Below are positions 1-64,000 of a stretch of DNA of 64,000 bases, piece after piece. The stretch is from positions 186,001-250,000 of the forward strand of contig WHVA01000090.1 of assembly GCA_015179125.1 (NCBI GenBank), written 5' to 3'. This DNA comes from Gautieria morchelliformis. Lineage: Eukaryota > Basidiomycota > Agaricomycetes > Gomphales > Gomphaceae. The translations under genes and the position numbers were made by a program. Below the pieces are notes generated by a model, which saw only the letters and a list, made by a program, of their open reading frames with translations, was not told where the DNA came from and searched no databases. Positions within the stretch are counted from its first letter, which is position 1. Every line of letters begins with the position of its first letter.

Positions 1-426
1 GTTTATGATCATTTTATTCGACCGCGGGCTAGGCCCATGGTGGTCACTACACTGTTTGTACTAAATGGGCAGACCTTTCCCCTCTCTCCCTGGGACTCCC
101 AGGCCCACTGCGTCCTCGAGTGAGCGGATGCACCGACGACGGGTCCATCGCCCCCCGCCGGCCTGGCTCCTTGAGTCGTTTACCGCTCCCCTCCGTGTGA
201 TTATGCACCTAAGTCATCCCTAGTGTGCACCTGCCATCCTTGCACCATGGTCAGTTGCCGTGATCCTAGATGTTGTGCTTCACTTTGGCCTTGCCTACTA
301 ATAAGCTTCTTCCAGCTGTGTTAATGCTAGCTTTTCTGCTCTTTGAACGTAACCAACCGAAAATTGCTGGCTCCGCACCGGAATTTTCATAGAAGCGTAA
401 ATTATACCCTTAAACAGTCAACGTGA
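1..426. other. No gene recognised
   Basis: Nothing coding or repetitive that I can support. The minus-strand F-box remnant ends at 427, so part of this stretch may be its 3' flank. Confidence 0.4.
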
Positions 427-1734
427 TTACAGGTGTAAACAAAATATACACTCGAAAGCAGGTAGCTGACAGAGAGACACTCTAACACCTCGTGTTGCTA
501 ATAACGGATGTGCGGCAACCATGTCCTTGCTCTCCTGAAGCAGGCTTTCATTGCGGCCATTCCCAGGAAAACCGCCAGGCGTGATATTGATATTGATATT
601 GATGTCCAGCACCCGCAGAAATTGGAAATGAGGTCCCGCGAGGACGCTGTACACTTCATCCCAAGCCTCCCAGTCCACGCTAGCGTAGAGACCAAAACAG
701 AGAGGCTCCACACATAAGGCTATATGATATATATGGTTGGATGCGTCCACAGTAGACAGGAGCCTCCTCAAGGTGGATAGGCATTTATGTCCCATATCCA
801 TGCGAACCAGACTTAAGATTTCAATATTGACGTTGAACGCCAGATTGACCAAGACCGGGGCTTTTGCTCGCATGTCAGGAAGATTTTTGTATTCAATCAA
901 ACAGGTGGTCACTCACACTCATCTGTCAGGAAAATAGAGACGTGCTTGAGTGAGCTGCCGATGGCGTAAAGTAGCCGGTTGGCACCGTCGTCTTCAGTCT
1001 CAGGGAGGCATATATGCAATGTATGGGCGTGCGATACGTCCAAATGTGGTCGAGGTCCAAGGAGCCAGTTAACAAATACGGAATTGTCCCTGCACATCAT
1101 ATCCAGGCGAGTAAGGTGACAAATGCGATGCCCCTCAAACTTGTCTTTATTGTCCTCCGCTTGTGTTGTTTCCAGTCTGAAAGAGTGCGGAGGATCCCAT
1201 GATGTGTCGATATGATTTAAAAAGAGGCCCCTATTAGGCCTCTGGCGTGATTTATAAAGTTCATAAAGTCGTCCATGCAGATAAATTGAGCGTCTTGGAT
1301 ATATAGAAACGTGATCGAGGGCAGCTCGAGTAACCGGCAAAGCGATTGTCTGAAATCTGCTGGTAAGGTATTCCAAGGCAGGCCCGAAATTTTGAGTTTC
1401 TGCACATGGGTGAACTTGCCCAATAGTGGGGAAAGTTTATCAGAGGTTCGACAATTAGCACTTGTATGTAACTGGCAAGATGGGGCGAGTCGAGTAGAAC
1501 CTGATCCAGTCGCTGGACTTCTGCGTGAGCCCCCCATGTCGGAAATGTTATGTGGTGAAAGAGGCGACGTTGGCTTGAGGGCAGCCATAAACTGCAAACC
1601 AGCGAGCAGGCAAGCAGGTGAGAGAGGCTAATATAGTGCTTCCCGTCGTCAACGTGACCGAGAATCTCATCAATGAGTTCAAAGGGTAAACTATTCATGG
1701 CCGTTCGCAGGATTGCCGTGGTATTGGCGTTCAC
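427..1734 (-). pseudogene. F-box protein gene, broken
   Basis: Reading from 1734 leftwards, the product starts with a basidiomycete F-box at about residues 16-60 (LPFELIDEILGHVDD, then a CSLVCSLWLPSSQRRLFHHI stretch). F-box proteins bind Skp1 and present substrates to SCF ubiquitin ligases. The leucine-rich, LRR-like remainder is found only by changing frame three times: 1734 to about 1450, then about 1450-1260, then about 1260-912, then 912-427. Short canonical introns do not obviously explain the shifts, so I read this as a decayed gene of about 430 codons. It lies at the left edge of the repeat island. The F-box is seen directly; the SCF role is family knowledge. Confidence is high for the F-box and moderate for pseudogene status. 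Confidence 0.7.
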
Positions 1735-2099
1735 TTCAAAATAGGTTGGCTTGATGCTGAACGGAGAAGCTGAGGACTCGGCGTTAAATTTCGTAACGTG
1801 CTAGTTATCTTAGTATGTACTCACACTCACCGTGGCTGAATATCCGTAGTCTTAAATTCCTACGAATAGAGCAAAAGGGAAACTAAACTGTGCAAAGTTA
1901 GTGTGCGTGCGGAAAGACAGCCTAAAGAAAAGGGTACTTTACCTGTGCGAGGATGCGCTTGCGAAGCGTGCAGATGAGGAGGTTTGTGCGTCGCTGGTAA
2001 ATAAAGACCCCTGTTGACTCTAACGTTGTAGTGGGGTGCCTGAAAATCGGCGTTCCATGCGCGTGAGCAATCAGTTCATTTTCGCGGAAATACCGTACA
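1735..2099. other. Intergenic, no gene seen
   Basis: Upstream region of the minus-strand F-box remnant. No convincing coding sequence or repeat. Confidence 0.35.
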
Positions 2100-2936
2100 C
2101 CGCCCCACCTCTACACCGCATCCAGATCTTCTGTCACATATCTTCCCCTTCGCCCTTGCGTGTCTGGCCCAGAGCCTGACTCCTTCCGTGACATCACCAT
2201 CCCCAGGCTCCCAGCCTGCGGGAGATTATCTGCTTTGCTGACCCATCATTGCACACCCGCGAGACCGACATCCATATAACATTAGCGGCCATTACCATCC
2301 ACGTCCCGTCACACCACATTCCCCACCATACGGACGTCTATGAGTGTAGCCAGCCACACCAGCAGTAGTTACTTCCATCGCGTGTCACCCGATCCCACGT
2401 CCGAGCCCATTCCGAATAATCACGGCGACTGACGGCAAGCCTGCGACTCAAATGTCCGCGAGAAGTCTCCCTGGCACCACTCCATGACCTCAACGTCCCA
2501 TCCTACGTGTCACTATCTAACAGCCCGGAGCACAAGTCAAAATCACAACACCCGTACCACGCGTGATGTTCGCCTGCAATAATATGTCCGAAATCATAGG
2601 GGAGTGTAAGCAACGACGCAGCACTAACTCTGCTTCGGAAGCGGGGCAAAATAATACTCTCATGTCTGAGCTTGGGGGACGAGATGAAAGAGTTTTGAGA
2701 GCAAAGCTTGTCTGTGCTCTCGAACCTTCCAGATCAACATCTCCTTCGACGCCAACGTCTACTCCCACGTTCCCCTTGCGCGTGCCAGGTATCATAGTAC
2801 GGGGGTCACAAGCATATTCACAGTCCATGGAGCCGTCGCCGCTGATGCTTGATTTTCTCCCTTTCCAGAGCCCTCGCCCTCGCCAGCCGAGTTCCCTGTA
2901 GGGAGAACAGCCTGGCCACTCTGCATACCCAGTCCA
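2100..2936 (+). repeat. Dispersed repeat, copy A (split by copia-1)
   Basis: Matches a second copy at 18840-19970 in the same orientation and order. Shared blocks include the ACATCCATAT block near 2270 (18955), the GATGTTCGCCTGCAATA block near 2563 (19744), and the GCTTCGGAAGC block near 2633 (19809) with AAAGAGTTTTGAGAGC downstream. Divergence is substantial, so the family is old. Copy A is interrupted at 2936 by the copia-1 element and copy B by a hAT-like element at 18993. Open frames inside are not conserved between copies, so I call no gene. Confidence 0.6.
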
Positions 2937-3148
2937 TGTTAGTAATCGGGACGATGATACGGCCGAGGCAGAGCCGGCACGCACTTAGCCGGAGGTTCGA
3001 GATCGCTCTCGACCCCGGGATGACGGCATCGGCACAGCATCAGCTCGAAGGATTAGTAATATAGGAACATCATAATTAGTATATAAGGGCAGACAATCTT
3101 GTATAGATCATAGAATAACAGTCTATTATTTTACTCCTTCGTTCCACA
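2937..3148 (+). repeat. copia-1 5' LTR
   Basis: Begins TGTTAGTAATCGG and ends TTCCACA. It matches 9320-9544 except for 13 bases missing near 3020 and small substitutions. It contains a TATATAAGGG box near 3080, a plausible promoter element. Confidence 0.93.
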
Positions 3149-3162
3149 GGTTATGGGCCCCG
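3149..3162 (+). promoter_or_regulatory. Primer-binding site of copia-1 (initiator tRNA-Met anticodon arm)
   Basis: GGTTATGGGCCCC starts at the first base after the LTR. It is complementary to the anticodon arm of eukaryotic initiator tRNA-Met rather than to a tRNA 3' end. This is the half-tRNA priming known from Drosophila copia. The same site follows the second copia (21131). Confidence 0.75.
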
Positions 3163-3237
3163 GCCATAACTAAACTACTACAGACCTAGCTTACTCCAAC
3201 TACGCTCTATACTCCAACAACTCAATACCGATCGACG

Positions 3238-5742
3238 ATGTCGAGTAGCAATAACACGTACAAGATCGACCCCTTGAACGGGGATAATTACGCGGTGTGG
3301 CGCCGGCGGCTCGAGTGGATACTCGATGATTTAGATCTGTGGGACGTGGCTATCGGCAGGGAGACGGAACCGAGACCGGCAGATGCCGACAACGTCACTG
3401 CGACCGAACAGCAGGAAATCGACAATTGGAGAAGGAAGGACAAGAAAGCTAGAAAAGAGATTTGCCTTAGAGTTGCCGATGAACAACTAGTTTACATCAA
3501 TCAGACGATGTCTGCATTTGCTGTATGGACTAGTTTACAAGCAATATTTGAATCGAAGGGAGCCGTGGGGATTGTAAATCTCCAAAGAGATTTCTTCCAG
3601 ACGCTTGCCGAGGATGGCGCAAACATGGAGGAGCATGTACGCAAGCTCCGCGGCATTCAACAGGAACTGAATGCGCGGGGACATTACATCAGTGACACCG
3701 AGTTCTCGAACACGTTGCTGACGTCATTACCAGATTCTTGGTCGGCGTTTATTATGGCAGTAAACGCCAGTGGAGCCGGGACGACAGCTGATATATTAAT
3801 AGCTCGAGTCCTTGATGAGGATCGAGCACGGAAAGCTGGATCAGCACGGCAGACGGCGCTTAAGGCACAACAACGTCACAGGCCCAAGAAAGATGACTCA
3901 GGAGCAACAAAGGGAAAGTGCCGAAATTGCGGCAAGAAGGGTCATTACATGAACGACTGCTGGGTGAAAGGTGGCGGCAAGGAAGGCCAAGCACCGAAGT
4001 GGTTCAAATCAGGGAACAAAGAAATGGTTAAACAAGCAGAAGAAAAGGATTTCACATTCGTATCTAAGGAGGTAACATACAGTGCTATATCTGCATCCGA
4101 CTGGCTAGCCGATTCAGCGGCAACAACACATATAGCTCGAAGCCAAAACGATTTCGCTAGCTATGCTGAGGAACCATCAGAAATTGAAGGAATTTCACCC
4201 GGTGCGGTACTACATACACAAGGCCGAGGCACTATATACATGGAATTCAAGATCGGCGCCAAGACGAACACGATCGAACTACGTGATGTCAAGCATGCAC
4301 CGGATGCACCAAACAACCTTATCAGCGTAGGGCGTCTAACTGATAAGGGCAACATGGCCACATTTTCAGGCACCGGTGTTGAATTCAAATCACGTGCCGG
4401 AGTTACCTTCACACAGGGACAGAAGCGTGGGCAGCTGTTCTGTATGAAGGCATGGGTCACTCGATCAGTCGAGGCACGGGACTTTGCCGCAGTGGCAAAG
4501 GGACGGTCATGGGACAAATGGCACAGGATACTGGGGCACGTCAACATAAACTCGATTAAAATGTTGAAATCTAACGATCTAGTTACTGGACTTGAGATCG
4601 ACGAGTCAAATGAGCCGAGCCAGTGCAAGGCATGCATACAAGGCAAACGGCATGTGGAGCCGTTCCCCAAAAGAACCGAGGACTCTGTAGAACAGGTCGG
4701 TGACCTAACAGTGTCCGATGTATGGGGGCCTGCCCAGACCGAGGGACCATCACGTGAAAAGTACTTCTATTCTTTCACGGACATCAAATCGAGGTACACT
4801 GCAATCTATTTTGGGAGCACCAAAGATGAAGCGCTCAAACACTTCGAGACGTACAAGGCATTCCTCGAGACCCAAACAGGTCAGAAACTGAAGAGGTTTC
4901 ACTCAGATAATGGAGGGGAATATGTCAATAAAAATTTCAAGGAATTTTGTGCAAAATATGGCATTATCATGGAGACCACAGCTCCATACTCCCCAGCCCA
5001 GAATGGAATCGCTGAACGACTCAACCGGACCTTACTCGAGCACGCACGGGCAATGATATTTGCCAAGAACCTGCCAAAAATACTCTGGCCCGAGGCCGTG
5101 GCTTACGTGTGTTATATCAAAAACCGATCACCCACGCGAGCGCTTGGAGATGACGCAACGCGGTTCCAGGCACTATTCGGCAAGAAACCGAACATAGCAC
5201 ATCTAGAGGAATTCGGGACAAATTGCTGGGTTATGGTGCCAGATCAACGTCGAGCCAAACTTGATCCAAAAGCAGAAGAACATATATTCGTCGGAGTAGC
5301 AGAACATGCAAAAGCCTGGAGGTATTACAATAACGCCTCAAAGCACATTCAAATCTCTAGAAACATTACATTTGACGAAAATGACAATCGACTCTACCCT
5401 ATCCCAGATAACGATGATGACGACACGGCACCGCTCGAGGGGGAGCACTCACCGCGCGAGCATGTGCCGGACCCGATCACATCTACCCCACAGACGTCAT
5501 CACCCCAGATGACGCCCATTCCTGATCCACCTGAACAAGCGCCAGCTCCACAGATTCGACGGAGCGCACGTATCACTCAAAGACCAGATTATCGGAAACT
5601 GAATGATTCAGGACGCACCGAGCAGGTTTACATAACGAGAGAAATCGTCACTGAACCTGAGAATTACAGAGCGGCGGTATCACATGATGATGCACCGATC
5701 TGGGAGCGATGGAAATTGAGATGGATCAACACAAGACGTTAG
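3238..5742 (+). CDS. copia-1 Gag-Pol, first open part (Gag, protease, integrase)
   Basis: 834 codons. The N-terminal Gag (residues 1-220) starts in copia style (YKIDPLNGDNYAVWRRRLEW). A CCHC zinc knuckle has C228, C231, H236 and C241. The aspartic protease motif is D292-S-A. A GAG-pre-integrase HHCC region (about 425-480) is followed by the integrase core with D494, D557 and E593, spacing D-62-D-35-E. A proline-rich tail with acidic patches precedes reverse transcriptase. The frame ends at 5742; reverse transcriptase continues in another frame from about 5709, so a small indel near 5710 breaks the polyprotein. The start at 3238 is the first ATG after the primer site with clear Gag homology. 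Gag packages the RNA, protease matures the proteins and integrase inserts the cDNA. Confidence 0.9.
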   Translation: MSSSNNTYKIDPLNGDNYAVWRRRLEWILDDLDLWDVAIGRETEPRPADADNVTATEQQEIDNWRRKDKKARKEICLRVADEQLVYINQTMSAFAVWTSLQAIFESKGAVGIVNLQRDFFQTLAEDGANMEEHVRKLRGIQQELNARGHYISDTEFSNTLLTSLPDSWSAFIMAVNASGAGTTADILIARVLDEDRARKAGSARQTALKAQQRHRPKKDDSGATKGKCRNCGKKGHYMNDCWVKGGGKEGQAPKWFKSGNKEMVKQAEEKDFTFVSKEVTYSAISASDWLADSAATTHIARSQNDFASYAEEPSEIEGISPGAVLHTQGRGTIYMEFKIGAKTNTIELRDVKHAPDAPNNLISVGRLTDKGNMATFSGTGVEFKSRAGVTFTQGQKRGQLFCMKAWVTRSVEARDFAAVAKGRSWDKWHRILGHVNINSIKMLKSNDLVTGLEIDESNEPSQCKACIQGKRHVEPFPKRTEDSVEQVGDLTVSDVWGPAQTEGPSREKYFYSFTDIKSRYTAIYFGSTKDEALKHFETYKAFLETQTGQKLKRFHSDNGGEYVNKNFKEFCAKYGIIMETTAPYSPAQNGIAERLNRTLLEHARAMIFAKNLPKILWPEAVAYVCYIKNRSPTRALGDDATRFQALFGKKPNIAHLEEFGTNCWVMVPDQRRAKLDPKAEEHIFVGVAEHAKAWRYYNNASKHIQISRNITFDENDNRLYPIPDNDDDDTAPLEGEHSPREHVPDPITSTPQTSSPQMTPIPDPPEQAPAPQIRRSARITQRPDYRKLNDSGRTEQVYITREIVTEPENYRAAVSHDDAPIWERWKLRWINTRR

Positions 5743-6188
5743 GAACATGGGAATTAACAGAACTACCACCTGGACGAGTAGCTATCGGTTGCCGATGGGT
5801 ATTTGCTGTCAAAACGCAACCGGATGGACAATTTGATAAGGCTAAAGCAAGGGTTGTAGCTCAAGGATTTACACAGAGGCCAGGGATGGATTACTACGAA
5901 ATAACTTCACCCGTGGTCAAATTCGATTCACTACGTGTTCTATTAGCGATCGCAAACACACTCGATTGGGAAATCGAAATGATGGATGTCAAAGGCGCCT
6001 ACCTCAATTCAACTATAGATGAGGAGATCTACATGCGCCAGCCCGACGGCTTTGATGATGGATCTGGACGTGTTCTAAGAATATACAGAGCGCTCTACGG
6101 ACTCAAACAATCGGGACAAGCTTGGCATCAGCGCTTACGCAAATTACTACTTGATCTCGGCTTCCATCAAAGCACAGCCGATGAATGC

Positions 6189-6387
6189 TGTGAGGTACAT
6201 GGCTGTCCTGTGTCAAGAGTGGGGTCCCATTCTTCTCTACCTACCCGACATCACTAGCTATTTATGTAGTATAACTAGAACAATGACGAGAGAACAATGG
6301 CAGAAGAACAATAAAGTTCGCACTTGTGGGTGCTTGTGGGCGCGTCCGATCTCCTTATCCGCAACTAGACAGCGTAGCTGTCTTACA
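6189..6387 (+). repeat. 5' LTR of the nested element
   Basis: 199 bases, identical by eye to 8101-8299. Confidence 0.9.
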
Positions 6388-7712
6388 TCTCCTCCCACCC
6401 CTCGAAAGAACTGGTAACTCTCTTCTCACTATCACCATACTCATTTGTTTAGCAGGAACCTCCGCAGGGGCTGGATCAGCAGGAGCGGACCGGGTGCGAG
6501 TGGTTGAGCTTGCAGGATGACAGCACGGGAAGCGGGCATGTGTAGCGACGTGGTCGCATGGATGGCAGTGGGTGCACGGGCTGCGCTGCGGTCTCGCGAG
6601 GCCACGCTGCTGCGTCGTTCGTTTGCATCGTGCTCTCGCGAGTCTACACGTGGGCTATGTGTGTGCAACTCCGTGTGCTATTGGGGCTCGGTTCTCCACG
6701 TCGTGTGCATGGTGGGTCACTCGAAGTCCCAACTGTCGTCCTGTTTGCTGACAAGGGTGGCTGCAGTTGTCATGGGCACGTGTCTGTTCAGCTGCATGAG
6801 GTAGTGGCGCTGCAGCATTGGCCACCATGCGCATGTGTCACATCCCCGCGGGTCGTTGTGCTGTTAAGATGCGACAAAGCCGTCTTTGCATGGATGTGCG
6901 AGGCGGTGGCTAGGGGATGCATATCTGCTCCGGTGGATGCGTCGTGCGATGCCGGCTGCGCCTGCATCATTGTCTCGCGGGTCTGCCTCGCAGAGTCCTT
7001 CGGATGTGTCGCATTCTCACGAGTCATTGCGGGTGCGTGCGTGCTCGCGTGGGTCTCGGTCAGGGTGGCGATCTCGTGACTCCTCGCCATCTGCTGCATC
7101 TCTGTCCTGCGGTGCCGCTGCGTGACATTGGGCGTCGGTACGCAGGTTGTGGCTGCGGGGGGGAGTGTGCGTAGGAGCATTCTGTGTGGACGGTGCGGGT
7201 GAGGGAGCGAGTGGAGGTGAGGAAGGAACCCAATGGCTAGGCAGCCTGTGACGTCGTGAAAAAGGCATCGGCGTGTACTGAGCGCGTGAGGGAGGGAGTG
7301 GAGGCGTAGGATAAGGGGGAACACGCGCCCGGGCTGGACATACGGCATCGGGAGTGTGAATGCGACATTCTGGGCATGGAGGTGTGTGCCGGTTTGTGGC
7401 TACCTCGTCACATCACGTCTCTGGGTCATGGCCTCGAGGGTCGGTCCCGCGCTGTTGCCGTGGCTGGCGCCAATGCCTGCGTTGGTTCTGGCCATAGCAT
7501 TGAATGGTACTGTAGGTGGGGACGTGTGGGACACGTGGTGAATGGAGGAAGAGCTGGGCGGGATTAGGAAAGGATGGGGATGCGGTGTACCTCGTAATCT
7601 GCGTGCGTGTCCTTGCAGGTATTCCCAGTTTCGTTGCGAGGGGATTAGGACAGTCATGAATGAAGAAAATAAAGGGTAAACAAGGGTGTAATGGTCCTCG
7701 CATACCAATCTG

Positions 7713-7895
7713 AGACCTCAGGTATAGCACCATTTCTGTCCCAGTCGTAAAATGTCGTTCCAGGACCTCAGGCGCGAGTGGCCATTTCTGTCCCAGCTGT
7801 AATGTCGTTCCAGGACCTCAGGTGTAGCACCATTTCTGTCCCAGCTGTAATGTCGTTCCAGAACCTCAGGCGCGAGGGCCGTTTCTGTTCTGGTG
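7713..7895 (+). repeat. 48-base tandem repeat inside the nested LTR element
   Basis: About four units of ACCATTTCTGTCCCAGCTGT plus a conserved remainder ending in CCAGGACCTCAGG. Alternate units carry GTGTAGC or GCGCGAG at the join, suggesting growth of a two-unit higher-order repeat. Confidence 0.8.
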
Positions 7896-8100
7896 TAAGT
7901 GTCAAAAGCGTCTGTTTACTGTCGTTTGATGCCCGAACGAAGCGTCATGGGTTGTCATAGGGTGAAACTGCAGCAGTGAGATATACGAAGTAGAAGTGGT
8001 GCTTGTAAAGAACGTGCCACAGAGTGGAGATTAGGTGATAATAGAGGCGGCGTTGTGAAGACCGAAGAATCCACCACGTTCGACGCGGGGCACACCATTA

Positions 8101-8299
8101 TGTGAGGTACATGGCTGTCCTGTGTCAAGAGTGGGGTCCCATTCTTCTCTACCTACCCGACATCACTAGCTATTTATGTAGTATAACTAGAACAATGACG
8201 AGAGAACAATGGCAGAAGAACAATAAAGTTCGCACTTGTGGGTGCTTGTGGGCGCGTCCGATCTCCTTATCCGCAACTAGACAGCGTAGCTGTCTTACA
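8101..8299 (+). repeat. 3' LTR of the nested element
   Basis: 199 bases, identical by eye to 6189-6387, followed directly by the resumed copia reverse transcriptase. Confidence 0.9.
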
Positions 8300-9319
8300 A
8301 TGCGTCTATATCAGACAAGATAAAGACTCAATCGAAGTCATATCAGTATATGTGGACGACTTTGGACTATTTGCTGACTCCAAAGGAGGGATGATTAAGC
8401 TCAAGGGGGAGCTTCATGGGAAATTCCCTTTAACAGATTTAGGAGAAATGAAGAAAATCTTGGGAATTAGAGTTGAGAGGAATAGGGATGAGGGAACACT
8501 GATCATGTCTCAAGGACATTACATCGACATCATACTCAATCGATTCAACATGGCTACGGCACACTCCATATCTACACCTCTGCATAAAATGATCAAACTC
8601 ACGACACCTATGGACTCAACGGGTCCAACTGCCGAAGTACCCTATGCTAAAGCAATTGGATCACTAATGTATGCAGCACTCAGCACGCGACCTGATTTGG
8701 CCTTTACCGTACAACATCTGAGCCAATTCACTACTACTTACGGAGCCGAGCACTGGACGGTGATCAAGCACGCGCTCAGGTACCTCAAGGGGTCACGTGA
8801 CGACAGCATAACCTTCCGACGAGACGCTGGTCTCGACCTCGAAATATTTGTTGACTCGGATTATGCTAATAGAAACGACGCACTGTCTATTAGCGGCTAT
8901 GTAGCTATACTAGGAGGGGGAGCCATTGCATGGAGCTCGAAGAAGCAGCGAACGATCGTGCTATCTACCACGGAGGCCGAATACATGGCACTCACCGAGG
9001 GCGCCAAGCAATTGATCTGGCTGAGGTGCTTCATCGAGGAGCTAGGAATAGATCAAGCCCAGCCCACATCACTTCGATCAGATAATCTAGGCGCCATTAC
9101 ACTATCGCATGACGCAACATACCATGCGTGAACCAAACACATCAATGTCGCATATCATTTCATCAGTGAGAAAGTGGCCTCTCACGAGGCATCACTTACG
9201 TACGTACCGACGAAGGAGAACGTAGCGGACATATTTACAAAGGGACTGGACTTGCACCAACATAGGTATCTATTAGGGAAATTAGGATTTTACCGAAGGG
9301 ACTTCTCGCTGAGGGGGAG

Positions 9320-9544
9320 TGTTAGTAATCGGGACGATGATACGGCCGAGGCAGAGCCGGCACGCACTTAGCCGGAGGTTCGAGATCGCTCTCGACCCCG
9401 GGATGCTGGTGCACCGGCACGGCATCGGCACAGCATCAGCTCGAAGGATTAGTAATATAGGAACATCATAATTAGTATATAAGGGCAGACGATCTTGTAT
9501 AGATCGTAGAATAACAGTCTATTATTTTACTCCTTCGTTCCACA
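9320..9544 (+). repeat. copia-1 3' LTR
   Basis: 225 bases, preceded by the purine run GAGGGGGAG and followed by the target duplication GTCCA. It carries 13 bases not in the 5' LTR. Confidence 0.93.
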
Positions 9545-9549
9545 GTCCA

Positions 9550-12050
9550 GCCCCCCACACTCACCTTCCGCGCTGTCCCACGACGGCGCCAACACAGCCG
9601 ACGTCGACGAGCCGAACCACACTTTCTCAGGTTCTGTCGCTCGACCTTGCTCTGAGAACGACATGAAGGGTCTCTTTGAGTTCGCGGGCGAACTGCGCAG
9701 GCTGAGCCCGTCCGGTGCCGCGCACCGCTGCAGCTTTGAGAGCAGCTGGAGCACGCGTTAACACGCCGTCGAGGATAGGCGCAGAGGCGCTTGGGTATGA
9801 TTTAGAAGTCTTACAGAAAAGATATCAGTTTCTATCTGTCATTTCCTGCGCTCGATTCAATGTGCACCGCGAGTCGAGTCGAGTCTGCCTTTGTGCTCGA
9901 GTTAATGCGCCTTCTCCGATTACTTCTGACATCATTCTAACAGTGTCTATCACGCTTCGCATGGATGACGGTGTCGGGAATGGCGCGACAGGTAGAGGGC
10001 CAGGGGACGGCGGCAGCCTCTGCCGAGCAAGGGGAGTGCGTACCGCAGTGCAGGGGGCTGTAGCACAGCGGGCGCGGTACTACACTTGCGGGGACAGCAC
10101 CACCCGAGCTTCACGGAAAATGAACGGGTCACGGTGGTAATGCCTTCGACATGGGTCACGACCCCGGACCGACAGGGCGATCCTACGCCACATGGACAGC
10201 ATGTGCGTTACGTGTCGTCCTGGAGCAGCTGCACGCTGGGTGGGGGCGGCGGCAGATGTTGCTGCGGGAAGGGGTCTACAGAATCGAAAAGCGGCAACCG
10301 CGTGGGTGAAATCCTGGATCTTCCTTGGGGTGATGTGTGTTGTGGGCGCGACAACGGATCCATGAAACTTGCCCAGGCCGTGCACCGAGTTCACTCCCTG
10401 CAAGGCACGACATGATATGTAGCTAGTATTCCGCCGAATCCGATCTACTGTGAGCGACGCGGGCGGTGGAGAGAAATCTGCATGGTCGTGGTCGATGGTC
10501 ACGTCACGTTCCCTTGTCGAGGACAAGGGCTTCTAACCCCGGGAGATATAGATCCGGCATGATATACTGTGCGACAACGTATTTGAAAATAAAACATTCT
10601 ATTTGTCCGACCGCCTCGACCAATGGGGCAGGTCATACCAAAGTATGTGGGATGGGATGAAGCCTGGCATCCTAGTAACAAGTGTTTTTACTTAAAAGGC
10701 TGAATAGCTTGATCCTGGAGTTTCTGAGCAACGGCTCCGTACGGAAGACGAGAAATAAAGACAAGAGCATGCCCGAGTAGTGAACCCGAGGTCAATTGTT
10801 GATACCGATATTACGTAAAAGCTGAAGCGAGACGGACGAGCATATTTCTGATGTGTGATAAGTGATACACCTACCCTCATACCATATACTGAGGCGATTG
10901 AAGAATCACGAGCATAGGCCAATATTCTCTACATGCCTTTGGATACGGAGAGCAATGGCTCGGTACCTGCGCAGGGCCGCTACCCGGCCCGCCCATCTGT
11001 TACAGACACGAGTGAGTGAGTCCTGATCACTTGACGTGGTCGACGGTTCATTCAGTTCTTACTGTAACCCCTTGGACTCACCACGAATATACTTCTCATT
11101 CATGTCTGCTGTTTTTAGCTCCTCTCCGATCGTTCTCGCCCGTCGTCCTCTTCATGCCTGCAAGAAATACGGTAGCACCGGGCAATCCAGTGCTCTGCCG
11201 TACAAACGGCACACTTTCGCATCACCACCGCACGCACCCTTTGAAACATTTTCATGCCTTTCACGATGCCGCACCCATTGTCTTTCCGGATCCAAATCCA
11301 TCATGTATCCCGAGCATGTGCCGTTCACACCTCCGCTTGAAATTCGTAGACACCAGCCGATTTAATGCGAGTAGTGGGTTGGATGGGAAGGGTTATGCAC
11401 CCGAGGAGTTGTCACCCACAGTGATAGAACTAAGCAGGTTTAGCAGTTCCCTAAGTTCCGTACCCGGCAAAAGGATACTTCTCGTTCGAACAGTAAGCAG
11501 ATATACTTTTATCCACATCTGAATCTCACGGTTGGATGTACCGGTTGACGAGTGCAATACGAGGCTCTCCGAGCTATGATTCAGCATATCATTCATTTGG
11601 TCTGAAATGGGTCTGTAACTTGCCTATCGGCTTTGGTCCCTGCGCTTGTTAAATATGTTTTACTTTCCGAGCGTATACAGCTTTTGTTCTGTGTCAGACA
11701 TGCTCTGCGCCATATGCAAGGTGGGTTTTGAGATCAAGAACAATCACCGCGTGGGAAAATGTGACTAATGCATCAGTACAGTTTCCCACGACTCTTCTCT
11801 CTGCAAGTTCTCACATTCTTGATATCAGGAACACATGGCACACACATCGAAGCCTGCTCCCACGGCACTCACATCGTAGCCTGCAGCTCCCACGGCACTC
11901 ACCTTCCATGATAGGTCCGAAGTACGGAGTGCCATGCGGCGCCTCTCGTCCTTGTTTTTTCTGCCTACCACCTACCACCCACCACACTGCGAACAATGCA
12001 CAACGTTAAGGGCAACGATAAGGGCACAGTAGTCCACGATCGCCTTTCTA
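9550..12050. other. 2.5 kb without a supported gene
   Basis: Several open frames of 60-170 codons occur on both strands, but they overlap each other, show no domain and have biased composition. The left edge continues the host repeat interrupted by copia-1. The right edge may include the promoter of the NACHT gene at about 12050. I see no terminal repeats here. Confidence 0.4.
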
Positions 12051-15000
12051 GTGAGCCAAGTGTTCACTCTCCAACCCGAAGTGTTGCTGCAGCAATCAAA
12101 GTTGCAGGAAAAGCTCTTTCGTTTGCGCTATGCATTGTATACTGACTCTGGGCCATCGACAGCAGACTTGAAATGCTCCCATCTTCCCAACCTCTCACTG
12201 TTCGACAAGCGTCCTAGTCACTGCTTCGTGAAACTCTTCGTCGATAAGGATATTCAGAAAACTGCGTTAGCTGCGAGAGGCGATACTGCCTCGTGGAATG
12301 AGCCATTCTATTTGTGCGTTTACTCCCAGTGTTGTTGTCTCAACGTGATCTTAAATCCATACATAGCTTCCACTTGGATCGGTCTTCTGTGTTGGAAATT
12401 GAAGTATATGGGCATCATACTATCCGACCTGATGATTTCATAGGCAGTACGAAGGCAAGCATTGAGTTTCTGCTTGCGGAAGCAGCAACTGGAGGTCAGT
12501 CCTTTTCGCTCATCGACGGAATGCATGCGTAATCATCGAACACAGCAGTAGTAGCTCGCACACTGCAAAAATCAGATAAGGCAGGGAGGACGCATGAGGT
12601 TCAGACTGTCCTAGAGTTCACCATTTCGCCTTTCGCGACGTCCGACGAGGCGCGGGACACCCAGCTGAACGAAGCAGTTAGGGGAACGGAAGAGGTCGGC
12701 AATATGCACCCGGTGCCGTCCCCACTTGTTGTTGGAGGGCCTGGGGCCGATGCCGCCACTTCCGCTCTCAATACCCTCGAAACCATATCGGCGGCTTGGG
12801 ATCCACTCCTGGACAGGATCAGGCTGTTTACCGAGCTCGTGGATGGGATCTCCGAGGTATGTTTCAAGCGTCGGCGGTCTCCCAGGTCATCTCATGTACA
12901 CGGTTTGCTTGGTTCTAGGTCCACCCTTACGCAAAGATGGCATTGTCTATCCTGTCTATTGCGCACAAGGTAGATCTATCACATGCACCAGCTTGATAGA
13001 CATATCTGACGTCTGGGCAGACGATCATTGCTCAGAAGGACCGGGACGATGGCATCAATGGGCTGGCGAAGACCATTGAAGACGCCTATGCGTTCGTCCA
13101 CTTGGCAGAGCCGCTGAAAGAAATTGAATCGCAAAAGCCAGTGATCATACCCTTGACGAATCAGACAGTAGAGTGTAGTTACTTTATCCGTGACTACGCC
13201 AAAAACAAGAACTTCTGTATGTTGGACCCATCGTGTCAGGTGGCCGTGACTGAAAGTCTTTGTGTAGGGAAAAGAACCGCGAAGAATCTAGTGTCGGATG
13301 TCGACAGCAAGGTCAAACAATACCAGGACACGTTCAACAAAATCAAGTCGGCGTTACAGGAACACGCCGTCATCCATACTGAAATCACTGTACTACGTGT
13401 TCTGGATGTCGTCGGTGACCTCTGTGAGCTTTTCTGATTTGGGGCTTTTCCCGAGGCTAATACACCTTACAACCAGCTGGGGAAGTTCATCTTAATGACA
13501 TGCCCTACGCAGCGGGAGCTGGTTGCGATCCTACAAAAGGCTGTTTGCCGGGTACTCGCGAGAAAGTTGTTGGGGAGATATGCGATTGGGCCAACCAGGA
13601 TAGCGACGATACTCCCCGGATATTCTTCTTGAACGATGTTGCAGGTGCCGGCAAATCTGCGATTGCTCACGAGGTCGCTCGACGATTTGACAGGCTCAAA
13701 CGTCTCGGATCGTCATACTGTTTCGACCGCGCTCGTCAGGCACAACGCTCCCCCGGAATGTCTTCAGTACAATTGCTCGTGGTCTGGCTGATCTAGATCC
13801 AGAACGCAAGGCATCGCTATTGAAAGTGGTTCCGGAGCAGCGCGAACTTCGGACCTTATGCGTGCCTAGTGTACAGTTCGAGAAGTTCATTCTAGGTCCC
13901 GCTCAGGGCCTAACCGTCATTGGACCGACGGTGATGGTTATTGATGCATTGGATGAGAGCGGCGACGAGGAATCTCGCCAGGGTCTCTTGTCTGTACTTG
14001 GCGATGATGCAGCAAAACTGCCCTCTAATCTCCGTCTTCTTATCACCTCGCGGGCGGAACAAGACATCCAGGACGCTCTTCTTGGGAAGAAGCACGTGCT
14101 GTCCAGGTCCATAAAGGATCTTGACCCCAATTCTGCCGATGATGTCTCTCGTTTTGTGAAAGTCCAGTTAGGTCACCTTAGCGCCCTCGAGCACAAATGG
14201 CCCAATAATGGCTGGTGTCGGTTATTAGTCGAGAAATCTGAAGGTCACTTTCAATGGGCATCCACGGCTTGTTGTTTTGTCAAAGGAGATGGGAAACATG
14301 GTCGGGATTCTGTTCAGCAATTGAAGGAACTTTTCGTCAAGAACCTCCGTGGGATGGATAACCTGTATCTCGGTATCCTCAAGCAGATATTCGGCGACGG
14401 CGATGATTTGACGGACAATGTCAAGTGTCGCTTTCGCTTGGTGATGGGCTGCATCCTGGTTGCCAGAGAACCGCTCTCGATGTCTGCCCTGCAGAAATTG
14501 TGCAAGGAAGACGACTCAGGCACCGAGGTTCATGATATAGTTAGACCCATGGGCGCTCTGCTAAGCCTTCCTTCTCAAGAATCTATCAGTCTGCTGCACA
14601 CGTCTTTTCGTGACTTCTTGACAGACCGCAACCGGAGTGAACCATACTACATCGATACATCTTCACACCATGACGGCATGGCACTCTCATGCTTGCGCGT
14701 GATGAAGGATGAACTTTGTTTCAACATTTGTCATCTTGAAACTTCCCACCTGTGCAACAACGATGTCGTTGACTTGCCGGCACGGATCGAGAAGTCCATA
14801 TCATTACAACTTTCCTACGCTTGCCGTTTTTGGGCGGACCATGTTTCTGTTACGACTTTTATGCCTGATATAGGCACAAAAGTCAAGGATTTTTTGGAGA
14901 CTACGCTACTCTACTGCTGGAAGTTTTGAGTTGCTCAACAAGTTATCCGTTGCATCGGCAGCCCTCTCATCAATAGGTGGGTGGAGCCAGGTAAGCGCCA

Positions 15001-15837
15001 CGCCCAAGTGCTATGGCTTTGATAGACGAGTACTGACACGAGTCTAATGAACTTCAGGATAATGATACTATAGCATTTGTAACGGATACCCGCAATTTTG
15101 TAGCTGCATTTGGAAGTGTAATCTCTCAGAGTGCTCCCCATCTCTATTTGTCGGCACTCCCGTTTGCATCTGAAAATTCGAAACTATCTGAGACTTATCT
15201 CCCACGATTTCCACGACTACTCCGCGTCGCGACCGGGAAAGCGACGACGTGGCTACCTATTCGAACCGTCCTGGTAGGCCACACCGGCGCCGTCAATTCG
15301 GTGGCGTTCTCGCACGAGGGCAAGCGCATCGAAGCGCATGATCTCAAAGTCTCGTGCCAAGACGATCTGTCTGTGGAATGCAGACACCGGGCAGCTCATT
15401 TCAGCAACATTCGCAGGCAACCGCCAGGGTCATGTCCGTGGCTTTCTCGCACGATGGCAAGCGCATCGTCTCCGGTCTCATGACAGGACGATCCATGTGT
15501 GGAATGCAGACACCGGGGAGCTCATTTCAGGACCATTCGAAGGCCACGACTACTCGGTCAAGTCGGTGGCATTCTCGCACGATTGCAAGCGCATGATCTC
15601 AAAGTCTCGTGCAAGGACGATCTGTTTGTGGAATGCAGACACCGGGCAGCTCAATTCAGCAACATTTGCAAGCCACACCGCCAGGGTCATGTCGGCGGCG
15701 TTCTCGCATAACGGCAAGCGCATCGTGTCTGGGTCTTATGACAAGACGATCTGTGTGTGGAATGCAGACATTGGGGAGCTCATTTCAGGACCATTCGAAG
15801 GTCACACCGACTCGGTCAGGTCGCTGGCGTTCTCCCA
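12051..15837 (+). pseudogene. C2-NACHT-WD40 STAND (NLR-like) gene, degraded
   Basis: An N-terminal C2-like domain (about 12180-12530; PSHCFVKLFVDKD, LEIEVYGHH, DDFIGSTKASIEFLL) is followed by a helical linker (12700-13430) and a NACHT NTPase. Its P-loop is VAGAGKSAIAHEVA (about 13638-13680) and its Walker-B-like stretch is VMVIDALDESGDEE (13935-13980). A winged-helix/arm region (to about 14930) precedes at least four WD40 units (15270-15837; GHTGAVNSVAFSHEGKRI, NADTGELISGPFEGH). Basidiomycetes carry many such proteins, thought to act in non-self recognition. Several frame changes occur, near 13745 in a run of C, at about 14925, and repeatedly in the WD40 part, beyond what short introns explain. 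The last WD40 unit stops abruptly where an ammonium-transporter piece begins. Domain identity is secure; exact exons are not. Confidence 0.78.
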
Positions 15838-15884
15838 TCTCTTCCTCTATTCCCCCCTCACCCTCTCACCCCTCTGTACCATTC

Positions 15885-16110
15885 TTCTACTACGGTCTCT
15901 TCGTGGCAAAAATGCCCTCAGCATGATCGGCTTGAGTGACATGTGTTTGGGGGACGTCCTTTCAGGTTAGCTCCATTTCGCCCACCGGAAGACCGTGCTG
16001 CCTTGTCCCCCTTCCTCCTCGTCGCTAACCTCTTTCCCACAGTGGTTCTTCTGGGGCTTCTCCCTCGCGTTCAGTGAGACAGGCAGTCGCTATATTGGCA
16101 ATTTGAGTGA
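15885..16110 (+). pseudogene. Ammonium transporter (Amt/Mep) gene fragment
   Basis: Two exon-like pieces around a canonical intron (donor after TCCTTTCAG near 15966, acceptor CCCACAG near 16042). The second reads WFFWGFSLAFSETGS then RYIGNL, the conserved Amt/Mep membrane-helix block. The first reads RGKNALSMIGLS, matching the loop that precedes it in fungal ammonium permeases. A donor-like GTGAGT follows near 16107. Only about 45 codons survive, joined directly to a truncated WD40 unit. Introns are retained, so the piece moved as DNA rather than as a cDNA. Family members move ammonium across the plasma membrane; this piece cannot. Confidence 0.7.
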
Positions 16111-16111
16111 G

Positions 16112-17600
16112 TAGCCTGCGCCCAAAAAAATTAATCAATTTTTATAAGTCGGGTCGTGCCGCGGATTTGGGATCCATCACGTGTCTGTGTTGTTGACGCG
16201 ACGCCGTCGTGAAGTGACCGGGTGTATGTCTCTCGGTTCCCGTTGCCTGCTTCGCGGCTTCCTGTGGTTAACGTGGCGGGGAGCAGACGAGCAGTCCGGT
16301 CACTTCTTTGGAATTCGCGTCACATCTCCCCCTATTCGTTTGCTTCCTCCCTCTATATGCCAACCTTATTCCTTATTCATTGTACCCCGCTCCCGCTATC
16401 CCTGATCTGCGCCATCGCTTCCTCTTCCGTGTTGGCACTCCTTGTCTCCCTTGACGCTTTTGAACTCGAGGCAGGATCTCGGTATGGGTAGCAATCGAGA
16501 GAGGCAAGCTGCCCAGGATCAGTTAAAAGCGTACCTATGCATGACGCGCTCTCTTGGGCTTCGGACTCCAAGTAAACGCAGACTCAGAACGCAGTCGCGT
16601 ATGGCGGGGTCAAGCTGGGTGGAGATTGCGTTGAGTATTGTGCGTAGATTATGCAGGCTACGCGTTGGTGTGGACAAGGCTTGACACGAATCATCAGAAT
16701 AGGGCTTGGGTCGGGCTATTGTGGGTGGTTGTGAAACAACTAGGACGCGAGTCACGACGCACTGTACAGTTACCCAGAACGTGGCTCCTAAGAAGCCACT
16801 GCCCCCATAAGAGCCCATGGAGAACCGGCTACTTATCACGGTTGTGTATATAAATAGACAGATCACGCCGTGTATCACCGGAGCACTGACTCGCGCACAC
16901 TAGACTAAAGTCCCCGATCCCGACGCCAAATCCGAACATTCCATAATAAGTATCTGCACCTCGGCCTGGGTCCTTCTTTGCACGCTGCGCGCTACTCACA
17001 TGAACACGTCACTGCTTCGACGGAAGCAGCAGAAAAAGCGATCAATGGAAGCATCCGGCGCCAATCTCCGAGTGACAATATTAGGACGGCATGCGAGTTT
17101 AGCGTTGATTTTCAATCAGATGGGGGGATGGGCGCGGTCGGTTTTTACGCAGGGACGTGAGGATTGCAGAGTGTGGGTGAGAACGAGAGACCCAAGAACG
17201 CCACGACACGCCCGACACATGGCGTACCCTGCGCACGTGGTCTTGCGTTAGACGGGTAGATGTGATGAGGTGATATGGTGGAGGAGTGGGCGAAGGCGAG
17301 AGTAGTGCTTATATGGAGAGGCGTTGCGTGATGGAACGGGAGGCAGAACGGCAAGCGGAATGGAGAGAGACAGGAAACGACAACGATGGAACAACAGGAA
17401 AGGTGGAGTGCCAAGAAGCAGTCGTTACTAGCTCAGGGAGAACAAACCCGCACACGGACACGGTGCGGCACACCACCAGGGGTCCGAACTTAGTGGAAAG
17501 AGGGAGAACCGTGGAAGGTGGACGAAGAGTGGCCCAGGACAGATCTAAGTTAGGGTTGGAGGGTGGATAGAAAGACTCTAGCAATAGACGGCTATTGAGA
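16112..17600. other. 1.5 kb without a supported gene
   Basis: Open frames are short and overlapping. A TATATAAATAG sequence near 16847 could be a core promoter but leads into no recognisable gene. Nothing else that I can support. Confidence 0.35.
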
Positions 17601-17633
17601 ATCGCCAGTTACGCCTGACAGCCCCGATCAGGC

Positions 17634-17772
17634 ACGTGCCACGGGATCACGATTACGTCACACGTCGATTACGCCATGGGATGACGATCACGCCACACGA
17701 TCAAGATCACGCCTCGGCCATCAATCACGCCACGGGATCACGATCACGCCACGATCATCAATGGCTGATCGG
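17634..17772 (+). repeat. Degenerate GATCACGCCACGG minisatellite
   Basis: About nine imperfect 12-18-base units built around GATCACGCCACGGGATCACG. It sits beside the left end of the WD40/ankyrin remnant. Confidence 0.65.
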
Positions 17773-17925
17773 CGTGGTCCTGAGCGCTCTCGGTATATAT
17801 ATATATCGGCTACTCAAGCTCGGTGATATAAGAAACAAGCATTGAGAGTACCAACTTGGTCAACCATTGTCAGGATGTTGGGGGAATAAACCACCTACTC
17901 TCCCATATGACGCCTGACATGTTAC

Positions 17926-18640
17926 AAATGGCCCCGAAATGACATCACCGGTCGTTACTCCTATACCCAAATGATCCTGTCACACGATCCCGAAACAAGC
18001 CGTTTTCCGTGCCGCGACAACACCATAGAGCTGACCGCGTTGTTGTGGCCTTCGATTGGTCCAGAAACGACCTCGCCGGTTGTGGCATCCTTCGCCAAGA
18101 TCATGTCACCAACCCCTGAGACGATCCGTCTGCCATCTTGACAGAACACCACAGAGTAAACAGACAGGTGAATTGTGGTTGAAAGGTCCTGAAACGAGGC
18201 AGATCGTGTTAGGAGCTGGGGACAGCATGACCCAGAGTATAGGATGCAGAGACTGGCCTTGCCGTCAGGAATGGATCTGACCTTCGAATCGCCTTGAAAC
18301 AGCATTGCCAGTCTCTGGGTCCCACACCCGGGTAGTGTTCTCTGTTCTCAGGCTGGGCCCAAAAGCGCGGGGTTGGGCTCGTCAAATTCCGAGGCTGGCC
18401 CTGACCCGAGCCCGACCAGGGCTCGGGCCTGCGTGGGAAGTGGATGCCGCACACGGAGACGTTCTCCACCCTTTGGGTTGGTATTCGCGCCATGTTCCAA
18501 TATCAGCCGAATGACCTCAACGTTGCCATCATACGAAGCCGCTAACAATGCAGTGCCATGGTCGCGGACCGGTGTGAGGAGGACATACCTATTGCGTGCT
18601 GAGCTGTGCGTCAGAAGACTGCTGTCGAGAAGCACGGCAA
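17926..18640 (-). pseudogene. WD40 and ankyrin repeat debris of a STAND-type gene
   Basis: Reading leftwards from 18640, an ankyrin unit (GTALLAASYDGNVEVIRLIL then EHGAN) is followed by WD40 units in changing frames: WDPETGNAV near 18310, SVVFCQDGRRIVSGVGD near 18140, GEVVSGPIEGHNNAVSSM near 18060 and TTGDVISGP near 17950. A GC-rich GGGCTCGGGC-type segment interrupts the reading at about 18348-18440. The mixture resembles basidiomycete NACHT proteins with WD40 or ankyrin tails. It lies opposite in orientation to the larger NACHT remnant 2 kb to the left. Several frame breaks and no complete domain, so a pseudogene. Confidence 0.65.
18348..18440. repeat. GGGCTCGGGC-type GC-rich repeat segment
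   Basis: Rich in CCCGAGCC/GGGCTCGGG words like those in the hAT-like element at 18993-19648 and the segments near 48.4 and 49.0 kb. I could not define its ends; a TAGTG sequence near 18333 might be a decayed terminus. Confidence 0.45.
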
Positions 18641-18992
18641 GGATCTTTCACGATGGTCATGGCTGCTCCACTGTCGGCGCAACAGAGATCGTGCAGCGAA
18701 TGCCAGCCTTTGCGCATCGTCGGCGCTGGCCGCGCCCGCCGCTCGGGTCTGCGCGGCGTGCCTGGGATCGCCGTTTTCCCATGCCCAGTCATTTCATTTT
18801 CTGTCACGTGGCAGTCCGCCAATCCCCTGTCACCCCTCCCCATATACCATCGCCGCCCTGCCCTGGCTTACCCTGCGGGTGATTATCGACAATCTCCCTC
18901 GCTGACCTCAGTGACCTGTTATCTTCCCCGACCGCCTATCCTCCCACGAGACGGACATCCATATCACGTTAGCTACCCTTACCCTCCGCAGG

Positions 18993-19648
18993 TAGTGATG
19001 GGCACGGCCCGGCCCAGGCCGCGGCTTAGCCCGAGCCGAGCCCCCGAAAGCCCGAGCCGGGCCAGGCCCAAGCCGTTGGTGCGCCGGGCTTCCAGGCCTG
19101 GCTCGAGTTTTGACAAGCCCGAGCCGGGCCCTGAAGCCGCGGCCTCGTAGGCGCCCGCCGGCACCGCTGCCGCCCGGCGCTTCTCCTTCTCCTTCCGCCC
19201 CACCATCCCGCCAGCGCCTTGAAAATCCCGCCCCCACCCCTGCCGTCTCCTTCCTTCACCTGTACCCTGCAGCGAGAGCAGCGCGGTACGGGCCTTGCTC
19301 CTCCGCGTGCGTGTGCGGGTGCATGTGGGCGTCTGCGTGGGGGTGGGCGTGCACATGCGGCTGCGTGTGCGCGTGCGTATGGGGCTGCAGGTGCGTGGAG
19401 GGGGGGTCGGGGGGATGGGCATGCTGGTTTGGACGTGCCAGCGGCGGCGGCGGCGGGTGGTGGTGCTGTTGTTGGAGGTGCAACACATGTCTAGTTCCCC
19501 ACCAACAGGCCGCGGCCCAAGCCGGGCTTAGCCCGAGCCGAGCCGGGCCTGCTGGTGAGGGCCTGGCTCAGGATTTGGGAAGCCCGAGCCCGAGCAGGCC
19601 GGGCCCAAGCCCGGGCTTTGGGGCCGAGCCGGGCCCTGCCCATCACTA
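18993..19648. mobile_element. Non-autonomous hAT-like element, GC-rich, 656 bases
   Basis: Starts TAGTGATGGGCACGGCCCGG and ends with the inverted match ...CTGCCCATCACTA. The 8-base target duplication TCCGCAGG is exact at 18985-18992 and 19649-19656. An 8-base duplication with TAG..CTA-type ends fits the hAT superfamily. The interior is made of CCCGAGCC words flanking a GTGTGCGG-rich simple repeat (about 19290-19400) and has no transposase. A hAT transposase remnant exists at 46.4-48.3 kb, but I cannot show that it is the partner. Confidence 0.88.
19290..19400 (+). repeat. GTGTGCGG-rich simple repeat
   Basis: A run of GTG, TGC and GGG words inside the hAT-like element. It yields long meaningless open frames on both strands. 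Confidence 0.6.
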
Positions 19649-19970
19649 TCCGCAGGGTCGGACGTCTCTATTTCACACATGCAAGTTTCCTATCGTATCT
19701 CCCGCAGGGTGTCACTGTCTAAAGCCTGAGCACAAGGCATGGCTGATGTTCGCCTGCAATAGTATGTCCGACATCAGAGGGGATCTGCGCAGCGCCAAGA
19801 ATATCTGCTTCGGAAGCAGGGCAAATAGTACTCTCATTTCTGACCTCGGGCGTCGACACGAAAGAGTTTGAGAGCGAAACACCAAGTTTTGCTCTCAAAC
19901 CCTTTCTCGTCACCCGACCGTGTCGCCGAGCGTTTCCTGAGGGGTGTTCGTAATTGGCCGCGATACAGCC

Positions 19971-20915
19971 GACATTCATTCGATCACACGCTTGGGACGC
20001 GTTCCTGCATCGCGGTTATACGTTCACGTCATACATTCGCCTCATTCCCGGAAGGGCGCTCGGCCCACTTATTCCGATCGTCTTCTGCCATCACACGATC
20101 GTACAAAATATCTACACCACGAAGCAGCACCCCCGCGTTGCGCAGGCCCTCGCTGTAACATGCGCAGGCAAATCTTATTATTCATCAATATTTAAATCGC
20201 GCATGGCAGCCCAGCACGCCGGCGTACGGTCGGTTTGTGGATATTTGGCGCATACGCGTCCACGCACATAGAGCTCTCTGCTGATTCACTCCACCCGAAG
20301 CTCGCAGAATTACCGTGTGCATCCCAGTATGCAGTACTGAACTTAACCACATCCTATCCATGCATCATCGGCCTTTCTGGCTCCCGAGGGATCCTTATAT
20401 ACTTCCTTCCGCACCGTAACCACACACCACACCACCCTCGCCGCTCCCTGTAACAAGCTCACGGAAACCATGATGATCACTCAAAGTGAGTATATACCGC
20501 ACCGCCGCACCAAAGTTGGGCCATCCGGCTGGGGGGAGCAGCATAGTACCATACGTAGGCATAACAGCCAGTGGGCCCGACGCAAGGCGCTGTACTGCGG
20601 CTCCAACAATCCCAGGACAAGAAAAGCCCGAGGGGACACCACTTGTTGGGTGCATTTATGCTCCTGCACCAAAGTCAAGCCAAATATATTCCACCATTCG
20701 TATTTCCTTCCAATTTCTTGTCAGATTGTTCTACTATGATCACTTTATTTTTCAGCATTTTTCCGAAATTTTCTATCAAAGATTTGTATTTGTATTTCGA
20801 CTTGTTTTTCTTCCTTTCACCACCAGCACCCTTACGTAATCATTTCGATGCGCGGGCTGCCATGGGCGCTAAAGGGCTGGGTGGTAGTATATGCACAGTG
20901 AGACAGATTTCCCCC
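19971..20915. other. No gene recognised
   Basis: A mixed-composition stretch between repeat copy B and the leader of the second copia. The AT-rich right part (20690-20830) may belong to that element. Nothing coding that I can support. Confidence 0.35.
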
Positions 20916-20920
20916 TCTCT

Positions 20921-21130
20921 CAGTGACAACCAAATTCACTGAGAGAGGCAAGTAAATTAGTCTTGTTTTCTTTTGATTTATTGACCTAGAAATCCTGTAG
21001 TGAATTAATTTCTAGGTAGTGTATAATATATTCAGTGACAACCAAATTCACTGAGAGAGTGAATTAATTTCTAGTCTATTCTTTTGAGCAACAAGTCCAA
21101 ACCTACTGCCTATAATTCCTGTCTACTACA
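20921..21130 (+). repeat. Putative 5' LTR/leader region of copia-2
   Basis: A 27-base block, CAGTGACAACCAAATTCACT plus GAGAGAG, occurs at 20921-20947 and 21033-21059. GTGAATTAATTTCTAG also occurs twice. The region ends ...CTACTACA at 21130, directly before the primer-binding site, as an LTR should. The start of the LTR cannot be fixed because the 3' half of the element is missing. Confidence 0.5.
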
Positions 21131-21144
21131 GGGTTATGGGCCCC
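21131..21144 (+). promoter_or_regulatory. Primer-binding site of copia-2 (initiator tRNA-Met anticodon arm)
   Basis: GGGTTATGGGCCCC, the same half-tRNA site as at 3149. The first ATG of the Gag-Pol frame (21136) lies inside it. Confidence 0.75.
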
Positions 21145-24100
21145 GGAGACACTTCACAGAAGCTATTGGGTATTGAGAAGCTTGCTACTGATGGAAGTAA
21201 TTGGCCATTGTGGCGAGCCACTCTCATCAGCTATTTCGAGTCCAAAAATCTACTCAAGCATGGGGAAGGGAGAGTCACTCGATCTCCTGATCCTCCAGTC
21301 ATGCCCCCAGGCCATATTCTTACAGAAGCTGAGGAAACTCAGATGGATAAGGCTGAGGAGAAGCTGGAGAGATATCTTGCTAGAGAAGGACAAGCCAAGA
21401 CCCAAATCATCGTCTCAGTATCAGAGTCACTAGCTCTGATGCTACAGAAACAAAAGACAGCAAAAGAGACTTGGGATGTATTGGTCAATGAAATGACCAA
21501 AAAGCCCAAGATGGTCCTCACCAGCCTGCAGAGACAACTCCGCAGTATGAGGTGTCCTGAGGATGGAGACTTGAGAGACCATTTGGACAAGGCCCAAGAC
21601 CTATATGCTCGTCTTAATGAGATGGGAGCTAGAGTTTCTGAAGAAGAATTTATGGACATCATCCTTGCGTCACATCCACCATCCTATGAGGCAGTCATGA
21701 ATGCCCTCACCACTTCGCTTGAAGAATGCGGGAGGCCCTTAGTCCCTGATAATATTATTAGGGTACTAAAGGCTCAGTATGACAGGAAGAAAACACTCCC
21801 ACAAGAAGAGCAGGTGTTTATTGGTTCATCTACCAAGAAGGACCAGAAGGGGCAGAAGGCGCATGTATGCACCAACTGCAAAAAGCCTGGACATTCTATC
21901 GAAAATTGCTGGGCTAAAGGAGGTGGTAAAGAAGGTCAAGGACCACGTCAGAAGAAGAAATCCAAAGGCAAAAAGAAGAAGAAGGGTAAAGCAAAAGCGA
22001 ATGTTGCCGAAGAAGAGTCCTCTTCTGAGGAAAGTGATGATGGGCATCTTGCCTTCATCAATTTCGACGAGTGCTCTAATTTTAATTCGAGCACATCCTC
22101 AGGATTCATAGTGATACTCGACACCAGAACGACATCGCATATGACTCCTCATAAAAATTTATTGAGGAACTACTGTCAATTCTCACAGCCATGGACTATC
22201 CGAGCAGCCAACAAAGGCACTTTTGATGCTTTCAGCTCTGGACTGCTCGTATTATCCAATAGGGTTGGAGATAAAACAGTAGAAGTCACGTTGCAAGATA
22301 CGTACTATGCACCCAAAATTGCTGCTACCCTCGTCTCGCTCGGTTGGTGCGATGATGCTGGCTACGACATTCGACTCGGTGGCCAGAAATGCACAATATC
22401 TAATTCTACTGGAAAGATATTGATGCAAGCACCGAAGGTCAATGGCTTATATCGACTAGACCTCCAGTCACCAAGTGCTCAAGCCCATATGTGTGTATCT
22501 GCCATGGAAATTCATCAAAAAATGGGGCACATCTCACAGAAGTCCCTACAACATCTATTAAATCATGGCATGATATTGGGCATTGAAATGAGCTCCACAG
22601 GAGATAGAATTGTCTGTGATGCGTGTATTCAAGCCAAGATTGCACGCAAACCTCTTCCTCGAGAACCCAGAGACCGAACATCAAAATTCGGTGACAGAAT
22701 TTATTCTGATGTCTGGGGACCTGCAAGACACCTCACGATCGATAAAAAGTCATATTATATCTCTTTTATCAATGACTACTCAAGAGAATCGGTGATCTAT
22801 CTCATGGCAAACAAATCAGAAGCATTTTCAAAGTACAAGCTCTACGAGGCTTTAATGCTTCGACAGAGAAATGTGCACATCAAAGCACTTGTTTCTGATC
22901 GAGGGGGCGAATATACGAGCTCTGAATTCGAACAGCACCTGGACAAACAAGGCACGAAGCATCAGTTGACGGTACACGACACACCAGAGTCTAATGGTGT
23001 TGCCGAATGTCTAAACCGAACTCTCACTGAGAGAACTCGTGCCATGCTGTTGGAATCAGGCCTCCCTAAGATATTATGGGGTTATGCGATACAGCATGCC
23101 AATTATATTAGGAACAGGACACACACAAGAGCTCTACCAGATAAAACGCCCTACGAAATGATTCACCATGAGAAACTGAATCTCAAAGACATTCATGCGT
23201 GGGGAACTGAAGTCTACATTAAGATCACTCAGGGAGATAAATTGGCAGCTCGTGCCAAGAGAGCTCGGTGGATAGGAATTTCTGTGCAGAGCCATGGTCA
23301 TTATGTCTATTGGCCTGACTCGCACAAAGTTTCTGTCGAGCGGAACATTGTGTTTGATTCAGAGATGAAGAAGGGAAAAGTCCCAATCATTTCTATTGAG
23401 GAATCCAAGCTACCTACGTCTAGAGAAGGGAGGAGAGTCATTCCGGCATCAGTACCTGTGCCTGGTCGCTTAGTCAGCAAAGAGGCAAAGATCGAAGAAA
23501 TTGATGAAAGTGCACCAGAGGAACATCTTGAAGAGCTGCAACCTATTCAGGGAGTTGATGACAGACCTAGAGAAGCTGAACCGATAAGGAGAAGCGAATG
23601 GATCCGTCAACAACAAGTGCAGCCGGCCCCAACAGGTCCCGTAACAAGATCTCAGACTCAGAGACAAGCTGGCACGCATATGACCATGCTAGCTTATGAG
23701 GACGTTGAGGACCATAAAGATAATTTATTCGACCAAGAATTATCCTCCGAGATTGATGGCATCAGTAGCTATGAGTGTGCCATCAGTGCGTTTCCAGCCG
23801 ACGATCAAAACCATAACAAGGTGCCGGATTTGAATGAGGTTGAACCTAGCAATGCAGACGAAGCTCTGAATAATCCTATATGGAAGGAATCAATGGACAG
23901 AGAGTACAAGGCCCTAATCGACAAGGGAGTGTGGGTACGAACCAAACCACCTCCTGGAGCTAATATTGTTGGTAATAAGTGGGTCTACCTTTGGAAGCGT
24001 AATCCAGAAGGGAAACCAATAAAACCTAAATCGAGAATGGTCGCCCAAGGCTTCACAGAGAAGTTTGGAATCGACTATGATGAAACATATTCACCTGTTG

Positions 24101-24222
24101 CTCGGTTATCCTCCCTATGGATCATATGCGCCATTGCTGCTAGGGAGGGTGATCATATCTTTCTAGGACGTGTATGTATTTTCATTCTACTTTTAACTCA
24201 TAATATAAAGAAAAGCTCATAA
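21136..24222 (+). CDS. copia-2 Gag-Pol, truncated in reverse transcriptase
   Basis: One open frame of 1028 codons. Gag is followed by a zinc knuckle (C245, C248, H253, C258) and a lysine-rich linker. The protease motif reads D329-T-R where the family has D-[ST]-[GA], probably inactivating. The GAG-pre-integrase region precedes the integrase core D525, D588, E624 (D-62-D-35-E). The reverse transcriptase start (WVYLWKRNPEGKP, RMVAQGFTEKFGIDYDE) runs to about residue 1002. There the frame enters a GGAGG-ended insertion at 24144 and ends at 24222 in foreign sequence. YVDD, RNase H and the 3' LTR are absent. Apart from the protease change the frame is intact, so truncation looks recent relative to copia-1. 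Start choice is uncertain because the ATG overlaps the primer site. Confidence 0.88.
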   Translation: MGPGDTSQKLLGIEKLATDGSNWPLWRATLISYFESKNLLKHGEGRVTRSPDPPVMPPGHILTEAEETQMDKAEEKLERYLAREGQAKTQIIVSVSESLALMLQKQKTAKETWDVLVNEMTKKPKMVLTSLQRQLRSMRCPEDGDLRDHLDKAQDLYARLNEMGARVSEEEFMDIILASHPPSYEAVMNALTTSLEECGRPLVPDNIIRVLKAQYDRKKTLPQEEQVFIGSSTKKDQKGQKAHVCTNCKKPGHSIENCWAKGGGKEGQGPRQKKKSKGKKKKKGKAKANVAEEESSSEESDDGHLAFINFDECSNFNSSTSSGFIVILDTRTTSHMTPHKNLLRNYCQFSQPWTIRAANKGTFDAFSSGLLVLSNRVGDKTVEVTLQDTYYAPKIAATLVSLGWCDDAGYDIRLGGQKCTISNSTGKILMQAPKVNGLYRLDLQSPSAQAHMCVSAMEIHQKMGHISQKSLQHLLNHGMILGIEMSSTGDRIVCDACIQAKIARKPLPREPRDRTSKFGDRIYSDVWGPARHLTIDKKSYYISFINDYSRESVIYLMANKSEAFSKYKLYEALMLRQRNVHIKALVSDRGGEYTSSEFEQHLDKQGTKHQLTVHDTPESNGVAECLNRTLTERTRAMLLESGLPKILWGYAIQHANYIRNRTHTRALPDKTPYEMIHHEKLNLKDIHAWGTEVYIKITQGDKLAARAKRARWIGISVQSHGHYVYWPDSHKVSVERNIVFDSEMKKGKVPIISIEESKLPTSREGRRVIPASVPVPGRLVSKEAKIEEIDESAPEEHLEELQPIQGVDDRPREAEPIRRSEWIRQQQVQPAPTGPVTRSQTQRQAGTHMTMLAYEDVEDHKDNLFDQELSSEIDGISSYECAISAFPADDQNHNKVPDLNEVEPSNADEALNNPIWKESMDREYKALIDKGVWVRTKPPPGANIVGNKWVYLWKRNPEGKPIKPKSRMVAQGFTEKFGIDYDETYSPVARLSSLWIICAIAAREGDHIFLGRVCIFILLLTHNIKKSS

Positions 24223-24666
24223 TTGGGATATGAATAGAAAGTATATTTTACATTTTATAAAACAGAAATAAATAATTCTTCTTTTGTCCCTCCCCAAGCA
24301 GCGGCTCCGCTGACGAGAAATCCGTATATTTGAGTTTCTACCAACTTTTAATATAATCTATATTGGTGTTACTATATAATTAGTACTATACCCTGCCATA
24401 CATATCATATTATATATACATATATTCTATATTGTATATCCTCCTTTTATCTATTCTAAGTGTCTATCAGTCTTCAGTCTCTTACTATAATATTCTAATG
24501 TATCTTTTCAACCGAGATGAACATACTCATACAGAAGTTTTATATGTATTAGTGTTGCTCTATAAATCTGATATAATAATATTCTTATATATTAGAAATA
24601 GTAGTTTTGAAATATATACTATGTAGGTTCTTATCTCGTAGTACATAGACTTTATGAATAACCTCC
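24144..24666 (-). mobile_element. GGAGG-ended miniature element, copy 1
   Basis: Begins GGAGGGTGATCATATCTTTC and ends ...TGAATAACCTCC, with TAG on both sides (24141-24143, 24667-24669). Its first 180 bases match the reverse complement of the element at 30331-30907 closely (for example CATAATTGGGATATGAATAG); the rest is AT-rich and diverged. It carries no coding region. It joins copia-2 on the left to Helitron debris on the right. Confidence 0.75.
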
Positions 24667-24960
24667 TAGCATCAGAGGATTCATACAAACGTGTAACATG
24701 AGCAGTCGTTCAATAAATAGCACAACACATCTCCTCAATCCACGTCAGGTCTTGAAGATCATCTGGTAAGTGACCACGATAAAAATTGTCAGCCAATGCA
24801 AATAGTGGCATATTTGCCCGTCCCAACGCATTGTAACAATCTGCACACAAATTAACCACTGTACATTGGTCATCGTCTCGAAACGTAACACCGTCGTGAC
24901 ATAATAATAAGCCATTCAATACAGGTGAAGAATATGATACGTCGATATAACTCGTGTACG
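24667..24960 (-). pseudogene. Helitron protein fragment (DUF6570-like region)
   Basis: Leftwards from about 24920 the product reads HDGVTFRDDDQCTVVNLCAD, C-Y-N-A-L-G, LFALADNFYRGHLPDDLQDL, TWIEEMCCAIY, then TGA and TTAHVTRLYESSDA. This is the conserved block preceding the helicase-like N-domain in basidiomycete Helitron proteins. The stop falls where the family has arginine. The fragment is cut at 24667 by the GGAGG-ended element. Its block type does not resemble the 50-57-kb Helitron. Confidence 0.7.
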
Positions 24961-25388
24961 GTGCCCGAGCAGTACCAGGTCTGTTTCAAATGGCGAAATA
25001 GAAATCAGCTGACGGAAATTGAAAGCAGGAACACAGCTTACATATCATTGTCTCGGAAGCTTAGTTGTAAGTCTGATGTCGTCTTCGCCAGCAGTCCTTC
25101 ATGAAGTCTTCGTGTAATCCTTTAGTTGGTCAGTGCACTCCTGTTGCCTGAATGTTACCTAGAATCTCTTGGACTGACTCAGTACCCCTGGGAAGTTACA
25201 AACGAAGGAAGTAACATTTTTACACCGATGCTTACGCAGCATATCCGGTGTTTCAGTGTGCATCGCCCTCGTGGGGTTGGAATGAATGAAAAAAAATTAC
25301 AGCCAATGCCAACCAGCTAAACCAGGCTAATTACGTTAACTTTCTATCTCGACGTGTCCTCGGTGCTTATCTTCGACTACTGAACAGA

Positions 25389-27781
25389 ATGCAATGCCAT
25401 TTGTGTGGCTGCATCTTCGTCTTCTGTGATCACCCTGCAACATGTGGTAAGTGCATGAAGATTGAAGCTGCAACGCTTCCAGAGGAGAAGAACGCTATCC
25501 AGGTAAGCACCACCTCGTTAATCATATTTAGACCTGAGTATTTCTACTATGGCAGGAAACTCAACAATGCGAAGGATGCGGAGCAGTGTATCCTCATATG
25601 CAAGGCGTCCTGTGCAGCTCTTGCAAAGTGAAAAGTAATAATCCATTTATATACCGAGTTATTCTACTGAACAATCTACAAGCTGGTGACAATGCCGGAA
25701 AGGTAGGAAGCCATTCGGTCGTCAGCAGCATTATCAAGAGTGTGGCAACTCACCAGTCCGAGGCTTCGCTGCATCGACTCAACTGACAGCCAGCTAAACA
25801 AACCTTGAATCGGGGTTTTTTGAATGCCTCACAGGCACGTGTGCGCAACCAGGCCCTCAAAGAACTTAGTCGCACCAAAACAAATGTCTTGACAGGGACA
25901 TTATGGATTTATCCTGCGAATGGGAATAAAGCTCGCGCCGTAACTATATCCTAGCCTCGTTGTCAACATGTATTGATTCAGCAGACTTGTAGATTCAACA
26001 CCCAACAGTTAGATATACGGTTACATCGGCTGTCCCTGTAGAGACTGCATTTAGAGCATTTGTAGAGTTACTTCAATCTGCTTACATGACGCTGCCGGTT
26101 GACCCAGATGAAAAAGAAGAACATGACCGAATGACTGCGAGGATCACTCTGTTAGTAACATTTATTTCTTCTAACCTTCCGCTCGTTCTACCCTTCCGCT
26201 CGCAATGACACAGTAGTACCAAGTACTAATGAAGTGTGCACAGAGAATACGTGACATTCGCTGTCCAGAAGGATAACAGCAGCTCATATCAGCTCAACGT
26301 CCCCAGTGGCTCTATCGGGACTCTTCACAATCGGCTCAGTCAGAGCGATGGGATCTCGAAAAAAGATGCAGCTGGAAAGTCAATCACACTCCGGGTTTAT
26401 GTGTGGGAGATTCTTCATAACGCAAAGCGGTCAAGAGAGGTACCTTAAAACCTTCACTTTCTATTCAGATGATTAAAATTTCTTTTACTCTAGAGTGACG
26501 ATGACTCTGGTGGATCTAACAAGGAGGATGCTTTGCCACCATCAAAACGTTCGGCTGTTGAAAATAGTTACAGGCGTATTATGAATATTTCCACCCGTAG
26601 TACTAGTTTAACCTCTCAATGCTCAGCTACAGCTAGCTTGCAGCGATCTATTGCGAGCCATGTCTTAACACCGCTAAAGTACACTAGCATGTATCGGCCA
26701 TCCATTGCAGGCCCGTCACTTTTACCATCAACACCTGCAGTGCGATATGATGCCTACCCATTTGAGCGCATCAATTGGACTATTGATAAGTGGGGCACAA
26801 TTTCACTTATTGAAGGGTCACCAAAGGAAACTATACTCGTTGCAAAGGATTGGCCAGAACATAAATATCAGAGTAAACCACAGGGTGGGTATTTGGGAAG
26901 GGGTGTCGAGAAGTATGCATTCAAGGTATGCTATTCTATTGTAATGATATGTCCGATGTCCATTGATTTACTGCCAGGGACAAGTTGGTGGTGCAGATGT
27001 TGCAGTATTTCAAATCAACCCAATTGCCTCGCTATTTATAATCCAAGAGGACGAGAATAATAACATGCTTCGGCAGGGATTGAAAGCCCTTGTCCTGGCT
27101 GACTATTTTATGAAAAGCTTTTATCAGCGTTCCAAGCAGCTTAATTTTGACGGCCTTCCCAGTAAGTATAGAAGTATCAAACTGCAGCAAATATAGTTCA
27201 CTAATGATTCCTATCAGGAATGTGAGTCAATGCCAGTGGTGCCTTCCTTGGCGTAATAAATGCAGAAAAAAGTCTTCCTCGTCCAGTCACAGGGCCGGAT
27301 AATCGCACACTCACACACACACTATTCCTCTCGACACCTCTTCTTTTAGGTGATTTCACAAATACTCAGGTTCATTACAGACAGGTCAAAGTGGTAAAAC
27401 TGGGTTTGGAGCAGCGGTGGATACATTCGCACACCACGTAGTTGTTGATAGCATGAATTCGGTCTTCCTATGCGACCTTCAAGGTAAGTATAGCACACAA
27501 AGGCCTTTTATAAGACTAAATCATGGTCTAACTAGAGTTCATAACCAACAATGAATTCATTCTCTTTGATCCTCAAGCCCACATGTTAGTGTTCACCATC
27601 TACATTGATTACTATGTCACGCTGAACATTTGTCTACAGAACCGCAGACACAACTACGAAGACCACATTATACGATCTATCACCTGCCGATGCAATCCAA
27701 AAGTTTCTCAGAGAGCATGTGTGTAATGCCTTCTGTAAGGGTCTACAGCTGCCGTCTACCAACCCGACACAATTGTCATGA
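25389..27781 (+). CDS. Alpha-type protein kinase gene with CxxC zinc modules
   Basis: Multi-exon. Exon 1 (25389-25502) and exon 2 (from 25556) encode cysteine pairs (CHLCGCIF, CGKC; CEGCGAVYPHMQGVLCSSC) like the zinc-binding head of basidiomycete alpha-kinase proteins. Downstream exons (about 25850-25950, 26050-26150, 26236-26440) give a divergent linker. The kinase domain runs from about 26530: GYLGRGVEKYAFK, intron near 26925-26980, GQVGGADVAVFQINP, LVLADYFMKSFYQRSKQ, then SVFLCDLQ, intron, EFILFDPQAHM and FLREHVCNAFCKGL, the conserved C-terminal Cys/His zinc region. MHCK/eEF2-kinase-type enzymes phosphorylate Ser/Thr in helical substrates; the substrate here is unknown. Several introns of about 50 bases are needed. 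The last two codons lie inside an LTR that starts at 27774, so the natural C-terminus has been replaced. Exon joins in the middle are approximate. Confidence 0.75.
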
Positions 27782-29041
27782 CGCGTTTATTTCCCATACT
27801 CAGGAGCTCTGTTCCCCCATGTCCCACGCCACCTACGTGTTCGTCCCGATTGCCCTTGCCCTGTTCAGCGACCGGTCTTCACTGTTCGTGCCATCTACCA
27901 TAAGCCACACCATCAACAGAAACAATCAACGTCTTTGGGCTGACTTGGCAGTCATCGCTGAGCCCATCGCCCCCTCTGATCAACCCTCTTTCGATGGTGT
28001 CCCTACGATCGGATTGTCATGACTTGTGTGTTTCCTTCACCTTGTGATCCCCTTTCGCTACCCCTCCCCCGTGTTCGCCGGCTTCGCCCTCCACCTCGAC
28101 CTCTCCTCCTCTATGTCATCTCTGTTTGCCCTTCCTCGCATTTCTCTGAACAAACCATTCGCTGCTTGCATCATTTGCCAGCAGGCACACCATCAAATTA
28201 CGATCGACATCCCTACCCGGCGTGATGACTCGTCAGCAGCTCCATCAGCTTCTCAATCCAACCCCCTTTTGGTGTTCATATAGGAATGGTGCGTTTGCGG
28301 GGTGTCCTACCCGTAGGTCATGTGGGATCAACCCAGTAGATGAAGAACCCGTGCAGAGCAGTGTATATGCAGGCCCCAAGACATGATTTCATACATAGGT
28401 GCCTTCGCCACCTTCACTCTCCGTCGTTTCATGTTCTCCCTCTTCCCCCACTCTATTGTATGTTTATTTCATCTATGCTATATCACGACTGCGCACCCCT
28501 ATCCAACCCTGACTTGTGACGGCCTCTTTCCTATTCGCTCATACCGTACGAGCATTCGATATAAGTAGTTTGCATTCGCATGTATATTCCCTAGTTCAAT
28601 TATCATACGTTGTCTATCTTGTGCAAACTTGACCTCGCTGTGATCATCGTCTTGAGCCTTCCCTTGGAGATTTCTATCTCCAACCAGCAGAGGACTTAGT
28701 CATCACTGGTGAGTTCTCATACTCCATCTTCCTTACCTTAGCCTTCGAACTATATTCTGTGCTGTTGGCGAAGGGCTCCGAAGGAGCACCTTCGCCAGCG
28801 AAGGGACTGTCGAAACTTAGACAGCCCTTCCGTGGTACCTTGCACGTTACGTCGTCGAGTGCCACGGGCTATTTCGCTACGACTGTAGATAGGGCGAGCC
28901 CCGCTCAGGCAACCCTCTTACCTTGTGAACATTTATTGGTTCACCTATTCGCCGAACGGCATACTTATTTGCACAAGTTATTCGGGCATTCGCTGTGTTC
29001 ACTAATACACGATATTAACGTCTAAAAACCCAATCATGACA
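27774..29041 (+). repeat. Gypsy-type LTR (family L), copy 1, 1.27 kb
   Basis: TGTCATGACGCG...CCCAATCATGACA. Related copies on the other strand lie at 45337-46366 and 61966-63562. The shared core includes a leader-like stretch (GTGCAAACTTGACCTCGCTG near 28621) and CGAAGGGCTCCGAAGGAGC near 28770. Flanks ACAAT and AATAT do not match, so a clean target duplication is absent. It supplies the stop codon of the alpha-kinase gene. Confidence 0.75.
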
Positions 29042-29281
29042 AATATGCACCTAAAAGTATATTACCCGATAAACTGTGTAATGGCCCATTGAGACACGGT
29101 ATGTTATAATTTTATCAGCGGTGTATATTGCACTCACATCCAGCTGGGCCTTAGGATGGGATTAGCGTACCTTTTACCGTTCAGTACTTCTCTCTAGCAT
29201 TGTGAAAATTATTTAGAAAAAAAGAAAGAAAAAAAAAAAAAGCATTTATAATTGTAGTCCGAAGGTGCCTGTTACAATTAT
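29042..29281. other. AT-rich spacer
   Basis: Holds a poly-A tract with occasional G (29216-29242). No gene or repeat ends recognised. Confidence 0.35.
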
Positions 29282-29935
29282 CGCTGAACACAGCAGCACA
29301 ATCATGGATACATTATGTGGAGCATGGTTTGGAATACTAGCCATATGTTCTCCATCGTCAGCTGGGTATTCAAGGCACTAAAGGTGTCCTGAGCATGGGC
29401 TGCATACTCCAGATCTACAAAGCGAATGAGGTCGTCACCTCCGAGCTCATCCTTGAGCCTTCGAATGATAGCTACATCAACAGGCTGCAAACAATTGAGA
29501 CCGCCATACTCTTCAGGCATAGTGATGGCTACATTCGGTGCAACCCCTGAAGGATTTTTCTTGTGACGATCGGTACGCACAACATGATTATTGAAGTTGT
29601 CCTTCAACCCATCAAGTTCCTGTTTACACCTGTTTGCAGTACGCAAGGCGCGCGTCAGGTTTGCCTCCGTTTTAGTGCGCAAGACTTGAACAACGATTTC
29701 TCGCTAGTTTCTGCTCGGATTGCCTTGAGATTTTGTACCTGAACATAAGTTGTCCATAGCTAGGGCACAGAAGTATGAAATCCAAGTAAAACAAACTTTT
29801 GAGTTTTGGATTTTTGGCCACTAGGCTGGGTGGTCAAACACCCTTCTGTGAGCATCCAAAGGTTTGCATTACAATGAATAACTACATATTCTTCATGTAC
29901 CTCTAGATAGAATAATGGCTAGTCATTGTTGTCGA
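29282..29935 (-). repeat. Dispersed family K, copy 1, with a 126-codon open frame
   Basis: 29640-29935 matches the reverse complement of 43610-43920 and, more weakly, 58376-58565 (shared words AAAAGTTTGT, GGGTGGTCAAACACCC, CTGTGCCCTAGCTATG). On the minus strand 29302-29682 encodes NLTRALRTANRCKQELDGLK and a hydrophilic, helical remainder with no domain I recognise. The second copy retains NLTRALRTANRC before joining gypsy sequence. Probably the coding part of an unidentified transposon family. Confidence 0.55.
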
Positions 29936-30004
29936 TACTTAGCTAAGACTTTGAAGTCAAAGTCTTTGTTTCGGGAACTTCCAGAAACACTGTACGTCAT
30001 CCGT

Positions 30005-31791
30005 ATGCCTCGCCCTCTCAACCCTCATCCTGTTCGCCGCCATTACAGCAAGGACTTGCGGGATCGGGTTATACACCAGAAATTCAAGCTTCAAAAGACA
30101 TCAACTCAGATTGCCATTGATCTTGACATGTCATTGCGCGTTGTTCAGCACACAATCAAGCTCTGGCGTGATATCGGAGATGTTGTAACAGAGCCAAGAC
30201 GGCTCTCTCGTGGTCCAAAGATGTCGCCAACTCAGATTGAAGTAAGCTGTTTGTACCTGGGTTTAGCTATCACTTATTTTATAATAGTTTCTCCTCGCGC
30301 TTCTTGAACGCTCACCTGACCTTTACCTTGGGAGGATAATTAAAATGGTTATGTAATACAGCATATATGAGTATGTAATATATACTATAAGAGTATTAAT
30401 AACAACATATAGGAATATATAGTAGTATTTATAAGGAGAATAATAGATATTATTAGATGATTCTGTATATATTTAAACATCTCGAAGATATATACACATA
30501 TGAGAGAGTATTAGACTACCAGATAGAGTAACAGATACTTGGAGAGATACATGTAACAGATATGAGTAGGAGTATTAGTATGACTAGTTATAATGAGAGA
30601 GTATTAGACTAGCATATGGAGTAATAGTAGTTGTGTAGATATTTGTAATATATATGAATAGTTATAATGATATAGTGTATATTAAAAGTGGGTAGAAAAA
30701 ATAAGAAGAGGCGTAAAAATGAAAAGAGGTGTTCTCGTCGGCGTAGCGGCCGCTCGGGGAGGGACAAAAGAAGAATTATTTATTTCTGTTTTTTAAAATG
30801 TAAAATATACTTTCTATTCATATCCCAATTATGGGCTTTTCTTCATATTATGAATTAAAAGTAGAATGAAAATATATACACATCCTAGAAAGATATGATC
30901 ACCCTCCTTGATGAACTCGTTGAAGAGCTAGAAGTACAGCATGGCGTTACAGTAAGTATTTCAACTGTATGGAGGACACTCCATAATCTTGGTTTGCAAA
31001 GAAAAAAGGTGAGTTGTTAAATCCTGCAGGAGCACACAATCCTTATTGCTTCCAATCCAGCTTTCCCGGGCAGCAGCAGAGTGCTGTGAAGGTTCACGGA
31101 CAGCTTTCCAGTTATACATCGGTGCTGAGCCACCCGAACGCCTAGTTTTTACAGACGAAAGTGCGATAGATCTTCGCACGACTTACAGGCTAATGGGATG
31201 GGGGCTTCTAAGGGCTGCAGGCCTCGTGTTCGGGCACGCTTCCAAAGAGGCGAGAGGTGATGGTCTGTATATTATTCTCTTTTATGTATCACTGACATTG
31301 ATTTAGGTTTTCAATCCTTCCGGCACTATCACAAGATGGCATTATATATAGTGACATCAAGTTGGGTGCATACGATGGCGACACATTTCTTGCGTTTCTT
31401 GAAGGTCTGTTAGAGGTCATGAACCCTTATCCGGCACCTCGAAGTGTTCTCGTCATGGATAATTGCGCCATACATCACGTACCTGAGGTCAAGGTCCTGT
31501 GTGCCAAAAGGTATCTTACCGACTGTCCGTTTGCGCAAGCAGTGTCTAATAATGTTGTATGTTTGCAGAGGAGTCAAACTAGTATATCTTCCGCCATACT
31601 CGCCCGATCTCAACCCCATAGAAGGATCGTTTTTGTTTATCAAAGCTCACCTCAGACGTCACAGTGCTGAGTTCCGTGCCTGCGTTGCAAGTAAAGAGAA
31701 GGCCCGACCATGGATGTTTCTGTATGAGGCACTGGATCAGATTACGTCGAGACATGCGCAAGGATGGATGAAGGACTCGGGTTATCTGTAG
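30005..31791 (+). pseudogene. Tc1/mariner (DDE_3) transposase, split by a miniature element
   Basis: The N-terminal helix-turn-helix (RRHYSKDLRDRVIHQKFKLQ, then TSTQIAIDLDMSLRVVQ) leads to LLERSPDLYL at 30330. After the insert at 30331-30907 the reading resumes with DELVEELEVQHGVTVSISTV and WRTLHNLGLQRKK. Short introns separate LVFTDESAIDLRT (first catalytic Asp, 31150), VLVMDNCAIHH (second Asp, 31455) and YLPPYSPDLNPIEGSF (catalytic Glu, 31620). The stop is at 31789-31791. All three acidic residues are present, so apart from the insert this copy looks little damaged. Such enzymes cut and paste elements at TA dinucleotides. I did not find matching terminal inverted repeats around the gene. 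Confidence 0.85.
30331..30907 (+). mobile_element. GGAGG-ended miniature element, copy 2
   Basis: 577 bases, GGAGGATAATTA...TGATCACCCTCC, flanked by TTG at 30328-30330 and 30908-30910. Deleting the element and one TTG restores the transposase reading L-Y-L-D-E-L across the junction. The right 180 bases match copy 1 (24144-24323) inverted. AT-rich, with a GC island near 30745 (GGCGTAGCGGCCGCTCGGGG) and no coding capacity. Superfamily unassigned; a 3-base duplication would fit PIF/Harbinger- or CACTA-like elements, but the TTG/TAG sites and GGAGG ends fit neither cleanly. Confidence 0.85.
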
Positions 31792-32439
31792 GACTGGAGG
31801 ATATGCTACTGTGGGAAGCATGAGTCTGTAACTGCAGTGTACTTGATTTTTGTTGTAGCTCACGTTACCTGAGCAGTATATGATGAGTTTTGGTGTCATT
31901 AGTGTTTCACATCCTGTGAGGGATATGATCGTTCATATCCAAACTCCTCGAAACCTTGCATTTGCTATCCAACATAGTACATGGATATTCAAGAAACCTC
32001 AAATAACAGTATACAGTAAGCCATCAATCAAATTCCTCAAGGGGGACTACAGCGTTGTTAAATGGTTCATAGCACTCTGGAGAGCTACATGTTTTACTGC
32101 CTTCTGAGCTTTCAGCAATGCTATTGAGTCCATCACGTCCTCCTTGTCCCCAATTCTTCTTTGTTTGAGAAAAGGCGACTGCAATTGGTGAGTGTTAGTG
32201 ACGTTCATCTTGCAGAAATGGCATACCTATTCCACCAGTGCAGCAGTTCCTGTACCTCTTCCTCAAAATCCGGGTCTTCTAAAAACTTCACCAGTGCCAG
32301 AAAAACTGGGTGTTATCGAATGAACAGCCGATATTTTTATTCGTCTCCTCCGAGGATAACGCGAATCGGGTCTGGGTGAGGTAGAGACCAGATCAATGGT
32401 AACCAGCGATTGTCAGGCCTTTTCTCACCTGTGTTGTGA
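31792..32439. other. Repeat-like debris, no named gene
   Basis: On the minus strand about 32215-32330 reads HPVFLALVKFLEDPDFEEEV then QELLHWWNR, a stretch I associate with uncharacterised basidiomycete transposon-linked proteins but cannot name. The rest shows nothing that I can support. Confidence 0.35.
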
Positions 32440-33310
32440 CATACGCCAGAGATCGGCGAGTAACCTGTAGCATGTCAGCCAGTCATAGACAGACAGGCAT
32501 CGACTCGTAGAAGCCAAGGACGTACCCGACTTCCATGTCCTTCTCGACATTCATGGCTGCCATCTGGATAGTCTCGATGGTTTCATCTTGCTGCTCAACG
32601 AGAATCCTCATCTAATAGGGATAAGATCACAGCACCCTGCGAAGGTCTGCTAAGGACTTACATCATTGAAGAGCTGCGCCAGCTCGCCCAGAGTACGCTC
32701 AATTCATTTAATGTCTTCGTGGCGCTCTTGGACCTCACGATAGGCCGCGCGCGACTCGCTGTAGCGATCGGAAGATTGAAGCTATTACGCAGGATGAGAT
32801 AAACGAAGCACAAAAGGAATGAACCTTACAGCTTGAGCGAAGATCTGTCCCCTGGTCGTTGTTGACTACCACCTTGACTTCATTGGGGGTAGATCAGGCT
32901 TGACTAGACAGAAATCAGCTTGAGGGCATCGACAGGTGACTATTGACTACCAATCTTGAATTGCTGCTCCATGCGTTGTTTGTACTTAGCCTGGTACTGC
33001 TGTTCCACCTGTTGATAGTTTTGAATGGCCTCGACGAACTTCTGCTTCACCAGCCTCTGCATTGTCCATCTACGGTGAAGCGAATATATTTGGTCTATCA
33101 CAGGTGGTACGCACCTGTTGCTTGTGGATCTGTCCATCCCTTCCGCTGCCACCCTTCCTTTGAAGGTTCTTGATGCGAACCTTAAGCTCACTCACCTCTT
33201 TGAACCAGAGTCTGACGAGTTCGAAGGCGTATCAGACAGCGAAGATGACGAGGATACGAGGAGGATGATGAGGATGAGGATGGAGATGGTGGCGAAGCAT
33301 ATAGCTGTGT
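32440..33310 (-). pseudogene. Syntaxin (plasma-membrane t-SNARE) gene fragment
   Basis: Leftwards from 33220: VSELKVRIKNLQRK, then QRLVKQKFVEAIQNYQQVEQ and YQAKYKQRMEQQFKI (33060-32950), an intron, then ESRAAYREVQERHEDIK, a TGA where the family has Arg, IERTLGELAQLFND (32740-32665), an intron, and LVEQQDETIETIQMAAMNVE (32610-32545). These are the Habc-end and SNARE-motif segments of an Sso1/Psy1-type syntaxin, including the ionic-layer-region glutamine block. The reading dies soon after, and the transmembrane anchor is missing. Introns are retained. It lies head-to-head with Sec31 debris; both belong to the secretory pathway, which I regard as coincidence of capture. The functional gene should exist elsewhere in the genome. 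Confidence 0.8.
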
Positions 33311-33389
33311 GAGCTACCACACCGTGATGGTGCTAACATGATATCGATGAGAGAGCTGGGATAATGGATAACTTCACAGATCTTGGCCC

Positions 33390-34206
33390 ATGGCCCTGCC
33401 TGCACATTATAGGGCTCTGAGCGTGTATCGGCTTACAAATTCCACAAGCGCTTATACGGTAGTAGCATCCGGTGCTCATATCCTTCATCACAGAATACCT
33501 ATGCGCCCGGGCTCACCTCCAATCACTCCCACTCCTCCACCCAAAGACGTAGCGCCCTCTGTAAAACACCATACATCCAAAGAGTCACTTATATTCTTGG
33601 TAGTATCATGCTAACATTCTTTGGTTACTGAATAGCTCCCGGAGATCGTAGTCACATACCAGAGTCGTCTAAGCCTGCGTATAGCGTCCTCTCAGAGGAG
33701 CTGAGATGTTTAAGGCAAATTTCCCCCGTACGCACGATTATTATGTTAGTTGCCCATTCCTGACCTGTTGATTTAGCCACAGCAAAAGCGTATGGTTGAT
33801 GACACTGAATGACGACTGGATGCCCTTTTCGATGCTCTCAACTGTGAGACGCTCTCAAAACCCGTTGTTGAGCAGTTGGTGAATTTGACAAACGGTACGA
33901 TATTATCTTGGGGTAACTTTGATGATCTTCAATGGAGTTTTCTTTCGCAGCATAGAAATCGAGATGCGGCCATGGCTTCGAGTCCGTGTATCACTCTGCA
34001 TTGCCTCCGACCATTTCGCAGACGCGATTTTACTTGCAGTCAAAGGAGGGTGGAGCTCTTGCAAAATACTCAGGCCTATTTCGAACGCCAGACGACTACT
34101 CTACCATACCTTCGTCTATATCAGTCGATCGTGACCAACGACCTCACGGACATCATTCAAAATGCAGACCTGCGTGAATGGCAGGAAATTTTCGTTGGCA
34201 TTGGTG
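33390..34206 (+). pseudogene. Sec31 (COPII outer coat) gene fragments in scrambled order
   Basis: A proline-rich stretch and then the C-terminal-domain block (PGDRSHIPESSKPAYSVLSE, about 33638-33697; QQKRMVDDTE near 33783; ALNCETLSKPVVEQLVNLTN near 33837-33893) come first. The middle-region block follows: SDHFADAILLAVKGG, TQAYFERQTTTLPYLRLYQS and IVTNDLTDIIQNADLREWQE, 33995-34190. In Sec31 the middle block lies N-terminal to the proline-rich and C-terminal parts, so the order here is reversed. Sec31 with Sec13 forms the COPII cage on vesicles leaving the ER. The WD40 propeller is absent and frames break. The sequence ends abruptly in AT-rich DNA at 34206. Confidence 0.75.
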
Positions 34207-34428
34207 GCAAAAGCTCAAATTATTTTTAAATTTTATTATTGGCTTTTACAATATTGTTCTGAGTAGGATTAAAAATATAAATAAATAAAAAAATTTTTTA
34301 ACATCTCGAGCTCCATATAACGAAGAACATTATATTTAGACTGATGTTCATCAACAACGCATGCACTAAATCTATAGCAATGACTCGTGTTCTACTGATC
34401 CTCATAATGATCCATGACCGTCTCCCAC
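34207..34428. other. AT-rich spacer
   Basis: 3' flank of the next minus-strand gene and the edge of the Sec31 debris. No gene. Confidence 0.35.
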
Positions 34429-35224
34429 CTATTCCCTGACAAGATTCCTAATAGCTTTCCTGACAGCCCGTGTGATAAAGTTAGCGTCACCCCATGACAA
34501 TCCAATGTTTGCCATGATAGTATCTACCGCTATGTCCTTTAGTTCGTTTAGAAAATACGCCTGGTTCGTTTCAAATCTTTCTTTGAGGGAATCGATGTTT
34601 TGGCCTCTGGCTTCGGGCCAGGTACGAACCTCCTCAAGAAAGTCATTGATGCTAGGAAAATCAATGTTCCCAGGTGTTGTAGGAATGGGCTCACTCTTTC
34701 GAGAGTTGGGTGGAGTGGCGGGACGGACGGGATAAATGTTTTGAGCAAGTGCTCGATAGTCGTATTGTGGGAAGAAGCCAGGAAACTGCATGACGGGAAA
34801 AGAGCCTTGAACACCGAGTGGGGCATGACCGGGTATGTTCTGCATCGGCACGTCTTCAGACTTTTCTTTTGGAACCGTGTTTTCTTCTTTACGGTAATGG
34901 AAGTCTCGGAAATGTGAATTGTTTGATGGAGTTTTCAGAGTGACACCATGCATCTCAGAAACCTATTTGTGCATTATTAGCAGTGAGTAGCATGGATACA
35001 GTGTATGTACATACCAAGGCCACCACCCAGGATTGCAGTTGGTTCCAGGACAAATGTGCATGCTCTCCATTCTTGGTTAGCTTGCAAACTTTTGCAATGC
35101 AAGTGCTCTTGCCGCAGTTAGAATATTCCGCCTTCAACGCCTCCATGTAATCCTTTTCCCGTTTTGTCAACTGGCCACGCTCTTCGATGTCAGACCCTGA
35201 ATTGGCATCAGAATCAGCGTTCAA
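34429..35224 (-). CDS. C-terminal exons of an unknown basidiomycete gene
   Basis: Two exons around a short intron (about 34960-35015). The first reads SDIEERGQLTKREKDYMEAL then KAEYSNCGKSTCIAKVCKL and HLSWNQLQSWVVAL. The second reads GVTLKTPSNNSHF, a proline-rich linker, and a helical C-terminal domain (IDFPSINDFLEEV, LKDIAVDTIMANIGLSWGDA) that resembles a SAM-like fold; stop at 34429. I recall multicopy basidiomycete hypothetical proteins of this layout but know no function. It is probably the downstream half of the gene at 36917-42262, separated from it by a LINE fragment starting at about 35225; that link is inference. Confidence 0.5.
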
Positions 35225-36435
35225 ATCGTGGATCCGAGCTTCTCTCTTCTTTCTGCACCATAAATAATGCGCTCAATAAACTACATGATCTCATACATAG
35301 CATTGCCCTTCCTAAAACAAAAGGCGCAAAAATGTGCTCAATTCCTATCAACACACTACACAACACACGCAACCTCGTCTCCTCGGCCTGCACCACCTTC
35401 AGGAACTCACATCTCGACCCTCGAATCTCCACCATCTGTGAAAAGCTCGAATCCATCTCAGCCCACATAGGCCTTGCTGCTCCAACCAGCAAACTTCGCT
35501 CTTATGCCTCTGTACTCGCCGATAACTCGCCGCGCACACCATTCGAACCCACTCCACCCCGTCGCGACACTAAATTTGACCTTACACTCTCCCAGGCCAA
35601 CCGTCAGGAGCCGGTTTTTGCTGGTCTGTCAGACGCAGACCTGAAGGACAGGATCAACAAAGCGCTCGGTGAAGCAGGATGCTGGTGGGGAACTCGCTGG
35701 TCATCCCCAGACCCCGACGGGAATGTTAGAGAAGAAGACTGCACGGTTCGCATCAGAGCCGTTGGTCGCCACAGAAGTGGAGACATTTGGATCTCTACCT
35801 GCTCTGAGGATGAATGGAACGACCTCGTCGAGACTTCTCGCCAATGGCTCCCCAAATTGTCCGTCAACCTCTCCATTTCCCCCAGGCTATACCCCATCAT
35901 TGTCCATGGATTTCCCACCTCCTTCGATCCATCACGAGACAGCGATGACATCGCCACCCTGTTGGACCAAAACGAGCATATCATTACGCACCCCTCCATG
36001 CTCCAGCATGCCGAGTTCATATCTCGCTCTCCTCGACAAAATGCAAAAATGCACTCCTCCCTGATCCTATATCTCAGTGATCTTGACGCTGCTAACAACT
36101 GCATCAAGCAGCATATTGCGTATCAAGGATGCCTCCACTCAACCATGTGATTCACACGCCACCCCCCACAATGCTTCAACTGTTATCACTTCGGTCACTT
36201 TGCATGCTCCTGTAAAGACAAGACAAAATGTGGCCTATGCTCAGGACCACATCTCACACATGACTGCAAATGCGCCGATGTGAACAACTGCAGTGAGGTG
36301 GTCACATGCCAACACATTGTCCGGAAATGTTCCCTCTGCGACGGCCCCCATTCGGCAACCGACCGCAAATGCCCTGCACGCAAACATATCCTTGAGCGTC
36401 ACCATCAGCGGACTGTTACCGTAGATGGCCTCTAC
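35225..36435 (+). pseudogene. LINE (non-LTR retrotransposon) ORF1, Gag-like, without ORF2
   Basis: A long frame (to 36150) with an esterase-free, RNA-binding ORF1 layout: Ser/Pro-rich head, an RRM-like central region (FDLTLSQANRQEPVFAGLSD, then RSGDIWISTCSEDEW), a TGA at 36148-36150 where the family has Arg, and then three zinc knuckles: C-F-N-C-Y-H-F-G-H-F-A-C-S-C, CGLCSGPHLTHDC and CSLCDGPHSATDRKC. This is the Tad/I-type ORF1 of fungal LINEs, an RNA-binding protein of the retrotransposition particle. No endonuclease or reverse transcriptase follows. LINEs usually lose their 5' end, so a copy with ORF1 only is unusual. Confidence 0.78.
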
Positions 36436-36780
36436 CATGAATAATAGATGTCAACTAATCCACTGCCTCCCTCGCATACCACCACCTCTGACCACTGCCC
36501 CATACCGATGCCTATCATTTATTACCCGACGCAGGTCCTCGAGAACGAGCCTACACGCAACCAGTACTCCCTCCTTATGCCCATCAACATCTAGCAACAT
36601 TATACTAGCTTACCCTGGGATCTCGTTTTTATCCCTCTCAACCTCATGAAATGCACCGCCCTCGCTCTCCCTCCTGTAGTCTTACTGCGATATCCTCCCT
36701 TCGTTAAAGTAGCTTGCCATAGACCTACATGTAGCTTACAGTGCACCATAAGCGCCATGCGCTTCGAGCACTCTAATTGA

Positions 36781-36829
<49 letters not shown>
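36781..36829 (+). repeat. (CT)n microsatellite
   Basis: About 24 CT units. On the other strand it creates a spurious Arg-Glu repeat frame. Confidence 0.95.
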
Positions 36830-36831
<2 letters not shown>

Positions 36832-37512
36832 CCTGCCACCATTATTTGCCACCGTTTTTCCTTCTTTGCCAGAAAGTGCGTGCCGAAGTGATGCCATGTA
36901 CTAAAATACTACAATATCAGATACGGCTGCCATGACGATCCATATGCACACTTACATCTTCATCCAGGACGATCTCTACTTCTACCCCACTCGCATCACC
37001 CTTTTTCTTCTTTACCTGAGCGCTCTTCACATCATCCTTGAGAGTGGCCCAGTCATCTTCCTTGGCAAGCTTCGAGAGATGCTTGTCGCGCACTCCTTTG
37101 AGGCGGTAAGCTAGCTGGGGCATTTTTTTCACATTTTTGTAGCACCCAATGGCTTTGAAAACACACTCCTCCACGTCATTGAAGTGCGCACTAGCTGGGA
37201 TTTTGACACATTCAATAAATCCTTCCGGTTCGGTACAATCCGGAACACGCAAGACAATGTCTAGATAAAGCATGAGCATATATATAATAAAAATATTAAA
37301 ATACATACGAGGCTCATCCTTTACCTGTTTGTGAACGACATCTACTGGCTCCTCAGATTCTGAGCCGTCCGGTAGCTCGTTGGACTCGGCCTCGGATACG
37401 GTTTCCGGTCGAAACTCTTCTTGATCTGAGGCCGGTTCCATCATGTCAGCGAATTGGACCTTTTTCGCTGCCTGACGCTTCGGCCGAGAAGTGCCAGTTT
37501 CATCAGCTGGCA

Positions 37513-38063
37513 CACCTGTAGTGCCCACTTAGTCATACCTTCTTAGCTAGGGTAACCGGCCGGGTTGCAGAGGCTAAGTAGGTATGTTTTGCAGAGAGGA
37601 CCAGTACTACGAATAATACTACGTATAATTCTTACTTAGCTGCAAAATGTGAATGTGGGTGAGCTATGGACACCTGTCCTACCCGTCGGAACCACATCCA
37701 GTGTCTCGAGCCACGGCTCAACTGTTCACGTGACCGTCTCCAGCGACTGCCACGTCGCATCAACCACTGTCGCCGTCGTCACACGCAGTGAGCTCAACCG
37801 GTGAATTTCCATAACTCCAAAACCTCCCGCTTTTTTTAATATGCCTCCTGCTTGACCCTCCCATATCAAACTCAGCTAAGTAAACATCTCAAAAGTATGT
37901 ATTTACATATCTACTTTCTCATGCCTTACTCACGGGGAACGACAGCTTCTCCTGGACATTGAGCCCCATACTCAACGGCCACACCCGCACACCTCATGTT
38001 CCCGCCCCCGCATTGTCCGATCCACCTCTTGGTCCCGGACAGGCGAACAAGCCCATACCTAAG
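37513..38063 (+). repeat. Left long terminal inverted repeat
   Basis: 551 bases. Matches 41571-42120 in reverse complement with few substitutions, for example CCGTCTCCAGCGACTGCC versus CCGTCTTCAGTGACCACC. Confidence 0.92.
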
Positions 38064-38214
38064 TTCTCAACTCTCGTATCGCGCATCAAGACAAGGCGTA
38101 TAAAGTCCCGAGCCCCAATCATGAATCCTTCCAAGCAGCGTCGAAAAGTCAAGAACATCGAAGACGGCGTACACGTTCTCGACGCTTCCAATAATAATAG
38201 ACGTGACGGCTGTA

Positions 38215-38705
38215 ATCATCTCAGCAGTTGGATATCGGCAACTGTCCACGTACCGAGAGTAGTTTGGCGAAGGCGTTGGGGTCCAGGATGCTCGCGCTTT
38301 GCAAGAACCACTGGTATGTTGGGGATCGGAGGATGGTGTGCGCGGTGAGCCTTCGTGGAATCAAAGTAGAAGTGCATGGTAGCCAAGGGACAGGCTTGTA
38401 GTTTCGACTTGGCCTCGACGGACGCATCAGCACGTTCCCATTCCTTCACCTGTTTAAAATCACCAGGTCGATCCATGACGAGAAGGTTTGGGAGAGAGAT
38501 TCCATTGGAAGCTACCTTCATCTCTGAAATAGAAGGGCGCCGTCATAACAGCTCCAGCAAGGGCCGATGCCGGCCTATGTTGGCGATGACCAAAGTGATG
38601 CTCAAATCCGTGTGGATTTTGAAGCGACACCGCACCAGCACCTGCGAACCCATTGACTAGTGCAGTCGAAGAGTATGACAATGGGTGTACAAAGGCAGCT
38701 GCCAA
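38215..38705 (-). pseudogene. Unidentified captured coding fragment
   Basis: Overlapping minus-strand frames read VHPLSYSSTALVNGFAGAGA, HHFGHRQHRPASALAGAVM, LLVMDRPGDFKQVKEWERAD and EAKSKLQA. Frame changes are needed, but the composition is protein-like. I do not recognise the family. It lies in the part of the transposon absent from the right inverted repeat, so it was probably captured. Confidence 0.35.
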
Positions 38706-40197
38706 TGATCAAGTTAAAAATGGAAACTTATTGAAGATTAGATGAAACGCACCGCCGCCTCGCTTGAGCTGCTCGTATGCAACGTCTCTGACCAGATCTA
38801 GCTACGTACCTTATCAGAGGGTCCGACGCTATTGACTCATCACGCGCCCTGTTTAGGCCTGTTCAGGTGGTGTCTCTGGGCTGTATATTCCTCGGCAGCC
38901 TTTTATACAGTGGACGGTCCACGCCAGATTACATATTCGCTGCATCGAGTCGCCCATTGCTCCACAGTGGTGTTCTGCACATGGTTCCAGATTGGAAAGT
39001 CACGACTTCAACTAACATCACAATGAATAAATTGAACCCATTCATGGAAACTTGACAGCACAGCCAGAGAAGGGGCTGACAACATGTCCTAGGTTTATTC
39101 TGAAGGTGTATGATGTGTTTTTGATAAGGTATGCACTAGTTCTGCGAACGGATCACATCAAAAAATTGCTTGTGCGCGTGTGTCGGCTAGCAAGGGTTCA
39201 AGCTTGCAACCAAGACAGGATTCGGCTTACACAGGTAACAACCTGCAATAGCCACGACGATATGCATTGGAGCTTGACGTTGAACAAATATCTGATTAAT
39301 GTTAGGGATGTTTAAGCCAAGGACTGCCGCTGGTCACAGGAAATATGAACAGCATTAGAAGCCAAGAGAAGCACGGGCAATTTTCGGTGGTGTTCCTCGA
39401 CAAGGTGAGCATGAGCACAGAGCCAGCGTCATTGATATAGATATATATGACCTATTATGAGCTATACAGACCTACCTAACATCTGTAAATGCAGTCCATT
39501 GTGATTCTTGATCTGATCGTTCTATAAAATCCATATCTCACTTGTTTTCACGCTGGTATTCTAAAGCGGAACATTGTTGACCGCATTGCAACTTCTCAAT
39601 GTTTTGGTTATAATGAAGCCAATTATGTGAGTCTAACCTGCCGGCATATATAGGAGTGTAAGGCCCACCATCAACCGTCTGCTTGTCAATGTTGATATCG
39701 CAATGGTGGTGATGTAAGTCATGTTCTACTTAGTCTTTGGGAGGAAAAATGACCCTTGTGCTCAGGTGTAACAGTGGTCCCCTTATAGATCTTATCCTTG
39801 CGTTCCTCAACCTATGCGACACAAGGATCTCAACCCAAGTCGCCTTAAGCCGCCATCTGATGCAGAAGCCGGTAAGTGCATACTCTATCTTGTCAAATTC
39901 CAATTTACATGATTTATACAGAATGACTGTATACAGGCCATAAAGCATAGCACAGGGGTAAGGTCATGCATATCAGTTGCTCGACAACTAGCTAACTTGT
40001 GAGTCTCCAAGCCAGATCATGATCGCTCAATAAGAGAGCTCCCCCAGCATGATCACAGGAAGAGTACTTTAACCAGCCTGACATATGCCTTCCTCGTCGC
40101 AAACAAGCTCATGCAGCTTGAACCTGTAATTTCTTTAATTCACCGACTGCTTTTCTATTTTTCACTCGTACTACCATAATAGCATTTGCATATGGAA
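38706..40197. other. Transposon interior, no gene recognised
   Basis: Short frames and intron-like signals only. Possibly more captured, decayed exons; nothing can be named. Confidence 0.3.
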
Positions 40198-41118
40198 CGC
40201 AAACTCTACCCTCACCCCCCATTAGGCCCAAGCATATGGCACGATGCAAATGGCGAAGTTGATCCAAGTGGTACAGCTTGGGTATCTTGAGTTAAAGAAA
40301 CCTGGAAGGGCTGCGTATACGTCATGGGCCAATACGCGACGATCAGCAGGACGAATACGTGTTCCGCAGCAAGGTCGAAGTTGAATCACGCACCTATGCA
40401 TATGCATCTGTGATTTTCCTTGTGGCTCTCACTGATCAAAACATCAAGGTATGTGCTTAGACTTCCTTCCTGACGGCCAAGTCACAGGGCGAGGTGGGGA
40501 TTTTGGTGGAAAGTTCTTGATAACGTGCGTCCTTAGAGGCTGCCAGCTAGTGTGTGCACATAATTGGCTCATTGTGTCCCAGTGGAGCCTACAGGGGAAC
40601 CTTTGTGGATCTCAGGAAGCAGTATGACGATGAAGACGAAGACGTTTACCTAGCCACTGGACACATGATCCCTTGGGGTAAATATGGACGATGGACTGTT
40701 CCCAACAAACCAACAGAAACTTTGGGTTATTGGCGTATTTGACACTACGAGGTGAGTGACTTCGTCCGCTAGCCTTTGCGAAACCTTATGTGGGACCCGT
40801 GAGGGTGCTCCCGTCTTCCCAATTTCTGTACCAATGACATTAGGAGGCAGAACAGTATACGTCAAAGCGGAACCTTACAGTGTCAACCCAAATTGGTTTA
40901 TAGAGCATGAGCGCGACAGAGAGGCGGGCACGCATATTAACAGAATGAATGGTATACGCAAGGCTCTGACATGCTCATCGCCTTTCACTGATTTTATCCA
41001 CTCATCAGGTTGGTTTACAAATCCCCCGCTTCCGCCTGAGCAAGTTCCACTCCCAGAGCCCGATATCGAGGAGGGTCTATCTATGTCTATGAAGTGTGAT
41101 TGTTGGGCTTGGTTTTGA
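40198..41118 (+). pseudogene. Unidentified exon-like pieces inside the Pack-type transposon
   Basis: Plus-strand reading near 40370-40445 gives FRSKVESRTYAYASVIFLVA, 40554-40742 gives DLRKQYDDEDEDVYLATGHM and WGKYGRWTVPNKP, and 40756-41118 gives TLGGRTVYVKAEPYSVNPNW. Intron-like joins lie between. No family recognised; they precede the helicase piece in the same orientation but need not be one gene. Confidence 0.3.
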
Positions 41119-41139
41119 TGAGTTCCTGGATGAACCTGC

Positions 41140-41540
41140 CCCCGTGGAGAGCCAAGTTGGAATTTCTTCAGGCTTTCAAGACCAACAGGGTGGTGGTATG
41201 TGTAGGGGAAATGAGGTGCGGAAAGACAACACAAGTACCGCAATACATTCTCGACGATTATCTCGCCACTCCACCGGCTCCCGATGCGCCCTCTCTTTCC
41301 CAATTGCAAATCATCGTTACCCAGCCTCGCAGAGTTGCTGCGCTTTCCATGGCCTCCCGTGTTTCAGCCGAGCGTGGAGATGACAGCTCCGTTGGTTACA
41401 CGATTCGAGGGGAAAGTAATGCATCTCGGCGCACGATGCTCCTTTTCTGCACCACAGGTGTTGTCCTCCGGAGGTTGACTGTTGGAAACGGCCTTGAAGG
41501 TGTCAGGGTGGTTGTGGTTGCTGAGGTCAACATGGGCCGG
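41140..41540 (+). pseudogene. DExH-box RNA helicase fragment (DHX29/DHX57-like), captured
   Basis: Reads LPPWRAKLEFLQAFKTNRVV, VCVGEMRCGKTTQVPQYILD (motif I, normally GETGCGKT), IIVTQPRRVAALSMASRV (motif Ia), SVGYTIRGE, LLFCTTGVVLRRL (motif Ib) and GVRVVVVAEVN. The last stands where motif II DEVH is expected, so both nucleotide-binding motifs are altered. DEAH/DExH helicases remodel RNA using ATP. Only the first RecA-domain half is present; beyond motif II the frame enters the inverted repeat. Its position inside the transposon and the altered motifs mark it as a captured dead fragment. Confidence 0.82.
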
Positions 41541-41570
41541 CGTCGGCCCTTGCTGGCACTGTTTCCCCAG

Positions 41571-42120
41571 CTTAGGTATGGGCTCGTGCGCCCGTCCGGT
41601 ACCAAGAGGTGGATCAAGAATGCGGGGGCGGGAACATGGGGTGTGCGGGTGTGGCTGTTGAGTATGGGGCTCAATGTTGGGGAGAAGCTGTCATTCCCCG
41701 TGAGTAAGGCATGAGAAAGTAGATATGTAAATACATACTTTTGAGATGTTTACTTAGCTGAGTTTGATATGGGAGGGTCAAGCAGGAGGCATATTAAAAA
41801 AAGCAGGAGGTTTTGGAGTTATGGAAATTCACCGGTTGAGCTCACTGTGTGCGACGACGGCGACAGTGGTTGATGCGACGTGGTGGTCACTGAAGACGGT
41901 CACGTGAACAGTTGAGCCGTGGCTCGAGACACTGGATGTGGTTCCGACGGGTAGGACAGGTGTCCATAGCTCACCCACATTCACATTTTGCAGCTAAGTA
42001 AGAATTATACGTAGTATTATTCGTAGTACTGGTCCTCTCTGCAAAACATACCTACTTAGCCTCTGCAACCCGGCCGGTTACCCTAGCTAAGAAGGTATGA
42101 CTAAGTGGGCACTACAGGTG
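41571..42120 (-). repeat. Right long terminal inverted repeat
   Basis: 550 bases, inverse of 37513-38063. Outer end GGGCACTACAGGTG followed by AGCTGGCA. Confidence 0.92.
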
Positions 42121-42262
42121 AGCTGGCAGATCATTTTGTCAGTTCTTGATGAAATTCCATTATTATAACATACTGACCAGGTAATGTTCTTTCCAATGAT
42201 TCATTGACCATATTATCTCTACCAGACTTAGAAGGCTTCCTTTTGTTCTTACCATTCCCCAT

Positions 42263-42726
42263 CGTTGCAGCGGCTACAGCAAGTCGAATCGGGTCGGATA
42301 ACGCCGACTCATTTTTACGTGTGAGTAACGTACTTCACGCTCGCTCGTTCCTTCTACTCTGACATTATATCTTAGCGCACCTGCGGGCACAGTGGAGGTA
42401 AGTTTTCCTTCTTTGAATCTACATTCATGATGCTGACTGGATCAGTGCTTTGTTGCATTGTGCTCTCTGGAGTGCTTGTCGCAGGCTTGTTTCTATCTTT
42501 TTTTCAAGTAAAATAGCAAGTCCTGTGCAAAATAATGGAAGGCCCCCTGCGCCAGTCAGAGCGTTTGGGCCAGCTTACGTCTATTGGCAATTCCCGGCCC
42601 AAAGCTAAGGTGCGCATTCTTTACGATGTGACACGCATTGCCAGCAATCATATTATAATCTTAGATTTCACCTATACCTGTTTGCCCGCATTATGATCAC
42701 CAAGATCATCATTCGCAAGGATACAA
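42263..42726. other. 5' flank of the disrupted gene
   Basis: Contains short intron-like signals but no gene that I can name. Confidence 0.3.
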
Positions 42727-43458
42727 TCATCCTGAAGAATTGTCTAATACATCATACGGTCTTCCATGCCGACCCCTTAATTCCCGCGACACCCGCCTGG
42801 GCGGTCGTTCCTCTGCGACCGCACCGGGCGCCGCCGCCTCTTCCTCCTCTCCTGCGCGGGGATGTCCCTCTTCTTCACGCTGCAGACCATGTGCAGCGCG
42901 CAGTTCGCGATCACCGGCTCGACGGCGGCGCATGCGAGCTCCGCGCTGGGGAGGACGGCATCGACGCAGCAGAGCGCGCGGCGTGCGGCCTGATGCTGAC
43001 GCGGAGGAGGCGCGCGCGGGGCCGACGGTGAGCGTGCTGAGGCGTGACGGGAGGCGCGCGGCGAGGGCGGGCCAGTGCGCGGGGGGCACGTTGACAAGGG
43101 CGAGGCAGGGCACGAGCGTGAGGATGCGGTGCACGGCGGCGAGGCATGTGGGGGGCCACGCGAATGTGTTGAAGGGTGCGGCGGAGGCGGCGTCATCCAG
43201 GGCGAGGGCGGGACAGCCCGGGGCGCCGATGGGCACTCTAACAAAAGGCGAGTTGTTTCTAAGGCACGCTGTTACGATCGATATACTGCGCGGTCCAGGC
43301 CCACTCGGGGAATATTTGTGCATTTGATCCACGAGTTTACCCGGGCCGCGAGGATTGAAGACCTCCGAGCGAGCCAGTCGAGCGGTCGTAGTACGAGTAC
43401 GAGTACTGCCTAGAGTAAGGAGTATTATATATGTGACATCTGGTAGCGCGGAGCGCAT
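42727..43458 (-). CDS. GC-rich gene fragment, F-box/LRR-like hypothetical protein
   Basis: A 243-codon minus-strand frame, much more GC-rich than its surroundings. The protein-like part (about 43290-42990) reads VTACLRNNSPFVRVP, APFNTFAWPPTCLAAVHRIL, LVPCLALVNVPPAHWPALA and RLPSRLSTLTVGPARA, a leucine-spaced pattern resembling the LRR-like C-terminal part of basidiomycete F-box proteins. The remainder becomes arginine/alanine-rich and probably frameshifted. No F-box in view. Function unknown; composition suggests a recently inserted piece of a GC-rich host gene. Confidence 0.4.
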   Translation of the reverse strand: MRSALPDVTYIILLTLGSTRTRTTTARLARSEVFNPRGPGKLVDQMHKYSPSGPGPRSISIVTACLRNNSPFVRVPIGAPGCPALALDDAASAAPFNTFAWPPTCLAAVHRILTLVPCLALVNVPPAHWPALAARLPSRLSTLTVGPARASSASASGRTPRALLRRCRPPQRGARMRRRRAGDRELRAAHGLQREEEGHPRAGEEEEAAAPGAVAEERPPRRVSRELRGRHGRPYDVLDNSSG

Positions 43459-43609
43459 TACTAGTTACTGGTGTAGAGTCACCTTAAACCCGGTATTTAT
43501 CATGCAGGAGAGGCACATTCGAACATGAGGCGGCGGATGTGCGTCTGCTATCCTTGGTAGTAGGTCGAACAGTCTTCTCTTGGGGCTTATGGACGTGGCG
43601 GTAGCGGGT

Positions 43610-43920
43610 CAACAACTAGCAATTATTCTATCTAGACTGGTACCTATGAAGAATATGTAGTTATTTATTACAGTGATGCAAACCTTTGGATACTCACAAA
43701 AGGGTGTTTGACCACCCAGCCTAGTGGCCAAAAATGCAAAAACTCAAAAGTTTGTCTTACTTGGATTTCATACATCTGTGCCCTAGCTATGATCAACATA
43801 TGTTCATGTACAAAATCTCAAGGCAATCCGAGCAGAAGCTAGTGAGAAATCCTTGTTCGAGTTTTGCGCGCTAAAATGGAGTCAAATTTGACGCGCGCCT
43901 TACGTACTGCAAACAGGTGT
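43610..43920 (+). repeat. Dispersed family K, copy 2
   Basis: Reverse complement of 29640-29935 at roughly 85-90% by eye, from ATTATTCTATCTAGA to ACGTACTGCAAACAGGTGT. It joins gypsy gag-pol sequence directly at 43920. Confidence 0.75.
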
Positions 43921-45336
43921 AACATGAAGGTTTCTTCTTCACCAAGTTTCATGATTAGCTCGAAGGCGGCTGCGCTGATCAGGGCTATATGCGGCGTTAC
44001 CCTCCTCGTCGGAGGTGGATCAGGAGGTGAAGAATGGAATGGGAGGTGGTCATCGATCAGTAATTCTGTACATGGTGTACAGGAACCAAAATGACTCGGA
44101 GTAGGCTCTGTTTTTGGTCGAATAGGTTCGGTTTCTATTATGGGTTCTTTCGTGGCTGAAAATGGATGAATGAGATCATTAGGAAGTGATATAGAGGACT
44201 CAGAGGAGTGATTCTCGATTGGCTTGGTTGAGAGAAGTAAGGGTTCGCCATCCACGTCGAACGTCTGTTCGTAACCAGAAAGATTCGGAATAGGAGCGGG
44301 CGAAGAAGCGACGTCCAGTGGAAGGACCGGGACGCAGGAGAGTGGTCCAATCGCCGTGTTCGGGATATAACCCAAGGATGGCGGGGACGGATGCGAACCA
44401 GGAACTGGCGGTGGCGATGTCATCGACACAGTGTGGAGTTCGGGGATACTGTCGAAGATAGCCGGCGGGGAAATCATCGTACAGGCCATAGCGACCGTCA
44501 TACGTGGGAGCATGAAGCCGGTGCCAGAAGGAAAGGTAATTGAGAGGGAGCCCCAATCGATCGTTGGTTTCGTAGAGCGAAGCCACGGAAGCCCAAGAAC
44601 GATTGCGGCTGAAGGGTGTAACTTTGTGACAAGTAGCGAAACGTCCTGCAAAGAAGAGTCACTGAAGTGAGACTAGTATCTAGATATTCATGAATGAAAC
44701 CAGCAGTGGCTGGCTTCCCGTCGAAAAGGGAGAGAGCCATCAGCGAACGGAGTGATGTACATACGAAACCAGGACGAGAGGAAAAGGAGCTATCAATGAA
44801 ATTGGAAGTGGCACCAGAGTCAATAAGAGTAGGGATCGAGTTAGAGAGACCGGGAAGGTGTACATGGATGATGAAGGATGAATTGGAATGGGAGCTAATA
44901 GAGGCGAATAAACACGCTGGTGGTACAGAGTCAATCGGGCTGGTATTCAGAGGCGTAGGATGTTTATTGGCAAGAGTTGAGGAGAATGAGTCTAGTAGGA
45001 GAGATGATCCAGGTCCGCCAAGTAGGGCAGAAAGCTGTGTGAAGGATTGGTATGGGGAAGAGCGACCCATGGAGGGGTAAGGCTGTCCCGCGAATAAACG
45101 AGGCTCAGGCCCGCCAGGCGAGATGAGAATCTGTAGAGAGGAGTGTTGGAAGAGAGGTTGTCCCATGAAGGGGAATAAGGAAGGCCTGCCAAGTGGGGCA
45201 GGAGTCTAGGGAACGTTCGGTGTGGGGGGAGGCGACCTTCAAAACGGTGAGGCTGTCCCGCGAATAGGTGTGGCATGAAAAAAATGGTGAATGGATAGAA
45301 TGAATGCTTTGACTGTAGCTGTTAGTTCAATTATAC
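43921..45336 (-). pseudogene. Ty3/gypsy gag end and protease, truncated
   Basis: Leftwards from the LTR at 45337: a leader, Gag-like sequence, then the retropepsin motif PTLIDSGATSNFIDSSF (about 44830-44780), FDGKPATAGFIHEYLDT, a frame change near 44640, LVTKLHPSAAIVLGLPWLRS and a proline-rich linker to ITLIS-like HIALISAAAFELIMKLGEEE (43990-43925). This is the protease and linker upstream of reverse transcriptase in fungal gypsy elements. Reverse transcriptase, integrase and the 3' LTR are absent; the sequence is cut by family K at 43920. The catalytic D-S-G is intact. Confidence 0.8.
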
Positions 45337-46366
45337 TGTCAAGATTGGTTTTCAAGCGTTAATATCGTGTATTAGTGAACACAGCGAATGCCCGAATAAC
45401 TTGTGCGAATAAGTATGCCGTTCGGCGAATAAGTGAACCGATGAATGTTCACGAAACAAGAGGGTTGCCCAAACGGGGCTCACCCTATCTACAGTCGTAG
45501 CGAAATAGCTCGCAGCACTTGACGATGTAACATGCAAGATATTGCGGAAGGGCTGTCTAAGTTTCAACGTCCCTTCGCTGGTGAAGGTGCTCCTTCAGAG
45601 CCCTTTGCCAACAGCACAGAAAGTAGTCCGAAGGCTAAGGTAACGAAGATGAAGTATGAGAACTCACCAGTGATGCCTAAGTCCTTGGCTGGTTGAAGAT
45701 AGAAATCTTCAAGGGGAGGCTCGAGACTATGATCACAGCGAGGTCAAGTTTGCACAAGATGGACAATGTATGATAATTGAACTGGGGAATATACATGCGA
45801 ATGTAAACTACTTATATCGAATGCTCGTAAGGTATCAGCGAATAGGAAAGAGGCCGTCACAAGTCAGGGTTGGATAGGGGTGCGTGGTCATGATACTAGG
45901 TAGATGGAATAAACATACAATAGAGTGAGGGGAGAATGAGAACATGAAACGACGGAGAATAAAGGGAGCGAAGGCATTTATGGACAAAACCATGTCTTGG
46001 GACCCGCATACATGCTACCCTGCACGGACTCTTCGTTTACTGGGTTGATCCCGCACGACCTATGGAAGAGACGTCCTGCGATCACACCTTAGCCATACGA
46101 ACACCCAATGGGGTTGGATTAAGAAGATGATGGGGTTTATGATGAGCCATCATGCCGGGTGAATGGTATCAATCATATTCGATGGCGTGCCTGCTGACGA
46201 AATGCGCGAACAGTGAATAGCGGTTCGGAGAATGGGGCGAACAGCGGGTAGAGTGGACGTAGAGGGGAAGTGGTCGGTAGGTGCAGCGAACTCTGGCGAA
46301 GATGCTAGGGAGTGACGAGGGGGAACGTAGAGGTAGCGCGGTAGGAGAAATAAACCGGTCGTGACA
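45337..46366 (-). repeat. Gypsy LTR (family L), copy 2
   Basis: On the minus strand TGTCACGACCGG...CCAATCTTGACA. It is the 5' LTR of the gypsy remnant at 43921-45336 by position and orientation. It interrupts the hAT transposase, whose reading DMVVRC runs into the LTR at 46367. Confidence 0.8.
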
Positions 46367-48250
46367 CAACGAACGACCATGTCGAGGAGCAGCGTAGTTG
46401 GCCGCTTGACATCATTGCGTACCTGCAAGGCTCTGTACATCTCTTTGCGCTTTGCCAATGATCGCTCCTTGACGCAAATAGCATGGATGAGACCTACAGG
46501 GTCACGCACCCAAGTATTGGTCTCTGGTAGGTGGTTGTCAGGTTCCTTGGGGTCATAGTGTGGTGTTTTTGAATGTGCATTGAGCATGGCTTGTGTGGCC
46601 AAGTTGATCACATGCGCAAGGCATCGAATGCGCCGTTCCTTTGGATCGAAGGGTCCTTTCGTATGTTCTTTGATTCGGATGGCAAGTTCGGCCATCATGG
46701 TCGTGTTATTTGTGGCATTATCGCACATTACCCAGCCAAGCTATTCATTGTTGTCAGTCAAGGTGTCACAGACTGAGTGAGACACACTCACTTTGTGCGC
46801 AATACCGACGCGTTCCAGTACCTTGAACATGGCCTGACCCAGTCGAGTTCCCGAGTGGGAATTGTTCATTTGAACAAATCCCACCAACACATTTTGCAGC
46901 GTGTGGAGCCCCTCAACTTCCTCAATCCAATGGGCGGTGACTGCGAAGTAGCCGTCCGTGTTACTGGCTTGCCATGCATCACAAGTCGCAGATACTAAGC
47001 CTTTCACCGATGTACCCTGATATAGACTATTTAGTACTGTATGTATGTGGCTTGTAAATGATAGACTCACGGAAAATCGTTTTTTGAGATCACGAAGGTG
47101 GGATTGGAACAGATCGATGATCTCCATCTGTGTCGGCCTGGCTCCAGGGAGCTTGACACCTTCCTTGGCACATGAGGCCATTTCGATCATAGCCTTGAAA
47201 CGGGGATGCTCGAACGCCGAGATAGGCTTGGCTGCAAGGTGAGCATAATAGCTGTTATCAAAGCCAAGATCTCACCTGATCTGTTGATATTAACCACTGC
47301 ACAGCCAGACATCTAAAAGCATCGTGTGAGTAAGTCACCATCGGTACCTTGGGTTGTTTCGGTGCGGGACCAAAGTGATCAGTCACAAGCTGGTTTTTAG
47401 ATTTTGCTTCCTTGATCACGCTTGGAAGCTTGCTGACAAAACCTGTTTTTTTCACACCATATGTTGTATTGAGCCTGTGCCAAGAAGATCAGACTGAGCT
47501 ACAATTCATTATGAAGGCTTACCTGGTGCAAGGCTTGCATGTGCCGGCGAAGTGTACTTACTTCGAATACATAAGTTATTTTTTGTCGGTCATTTTTCCT
47601 ACAAATAATATAGTCCTCATTTGCCTGCCATGGAGGAGACCTGACTCACCGGCACAATTTGCAGTCAATAAATTTTTTACCTTCCTCAACGTGTAGATTA
47701 TCGAAAAAATAACGTGTACCCAAAGTACGATCTTTGGACTTGATCGCCGTGTCAGGTAAGCCCTCTACCCTATCTAGATCCTTGAGCCAGCCGTCAGGGC
47801 GAGCCGGAGCTCCCTGGACTATCTTATCTTGTATGGCTGAAGTCCCTGGTGTAGCCTTGCTTTGAGTACCTGAATCTTAGATCAATAGATAGACAATATT
47901 CTATGCAAAGATATGACTCACCAGTAATGCCGCCAGATTCCTTATTCATAACCATTTCAGTACTACTGAAATCAGTAGGCTTGGCAACGGTCCTTGCATT
48001 TGGCTCGATCACCAGGGCCGGCTCAACAATAGTCTTTTGTTTTTTTATTTATTTTTATGTTGGTCAGTAGTTTCTACCACCTTAGTCACGACCTTGGCAT
48101 GCTTGCGTTGACCAAGAACATTGGCCACATTATCGGGATCCTTCAGTGCGGCGCTTGGCTTTAGCATTCGGCCCGAACGGGCACTCTTGATAGGGAGCAG
48201 CTGAACCTTGTCCTCATCGCTAGGGTCCTGGATACGGGGCAAGGGCATGG
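46367..48250 (-). pseudogene. hAT transposase, N-terminal two thirds
   Basis: Starts near 48250 (MPLPRIQDPSDEDKVQLLPI), with short introns. A BED-type zinc finger reads KKFIDCKLC, intron, then FEVSTLRRHMQALHQ (47690-47520). The catalytic region has GVKLPGARPTQMEIIDLF, VKGLVSATCDAWQASNTDGY, FAVTAHWIEEVEGLHTLQNV, GTRLGQAMFKVLERVGI, CDNATNN and IRCLAHVINLATQAMLN (46620), typical of basidiomycete hAT enzymes. The frame is cut at 46367 by a gypsy LTR, so the C-terminal dimerisation domain is missing. hAT enzymes make 8-base target duplications, as seen at 18985 and 37505. Confidence 0.85.
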
Positions 48251-48354
48251 CAGTGAGCAGCAGACAGAAATTTTTTTCAAACTCAACCAATAGAGTACAG
48301 GATATACACAAATTAGCTACCTGAGTGCCGCTTGCCACCTGAACACTGCATACT

Positions 48355-48505
48355 GGGTAAGCACCCAAAAGCCGCGGCTTCAGGGCTCGGCTCGGGCTCT
48401 CAAAACTCAAGCCGGGCCCTAGATCCCGGCCTCAGGACGGCTTTGGCCCGGCTCAGCCCAGCTTTTGGGGGCCCGGCTTCGGCTGAAGCCAGGCTTTGCA
48501 GAACA
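48355..48505. repeat. GGGCTCGGGC-type GC-rich repeat segment
   Basis: CCCGAGCC words like those of the 18993 element. Near-matching flanks (GCATACTGGG at 48347, GCACACTGGG at 48522) could be an old target duplication. Confidence 0.5.
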
Positions 48506-48539
48506 CTATGTGCCCCCATCCTGCACACTGGGGTGCACC

Positions 48540-48890
48540 TGGTCCCCCAAGTATATCAATTGTAGCATGTCGACACTTATTCACATGAGCAGAAGTGTGG
48601 CTTCCTGGGAGCTCCTTCGCCCCCTCTCCGCCAAGTACGCTCTCTGTGCCTGTTGGGTCAGCGGTGTCACCAATTTGAGGGGTACCAGAAGATTCCTCCA
48701 CAGCCGACTTATCAATGCTCTTTGACGATGGAGCAGAAGGCAGTTTTGCCACAGCGAGCCGTTTCGCAGTGGCAGCCGAAGCTGCTGCGTGGTGTGAAGC
48801 CAGGGCCGGAACAGAGGCATTGCTGGGGTCAGTGACTTTCTCGGTTGTGGTAATTTTCTACTTCGGTCAACTCGACATAAGGCTCAGGTG
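48540..48890 (-). other. Possible upstream exon region of the hAT gene
   Basis: A minus-strand frame (SAPSSKSIDKSAVEESSGTP) of low complexity, Ser/Ala/Thr-rich, as in the N-terminal tails of hAT proteins. Not conserved enough to be sure. Confidence 0.3.
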
Positions 48891-48974
48891 AGTAGTGAGA
48901 TCACATGGGAATAACCTTGTTTCATGTATATACAGTTCACCATCCAAATCCAGGAAAAGATGCACTATATATAT

Positions 48975-49131
48975 CCAGCAAAGCCCGGGCTCAAGCCCAG
49001 GGCCTGGGCTTCCGCAAGTTAGAAGCCCGGCCCATTTGGTGGGCTCAATGCGGGCTTGGGCCAGGCTAGGCTGGGCTCAAGTACGCCGGGCCGGGCTGGG
49101 CTTCGGGCTTGAGCCTGAGCCCAGCACATCA
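48975..49131. repeat. GGGCTCGGGC-type segment with one hAT-like end
   Basis: Ends GCCCAGCACATCACTA, close to the TAGTGATGGGC terminus at 18993-19648 when inverted. The left end is unclear. Confidence 0.5.
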
Positions 49132-49139
49132 CTAGTTGT

Positions 49140-50103
49140 ATTTACCAGCTTGGTACTTATATACTTACTTTGGATCCCCTTACCTCAGTCCTGTGTGGGC
49201 AGGTAAGGTTGCACTTACAGCAGAACAAGGTCACCCATGGAGGACCAACGGTGCAGTAGCATGATTGGGATGCGGATGGTTTTCCCACATCGCAACTCAT
49301 GCAATACACCATCCTTCCTCTCACTGCGGGAGCCCACTGACCCTCTTGCTAGGTGCCTTTAGCAGTCCATGGCTGTGTAGGTGCAAGCGGTCCACAGCCA
49401 TGAAGGTGAGACAGAAAGTCAAAGGAGGCAGAGGAAGGAAAAGGGGGGGGGGGAGACAGGGCATAAAGGAAATAAAAGAAAATAAAAGAGACCAACAGGC
49501 TGTCACACTACACATGAGGATAAAGTTATTGTGTTGAATACTTCTTCCTTATTATTATCCTTTGCAGATAATATTCTAATCCTTATGTTGGAAAATATGA
49601 GCCAACAAATCAATGACTTTGTCATTTAAGTCATTATTAAAGTTGATATTCTTCAAGGAGTGACTCATTCATTATAAAGGAAAGTTCTCAGCTACAACTA
49701 TGAGTTGGAAAAAAGAGTGCTGTATAGTTTAGTTCATTGATAAGATGGCGACTTTATATATTTCGATTTTATATTGCATTCACTATTCAACTCTCTAAAT
49801 AAAACCATAAACAACATAAAGAGAAAATAGAAATTTTACTGGAATTATATTCTCAACTACTGGTCTAGATTACCTTCCACAACAAGTGATGACATATACA
49901 CTAACAGATGGAGATAAATCAATCAAACCAAACTTTGTAGTTAGCAAGCATGATTATAATAATAGTATTTCTGATGATATGTAATTTAAACAACAGTGCT
50001 AGCAATGACAAGGACCTAGTTGACAATTTAATTATAAAACCAGATTAGTGTCTAATATGAGTCAGTATTGAAAATTGATTCTGTGAAATTGTAAATTGGG
50101 TCT
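49140..50103. other. AT-rich region upstream of the tandem-repeat gene
   Basis: Falls in GC sharply after about 49540 and matches the composition of the downstream ORF. A G-run lies at 49443-49452. No separate gene. Confidence 0.4.
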
Positions 50104-51150
50104 AGTAGCCATGGAAGCCCAGATTGTCAAGCTCTCCAAAAGGATTGACAGAATCACAGAATGGATAGAAGAAAAAGATGAGATAATATCAAATCTCAAA
50201 CAGATATCTAAGGGCGCGTTCGGTAACCAGACCATGAAAATGGATTTTGGTGATCTCTCACCAAAAAGTGAAGAAACCACGATTTCGCAATCTTGCGAAA
50301 TCTTTTTCGATTTTGGCATTCAGCACACGAAATCTCAATCTAAAAAGATTTTGACCACGCGTGATCTCCCTATACTTTTGAGATACAGCTCAAAGCTGTA
50401 TCTCAAATGATATTCTCGACTCTACACCTTGCCGTCTTCTTTCTGTGCTCTTGGCTGCTGTCTTGGCAACCACACGACCACTGCCCCATGCACACAACAT
50501 GTCACATCTGGGAGCCAGCTATTACAGCTGGTTGAGATTTCTTGTAGATCAATGTATACTACTACTATTAAGCAAATGATGCGCATTCGTTTGCGCCTGT
50601 TTGCCAGCTCTTGGCGTCCATCCCTTTCCCGCCCGTCCCTTTCTCCCTCCAGAGTCTTGCCTTCCCTCCGCCTATCCTTTCCCCTCTCCACTCGCGGTTT
50701 CTTCCACAGTTTCCTTCACCCGCCCCTTTTTCCTCCTGTCGTTGGCCGTCATCGTCTGCTCCTACAGGTGGTCTTCGGAGCTCTTTTACGGACGGGTGGA
50801 AGGATAGGTATCGGAAGGGGAAGGCACAGTAACCATCCCTTCACGTCCTCGCACGGGGGGAAGGCTACGCACAGGTAGGGGATCCCATTGACACCTCCCC
50901 ACACTGTGACGTCTTTCCCCCCTGTCTCGCGTCCCCTCGCGCACCGTCACTCTGTCTCATGGATATTCCCACGGCTGTATATTCTTCCTCTCCTGTGCAG
51001 GCCATCCCTCGCCGTATATTTGTCTCTTCGTGCATTTTCTCTTTTCCTTATGTCTACCGTTAATTTGAGTGCTAACGTCTGTCTTCGAGGGGTCATTGAC
51101 AGACGACCTCTCCTACGTATTATTGTTTCTACGACACTGTCATTCAGGCC

Positions 51151-51977
51151 TTGGACAGCTCAGTGGTCCCTCTGGAGCTTCGTCTTTATAGCCCGCCTGG
51201 CCAGGATGTCTTTCCCGACAACACTAACGCTCGCGTCGTTGGCTGCATTTTCGCCCCTCCATCATTGCCCATTTTGATGGACGTTATTTCTCTAACGGCT
51301 TATCCTGGAGATCTGACATCTGATGACTATGAAATCGGTGTCCCGGACGATATCTCGGTAGCTATTTGGATGGTTGGTGCTGTTCTAAATAATGCTGAAG
51401 TTGACACAGATTCCCAGACGAGAGCATTCAATCTTGCTGTTTCCGACTATGTCCGAGACGGCACGAAAACCTTTGTTTTGGAGTCCGTATCTTTCCTGAG
51501 CTCTTTTCTTTGTTTCATTTACATTTCGCTTAACGTGTCTTCCTTAGGTGTGTTTACGACGGTGATTTGGTTCGCTGGAGTCAGGCACCTGCTCCCAATG
51601 TTAACACGGCGATCTATGCATACGTCACGTTCAGGAAAGTGAATGAACATGGCAATTTGAGTATAGTTGTTGATAACGTCGCGTTGAACGTGGGACTGGC
51701 CACCCTAGCCCTTTGCTCCCCTTCTCACGCCAAACTTGCTCCTTCCGCGAAGGATGGTGGCCCGCGTCGTCGAGCAAGGAAGTTTGCGACAGCCGTCCCT
51801 AAAAACGACGGTGACGACGCTCTCGCCCACAAGGTTCATGAAGATGGCCGTCGTTCGTCTTCGCCACGTTCGCCCACTTGTTCCGACGTTACCTTTTCGG
51901 GCGACGGTCCTTCGCAGACCGATCCAGGCAATCTTATCACAAGGAGTGGTAAACGGCATGCTGTTCTTACACCTTAA
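51151..51977 (+). CDS. Helitron accessory protein, possibly OB-fold ssDNA-binding
   Basis: Two exons around an intron at 51483-51547. Exon 1 reads VPLELRLYSPPGQDVFPDNT, VVGCIFAP, ISVAIWMVGAV and FNLAVSDYVRDGTKTF. Exon 2 reads YDGDLVRWSQAPAPNVNTAI, YAYVTFRKV and LSIVVDNVALNVG, then a Ser/Arg-rich tail to the stop at 51977. Proteins of this layout accompany basidiomycete Helitrons. By length and beta-rich pattern I infer an RPA-like OB fold, which would coat single-stranded transposition intermediates. The true start may lie upstream; an acceptor-like CATTCAG precedes 51151. No stop interrupts it, unlike its Rep-helicase neighbour. Confidence 0.55.
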
Positions 51978-52227
51978 CTGCCCTCCCCGGCCTTTTTCTT
52001 TCTTCGTTTGTATTTCTATGTCGTCTTTGTATCATACATGTTTCCGTTTCGATGTGACTGCCTTTGAATCTGACTCCGTGACCTTTCGAGCCTTCCCCTG
52101 TCTTCAACAGACCCTGTTTCAAATACGCCGTAGTGATTATTATTTTTCTTCTTCTGTGCTGTTGCATATCGGGGCATATACTGAAGGAGTTAACCTTTTT
52201 TCTTTCTATTCCTTTGTTCCCCCTACC

Positions 52228-55200
52228 ATGCCTTCAGACACTTGGTGTATATGTGGTATTTCCACGCCTGTGTTTCACTGGGGCGGAAATGGGCGAGGTC
52301 TTCTTCATGAGTGTCATTATTGCCATCTTCCCCTTTTGACCGGTGAACGTTCTGGCTTCTGTTGTGGAGATCGAGGCAATCGCATGTCCCATATGCCGTC
52401 CCTTCCACTGTTGCCTCACGAATACAATGTCTTTCTAAATGAGCCCGACCTTTCTTCTTTGTCCTGTGTATTCAATCTCGTCTATTCTTTTGTGTCTCTT
52501 GAGTCTACCGCTGAATTCCCAGGCTTGCATGGACCGCCTGGCTTCTTTACCGTCCAGGGCCGTCTCTACCATCGCCTCCGCCCTTCACATCATGACTCGG
52601 CTTTACGTTGGTTGTTGTATGACGGTTTCCTTGCTCGACTTGCTCCTCATCAAAACTGGTTCAACTGCCTCCCTCAGCGATGGACAGCTGCGATGAAGGA
52701 TGCGCTCCTGCGCGTGAATCCCTTTGTCCGTCCTATACGTCAGTTCTTGACTGTACAACCTTCTCAATTTCCCGAGGCTTCCATTGTTTTGAAAGATTCT
52801 TCTCCCACGAATGAGGTGCCATGTACGTTCACTTTTTCTTTACTACACTTATGTGCTTTCTTTTAGATCGCGGCCGTGATGTCCTTTCGCAATACTACAC
52901 AGACCAACATCCTTCCACGCACCCTGACTATTGCGCGGGTTGGTGGTTCGAATCAATCCATTCCTGCTGTCAGTCGTCTGTGGGAACCGTTAGCATATCC
53001 ATTGCTTTTTCCACACCGAACTTTAGGTTGGGGCTTAAACGACGGTGTCCCTGTATGTTCTTCCCCGGGGGATACTGACTGTGTCTCCACGCAGATGTGG
53101 TATTATCGAATCAGACTTCTTCACGAACCCCGCTTTCGGATCTTCGGTCGACTTTGCAACAAGTATATTGTAGATATGTTCATGCGTGACCTCGAATGTA
53201 GATTAAAATATATTCGACACAATCAGCCCAGGGAAAGCACTAATCCAACCTCTTCCAATGTATACTTACCTGCTTCCTTCCTTGGATCCAGGAAGTGGGC
53301 GTCGGAACAGATCACGGATGCCCTGGAATTGGCTTCCACTTATGGCCCACCAACGTTCTTCATTACTATGACTTGCAATCCACACTGGCCTGAAATAACC
53401 GATCAGTTACGCCCAGGCCAAGGATTCGAGGACATGCCTGTAGTTGTTTGCCGTGTATTCAAGCGCAAATTGGCTCACTTCCTTCACACAGTATCCTCCA
53501 TGTTTCCCAACACCGGACATCCCTTATACTTAATATACTGCATAGAGTTTCAAAAGCGTGGCCTACCTCACAGCCACATACTCATCAAGTATCCCTCCGA
53601 TTGTATTACTGCCGCCGACATTGACCGTGTTATCTCAGCTGAAATCCCAGATAACCCTGAAGACGCCCTCCTTATACACATGCACATGCTAGACTCCCAT
53701 CCACCTCCTAATCGCCCCGCCTCACGCTATTGTCAGCGAGAAAACAATGGCGTTCGGAATTGTCGTTTTAGATATCCACGTCAACTACAAGAGACCACTA
53801 CGATTGATAGTGAGGGTCGCGTTAACTATCGCCGCTGAAAGCCTGGTGATGAGATGGTCGTTCCTCACTGTCTTGCGTTAATCAAAAAATATAAGTGTCA
53901 CATCAACTTCGAAGCTTCCAGTACGGCCCACTTATTTCAATACATCTTCAAATAGATCCACAAAGGTTTCCCTCTTTGCCATCCGTCCGTATGCGTCCTC
54001 ATGATGTTTTAGGTCCCAATCGCACTTCCATTCGTTTACAAGACACCCATGATCAAGCCGTCGAAGAGATTGCCGATTTCTGGGACGCTGGCTACTTATC
54101 CGCCGGCGAAGCAGCATGGAGAATCTTGGGTTTCCGCATAACCACGAAGGAACCTTCTGTAACAGCTCTTCCTGTGCACGAACCAGACACGACCGTTTAT
54201 CGACAATATAAGTCCTCCCCATCAATGTCAAAACTCGATCATTACTTCTGTCGGCCTTATGGCACATTTCAAGACAATCAGGGTGTTACATGCAATTTCC
54301 CTGACATCACGTATGCAGAGTACTACACTCTCTTTCGTCTGCAAAAAATGTCTGCTGATCATCTAGAACATCCTCGCTACTATATTGAAAGACCTAATGT
54401 CCACGGACTACCGATGATGCACATCATTCTTCAGGGTCCTCAAACCCCGCACGTTGCTCGATTACAGGCTGTCCGTCCTTCAGAGGGCGAGCGGTTTTAT
54501 ATTTGGTCCCTTTTGATACACCACAGTGCCCTATCGTTTCTTGACTTGCGCACCGTCGACGGACATCTTCTGCCCACTTATCAACAAGCCGCTAAAGACC
54601 TCGGCATTTTCACTGACCAAAGCAAAGGTGACTTTTGCATATCTGAAGCCATCGACTGCCTTCGCACCCTGCGCCAGCTCCGCCTCTTATTTGTTCACCT
54701 TCTAATTAACGACTGTTGCCCTTTCCCCGCCAATACTTGGATAATGTTCAAAGATGCCTTTTCTCGAGATTTCCTTCCAGGTGCAGGTGGCACCGAAGAA
54801 GTTCATCATTCCCAGGCGTTATCCGACATGTCAGAAATTCTGAATGAATATGGCAAATGGCTATCAGAGCTCGGCTTACCCGAACCACGGACGTATGGCA
54901 ACGAAATCTTACATGAACTCACCCACTGGTCCGCTGATCCTACACATCTTTACCACTGCTTTCAATCCTCCATCGCGCGCTTTAACGAACAGCAAGCCGC
55001 CATCTTTGCTGAGATAAACCACGCTGCTGATGCAAAAATGCCTCTACGCCTCTTTGTCGATGGACCAGCCGGACGTGGTAAGACTTTCCTGACAACCGCC
55101 GTCTGTGACTCCCGGTGTCACAAACATGAAATTGTTCTGCCAACTGTGACATCCGCTTTCGCCGCTCATATTTTCCCCGGTGGAAGAACAACCCACACTG

Positions 55201-56399
55201 CGTTCAAGGTCCATATAAGCCTTACCACACTGTATTGTACCCTACTAAGCTACCCATTGTCCTAGGTACCTGTTAACGAGGCCTCCGAGTTACTGTTATC
55301 TCCCATCGACCGTGATGATCCCCGTGGCGAATTACTCAGAGAGGCCTCAGTTATCATCTGGGATGAAGCACCGATGGCCAACCGCGCTGTTCTAGCCTGT
55401 GTCGACGAGACTTTACGACGAGTCATGCAAAACGATATTCCTTTTGGAGGCAAAATTATTATCCTTTTAGGTGACTTTCGACAAACCTGTCCGGTCGTTC
55501 GCAGAGGATCCAAAACGGACGTGATCAACGCATCCATCCGCACATCGCCTCTATGGAATCATTTTCAGATACATCGATTAACGACTCCCATCTGAAATGC
55601 TAACGACCCTGAGTTTGCTGCTGCTGTGGACGTGATAGGCAATGGGCCATCCTCCCAAGTTTCCTTACCGTTTATTCGGCGCATTTCGACCACTGCAGAA
55701 GTTGTAGACTTCGTCTTTCCATCCCATATTCTATACGATGCGTCCCTCTGTCTTCCCCGATCGATTCTCGCCGGCACCAATGCACGGTGCGATATGTATA
55801 ACTCTATATGCCTACACAGGCTCGGCACTCCTGAAAAAAAATATATGGCTGCTGACTCTATCAAGGAAATGGACGATGCAGACATACTTTCCCCACAATC
55901 CCTTCTCGACTTCGCTGCACGGCAAACACCTCCGGGCCTACCCCCGCACTGTCTCTCCATCCGCTTGGGGGGCCTATATTGCTTAATGCGTAACTTCTCC
56001 ATCTCACGCCGCCTCGTCAAAAACTGTAGAGTCGTCGTTACTCACCTAGGCATAAGACTAATCACTGTTAACATCCTCCACCTTGAACAGGGACACGATT
56101 ATATCGACCGGGAATTGATCTTACTTCCCCGAATAACCTTTACCTACTTTCTCCCCTCCAGTGGTCATACACTTTTACGTAGACAATTTCCTTTGTGCGC
56201 CGCATACGCCACAATGTTCAACAGTTGCCAGGGACTCACGCTCAATCGAGTCGCCATAGACCTCTCCACTCCCGTTTTCAGCCACGGCCAATTATACACT
56301 GCTCTCTCTCGCGTTCGATGTAGGGACGATGTTCGAATTCGATTACCTGCCGACGAAGACACCACTCAAAATATCGTCTATGATGAAATCACTCTATAA
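52228..56399 (+). pseudogene. Helitron Rep-PIF1 helicase with three nonsense codons
   Basis: Introns fit at 52816-52866, 53053-53094, 53966-54012 and 55209-55265. Order: Cys-rich head (CHYCHLPLLTGERSGFCCG), Helitron N-domain (LNLV-type VFNLVYSFVSLESTAEFPGL; ALLRVNPFVRPI), then the HUH nuclease with FITMTCNPHWPEI and the metal-binding LPHSHILIKYP (about 53568). The tyrosine motif reads Y-I-F-K-stop: the second catalytic Tyr is TAG (53953-53955). The PIF1-like helicase follows: Walker A GPAGRGKT (55065), Walker B VIIWDEAP (55350), LLGDFRQTCPVV, and the C-terminal GQLYTALSRVRCRDDVRIRL. TGA codons at 53836-53838 and 55593-55595 stand where arginine is expected. Rep nicks and joins DNA and the helicase unwinds it. 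This copy is dead. Confidence 0.9.
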
Positions 56400-56499
56400 T
56401 TTACGTGTCATTCCCTGTTTCCGCATCCTTCCTCTCCCACCCCTATTTCTTTTCCCTTTATATCCCACCCCTCGAACACCACCTTTCCCTTCACTCACC

Positions 56500-56820
56500 A
56501 TGGCGCCTCCTACAGACCATCGCCTGAGCTTTCCTGGCGTCGAAAATGTGCATCCCCTTTTCCCTCCCCACCTCCTTTTCCTTCTAACTCTACACAAGGC
56601 AGATATTACGCCGGTCACTTCCTCACAAGTGTCAGCATACGACATCCGTTATATAACACGTCCTCGCAGGTCACCCATCCACACACCTGTTAACGGTCCC
56701 GCATCCATAGACGCCCTATTGCGCTCCTTACCTTTTCTTCCCAACATCTCCCCTGAAACACGTCGGCGGCTTCAGAATGAACTGCAGCTCATCTGTACCT
56801 TCATGTCGAGGGACCAGTGA
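56500..56820 (+). CDS. Small ORF downstream of the Helitron helicase
   Basis: 106 codons (MAPPTDHRLSFPGVENVHPL; LLRSLPFLPNISPETRRRLQ), 100 bases after the helicase stop on the same strand. The Helitron position and intact frame suggest an accessory protein. No family recognised. Confidence 0.4.
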   Translation: MAPPTDHRLSFPGVENVHPLFPPHLLFLLTLHKADITPVTSSQVSAYDIRYITRPRRSPIHTPVNGPASIDALLRSLPFLPNISPETRRRLQNELQLICTFMSRDQ

Positions 56821-58375
56821 ATGGTCACATGTAACTTCACCAAAGCTAACTTTCCCCACTTTGTATTACATAATGAATTTTTTTTTATTATCTTTTCTCC
56901 CATCTGTACTGGCGCGCCGAAGTGAAGCGCAGGCGAGCCTTGTTTAAATTATACACATGTAGAAGTAATATTTATCTATTAATCTGGCTGCAGTAATGGG
57001 GTAACAAGCAGAGATACTGGGCAAGTTATCTTGAGGTGTGACTGACTAGGGTTAGTGTGAGTTTTATTGACACCTTTTGCCAAGACCAGGCACACTTAGT
57101 CATAGCGGAAGTTACGATTTTGAGATTGCAGAAAATCACAAAGCGTTCGGCTTGATTCGACACTGATTTCACGCAAAAAAAGATCAGGTAATGTCTGGGT
57201 TGCAGATTTTGTAACTTCTCCAGATCAGATTTTCGTGGTCTGGTTACTGAACGCGTCCTAAGGAACAGCATAGAGAGATTATAGAATTAAGAGAGCAGAT
57301 CAAAAATAATAAGCATGTAGGATTGCGAATTAGAAAGATTGCTGGATGTTGTATGTTTTATGATTCACAAGGTAATTGCTATAGTCTAGAAGATATGGAT
57401 GTCTTTATAGATGAAAAACCTTGCAAGTTGTCTACAGTGTACCGTAAAAAGAAAGACCTGGTATCATATGAGATCGTAGATAATCAAATAAATTTTATGA
57501 CAAAACAACACAACAAACCAGAACCAATAAATTTAACACTGGTTCTCGCTCAAAAGGAATCTCAGCTTATTCAAGAAGAAATAAGCAGTAGAAACATTAA
57601 ATTTGATATAAAAAATATCACAGAAAATTGTAGGGTATATAATTCAGCAGATAATTACTTTGAGTTAGCAGACATGGATGTATTTATGGATGGAGAAATA
57701 TCCCCTTTAACAGCCCATGATGAAGCAGATGATCTAGTATCATATGAGGTCAATGATAATAATCAAATAAATCTGCTAACAGACCAACCAGATAAATCAC
57801 ATTGTGCTAGAGATATCAAAGGAATCACACCAAGTTGTAGAATACACGATTCAGAAGGTAATTACTATGAGTTAGCAGACATGGATGCATATATGGATGG
57901 AAAAAAAAGTATCCATTTTAACAGCATATTATGCATGTAAATATCTGGTATCATGTGAGGTCAATGATAATAATCAAATAAACCTCCTGACAAAACAAGA
58001 TAAGAATAGTACAAGGGATAGTTTGGTAAATAAGTCTCTTCAAACGAGTAAAACTAGATCAAAACCAGATAAGAAACCAAAGATAGATAACCAATCAAAA
58101 CTAGCTGAGATCTCAAGGGATAGTATGGTAAATAAGTCTCCTCAAATGAGTCAAACTAGATCAAAACCAGATAAGAAACCAAAGCAATCTACTCCTGATG
58201 AGATCTCAATATTTGATATGCTTGATGAGAAAGAAATCAATTGGGGAAACATTAAATTTGATATCAAAAATATCACAGAAAATTGTAGGGTATATAATTC
58301 AGCAGGTAATTACTTTGAATTAGCAGACATAGATGTATTTATGGATGGAGAAGAAATATCTCCTTTACACCCGGT

Positions 58376-58920
58376 TGCAGTACCTAAGGTGCACGTCGGA
58401 TTTGCTTCCGTTTTAGCGCACAAACCTCGAACAACGATATCTTGCTTGATATCGCTCTGATTCGCTTGAAATTTCATATATGAAGCTATGTGGACCATAG
58501 CTAGGGCATAGAACTAAAAAATCCAAATAAAACAAGCATTTTTTATTTTGCATTTTGGGTGCTGAGGGGGGAACAATGTCAAGCTTAGCTTACTGTATGT
58601 AGTTCAATGCAGGTTTTAATTTTGTTTGCTACTTTGTACTAATGGTGAGAACCCACTACAGGAGAATCTCCAGAAGAGGGTGTCATAGGATTGGAGAGGA
58701 AGGGCTTAGCTTCTTCTGACGTTGGATCAGTGAGATCGGGCGGTAGGCGTTCATTCTCAATGTTGGATTTCCTCCTGTGTAGCATAAGCCCCGAAAATCT
58801 GAGGGATCATATAACGTGGAACATACGTGTCATCAAAGTTCGTAATAGCATCTTTGATCCCTTCCACACTGAGTGCCAATGCATCATAAGGCAACTTCAC
58901 CGATCCTGACATGTTCTTGA
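58376..58920 (-). repeat. Dispersed family K, copy 3, with coding debris
   Basis: 58376-58565 matches 29640-29800 weakly (TTTGCTTCCGTTTTAGCGCA; CATAGCTAGGGCATAGAA). Further right, 58680-58920 on the minus strand reads MSGSVKLPYDALALSVEGIK and FDDTYVPRYMIPQIFGAYAT, a plausible N-terminal block of the same unknown protein. It truncates the tandem-repeat gene. Confidence 0.5.
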
Positions 58921-58924
58921 GCTT

Positions 58925-59295
58925 GGAAACCACCGGGGCGCATGCGTATGTGGCGGGGTGAGGGGCGCGGAGGTGCTGGGGTGGGCGAGCTGGTGTAGGA
59001 GCACGGGGTGGTGGGGGAGCAGGCGGCGGCAGGTGTGGGTGCAGGTGTGGGTGCAGGTGTGGGTGCGGGGCGCAGGGACGGGTTGGGCGATGACGCGAAG
59101 GACGTGGGGGCGCACGCGTATGCGGCGGGGGTGAGGGGTGCGGAGGTGCTGGGGTGGGCGAGCTGGTGTAGGACGACGGGGTGGTGGGGAAGTGGGCGGC
59201 GGCGGGTGTGGGTGCAGGTGTGGGTGCGGGTGCGGGTGCGGGTGCAGGTGCAGGTGCAGGTAAGGGTGCGGGTGCGGGTGCAATTGCAGCACAGA
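58925..59295 (+). repeat. GGTGCGGGTGCAGGTGTG minisatellite, GC-rich
   Basis: Runs of GGTGYGGGTGCAGGTG. A larger unit (GGGGCGCAYGCGTATG then GCGGGGTGAGGGGYGCGGAG and further) occurs twice, near 58937 and 59107, so a roughly 170-base segment is duplicated. Both strands give long proline- or alanine-rich spurious frames. Confidence 0.7.
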
Positions 59296-59629
59296 CGACA
59301 CGGAGCTCATCGTCAGCCACCAGTATAGGTAAGCAGCTTTACAGTAAATAAAACAATAAAACAAACCACATTTAAAAGCAGAACCTCATTAATTTTAGAG
59401 AAACTTATTGATGTCTATTTTCGAAAAAAACATCAAAAATATAGATATTAAAATACAATTTTTTCACCACAGTCTGGGGATGTTATTTAAATCTATTTTC
59501 GAAAAAATTCACAAAAATATAAAGCAGATGTGACAATACAATATGATGAAAAAAAAAAAAAGGAACCAATGAAATTACAAACACAAATAAAATAAAATAC
59601 ATGGCAATGCATTAAAAAACAGATATTAC

Positions 59630-59822
59630 CTACCAATAGAAAGCCAGCCAAGCCAATAGATAGCCAGCTAACCCAAGCAAAAGATAGCCAGCCTGCCAAA
59701 GCAATAGACAGCCAGCCAGCTAAAGGAGCAGACAGCAGACAGAGCAGAGCAAACAGCGGACAGAGCAGACAACAGAGCAGACAACAGAGCAGACAACAGA
59801 CAGAGCAGACAGCAGAGAGAGG
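59630..59822 (+). repeat. AGCCAGCC and AGACAACAGAGC tandem repeats
   Basis: First ATAGAYAGCCAGCC-type units (59636-59725), then AGCAGACAACAGAGCAGACA units (59735-59820). Confidence 0.75.
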
Positions 59823-60125
59823 AATTGCCGGTGGGCAGATTCCTGGCATTCCATCCTTACCGTTCTGCCTTTATACCGCGCGCGCACGTCGTGCACGGAC
59901 CACGCGCGAATGGGTCACGTGACCGCGGACGCTGCTGCGCAGCATCCATTGCTCGCGGCTGCGCCGCTCGCCGCTGACCTAATATTTACGTAATATTATT
60001 TGTCAGCGGTGCGCCCACAACCCACCGAGCTGCTTTCATATAGTGTAAATAGTAATAAAGCATTATTTGGTGGAATGAAAATACATATTTAATCAGGATT
60101 TAGCAATACCTCTTTGTATACAATA
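59823..60125. other. No gene seen
   Basis: Contains GCGCGCGCACG-rich sequence and an AT-rich stretch; the 3' flank of the minus-strand Helitron fragment. Confidence 0.3.
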
Positions 60126-60542
60126 TTAGATGTTTTGTTCCCCTCCCCTAAAGAACATGGACTCTGTTCCAATTAGGGCCTCTTGATACTGCAACATAAA
60201 ACTGTCCATGTGAGCCTGGTCAGAGTTCTTTTTGATGGAGGAGAGAGAGCCCTCATGGACAGGAATTGGAATTCCAAGCATGCTGTGAGAGGTTGTACCA
60301 TTAGTGAGGATAAGTGCAGCCATTGCAGATGAGGCTACAGCAAGCACAATGAGACTCTCCGCTCTACAGGAGTGGATTAGGGTGTTCCATGTGAATGATT
60401 TCCCAGCGCCCCCTGAGCCAGTGATGAAAAACATTTGTCCGTTAGGTTTCCCCTGAGCATCTATGTCCAGTGCTGACCGTAATATCTGATCATGCGCAGA
60501 CCTTTGCCCCTCATTCAGCTTGGGAACCTCCTCATCAGCCAT
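60126..60542 (-). pseudogene. Helitron PIF1-like helicase fragment
   Basis: 138 codons: LNEGQRSAHDQIL, FFITGSGGAGKSFTWNTLIH (Walker A), VASSAMAALILTNGTTSHSM and LGIPIPVHEGS. This is the start of the PIF1-like domain of a basidiomycete Helitron, distinct in sequence from the one at 55 kb. It corresponds to the segment that should follow the plus-strand piece ending at 63806, but on the other strand, so the element was inverted or two copies are present. Confidence 0.8.
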
Positions 60543-60614
60543 TTACTATGGCTTTGGCTGGGCTTGGGGTTTCTCTGTCAGTCTCTGGGCTTCTCTGGCT
60601 TTGGCTGGGCATTA

Positions 60615-60890
60615 ATAACAGCTTCTGCTTCAATGTACGGTACTTTTTTGACATTTTTTCACAGATAGATGTCAATAAATTATCCTGACTTTGTGAAAAT
60701 TGACAACAGCTCCAGCTTAAATGTACAGTGCATTTTTTTGACATTTTTCAAAAAACAGATAATCTTGACTCTGCTAAAATTAATAACAACTTCAGCTTAA
60801 ATGTACTACTGGACATTTGTTTTGACATTTTTCAAAAAATAGATAATCCTGACTTTGCTAAAATTAATGACAGCAGCTGCTTAAATATGG
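60615..60890 (+). repeat. About 90-base tandem repeat, three copies
   Basis: Units contain TTTTGACATTTTTCAAAAAA, CAGATAATC, TGACT-TGCTAAAATTAAT and CAGCTTAAATGTAC. The first unit is the most diverged. Confidence 0.8.
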
Positions 60891-60989
60891 CTTCCTTTAC
60901 TATTTTATTTATGTCTGTATATGTCACAAATAGATATTGATACATGTCCCTGAGTTTGCTAAAAGTTAATGATAAGTAACAGCCTCTGC

Positions 60990-61395
60990 TTGCTTCACTT
61001 TGAGGCCCTTGGGGATATGCTACACATGCCATTGGGACATGCTATGCATGCTATACTTGAGGGGCATGCTACACACACTATGCATGGGGACACGTATGTT
61101 ATGCATGGGGACAAGCATGCTATGCATGGGGACACACACGCTATGCATGGGCACATGCACACTATGCATGGGGATGTACACACTATATGTGGGGACACAC
61201 TATGCTTGGGAGACACGGTACAAACAAGGGACACACAACAGGGGAAAACACTACAAACAAGGGACATTCTACACATGCTGTACTTGGGGGACACACTACA
61301 AACAAAGGACATGCTACGCACACTATACTTGGGGGACATGTTATGCATTGGGGACACACTTTGCACACTATACTTGAATATCACAAGTCTATTTC
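60990..61395 (+). repeat. GGGGACACACRCTATGCAT minisatellite
   Basis: More than ten units of 18-30 bases built from GGGGACACA and CTATGCATG or CTATACTTG, with an embedded variant ACTACAAACAAGGGACA. It yields open frames on both strands with Met/His/Thr repeats that I do not regard as genes. Confidence 0.85.
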
Positions 61396-61965
61396 TACCG
61401 CGACCCCATGCTGTTTGCCTGGATGTGGCACAACACTGGGTAGAGACTGCTGGAGACCTGTGGGATAACACTTTCAGTCCATATGCCAGGCCAGCACAAT
61501 GGGATATTTGATCCTAATATGGATCCAGGCATGGCTTTGCAGAGAGCAGAGGGTGCTAAGACCATGCTCATGGCCTATTTTGAAGCCAATCAAAGATATC
61601 CTGAGGCATGTGAACTATTTACTCTATGTGGAATTTCCTGAGAGGATGTCTGGGATAAGCCAGCCAAGCGGTGGAAACCTCATCAGCAGGATTTCAGTCT
61701 CGGTAGCCTTCATTTTGTAAGTCCAGCCTCTGGAGGGAGCTTTTACTTGCGAACCCTCCTTACAGTTGTCAGAGGAGCAATGTCATTTGAGGACCTTAGA
61801 TCATTTGATGGTGTCCTTTATCCTACTTACAAGGCTGCATGCCTGGCAAGGGCCTGTTAGAAGATGATTTCAAGTGGACACAGTGTCTTCAGGAGGTGGC
61901 ACACATACAAACAGGTTTCCAGCTTAGGAGGTTATTTGTCACTATTCTCCTTCAGTGTGCCCCTG

Positions 61966-63562
61966 TGTCAAGATTGGATTTTGGGCGTTAATATCGCATG
62001 TTAGTGGTGAATGCCCAAATAGTGTGTGCGATCTAGCGAATCGCCCAGCGAACAGTACCGAAGAGGTAAGGGTTAAGAAGTAAGAGGGTTACTCGAAAGG
62101 AATTCGCCCTGATCTACAGTCATAGCGAAATAGCCCGTGGCACTTGACGATGTAATGTGCAAGGTGTCATGGAAAGGTTGTCTAAGTAGCGACAATCCTT
62201 TCGCCGGCAAAGGCACTCCTTCGGAGCCCTTCGCTGACAGCACAGAAAATAACTCGAAGGCTAAGGTAACAAAGATAAAGTATGGGAACTCACCAGTGAT
62301 GCCTAAGTCCTCTTCTGGTCGAAGATAGAAATCTACAGGAGAAGGCTCAAGACGATGGTCACAGCGAGGTCAAGTTTGCACAAGATGGACACATGATAAT
62401 TAAACTGGAGAATATACATGCGAATGTAGACTACTTATACCAAATGCTCATATGGTGCTAGCGAATAGGAAAGAGGCCGCCTGGAGTCAGGGTTGGATAG
62501 GGGTGCGCGGTCAGGATACATAATAGATGGAATAGACATACAATAGAATGGAAGAGGGGTGCAAACATGAAACGACAGAGAGGAAAGAGGGCGAAGGCCC
62601 CTATGTACGAAAACACGCCTTGGGACCTGCATATACACCACCCTGCACGGACTCTTCGTCTTCTGGGTTGATCCCACATGACCTACGGGTAGGATGCCCC
62701 GCGAATGCATTCTGGCCGCCATAGGAACACCCAAAGGGGGTTGAGTTGAGAAGATGATGGGACCAGTGATGAACCATCAATCCGGGTAAAGGATGTCGAT
62801 CGTGTTTGATGGCATGCCTGCTGGCGAATGATACGAGTAGCGAATGGTCATATGGTGAATGTGGCGAATAGCGAATGGAGCGAGGAGTGAATGGAGTGAA
62901 GATGAGCGAAGATGGAAGAGTGGTGAAAGGGAAAACAGGGATAGCTGGGTACAAGAAATAAATGAGTCATGACAGCCTGCACCTCCTTGCAATTCATGAT
63001 AGGACCAGTGATGAACCATCAATCCAGGTAAAGGATGTTGATTGTGTTTGATGGCATGGCTACTGGCGAATGATGCGAGTAGCGAATGGTCATTTGGCGA
63101 ATGTGGCGAATAATGAATGGAGCAAAGAGTGAATGGAGCGAAGCCGAGCGAACATGGAAGAGTGGTGGTGAAAGGGAAAACAGGGATAGCTGGATACAAG
63201 AAATGAATGGGTCATGACAACTGTGTAGTGAAAACTTCAGCGAAGCTAATTGGTCCTGCCCTGCAGTCGTATGAGTCCCATTGAGTCCAACCTGCAAGGA
63301 GGCTGCAACTGACACTATCCGAATGCATCCTGAGCATGTGGGTCTGTCATGGAGTGGGAGTTTAACAGATGATGGGTTCTATGATGGATGAGGGCCCCAA
63401 CACCTGGTGTCCTGGCAGGAATGATGTGAATAGCGAATGCGAAAGCAGTATGGCGATGAATATTTTGGCAAGATATTCGCTGGTTCGGGAAGCCGCTTGC
63501 TGGTTCAGGAGGTCATTCGCTGTGTGCTGAGGGATGATTCACAGAATAAATGAATCATGACA
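61966..63562 (-). repeat. Solo LTR (family L), copy 3, 1.6 kb with internal duplications
   Basis: On the minus strand TGTCATGATTCA...CCAATCTTGACA. Exact 5-base target duplication CCCTG at 61961-61965 and 63563-63567. No internal gag-pol, so a solo LTR left by LTR-LTR recombination. It is longer than copies 1 and 2 because of tandem duplication at 62757-63219 and a further partial end copy near 63360. GCGAATGG-type words recur throughout the right half. Confidence 0.88.
62757..63219 (-). repeat. Tandem duplication of about 235 bases inside the solo LTR
   Basis: GGACCAGTGATGAACCATCA starts both copies (62760 and 63002). Each copy ends in an LTR-terminus-like GTCATGACA (62975, 63219), so the LTR end itself has been duplicated. 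Confidence 0.85.
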
Positions 63563-63806
63563 CCCTGCTTGGCCTGCTCATATCTGGGAGGAGTTTCGGG
63601 AGCATATTTGTGATGATCTGGTGTATCAGCTTCAAAATAGGCATGGCATTCACCATCCTACAAATGATCAAATCTATGACTTTGGTCTCTTTCTCATTGA
63701 CAAGATCATGCATCAGGGAGGGAGGTCTCTGGATCAGTTCATAGATATGCCACAGATAATGGGGCACTGGGAGGGGTTGATAGGGAACCATTTGATAGCT
63801 GAGCAG

Positions 63807-63829
63807 CATGTAAATAATGTATTTACATG
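63807..63829. repeat. Perfect palindrome at the Helitron break
   Basis: CATGTAAATA-ATG-TATTTACATG, ten-base arms and a three-base loop, starting at the base where Helitron homology stops. Confidence 0.7.
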
Positions 63830-64000
63830 GTATCTTAGTTATTGCCAGTGGGCCCCTATGGACCCACTATATAGTTAGTGCATGGGAACCGTCCGGCAGT
63901 TCCCCATCTTAATCTTACCTTACACTGTCACTACGTAGCATCCAGAATACCACATCTCGGTCAAGTTCTGTCTGCCCTTGTGACTCAAGGTCCTAAGATC
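63830..64000. other. No gene recognised
   Basis: Short unassigned flank at the right edge of the window. Confidence 0.3.

Follow-up and report, generated by a model that had tools for sequence, protein, structure and literature searches.

The window (the whole 64,000-nucleotide stretch of Gautieria morchelliformis DNA analysed here) contains at 37513-42120 a complete TIR element of 4,608 bp, which is very probably a non-autonomous, gene-capturing (Pack-type) member of a KDZ DNA transposon family. Alignment of its inverted ends (37513-38063 and 41571-42120; 551 and 550 bp) gave 96.5% identity with one gap letter, and the outermost 227 bp of the two ends are identical in the printed alignment. 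An exact 8-bp duplication, AGCTGGCA, flanks the element and is present in single copy in unoccupied sites. A preliminary description of this DNA had reported near-identical inverted ends of about 550 bases, an exact 8-base duplication and the absence of a transposase, and all three observations were confirmed. No transposase domain was detected in the three window frames tested, and neither KDZ nor MULE matches fell on the element (C1004:223513-228120), nor did any of the listed hAT matches. The 550-base ends are indeed inverted repeats but are not transposon throughout, as they combine approximately 495 bp of transposon end with approximately 56 bp of a captured helicase gene (the match of 38008-38063 to the parent locus L051). 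Argonaute, mitochondrial-carrier and orphan gene pieces are among the other exon-like fragments noted in that description. The interior is a DNA-level mosaic of DExH-helicase, Argonaute, mitochondrial-carrier and orphan gene pieces, arranged in window coordinates as follows.

37505-37512, no strand: left target-site duplication AGCTGGCA, exact repeat
37513-38007, plus strand: left TIR, transposon-derived part, from the end alignment
38008-38063, plus strand: start of captured DExH-helicase fragment, within the TIR (L051:2501-2556, 94.6%)
38064-38546, no strand: segment (about 484 bp) captured from sequence at C215/C672/C995 that extends further there; 437 bp also in C654; the one frame tested gave no Pfam domain
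38547-38630, plus strand: helicase fragment (L051:2564-2647, 90.5%), of which 38547-38582 is repeated in inverted orientation at 41528-41563
38632-38779, minus strand (antisense to plus): mitochondrial-carrier gene fragment (C870, L056:792-940, 93.3%)
38785-38887, no strand: 103-bp segment related to C193/C581/C482 (83-85%)
38898-39386, no strand: 489-bp segment related to a multicopy sequence found as inverted pairs (C156, C184, C448), likely the end of another TIR transposon
39289-39567, no strand: segment common to C582, C243 and C415 (93-94%); its final 77 bp correspond to upstream sequence at the Argonaute locus (L052:1039-1120, 89%)
39573-39999, plus strand: Argonaute gene fragment in three blocks (L052:1968-2044, 97%; 2217-2433, 94%; 2860-3007, 84%), with deletions relative to the parent
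40436-41067, plus strand: orphan gene exons (P0001 50%, P0002 92% over parts); tblastn-type matches span 40581-41067, and the earlier part was read by eye from P0002
41125-41527, plus strand: DExH-helicase fragment (C407, L051:2681-3083, 92.8%)
41528-41625, minus strand: helicase fragment within the right TIR (L051:2599-2501, 89.9%)
41626-42120, minus strand: right TIR, transposon-derived part, from the end alignment
42121-42128, no strand: right target-site duplication AGCTGGCA, exact repeat

Copies with the same ends and their target sites

A 27-bp end pattern, allowing up to 3 mismatches, located 44 ends in the genome while the reversed control located none, in keeping with the family proposed in the preliminary description. 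The examined set comprised 20 elements or open-ended loci, and 6 of the 16 unpaired ends were fetched. Among the 13 independent complete copies the 8-bp duplication was exact in 12 and matched at 7 of 8 positions in the remaining one; among 156 cross-pairings of left and right flanks from different copies, agreement never exceeded 5 of 8 positions. Family termini end CACCTGTAGTG, and the TIRs of most complete copies measure 341-783 bp. Two contigs were rejected as independent copies: C1054 has the same insertion and the same flanks as the window (99.97% over 6.2 kb) and is therefore the same insertion on a duplicate contig, either allelic or produced by the assembly, and C480 was set aside with it as the same site or a partial contig.

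Six paralogous target copies were fetched and found to be unoccupied. These align without gaps to the joined flanks (115-117 of 120 positions identical) and retain the 8 bp exactly in three cases and with one base changed in the other three; at unoccupied sites in C1, C164 and C400 the flank matches overlap by 8 bp. Since such target sites exist, the element is not a local inversion. Repeat-rich host DNA also yields matches: 9 of 28 element-free 2-kb control tiles from the window had a counterpart among the loci examined, in the open-ended C139b, C330 and C243 and, at 72%, once in C359. The window element, C654, C582 and C892 received no such match. The same ends were absent from prokaryote genome contigs, as expected for a eukaryotic element. 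The copies form a graded series, from those with transposase and captures, through those with captures only, to those consisting mostly of ends.

Origin of the captured fragments

The earlier proposal that a TIR element had captured fragments of host genes was supported, and parents of the helicase, Argonaute and carrier pieces were identified by sequence match. The helicase parent sought since that description was located elsewhere in the genome (C407, 93% over 403 bp), and no single chromosomal locus is colinear with the interior. Host gene fragments with parents elsewhere lie between the TIRs, as in a Pack-type element, with the exception of the orphan block 40436-41067; its parent was not found in the genome at the DNA level (40 of 70 candidates scored) or the protein level (6 of 6), and no other genomic copy was found beyond the duplicate contigs.

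Helicase pieces occur in 13 of the 20 examined elements or open-ended loci (only about 85-115 bp in 7 of those), Argonaute pieces in 7 (C545 with only 33 bp) and carrier pieces in 6. Breakpoints in the parents are common to copies, at helicase positions 2501 and 3799, Argonaute 1039 and carrier 1740. These shared breakpoints bear on whether the mosaic could instead be the remains of nested insertions and deletions that followed one another once the element had landed. Some interior pieces do derive from repeats (38064-38546 and 38898-39386) and rearrangement is evident; nevertheless, copies that occupy different sites and have different duplications agree in the breakpoints of their helicase and Argonaute pieces, indicating that these pieces travelled with the element, and we regard assembly after landing as extremely improbable.

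Under capture by the element, the timing can be addressed from its relatives. Pieces of the same three host genes (helicase, Argonaute and carrier) are also present in the transposase-bearing copies C892 and C582, and capture is therefore most likely older than the window element. Within the carrier parent, the stretch represented in the window and C654 (L056:792-940) has no overlap with those represented in C892, C582, C243 and C415 (L056:1333-1740), and a single shared capture is therefore the simplest reading for this gene rather than a proven one. Longer ancestral elements may have acquired the fragments from host loci through DNA repair or template switching, after which their descendants would have lost different pieces, undergone rearrangement and been amplified in trans.

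The host gene fragments were acquired as genomic DNA. The helicase copy of C582 crosses a putative exon-intron boundary of the parent near L051:3083 without a net gap. Parent-to-copy substitutions, in counts that pool non-independent copies, comprise C>T changes at 142 of 540 CpG and 43 of 1569 non-CpG positions and T>C changes at 67 of 1943, a pattern of apparent CpG decay that fits transfer from host to transposon. Changed codons in the helicase copies were synonymous or non-synonymous in ratios of 12:14 for the window piece and 8:34 (with two stops) for C161, with three further pieces intermediate (7:9, 7:10 and 5:16). Judged from these ratios, the helicase copies appear to give no sign of strong protein constraint.

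Transposase of the same-end relatives

C892 and C582, the two largest same-end copies and 2 of the 20 examined loci, carry a KDZ domain (E=1.2e-42 in C892, L044; E=2.8e-41 in C582, L047) with an adjacent CxC1 domain (2.2e-6 and 1.7e-6, above the cut-off). The 10.8-kb C892 shares with C582 a 3.9-kb block (3,745 identities, 123 mismatches) that is colinear around the KDZ gene, along with further blocks toward the right end. Transposase-bearing copies with the same ends therefore exist in the form of this KDZ and CxC1 gene, but they may not be intact: the shared block differs between the two copies by 1-, 2- and 8-bp indels and the left TIR of C582 is interrupted. Taken at the sequence level, these relatives suggest that the window element was most likely moved by a KDZ-type enzyme: a KDZ transposase made elsewhere would bind the TIRs, excise the element and reinsert it with an 8-bp stagger.

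Could the KDZ genes of C892 and C582 be nested passengers, with another gene encoding the true transposase of the TIR family? Nested insertions are common in the family (a copia element in C196 and 7.05 kb in the left TIR of C582), and most genomic KDZ matches are located elsewhere. The colinear block around KDZ and the further blocks toward the right end that both copies share speak against this, as does TIR sequence that reappears where the KDZ gene region begins (left TIR 37697-37799 and 37883-37974 match there in C892). In addition, the duplication length, element length and CxC1-KDZ composition match those given for KDZ1 of Cryptococcus neoformans (PMC12810828). A passenger origin is accordingly very unlikely.

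MULE transposase was not supported as the mobiliser, as none of 42 matches fell in the 20 examined loci. The preliminary description had favoured a hAT-like enzyme, and a hAT-family Pack element moved in trans would account for the duplications, since hAT elements usually give 8 bp (PMC12730594). Matches to the hAT dimerisation domain are also common in the genome (at least 152), one of which (C302:67122-67301) lies approximately 3 kb inward from a same-end terminus that has no partner. However, among the hAT matches listed none falls in the 20 examined loci, and another near match falls outside C582 by approximately 1.5 kb. In C302 the sequence belonging to the family, colinear with C892 1-2202, ends at L069:3641, approximately 840 bp short of the hAT domain (L069:2623-2802). 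That domain sits between 27-bp inverted repeats (L069:373-399 and 3158-3183), as in a separate hAT element. Given also that the largest same-end copies carry KDZ, the hAT proposal was not borne out and we consider it highly improbable.

The KDZ copies raise one further possibility. In C892 and C582 the last long frame of the presumed transposase gene is followed 118 bp later by the start of the Argonaute piece, which is antisense to that gene; the C582 piece spans 887 bp and extends to 325 bp upstream of the putative start codon of its parent. Read-through or convergent transcription could give double-stranded or small RNAs against the host Argonaute, loosening control of the family. Retention of the piece as a decoy acting against silencing is very improbable; if true, the transposon would carry a silencing decoy, and the position of the fragment beside the transposase makes the question testable.

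Comparison with known systems

A close likeness is seen in KDZ1 of Cryptococcus neoformans (PMC12810828), which combines KDZ and CxC1 with 241-bp TIRs, 8-bp duplications and a length of about 11 kb. The available text of that report makes no mention of host-gene capture, and the present family, whose TIRs end CACCTGTAGTG, differs further in that these TIRs are longer. Within the Zisupton, Dileera and Kyakuja lineages, which share the KDZ transposase, the portion of PMC12730594 available describes 8-bp duplications for Zisupton and the Dileera family Zisupton-1_PGr, and 7-bp duplications without TIRs for two Kyakuja families; the 8-bp duplications and TIRs found here speak against Kyakuja as described there. 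Some KDZ elements are known from the same source to pick up a TET/JBP gene. A search for such cargo gave no match here but is uninformative, since it gave none in the control genomes. The cargo identified here consists of fragments of several host genes. Host-gene capture by KDZ elements other than that of TET/JBP was not found among the open-licence PMC papers listed, a weak absence.

Among cut-and-paste transposons, gene capture has been described in plant MULEs, in animal hAT and TcMariner elements and in an ascomycete hAT (PMC8277862, PMC3538342). The window element resembles animal Pack-TIRs and the plant Pack-MULE model in being a TIR element with non-transposon host sequence of traceable parentage; gap filling or template switching is the proposed origin of Pack-TIRs, and those of animals are mostly hAT and TcMariner (323 of 370), with Zisupton unmentioned in the available text (PMC8277862). 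In basidiomycetes, the Helitrons of Pleurotus ostreatus (PMC4289320) are also Class II elements with captured genes but are rolling-circle transposons. The hAT element of Pyrenophora tritici-repentis (PMC3538342) is likewise a fungal TIR transposon that has amplified a host-like gene by transduplication and exists in long transposase-bearing and short non-autonomous forms, although it is an ascomycete hAT with one H3-like histone gene whereas the present family is KDZ with fragments of several genes. With a KDZ family that gathers pieces from three or more identifiable host genes, gene capture would reach another superfamily, and the graded copies, known parents and unoccupied sites make the order of capture, deletion and amplification directly readable.

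The inserted element and its family

The preliminary description had read the TIR element of the window as a Pack-type transposon, and its coordinates, inverted ends and 8-base duplication were borne out by an alignment of the two ends and by an exact AGCTGGCA on both sides. The outermost 227 bp are identical between the ends.

Window element and target site
37513-42120: element of 4,608 bp; its ends, 551 and 550 bp long, are inverted repeats of 96.5% identity with one gap letter
37505-37512 and 42121-42128: target-site duplication AGCTGGCA, exact

The element is hosted by another repeat (flanks 36814-37512 and 42121-42900). At eight further sites both flanks are matched almost in full, at 88-99% (C1, C425, C271, C164, C400, C316, C604 and C47). 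The end of the left-flank match and the start of the right-flank match overlap by 8 bases, for example in the repeat copies on C1, C164 and C400. When the joined flanks with one AGCTGGCA were compared with six fetched unoccupied copies, the alignment was gapless in all six, with 115-117 of 120 bases identical; the 8 bp of the unoccupied site were exact in C1, C164 and C400 and had one base changed in C425, C271 and C316. These unoccupied sites, which are paralogous rather than from related strains, speak against a local inversion duplication without a target duplication.

A search of the same genome (122 Mb, 1,113 contigs) with the left end gave at least 42 matches (40 of 64 candidates scored), and the 27-bp terminus with up to 3 mismatches gave 44, with 0 for the reversed control. 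Twenty-eight of these 44 termini form 14 pairs: one is the window element, one lies on the duplicate contig C1054, and 12 are further elements with the same ends. C1054 was rejected as an independent copy, sharing site and flanks with the window element at 99.97% over 6.2 kb. The other 16 termini have no partner in the list, and six of these loci were fetched (C139b, C243, C330, C611, C892b and C302). Our comparison set comprised 20 loci, of which 13 are complete elements independent of each other (2.8 to 17.1 kb) and 7 are open-ended; C161 and C415 joined it from the left-end search, and C302 stands outside it. The 8-bp duplications were exact in 12 of the 13 complete elements and matched at 7/8 in one, while swapped flank pairings between them (n=156) reached a maximum of 5/8. 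One family member, on C196, holds a nested Ty1/copia retroelement (Pfam). A repeat of high copy number, about 1.03 kb long, lies in the fetched C243 stretch (L037, about 1808-2842), at window 28008-29047 and 45336-46366, and at 36 or more further positions in the genome (40 of 3,989 candidates scored).

The mobilising enzyme

The KDZ transposase domain gave 91 exon-level matches genome-wide, with two loci inside the examined elements that share the window element's termini.

KDZ loci in same-end elements
C892:437504-438097: inside a 10.8-kb element; single frame, E=2.8e-41
C582:101547-102173: inside a 17.1-kb element; single frame, E=1.2e-42

CxC1 is above cut-off in both. The two elements have in common a 3.9-kb block around the KDZ gene (3,745 identities, 123 mismatches, 12 gap letters) and further colinear blocks, and C582 is the longer because 7.05 kb are inserted in its left TIR (L043:1151-8199), flanked by a short TIR duplication. 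Indels of 1, 2 and 8 bp separate the two within the 3.9-kb block and count against an intact transposase.

A hAT-like mobiliser, as previously suggested, is not favored by these results. Among the hAT matches listed (152 genome-wide) none falls in the 20 loci, nor does any of the 42 MULE matches in the genome. One hAT match (C302:67122-67301) is found near an unpaired same-end terminus, about 3 kb inward. In this stretch (L069) the family sequence is colinear with C892 1-2202 from the terminus up to L069:3641 and then ends; the hAT dimerisation domain (L069:2623-2802) lies about 840 bp beyond the last family sequence, bracketed by 27-bp inverted repeats (L069:373-399 and 3158-3183) in a unit of about 2.8 kb (L069:373-3183). 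Most likely it belongs to a hAT element of its own, located next to or within a truncated same-end copy. According to the available text, KDZ1 of Cryptococcus neoformans is about 11 kb long, combines CxC1 with KDZ, and has 241-bp TIRs and 8-bp duplications (PMC12810828), and the present family resembles it, as far as that text goes, in CxC1 with KDZ, 8-bp duplications and length (C892, 10.8 kb). Because KDZ and CxC1 occur together in C892 and C582, no listed hAT and no MULE match falls in the 20 loci, and KDZ1 is similar, we assign KDZ, on sequence grounds, as the most likely enzyme mobilising this family.

Captured host fragments

A DNA search of the genome with the 3,507-bp interior traced its blocks to separate sources.

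Sources of the interior blocks
Helicase pieces: parent on C407 (L051), a long exon with a DEAD domain matching DExH RNA helicases including DHX29 in PDB
Argonaute pieces: putative parent gene on C449 (L052), ArgoN just below cut-off and ArgoL2 above
148-bp piece: parent on C870 (L056), Mito_carr (the carrier)
484-bp piece: repeated sequence common to C215, C672 and C995, mutually 99-100% beyond the piece
489-bp piece (38898-39386): resembles a terminus of a different TIR transposon family, which forms inverted pairs on C156, C184 and C448

Apart from the duplicate contigs C1054 and C480, the genome gave no DNA match to block 40030-41124 (40 of 70 candidates scored). Within this block, 40436-41067 reads as exons. 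Of 29 candidate proteins, two matched the peptide joined by eye from these exons: P0001 at 50% over 48% of the query, and P0002, from a 2,946-bp metagenome contig, at 92% over 28%. Matches of P0001 to the genome were confined to the window element and its duplicate contigs; the donor may have been lost from this genome or may belong to another species. The C892 element has further possible donors at C781:56950-57131 and C1015:245287-246124 (72-94%).

We searched the 20 loci for pieces of the three parents, with an E cut-off of 1e-4. Helicase pieces occur in 13 loci (the window, C161, C243, C415, C582, C654 and, with only about 85-115 bp, C196, C231, C359, C437, C482, C611 and C892). Carrier pieces occur in six (the window, C654, C243, C415, C582 and C892), and Argonaute pieces in the same six plus C545 (just 33 bp). 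Copies inserted at different sites share breakpoints in the parent sequences.

Shared breakpoints (parent position)
Helicase, 2501: C161, C654 and window (2503 in C243)
Helicase, 3799: C231, C243, C415 and C892
Argonaute, 1039: C243, C415, C654 and window (1041 in C582)
Carrier, 1740: C243, C415, C582 and C892

Parent sequence outside the captured spans had no match within the fetched stretches. The simplest reading is that each gene was captured once into an ancestor and later trimmed differently in each copy, and the captures most likely predate the window element. A single capture is less firm for the carrier because the window and C654 have L056:792-940 and the remaining four have parts of 1333-1740. 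In C582 the helicase copy continues with zero net gap over a putative exon-intron boundary of the parent near L051:3083, and therefore DNA rather than spliced RNA was captured. In the right arm of the window element, helicase sequence is locally inverted relative to C654 and to the parent, in keeping with repair between inverted ends though short of proof. A control search ran 29 2-kb tiles of the window against the 20 loci, one element-overlapping tile being left out; 9 of 28 matched, in the open-ended C139b, C330 and C243 and, for one, also in C359 at 72%, so matching alone is not rare in this genome. The argument for capture rests on the shared breakpoints, parents with protein domains and the duplications.

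Substitutions were pooled over matches of the three parents at E up to 1e-8, giving 640 differences in 7,904 sites from parent to copy.

Parent-to-copy changes
At CpG: C>T 142/540, G>A 99/543
Outside CpG: C>T 43/1569, G>A 65/1404
Reverse type: T>C 67/1943, A>G 51/1905

CpG has been lost in excess on the captured side, which would agree with methylated copies derived from host genes; because the copies are not independent, this is a sign of direction and not a rate.

Proposed mechanism and comparison with known systems

The window element is an 8-bp-duplicating insertion of a multicopy family with KDZ-bearing relatives, and its fragments move with the ends. Transposition would proceed in trans through a KDZ transposase, and the host fragments may have been acquired by template switching or gap repair, which the accessible text on animal Pack-TIRs proposes (PMC8277862). 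In both C892 and C582 the Argonaute fragment starts 118 bp past the last long frame of the presumed transposase gene, antisense to it; we read this frame, which had no Pfam match, as the end of the gene. The C582 fragment, of 887 bp, extends to 325 bp upstream of the putative start codon in the parent. With low probability, such a fragment might act as a decoy against host silencing. According to the available text, transposons of C. neoformans can be released when RNAi is lost (PMC12810828).

Our search of the open-licence literature found no report of KDZ elements gathering several host gene fragments, a weak absence. The accessible portions of earlier reports describe hAT transduplication in an ascomycete (PMC3538342), Pack-TIRs in animals (PMC8277862), a basidiomycete whose helitrons carry genes (PMC4289320) and KDZ elements that have taken up TET/JBP (PMC12730594). 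Beside these systems, the apparent new point is KDZ elements that gather fragments of several host genes.
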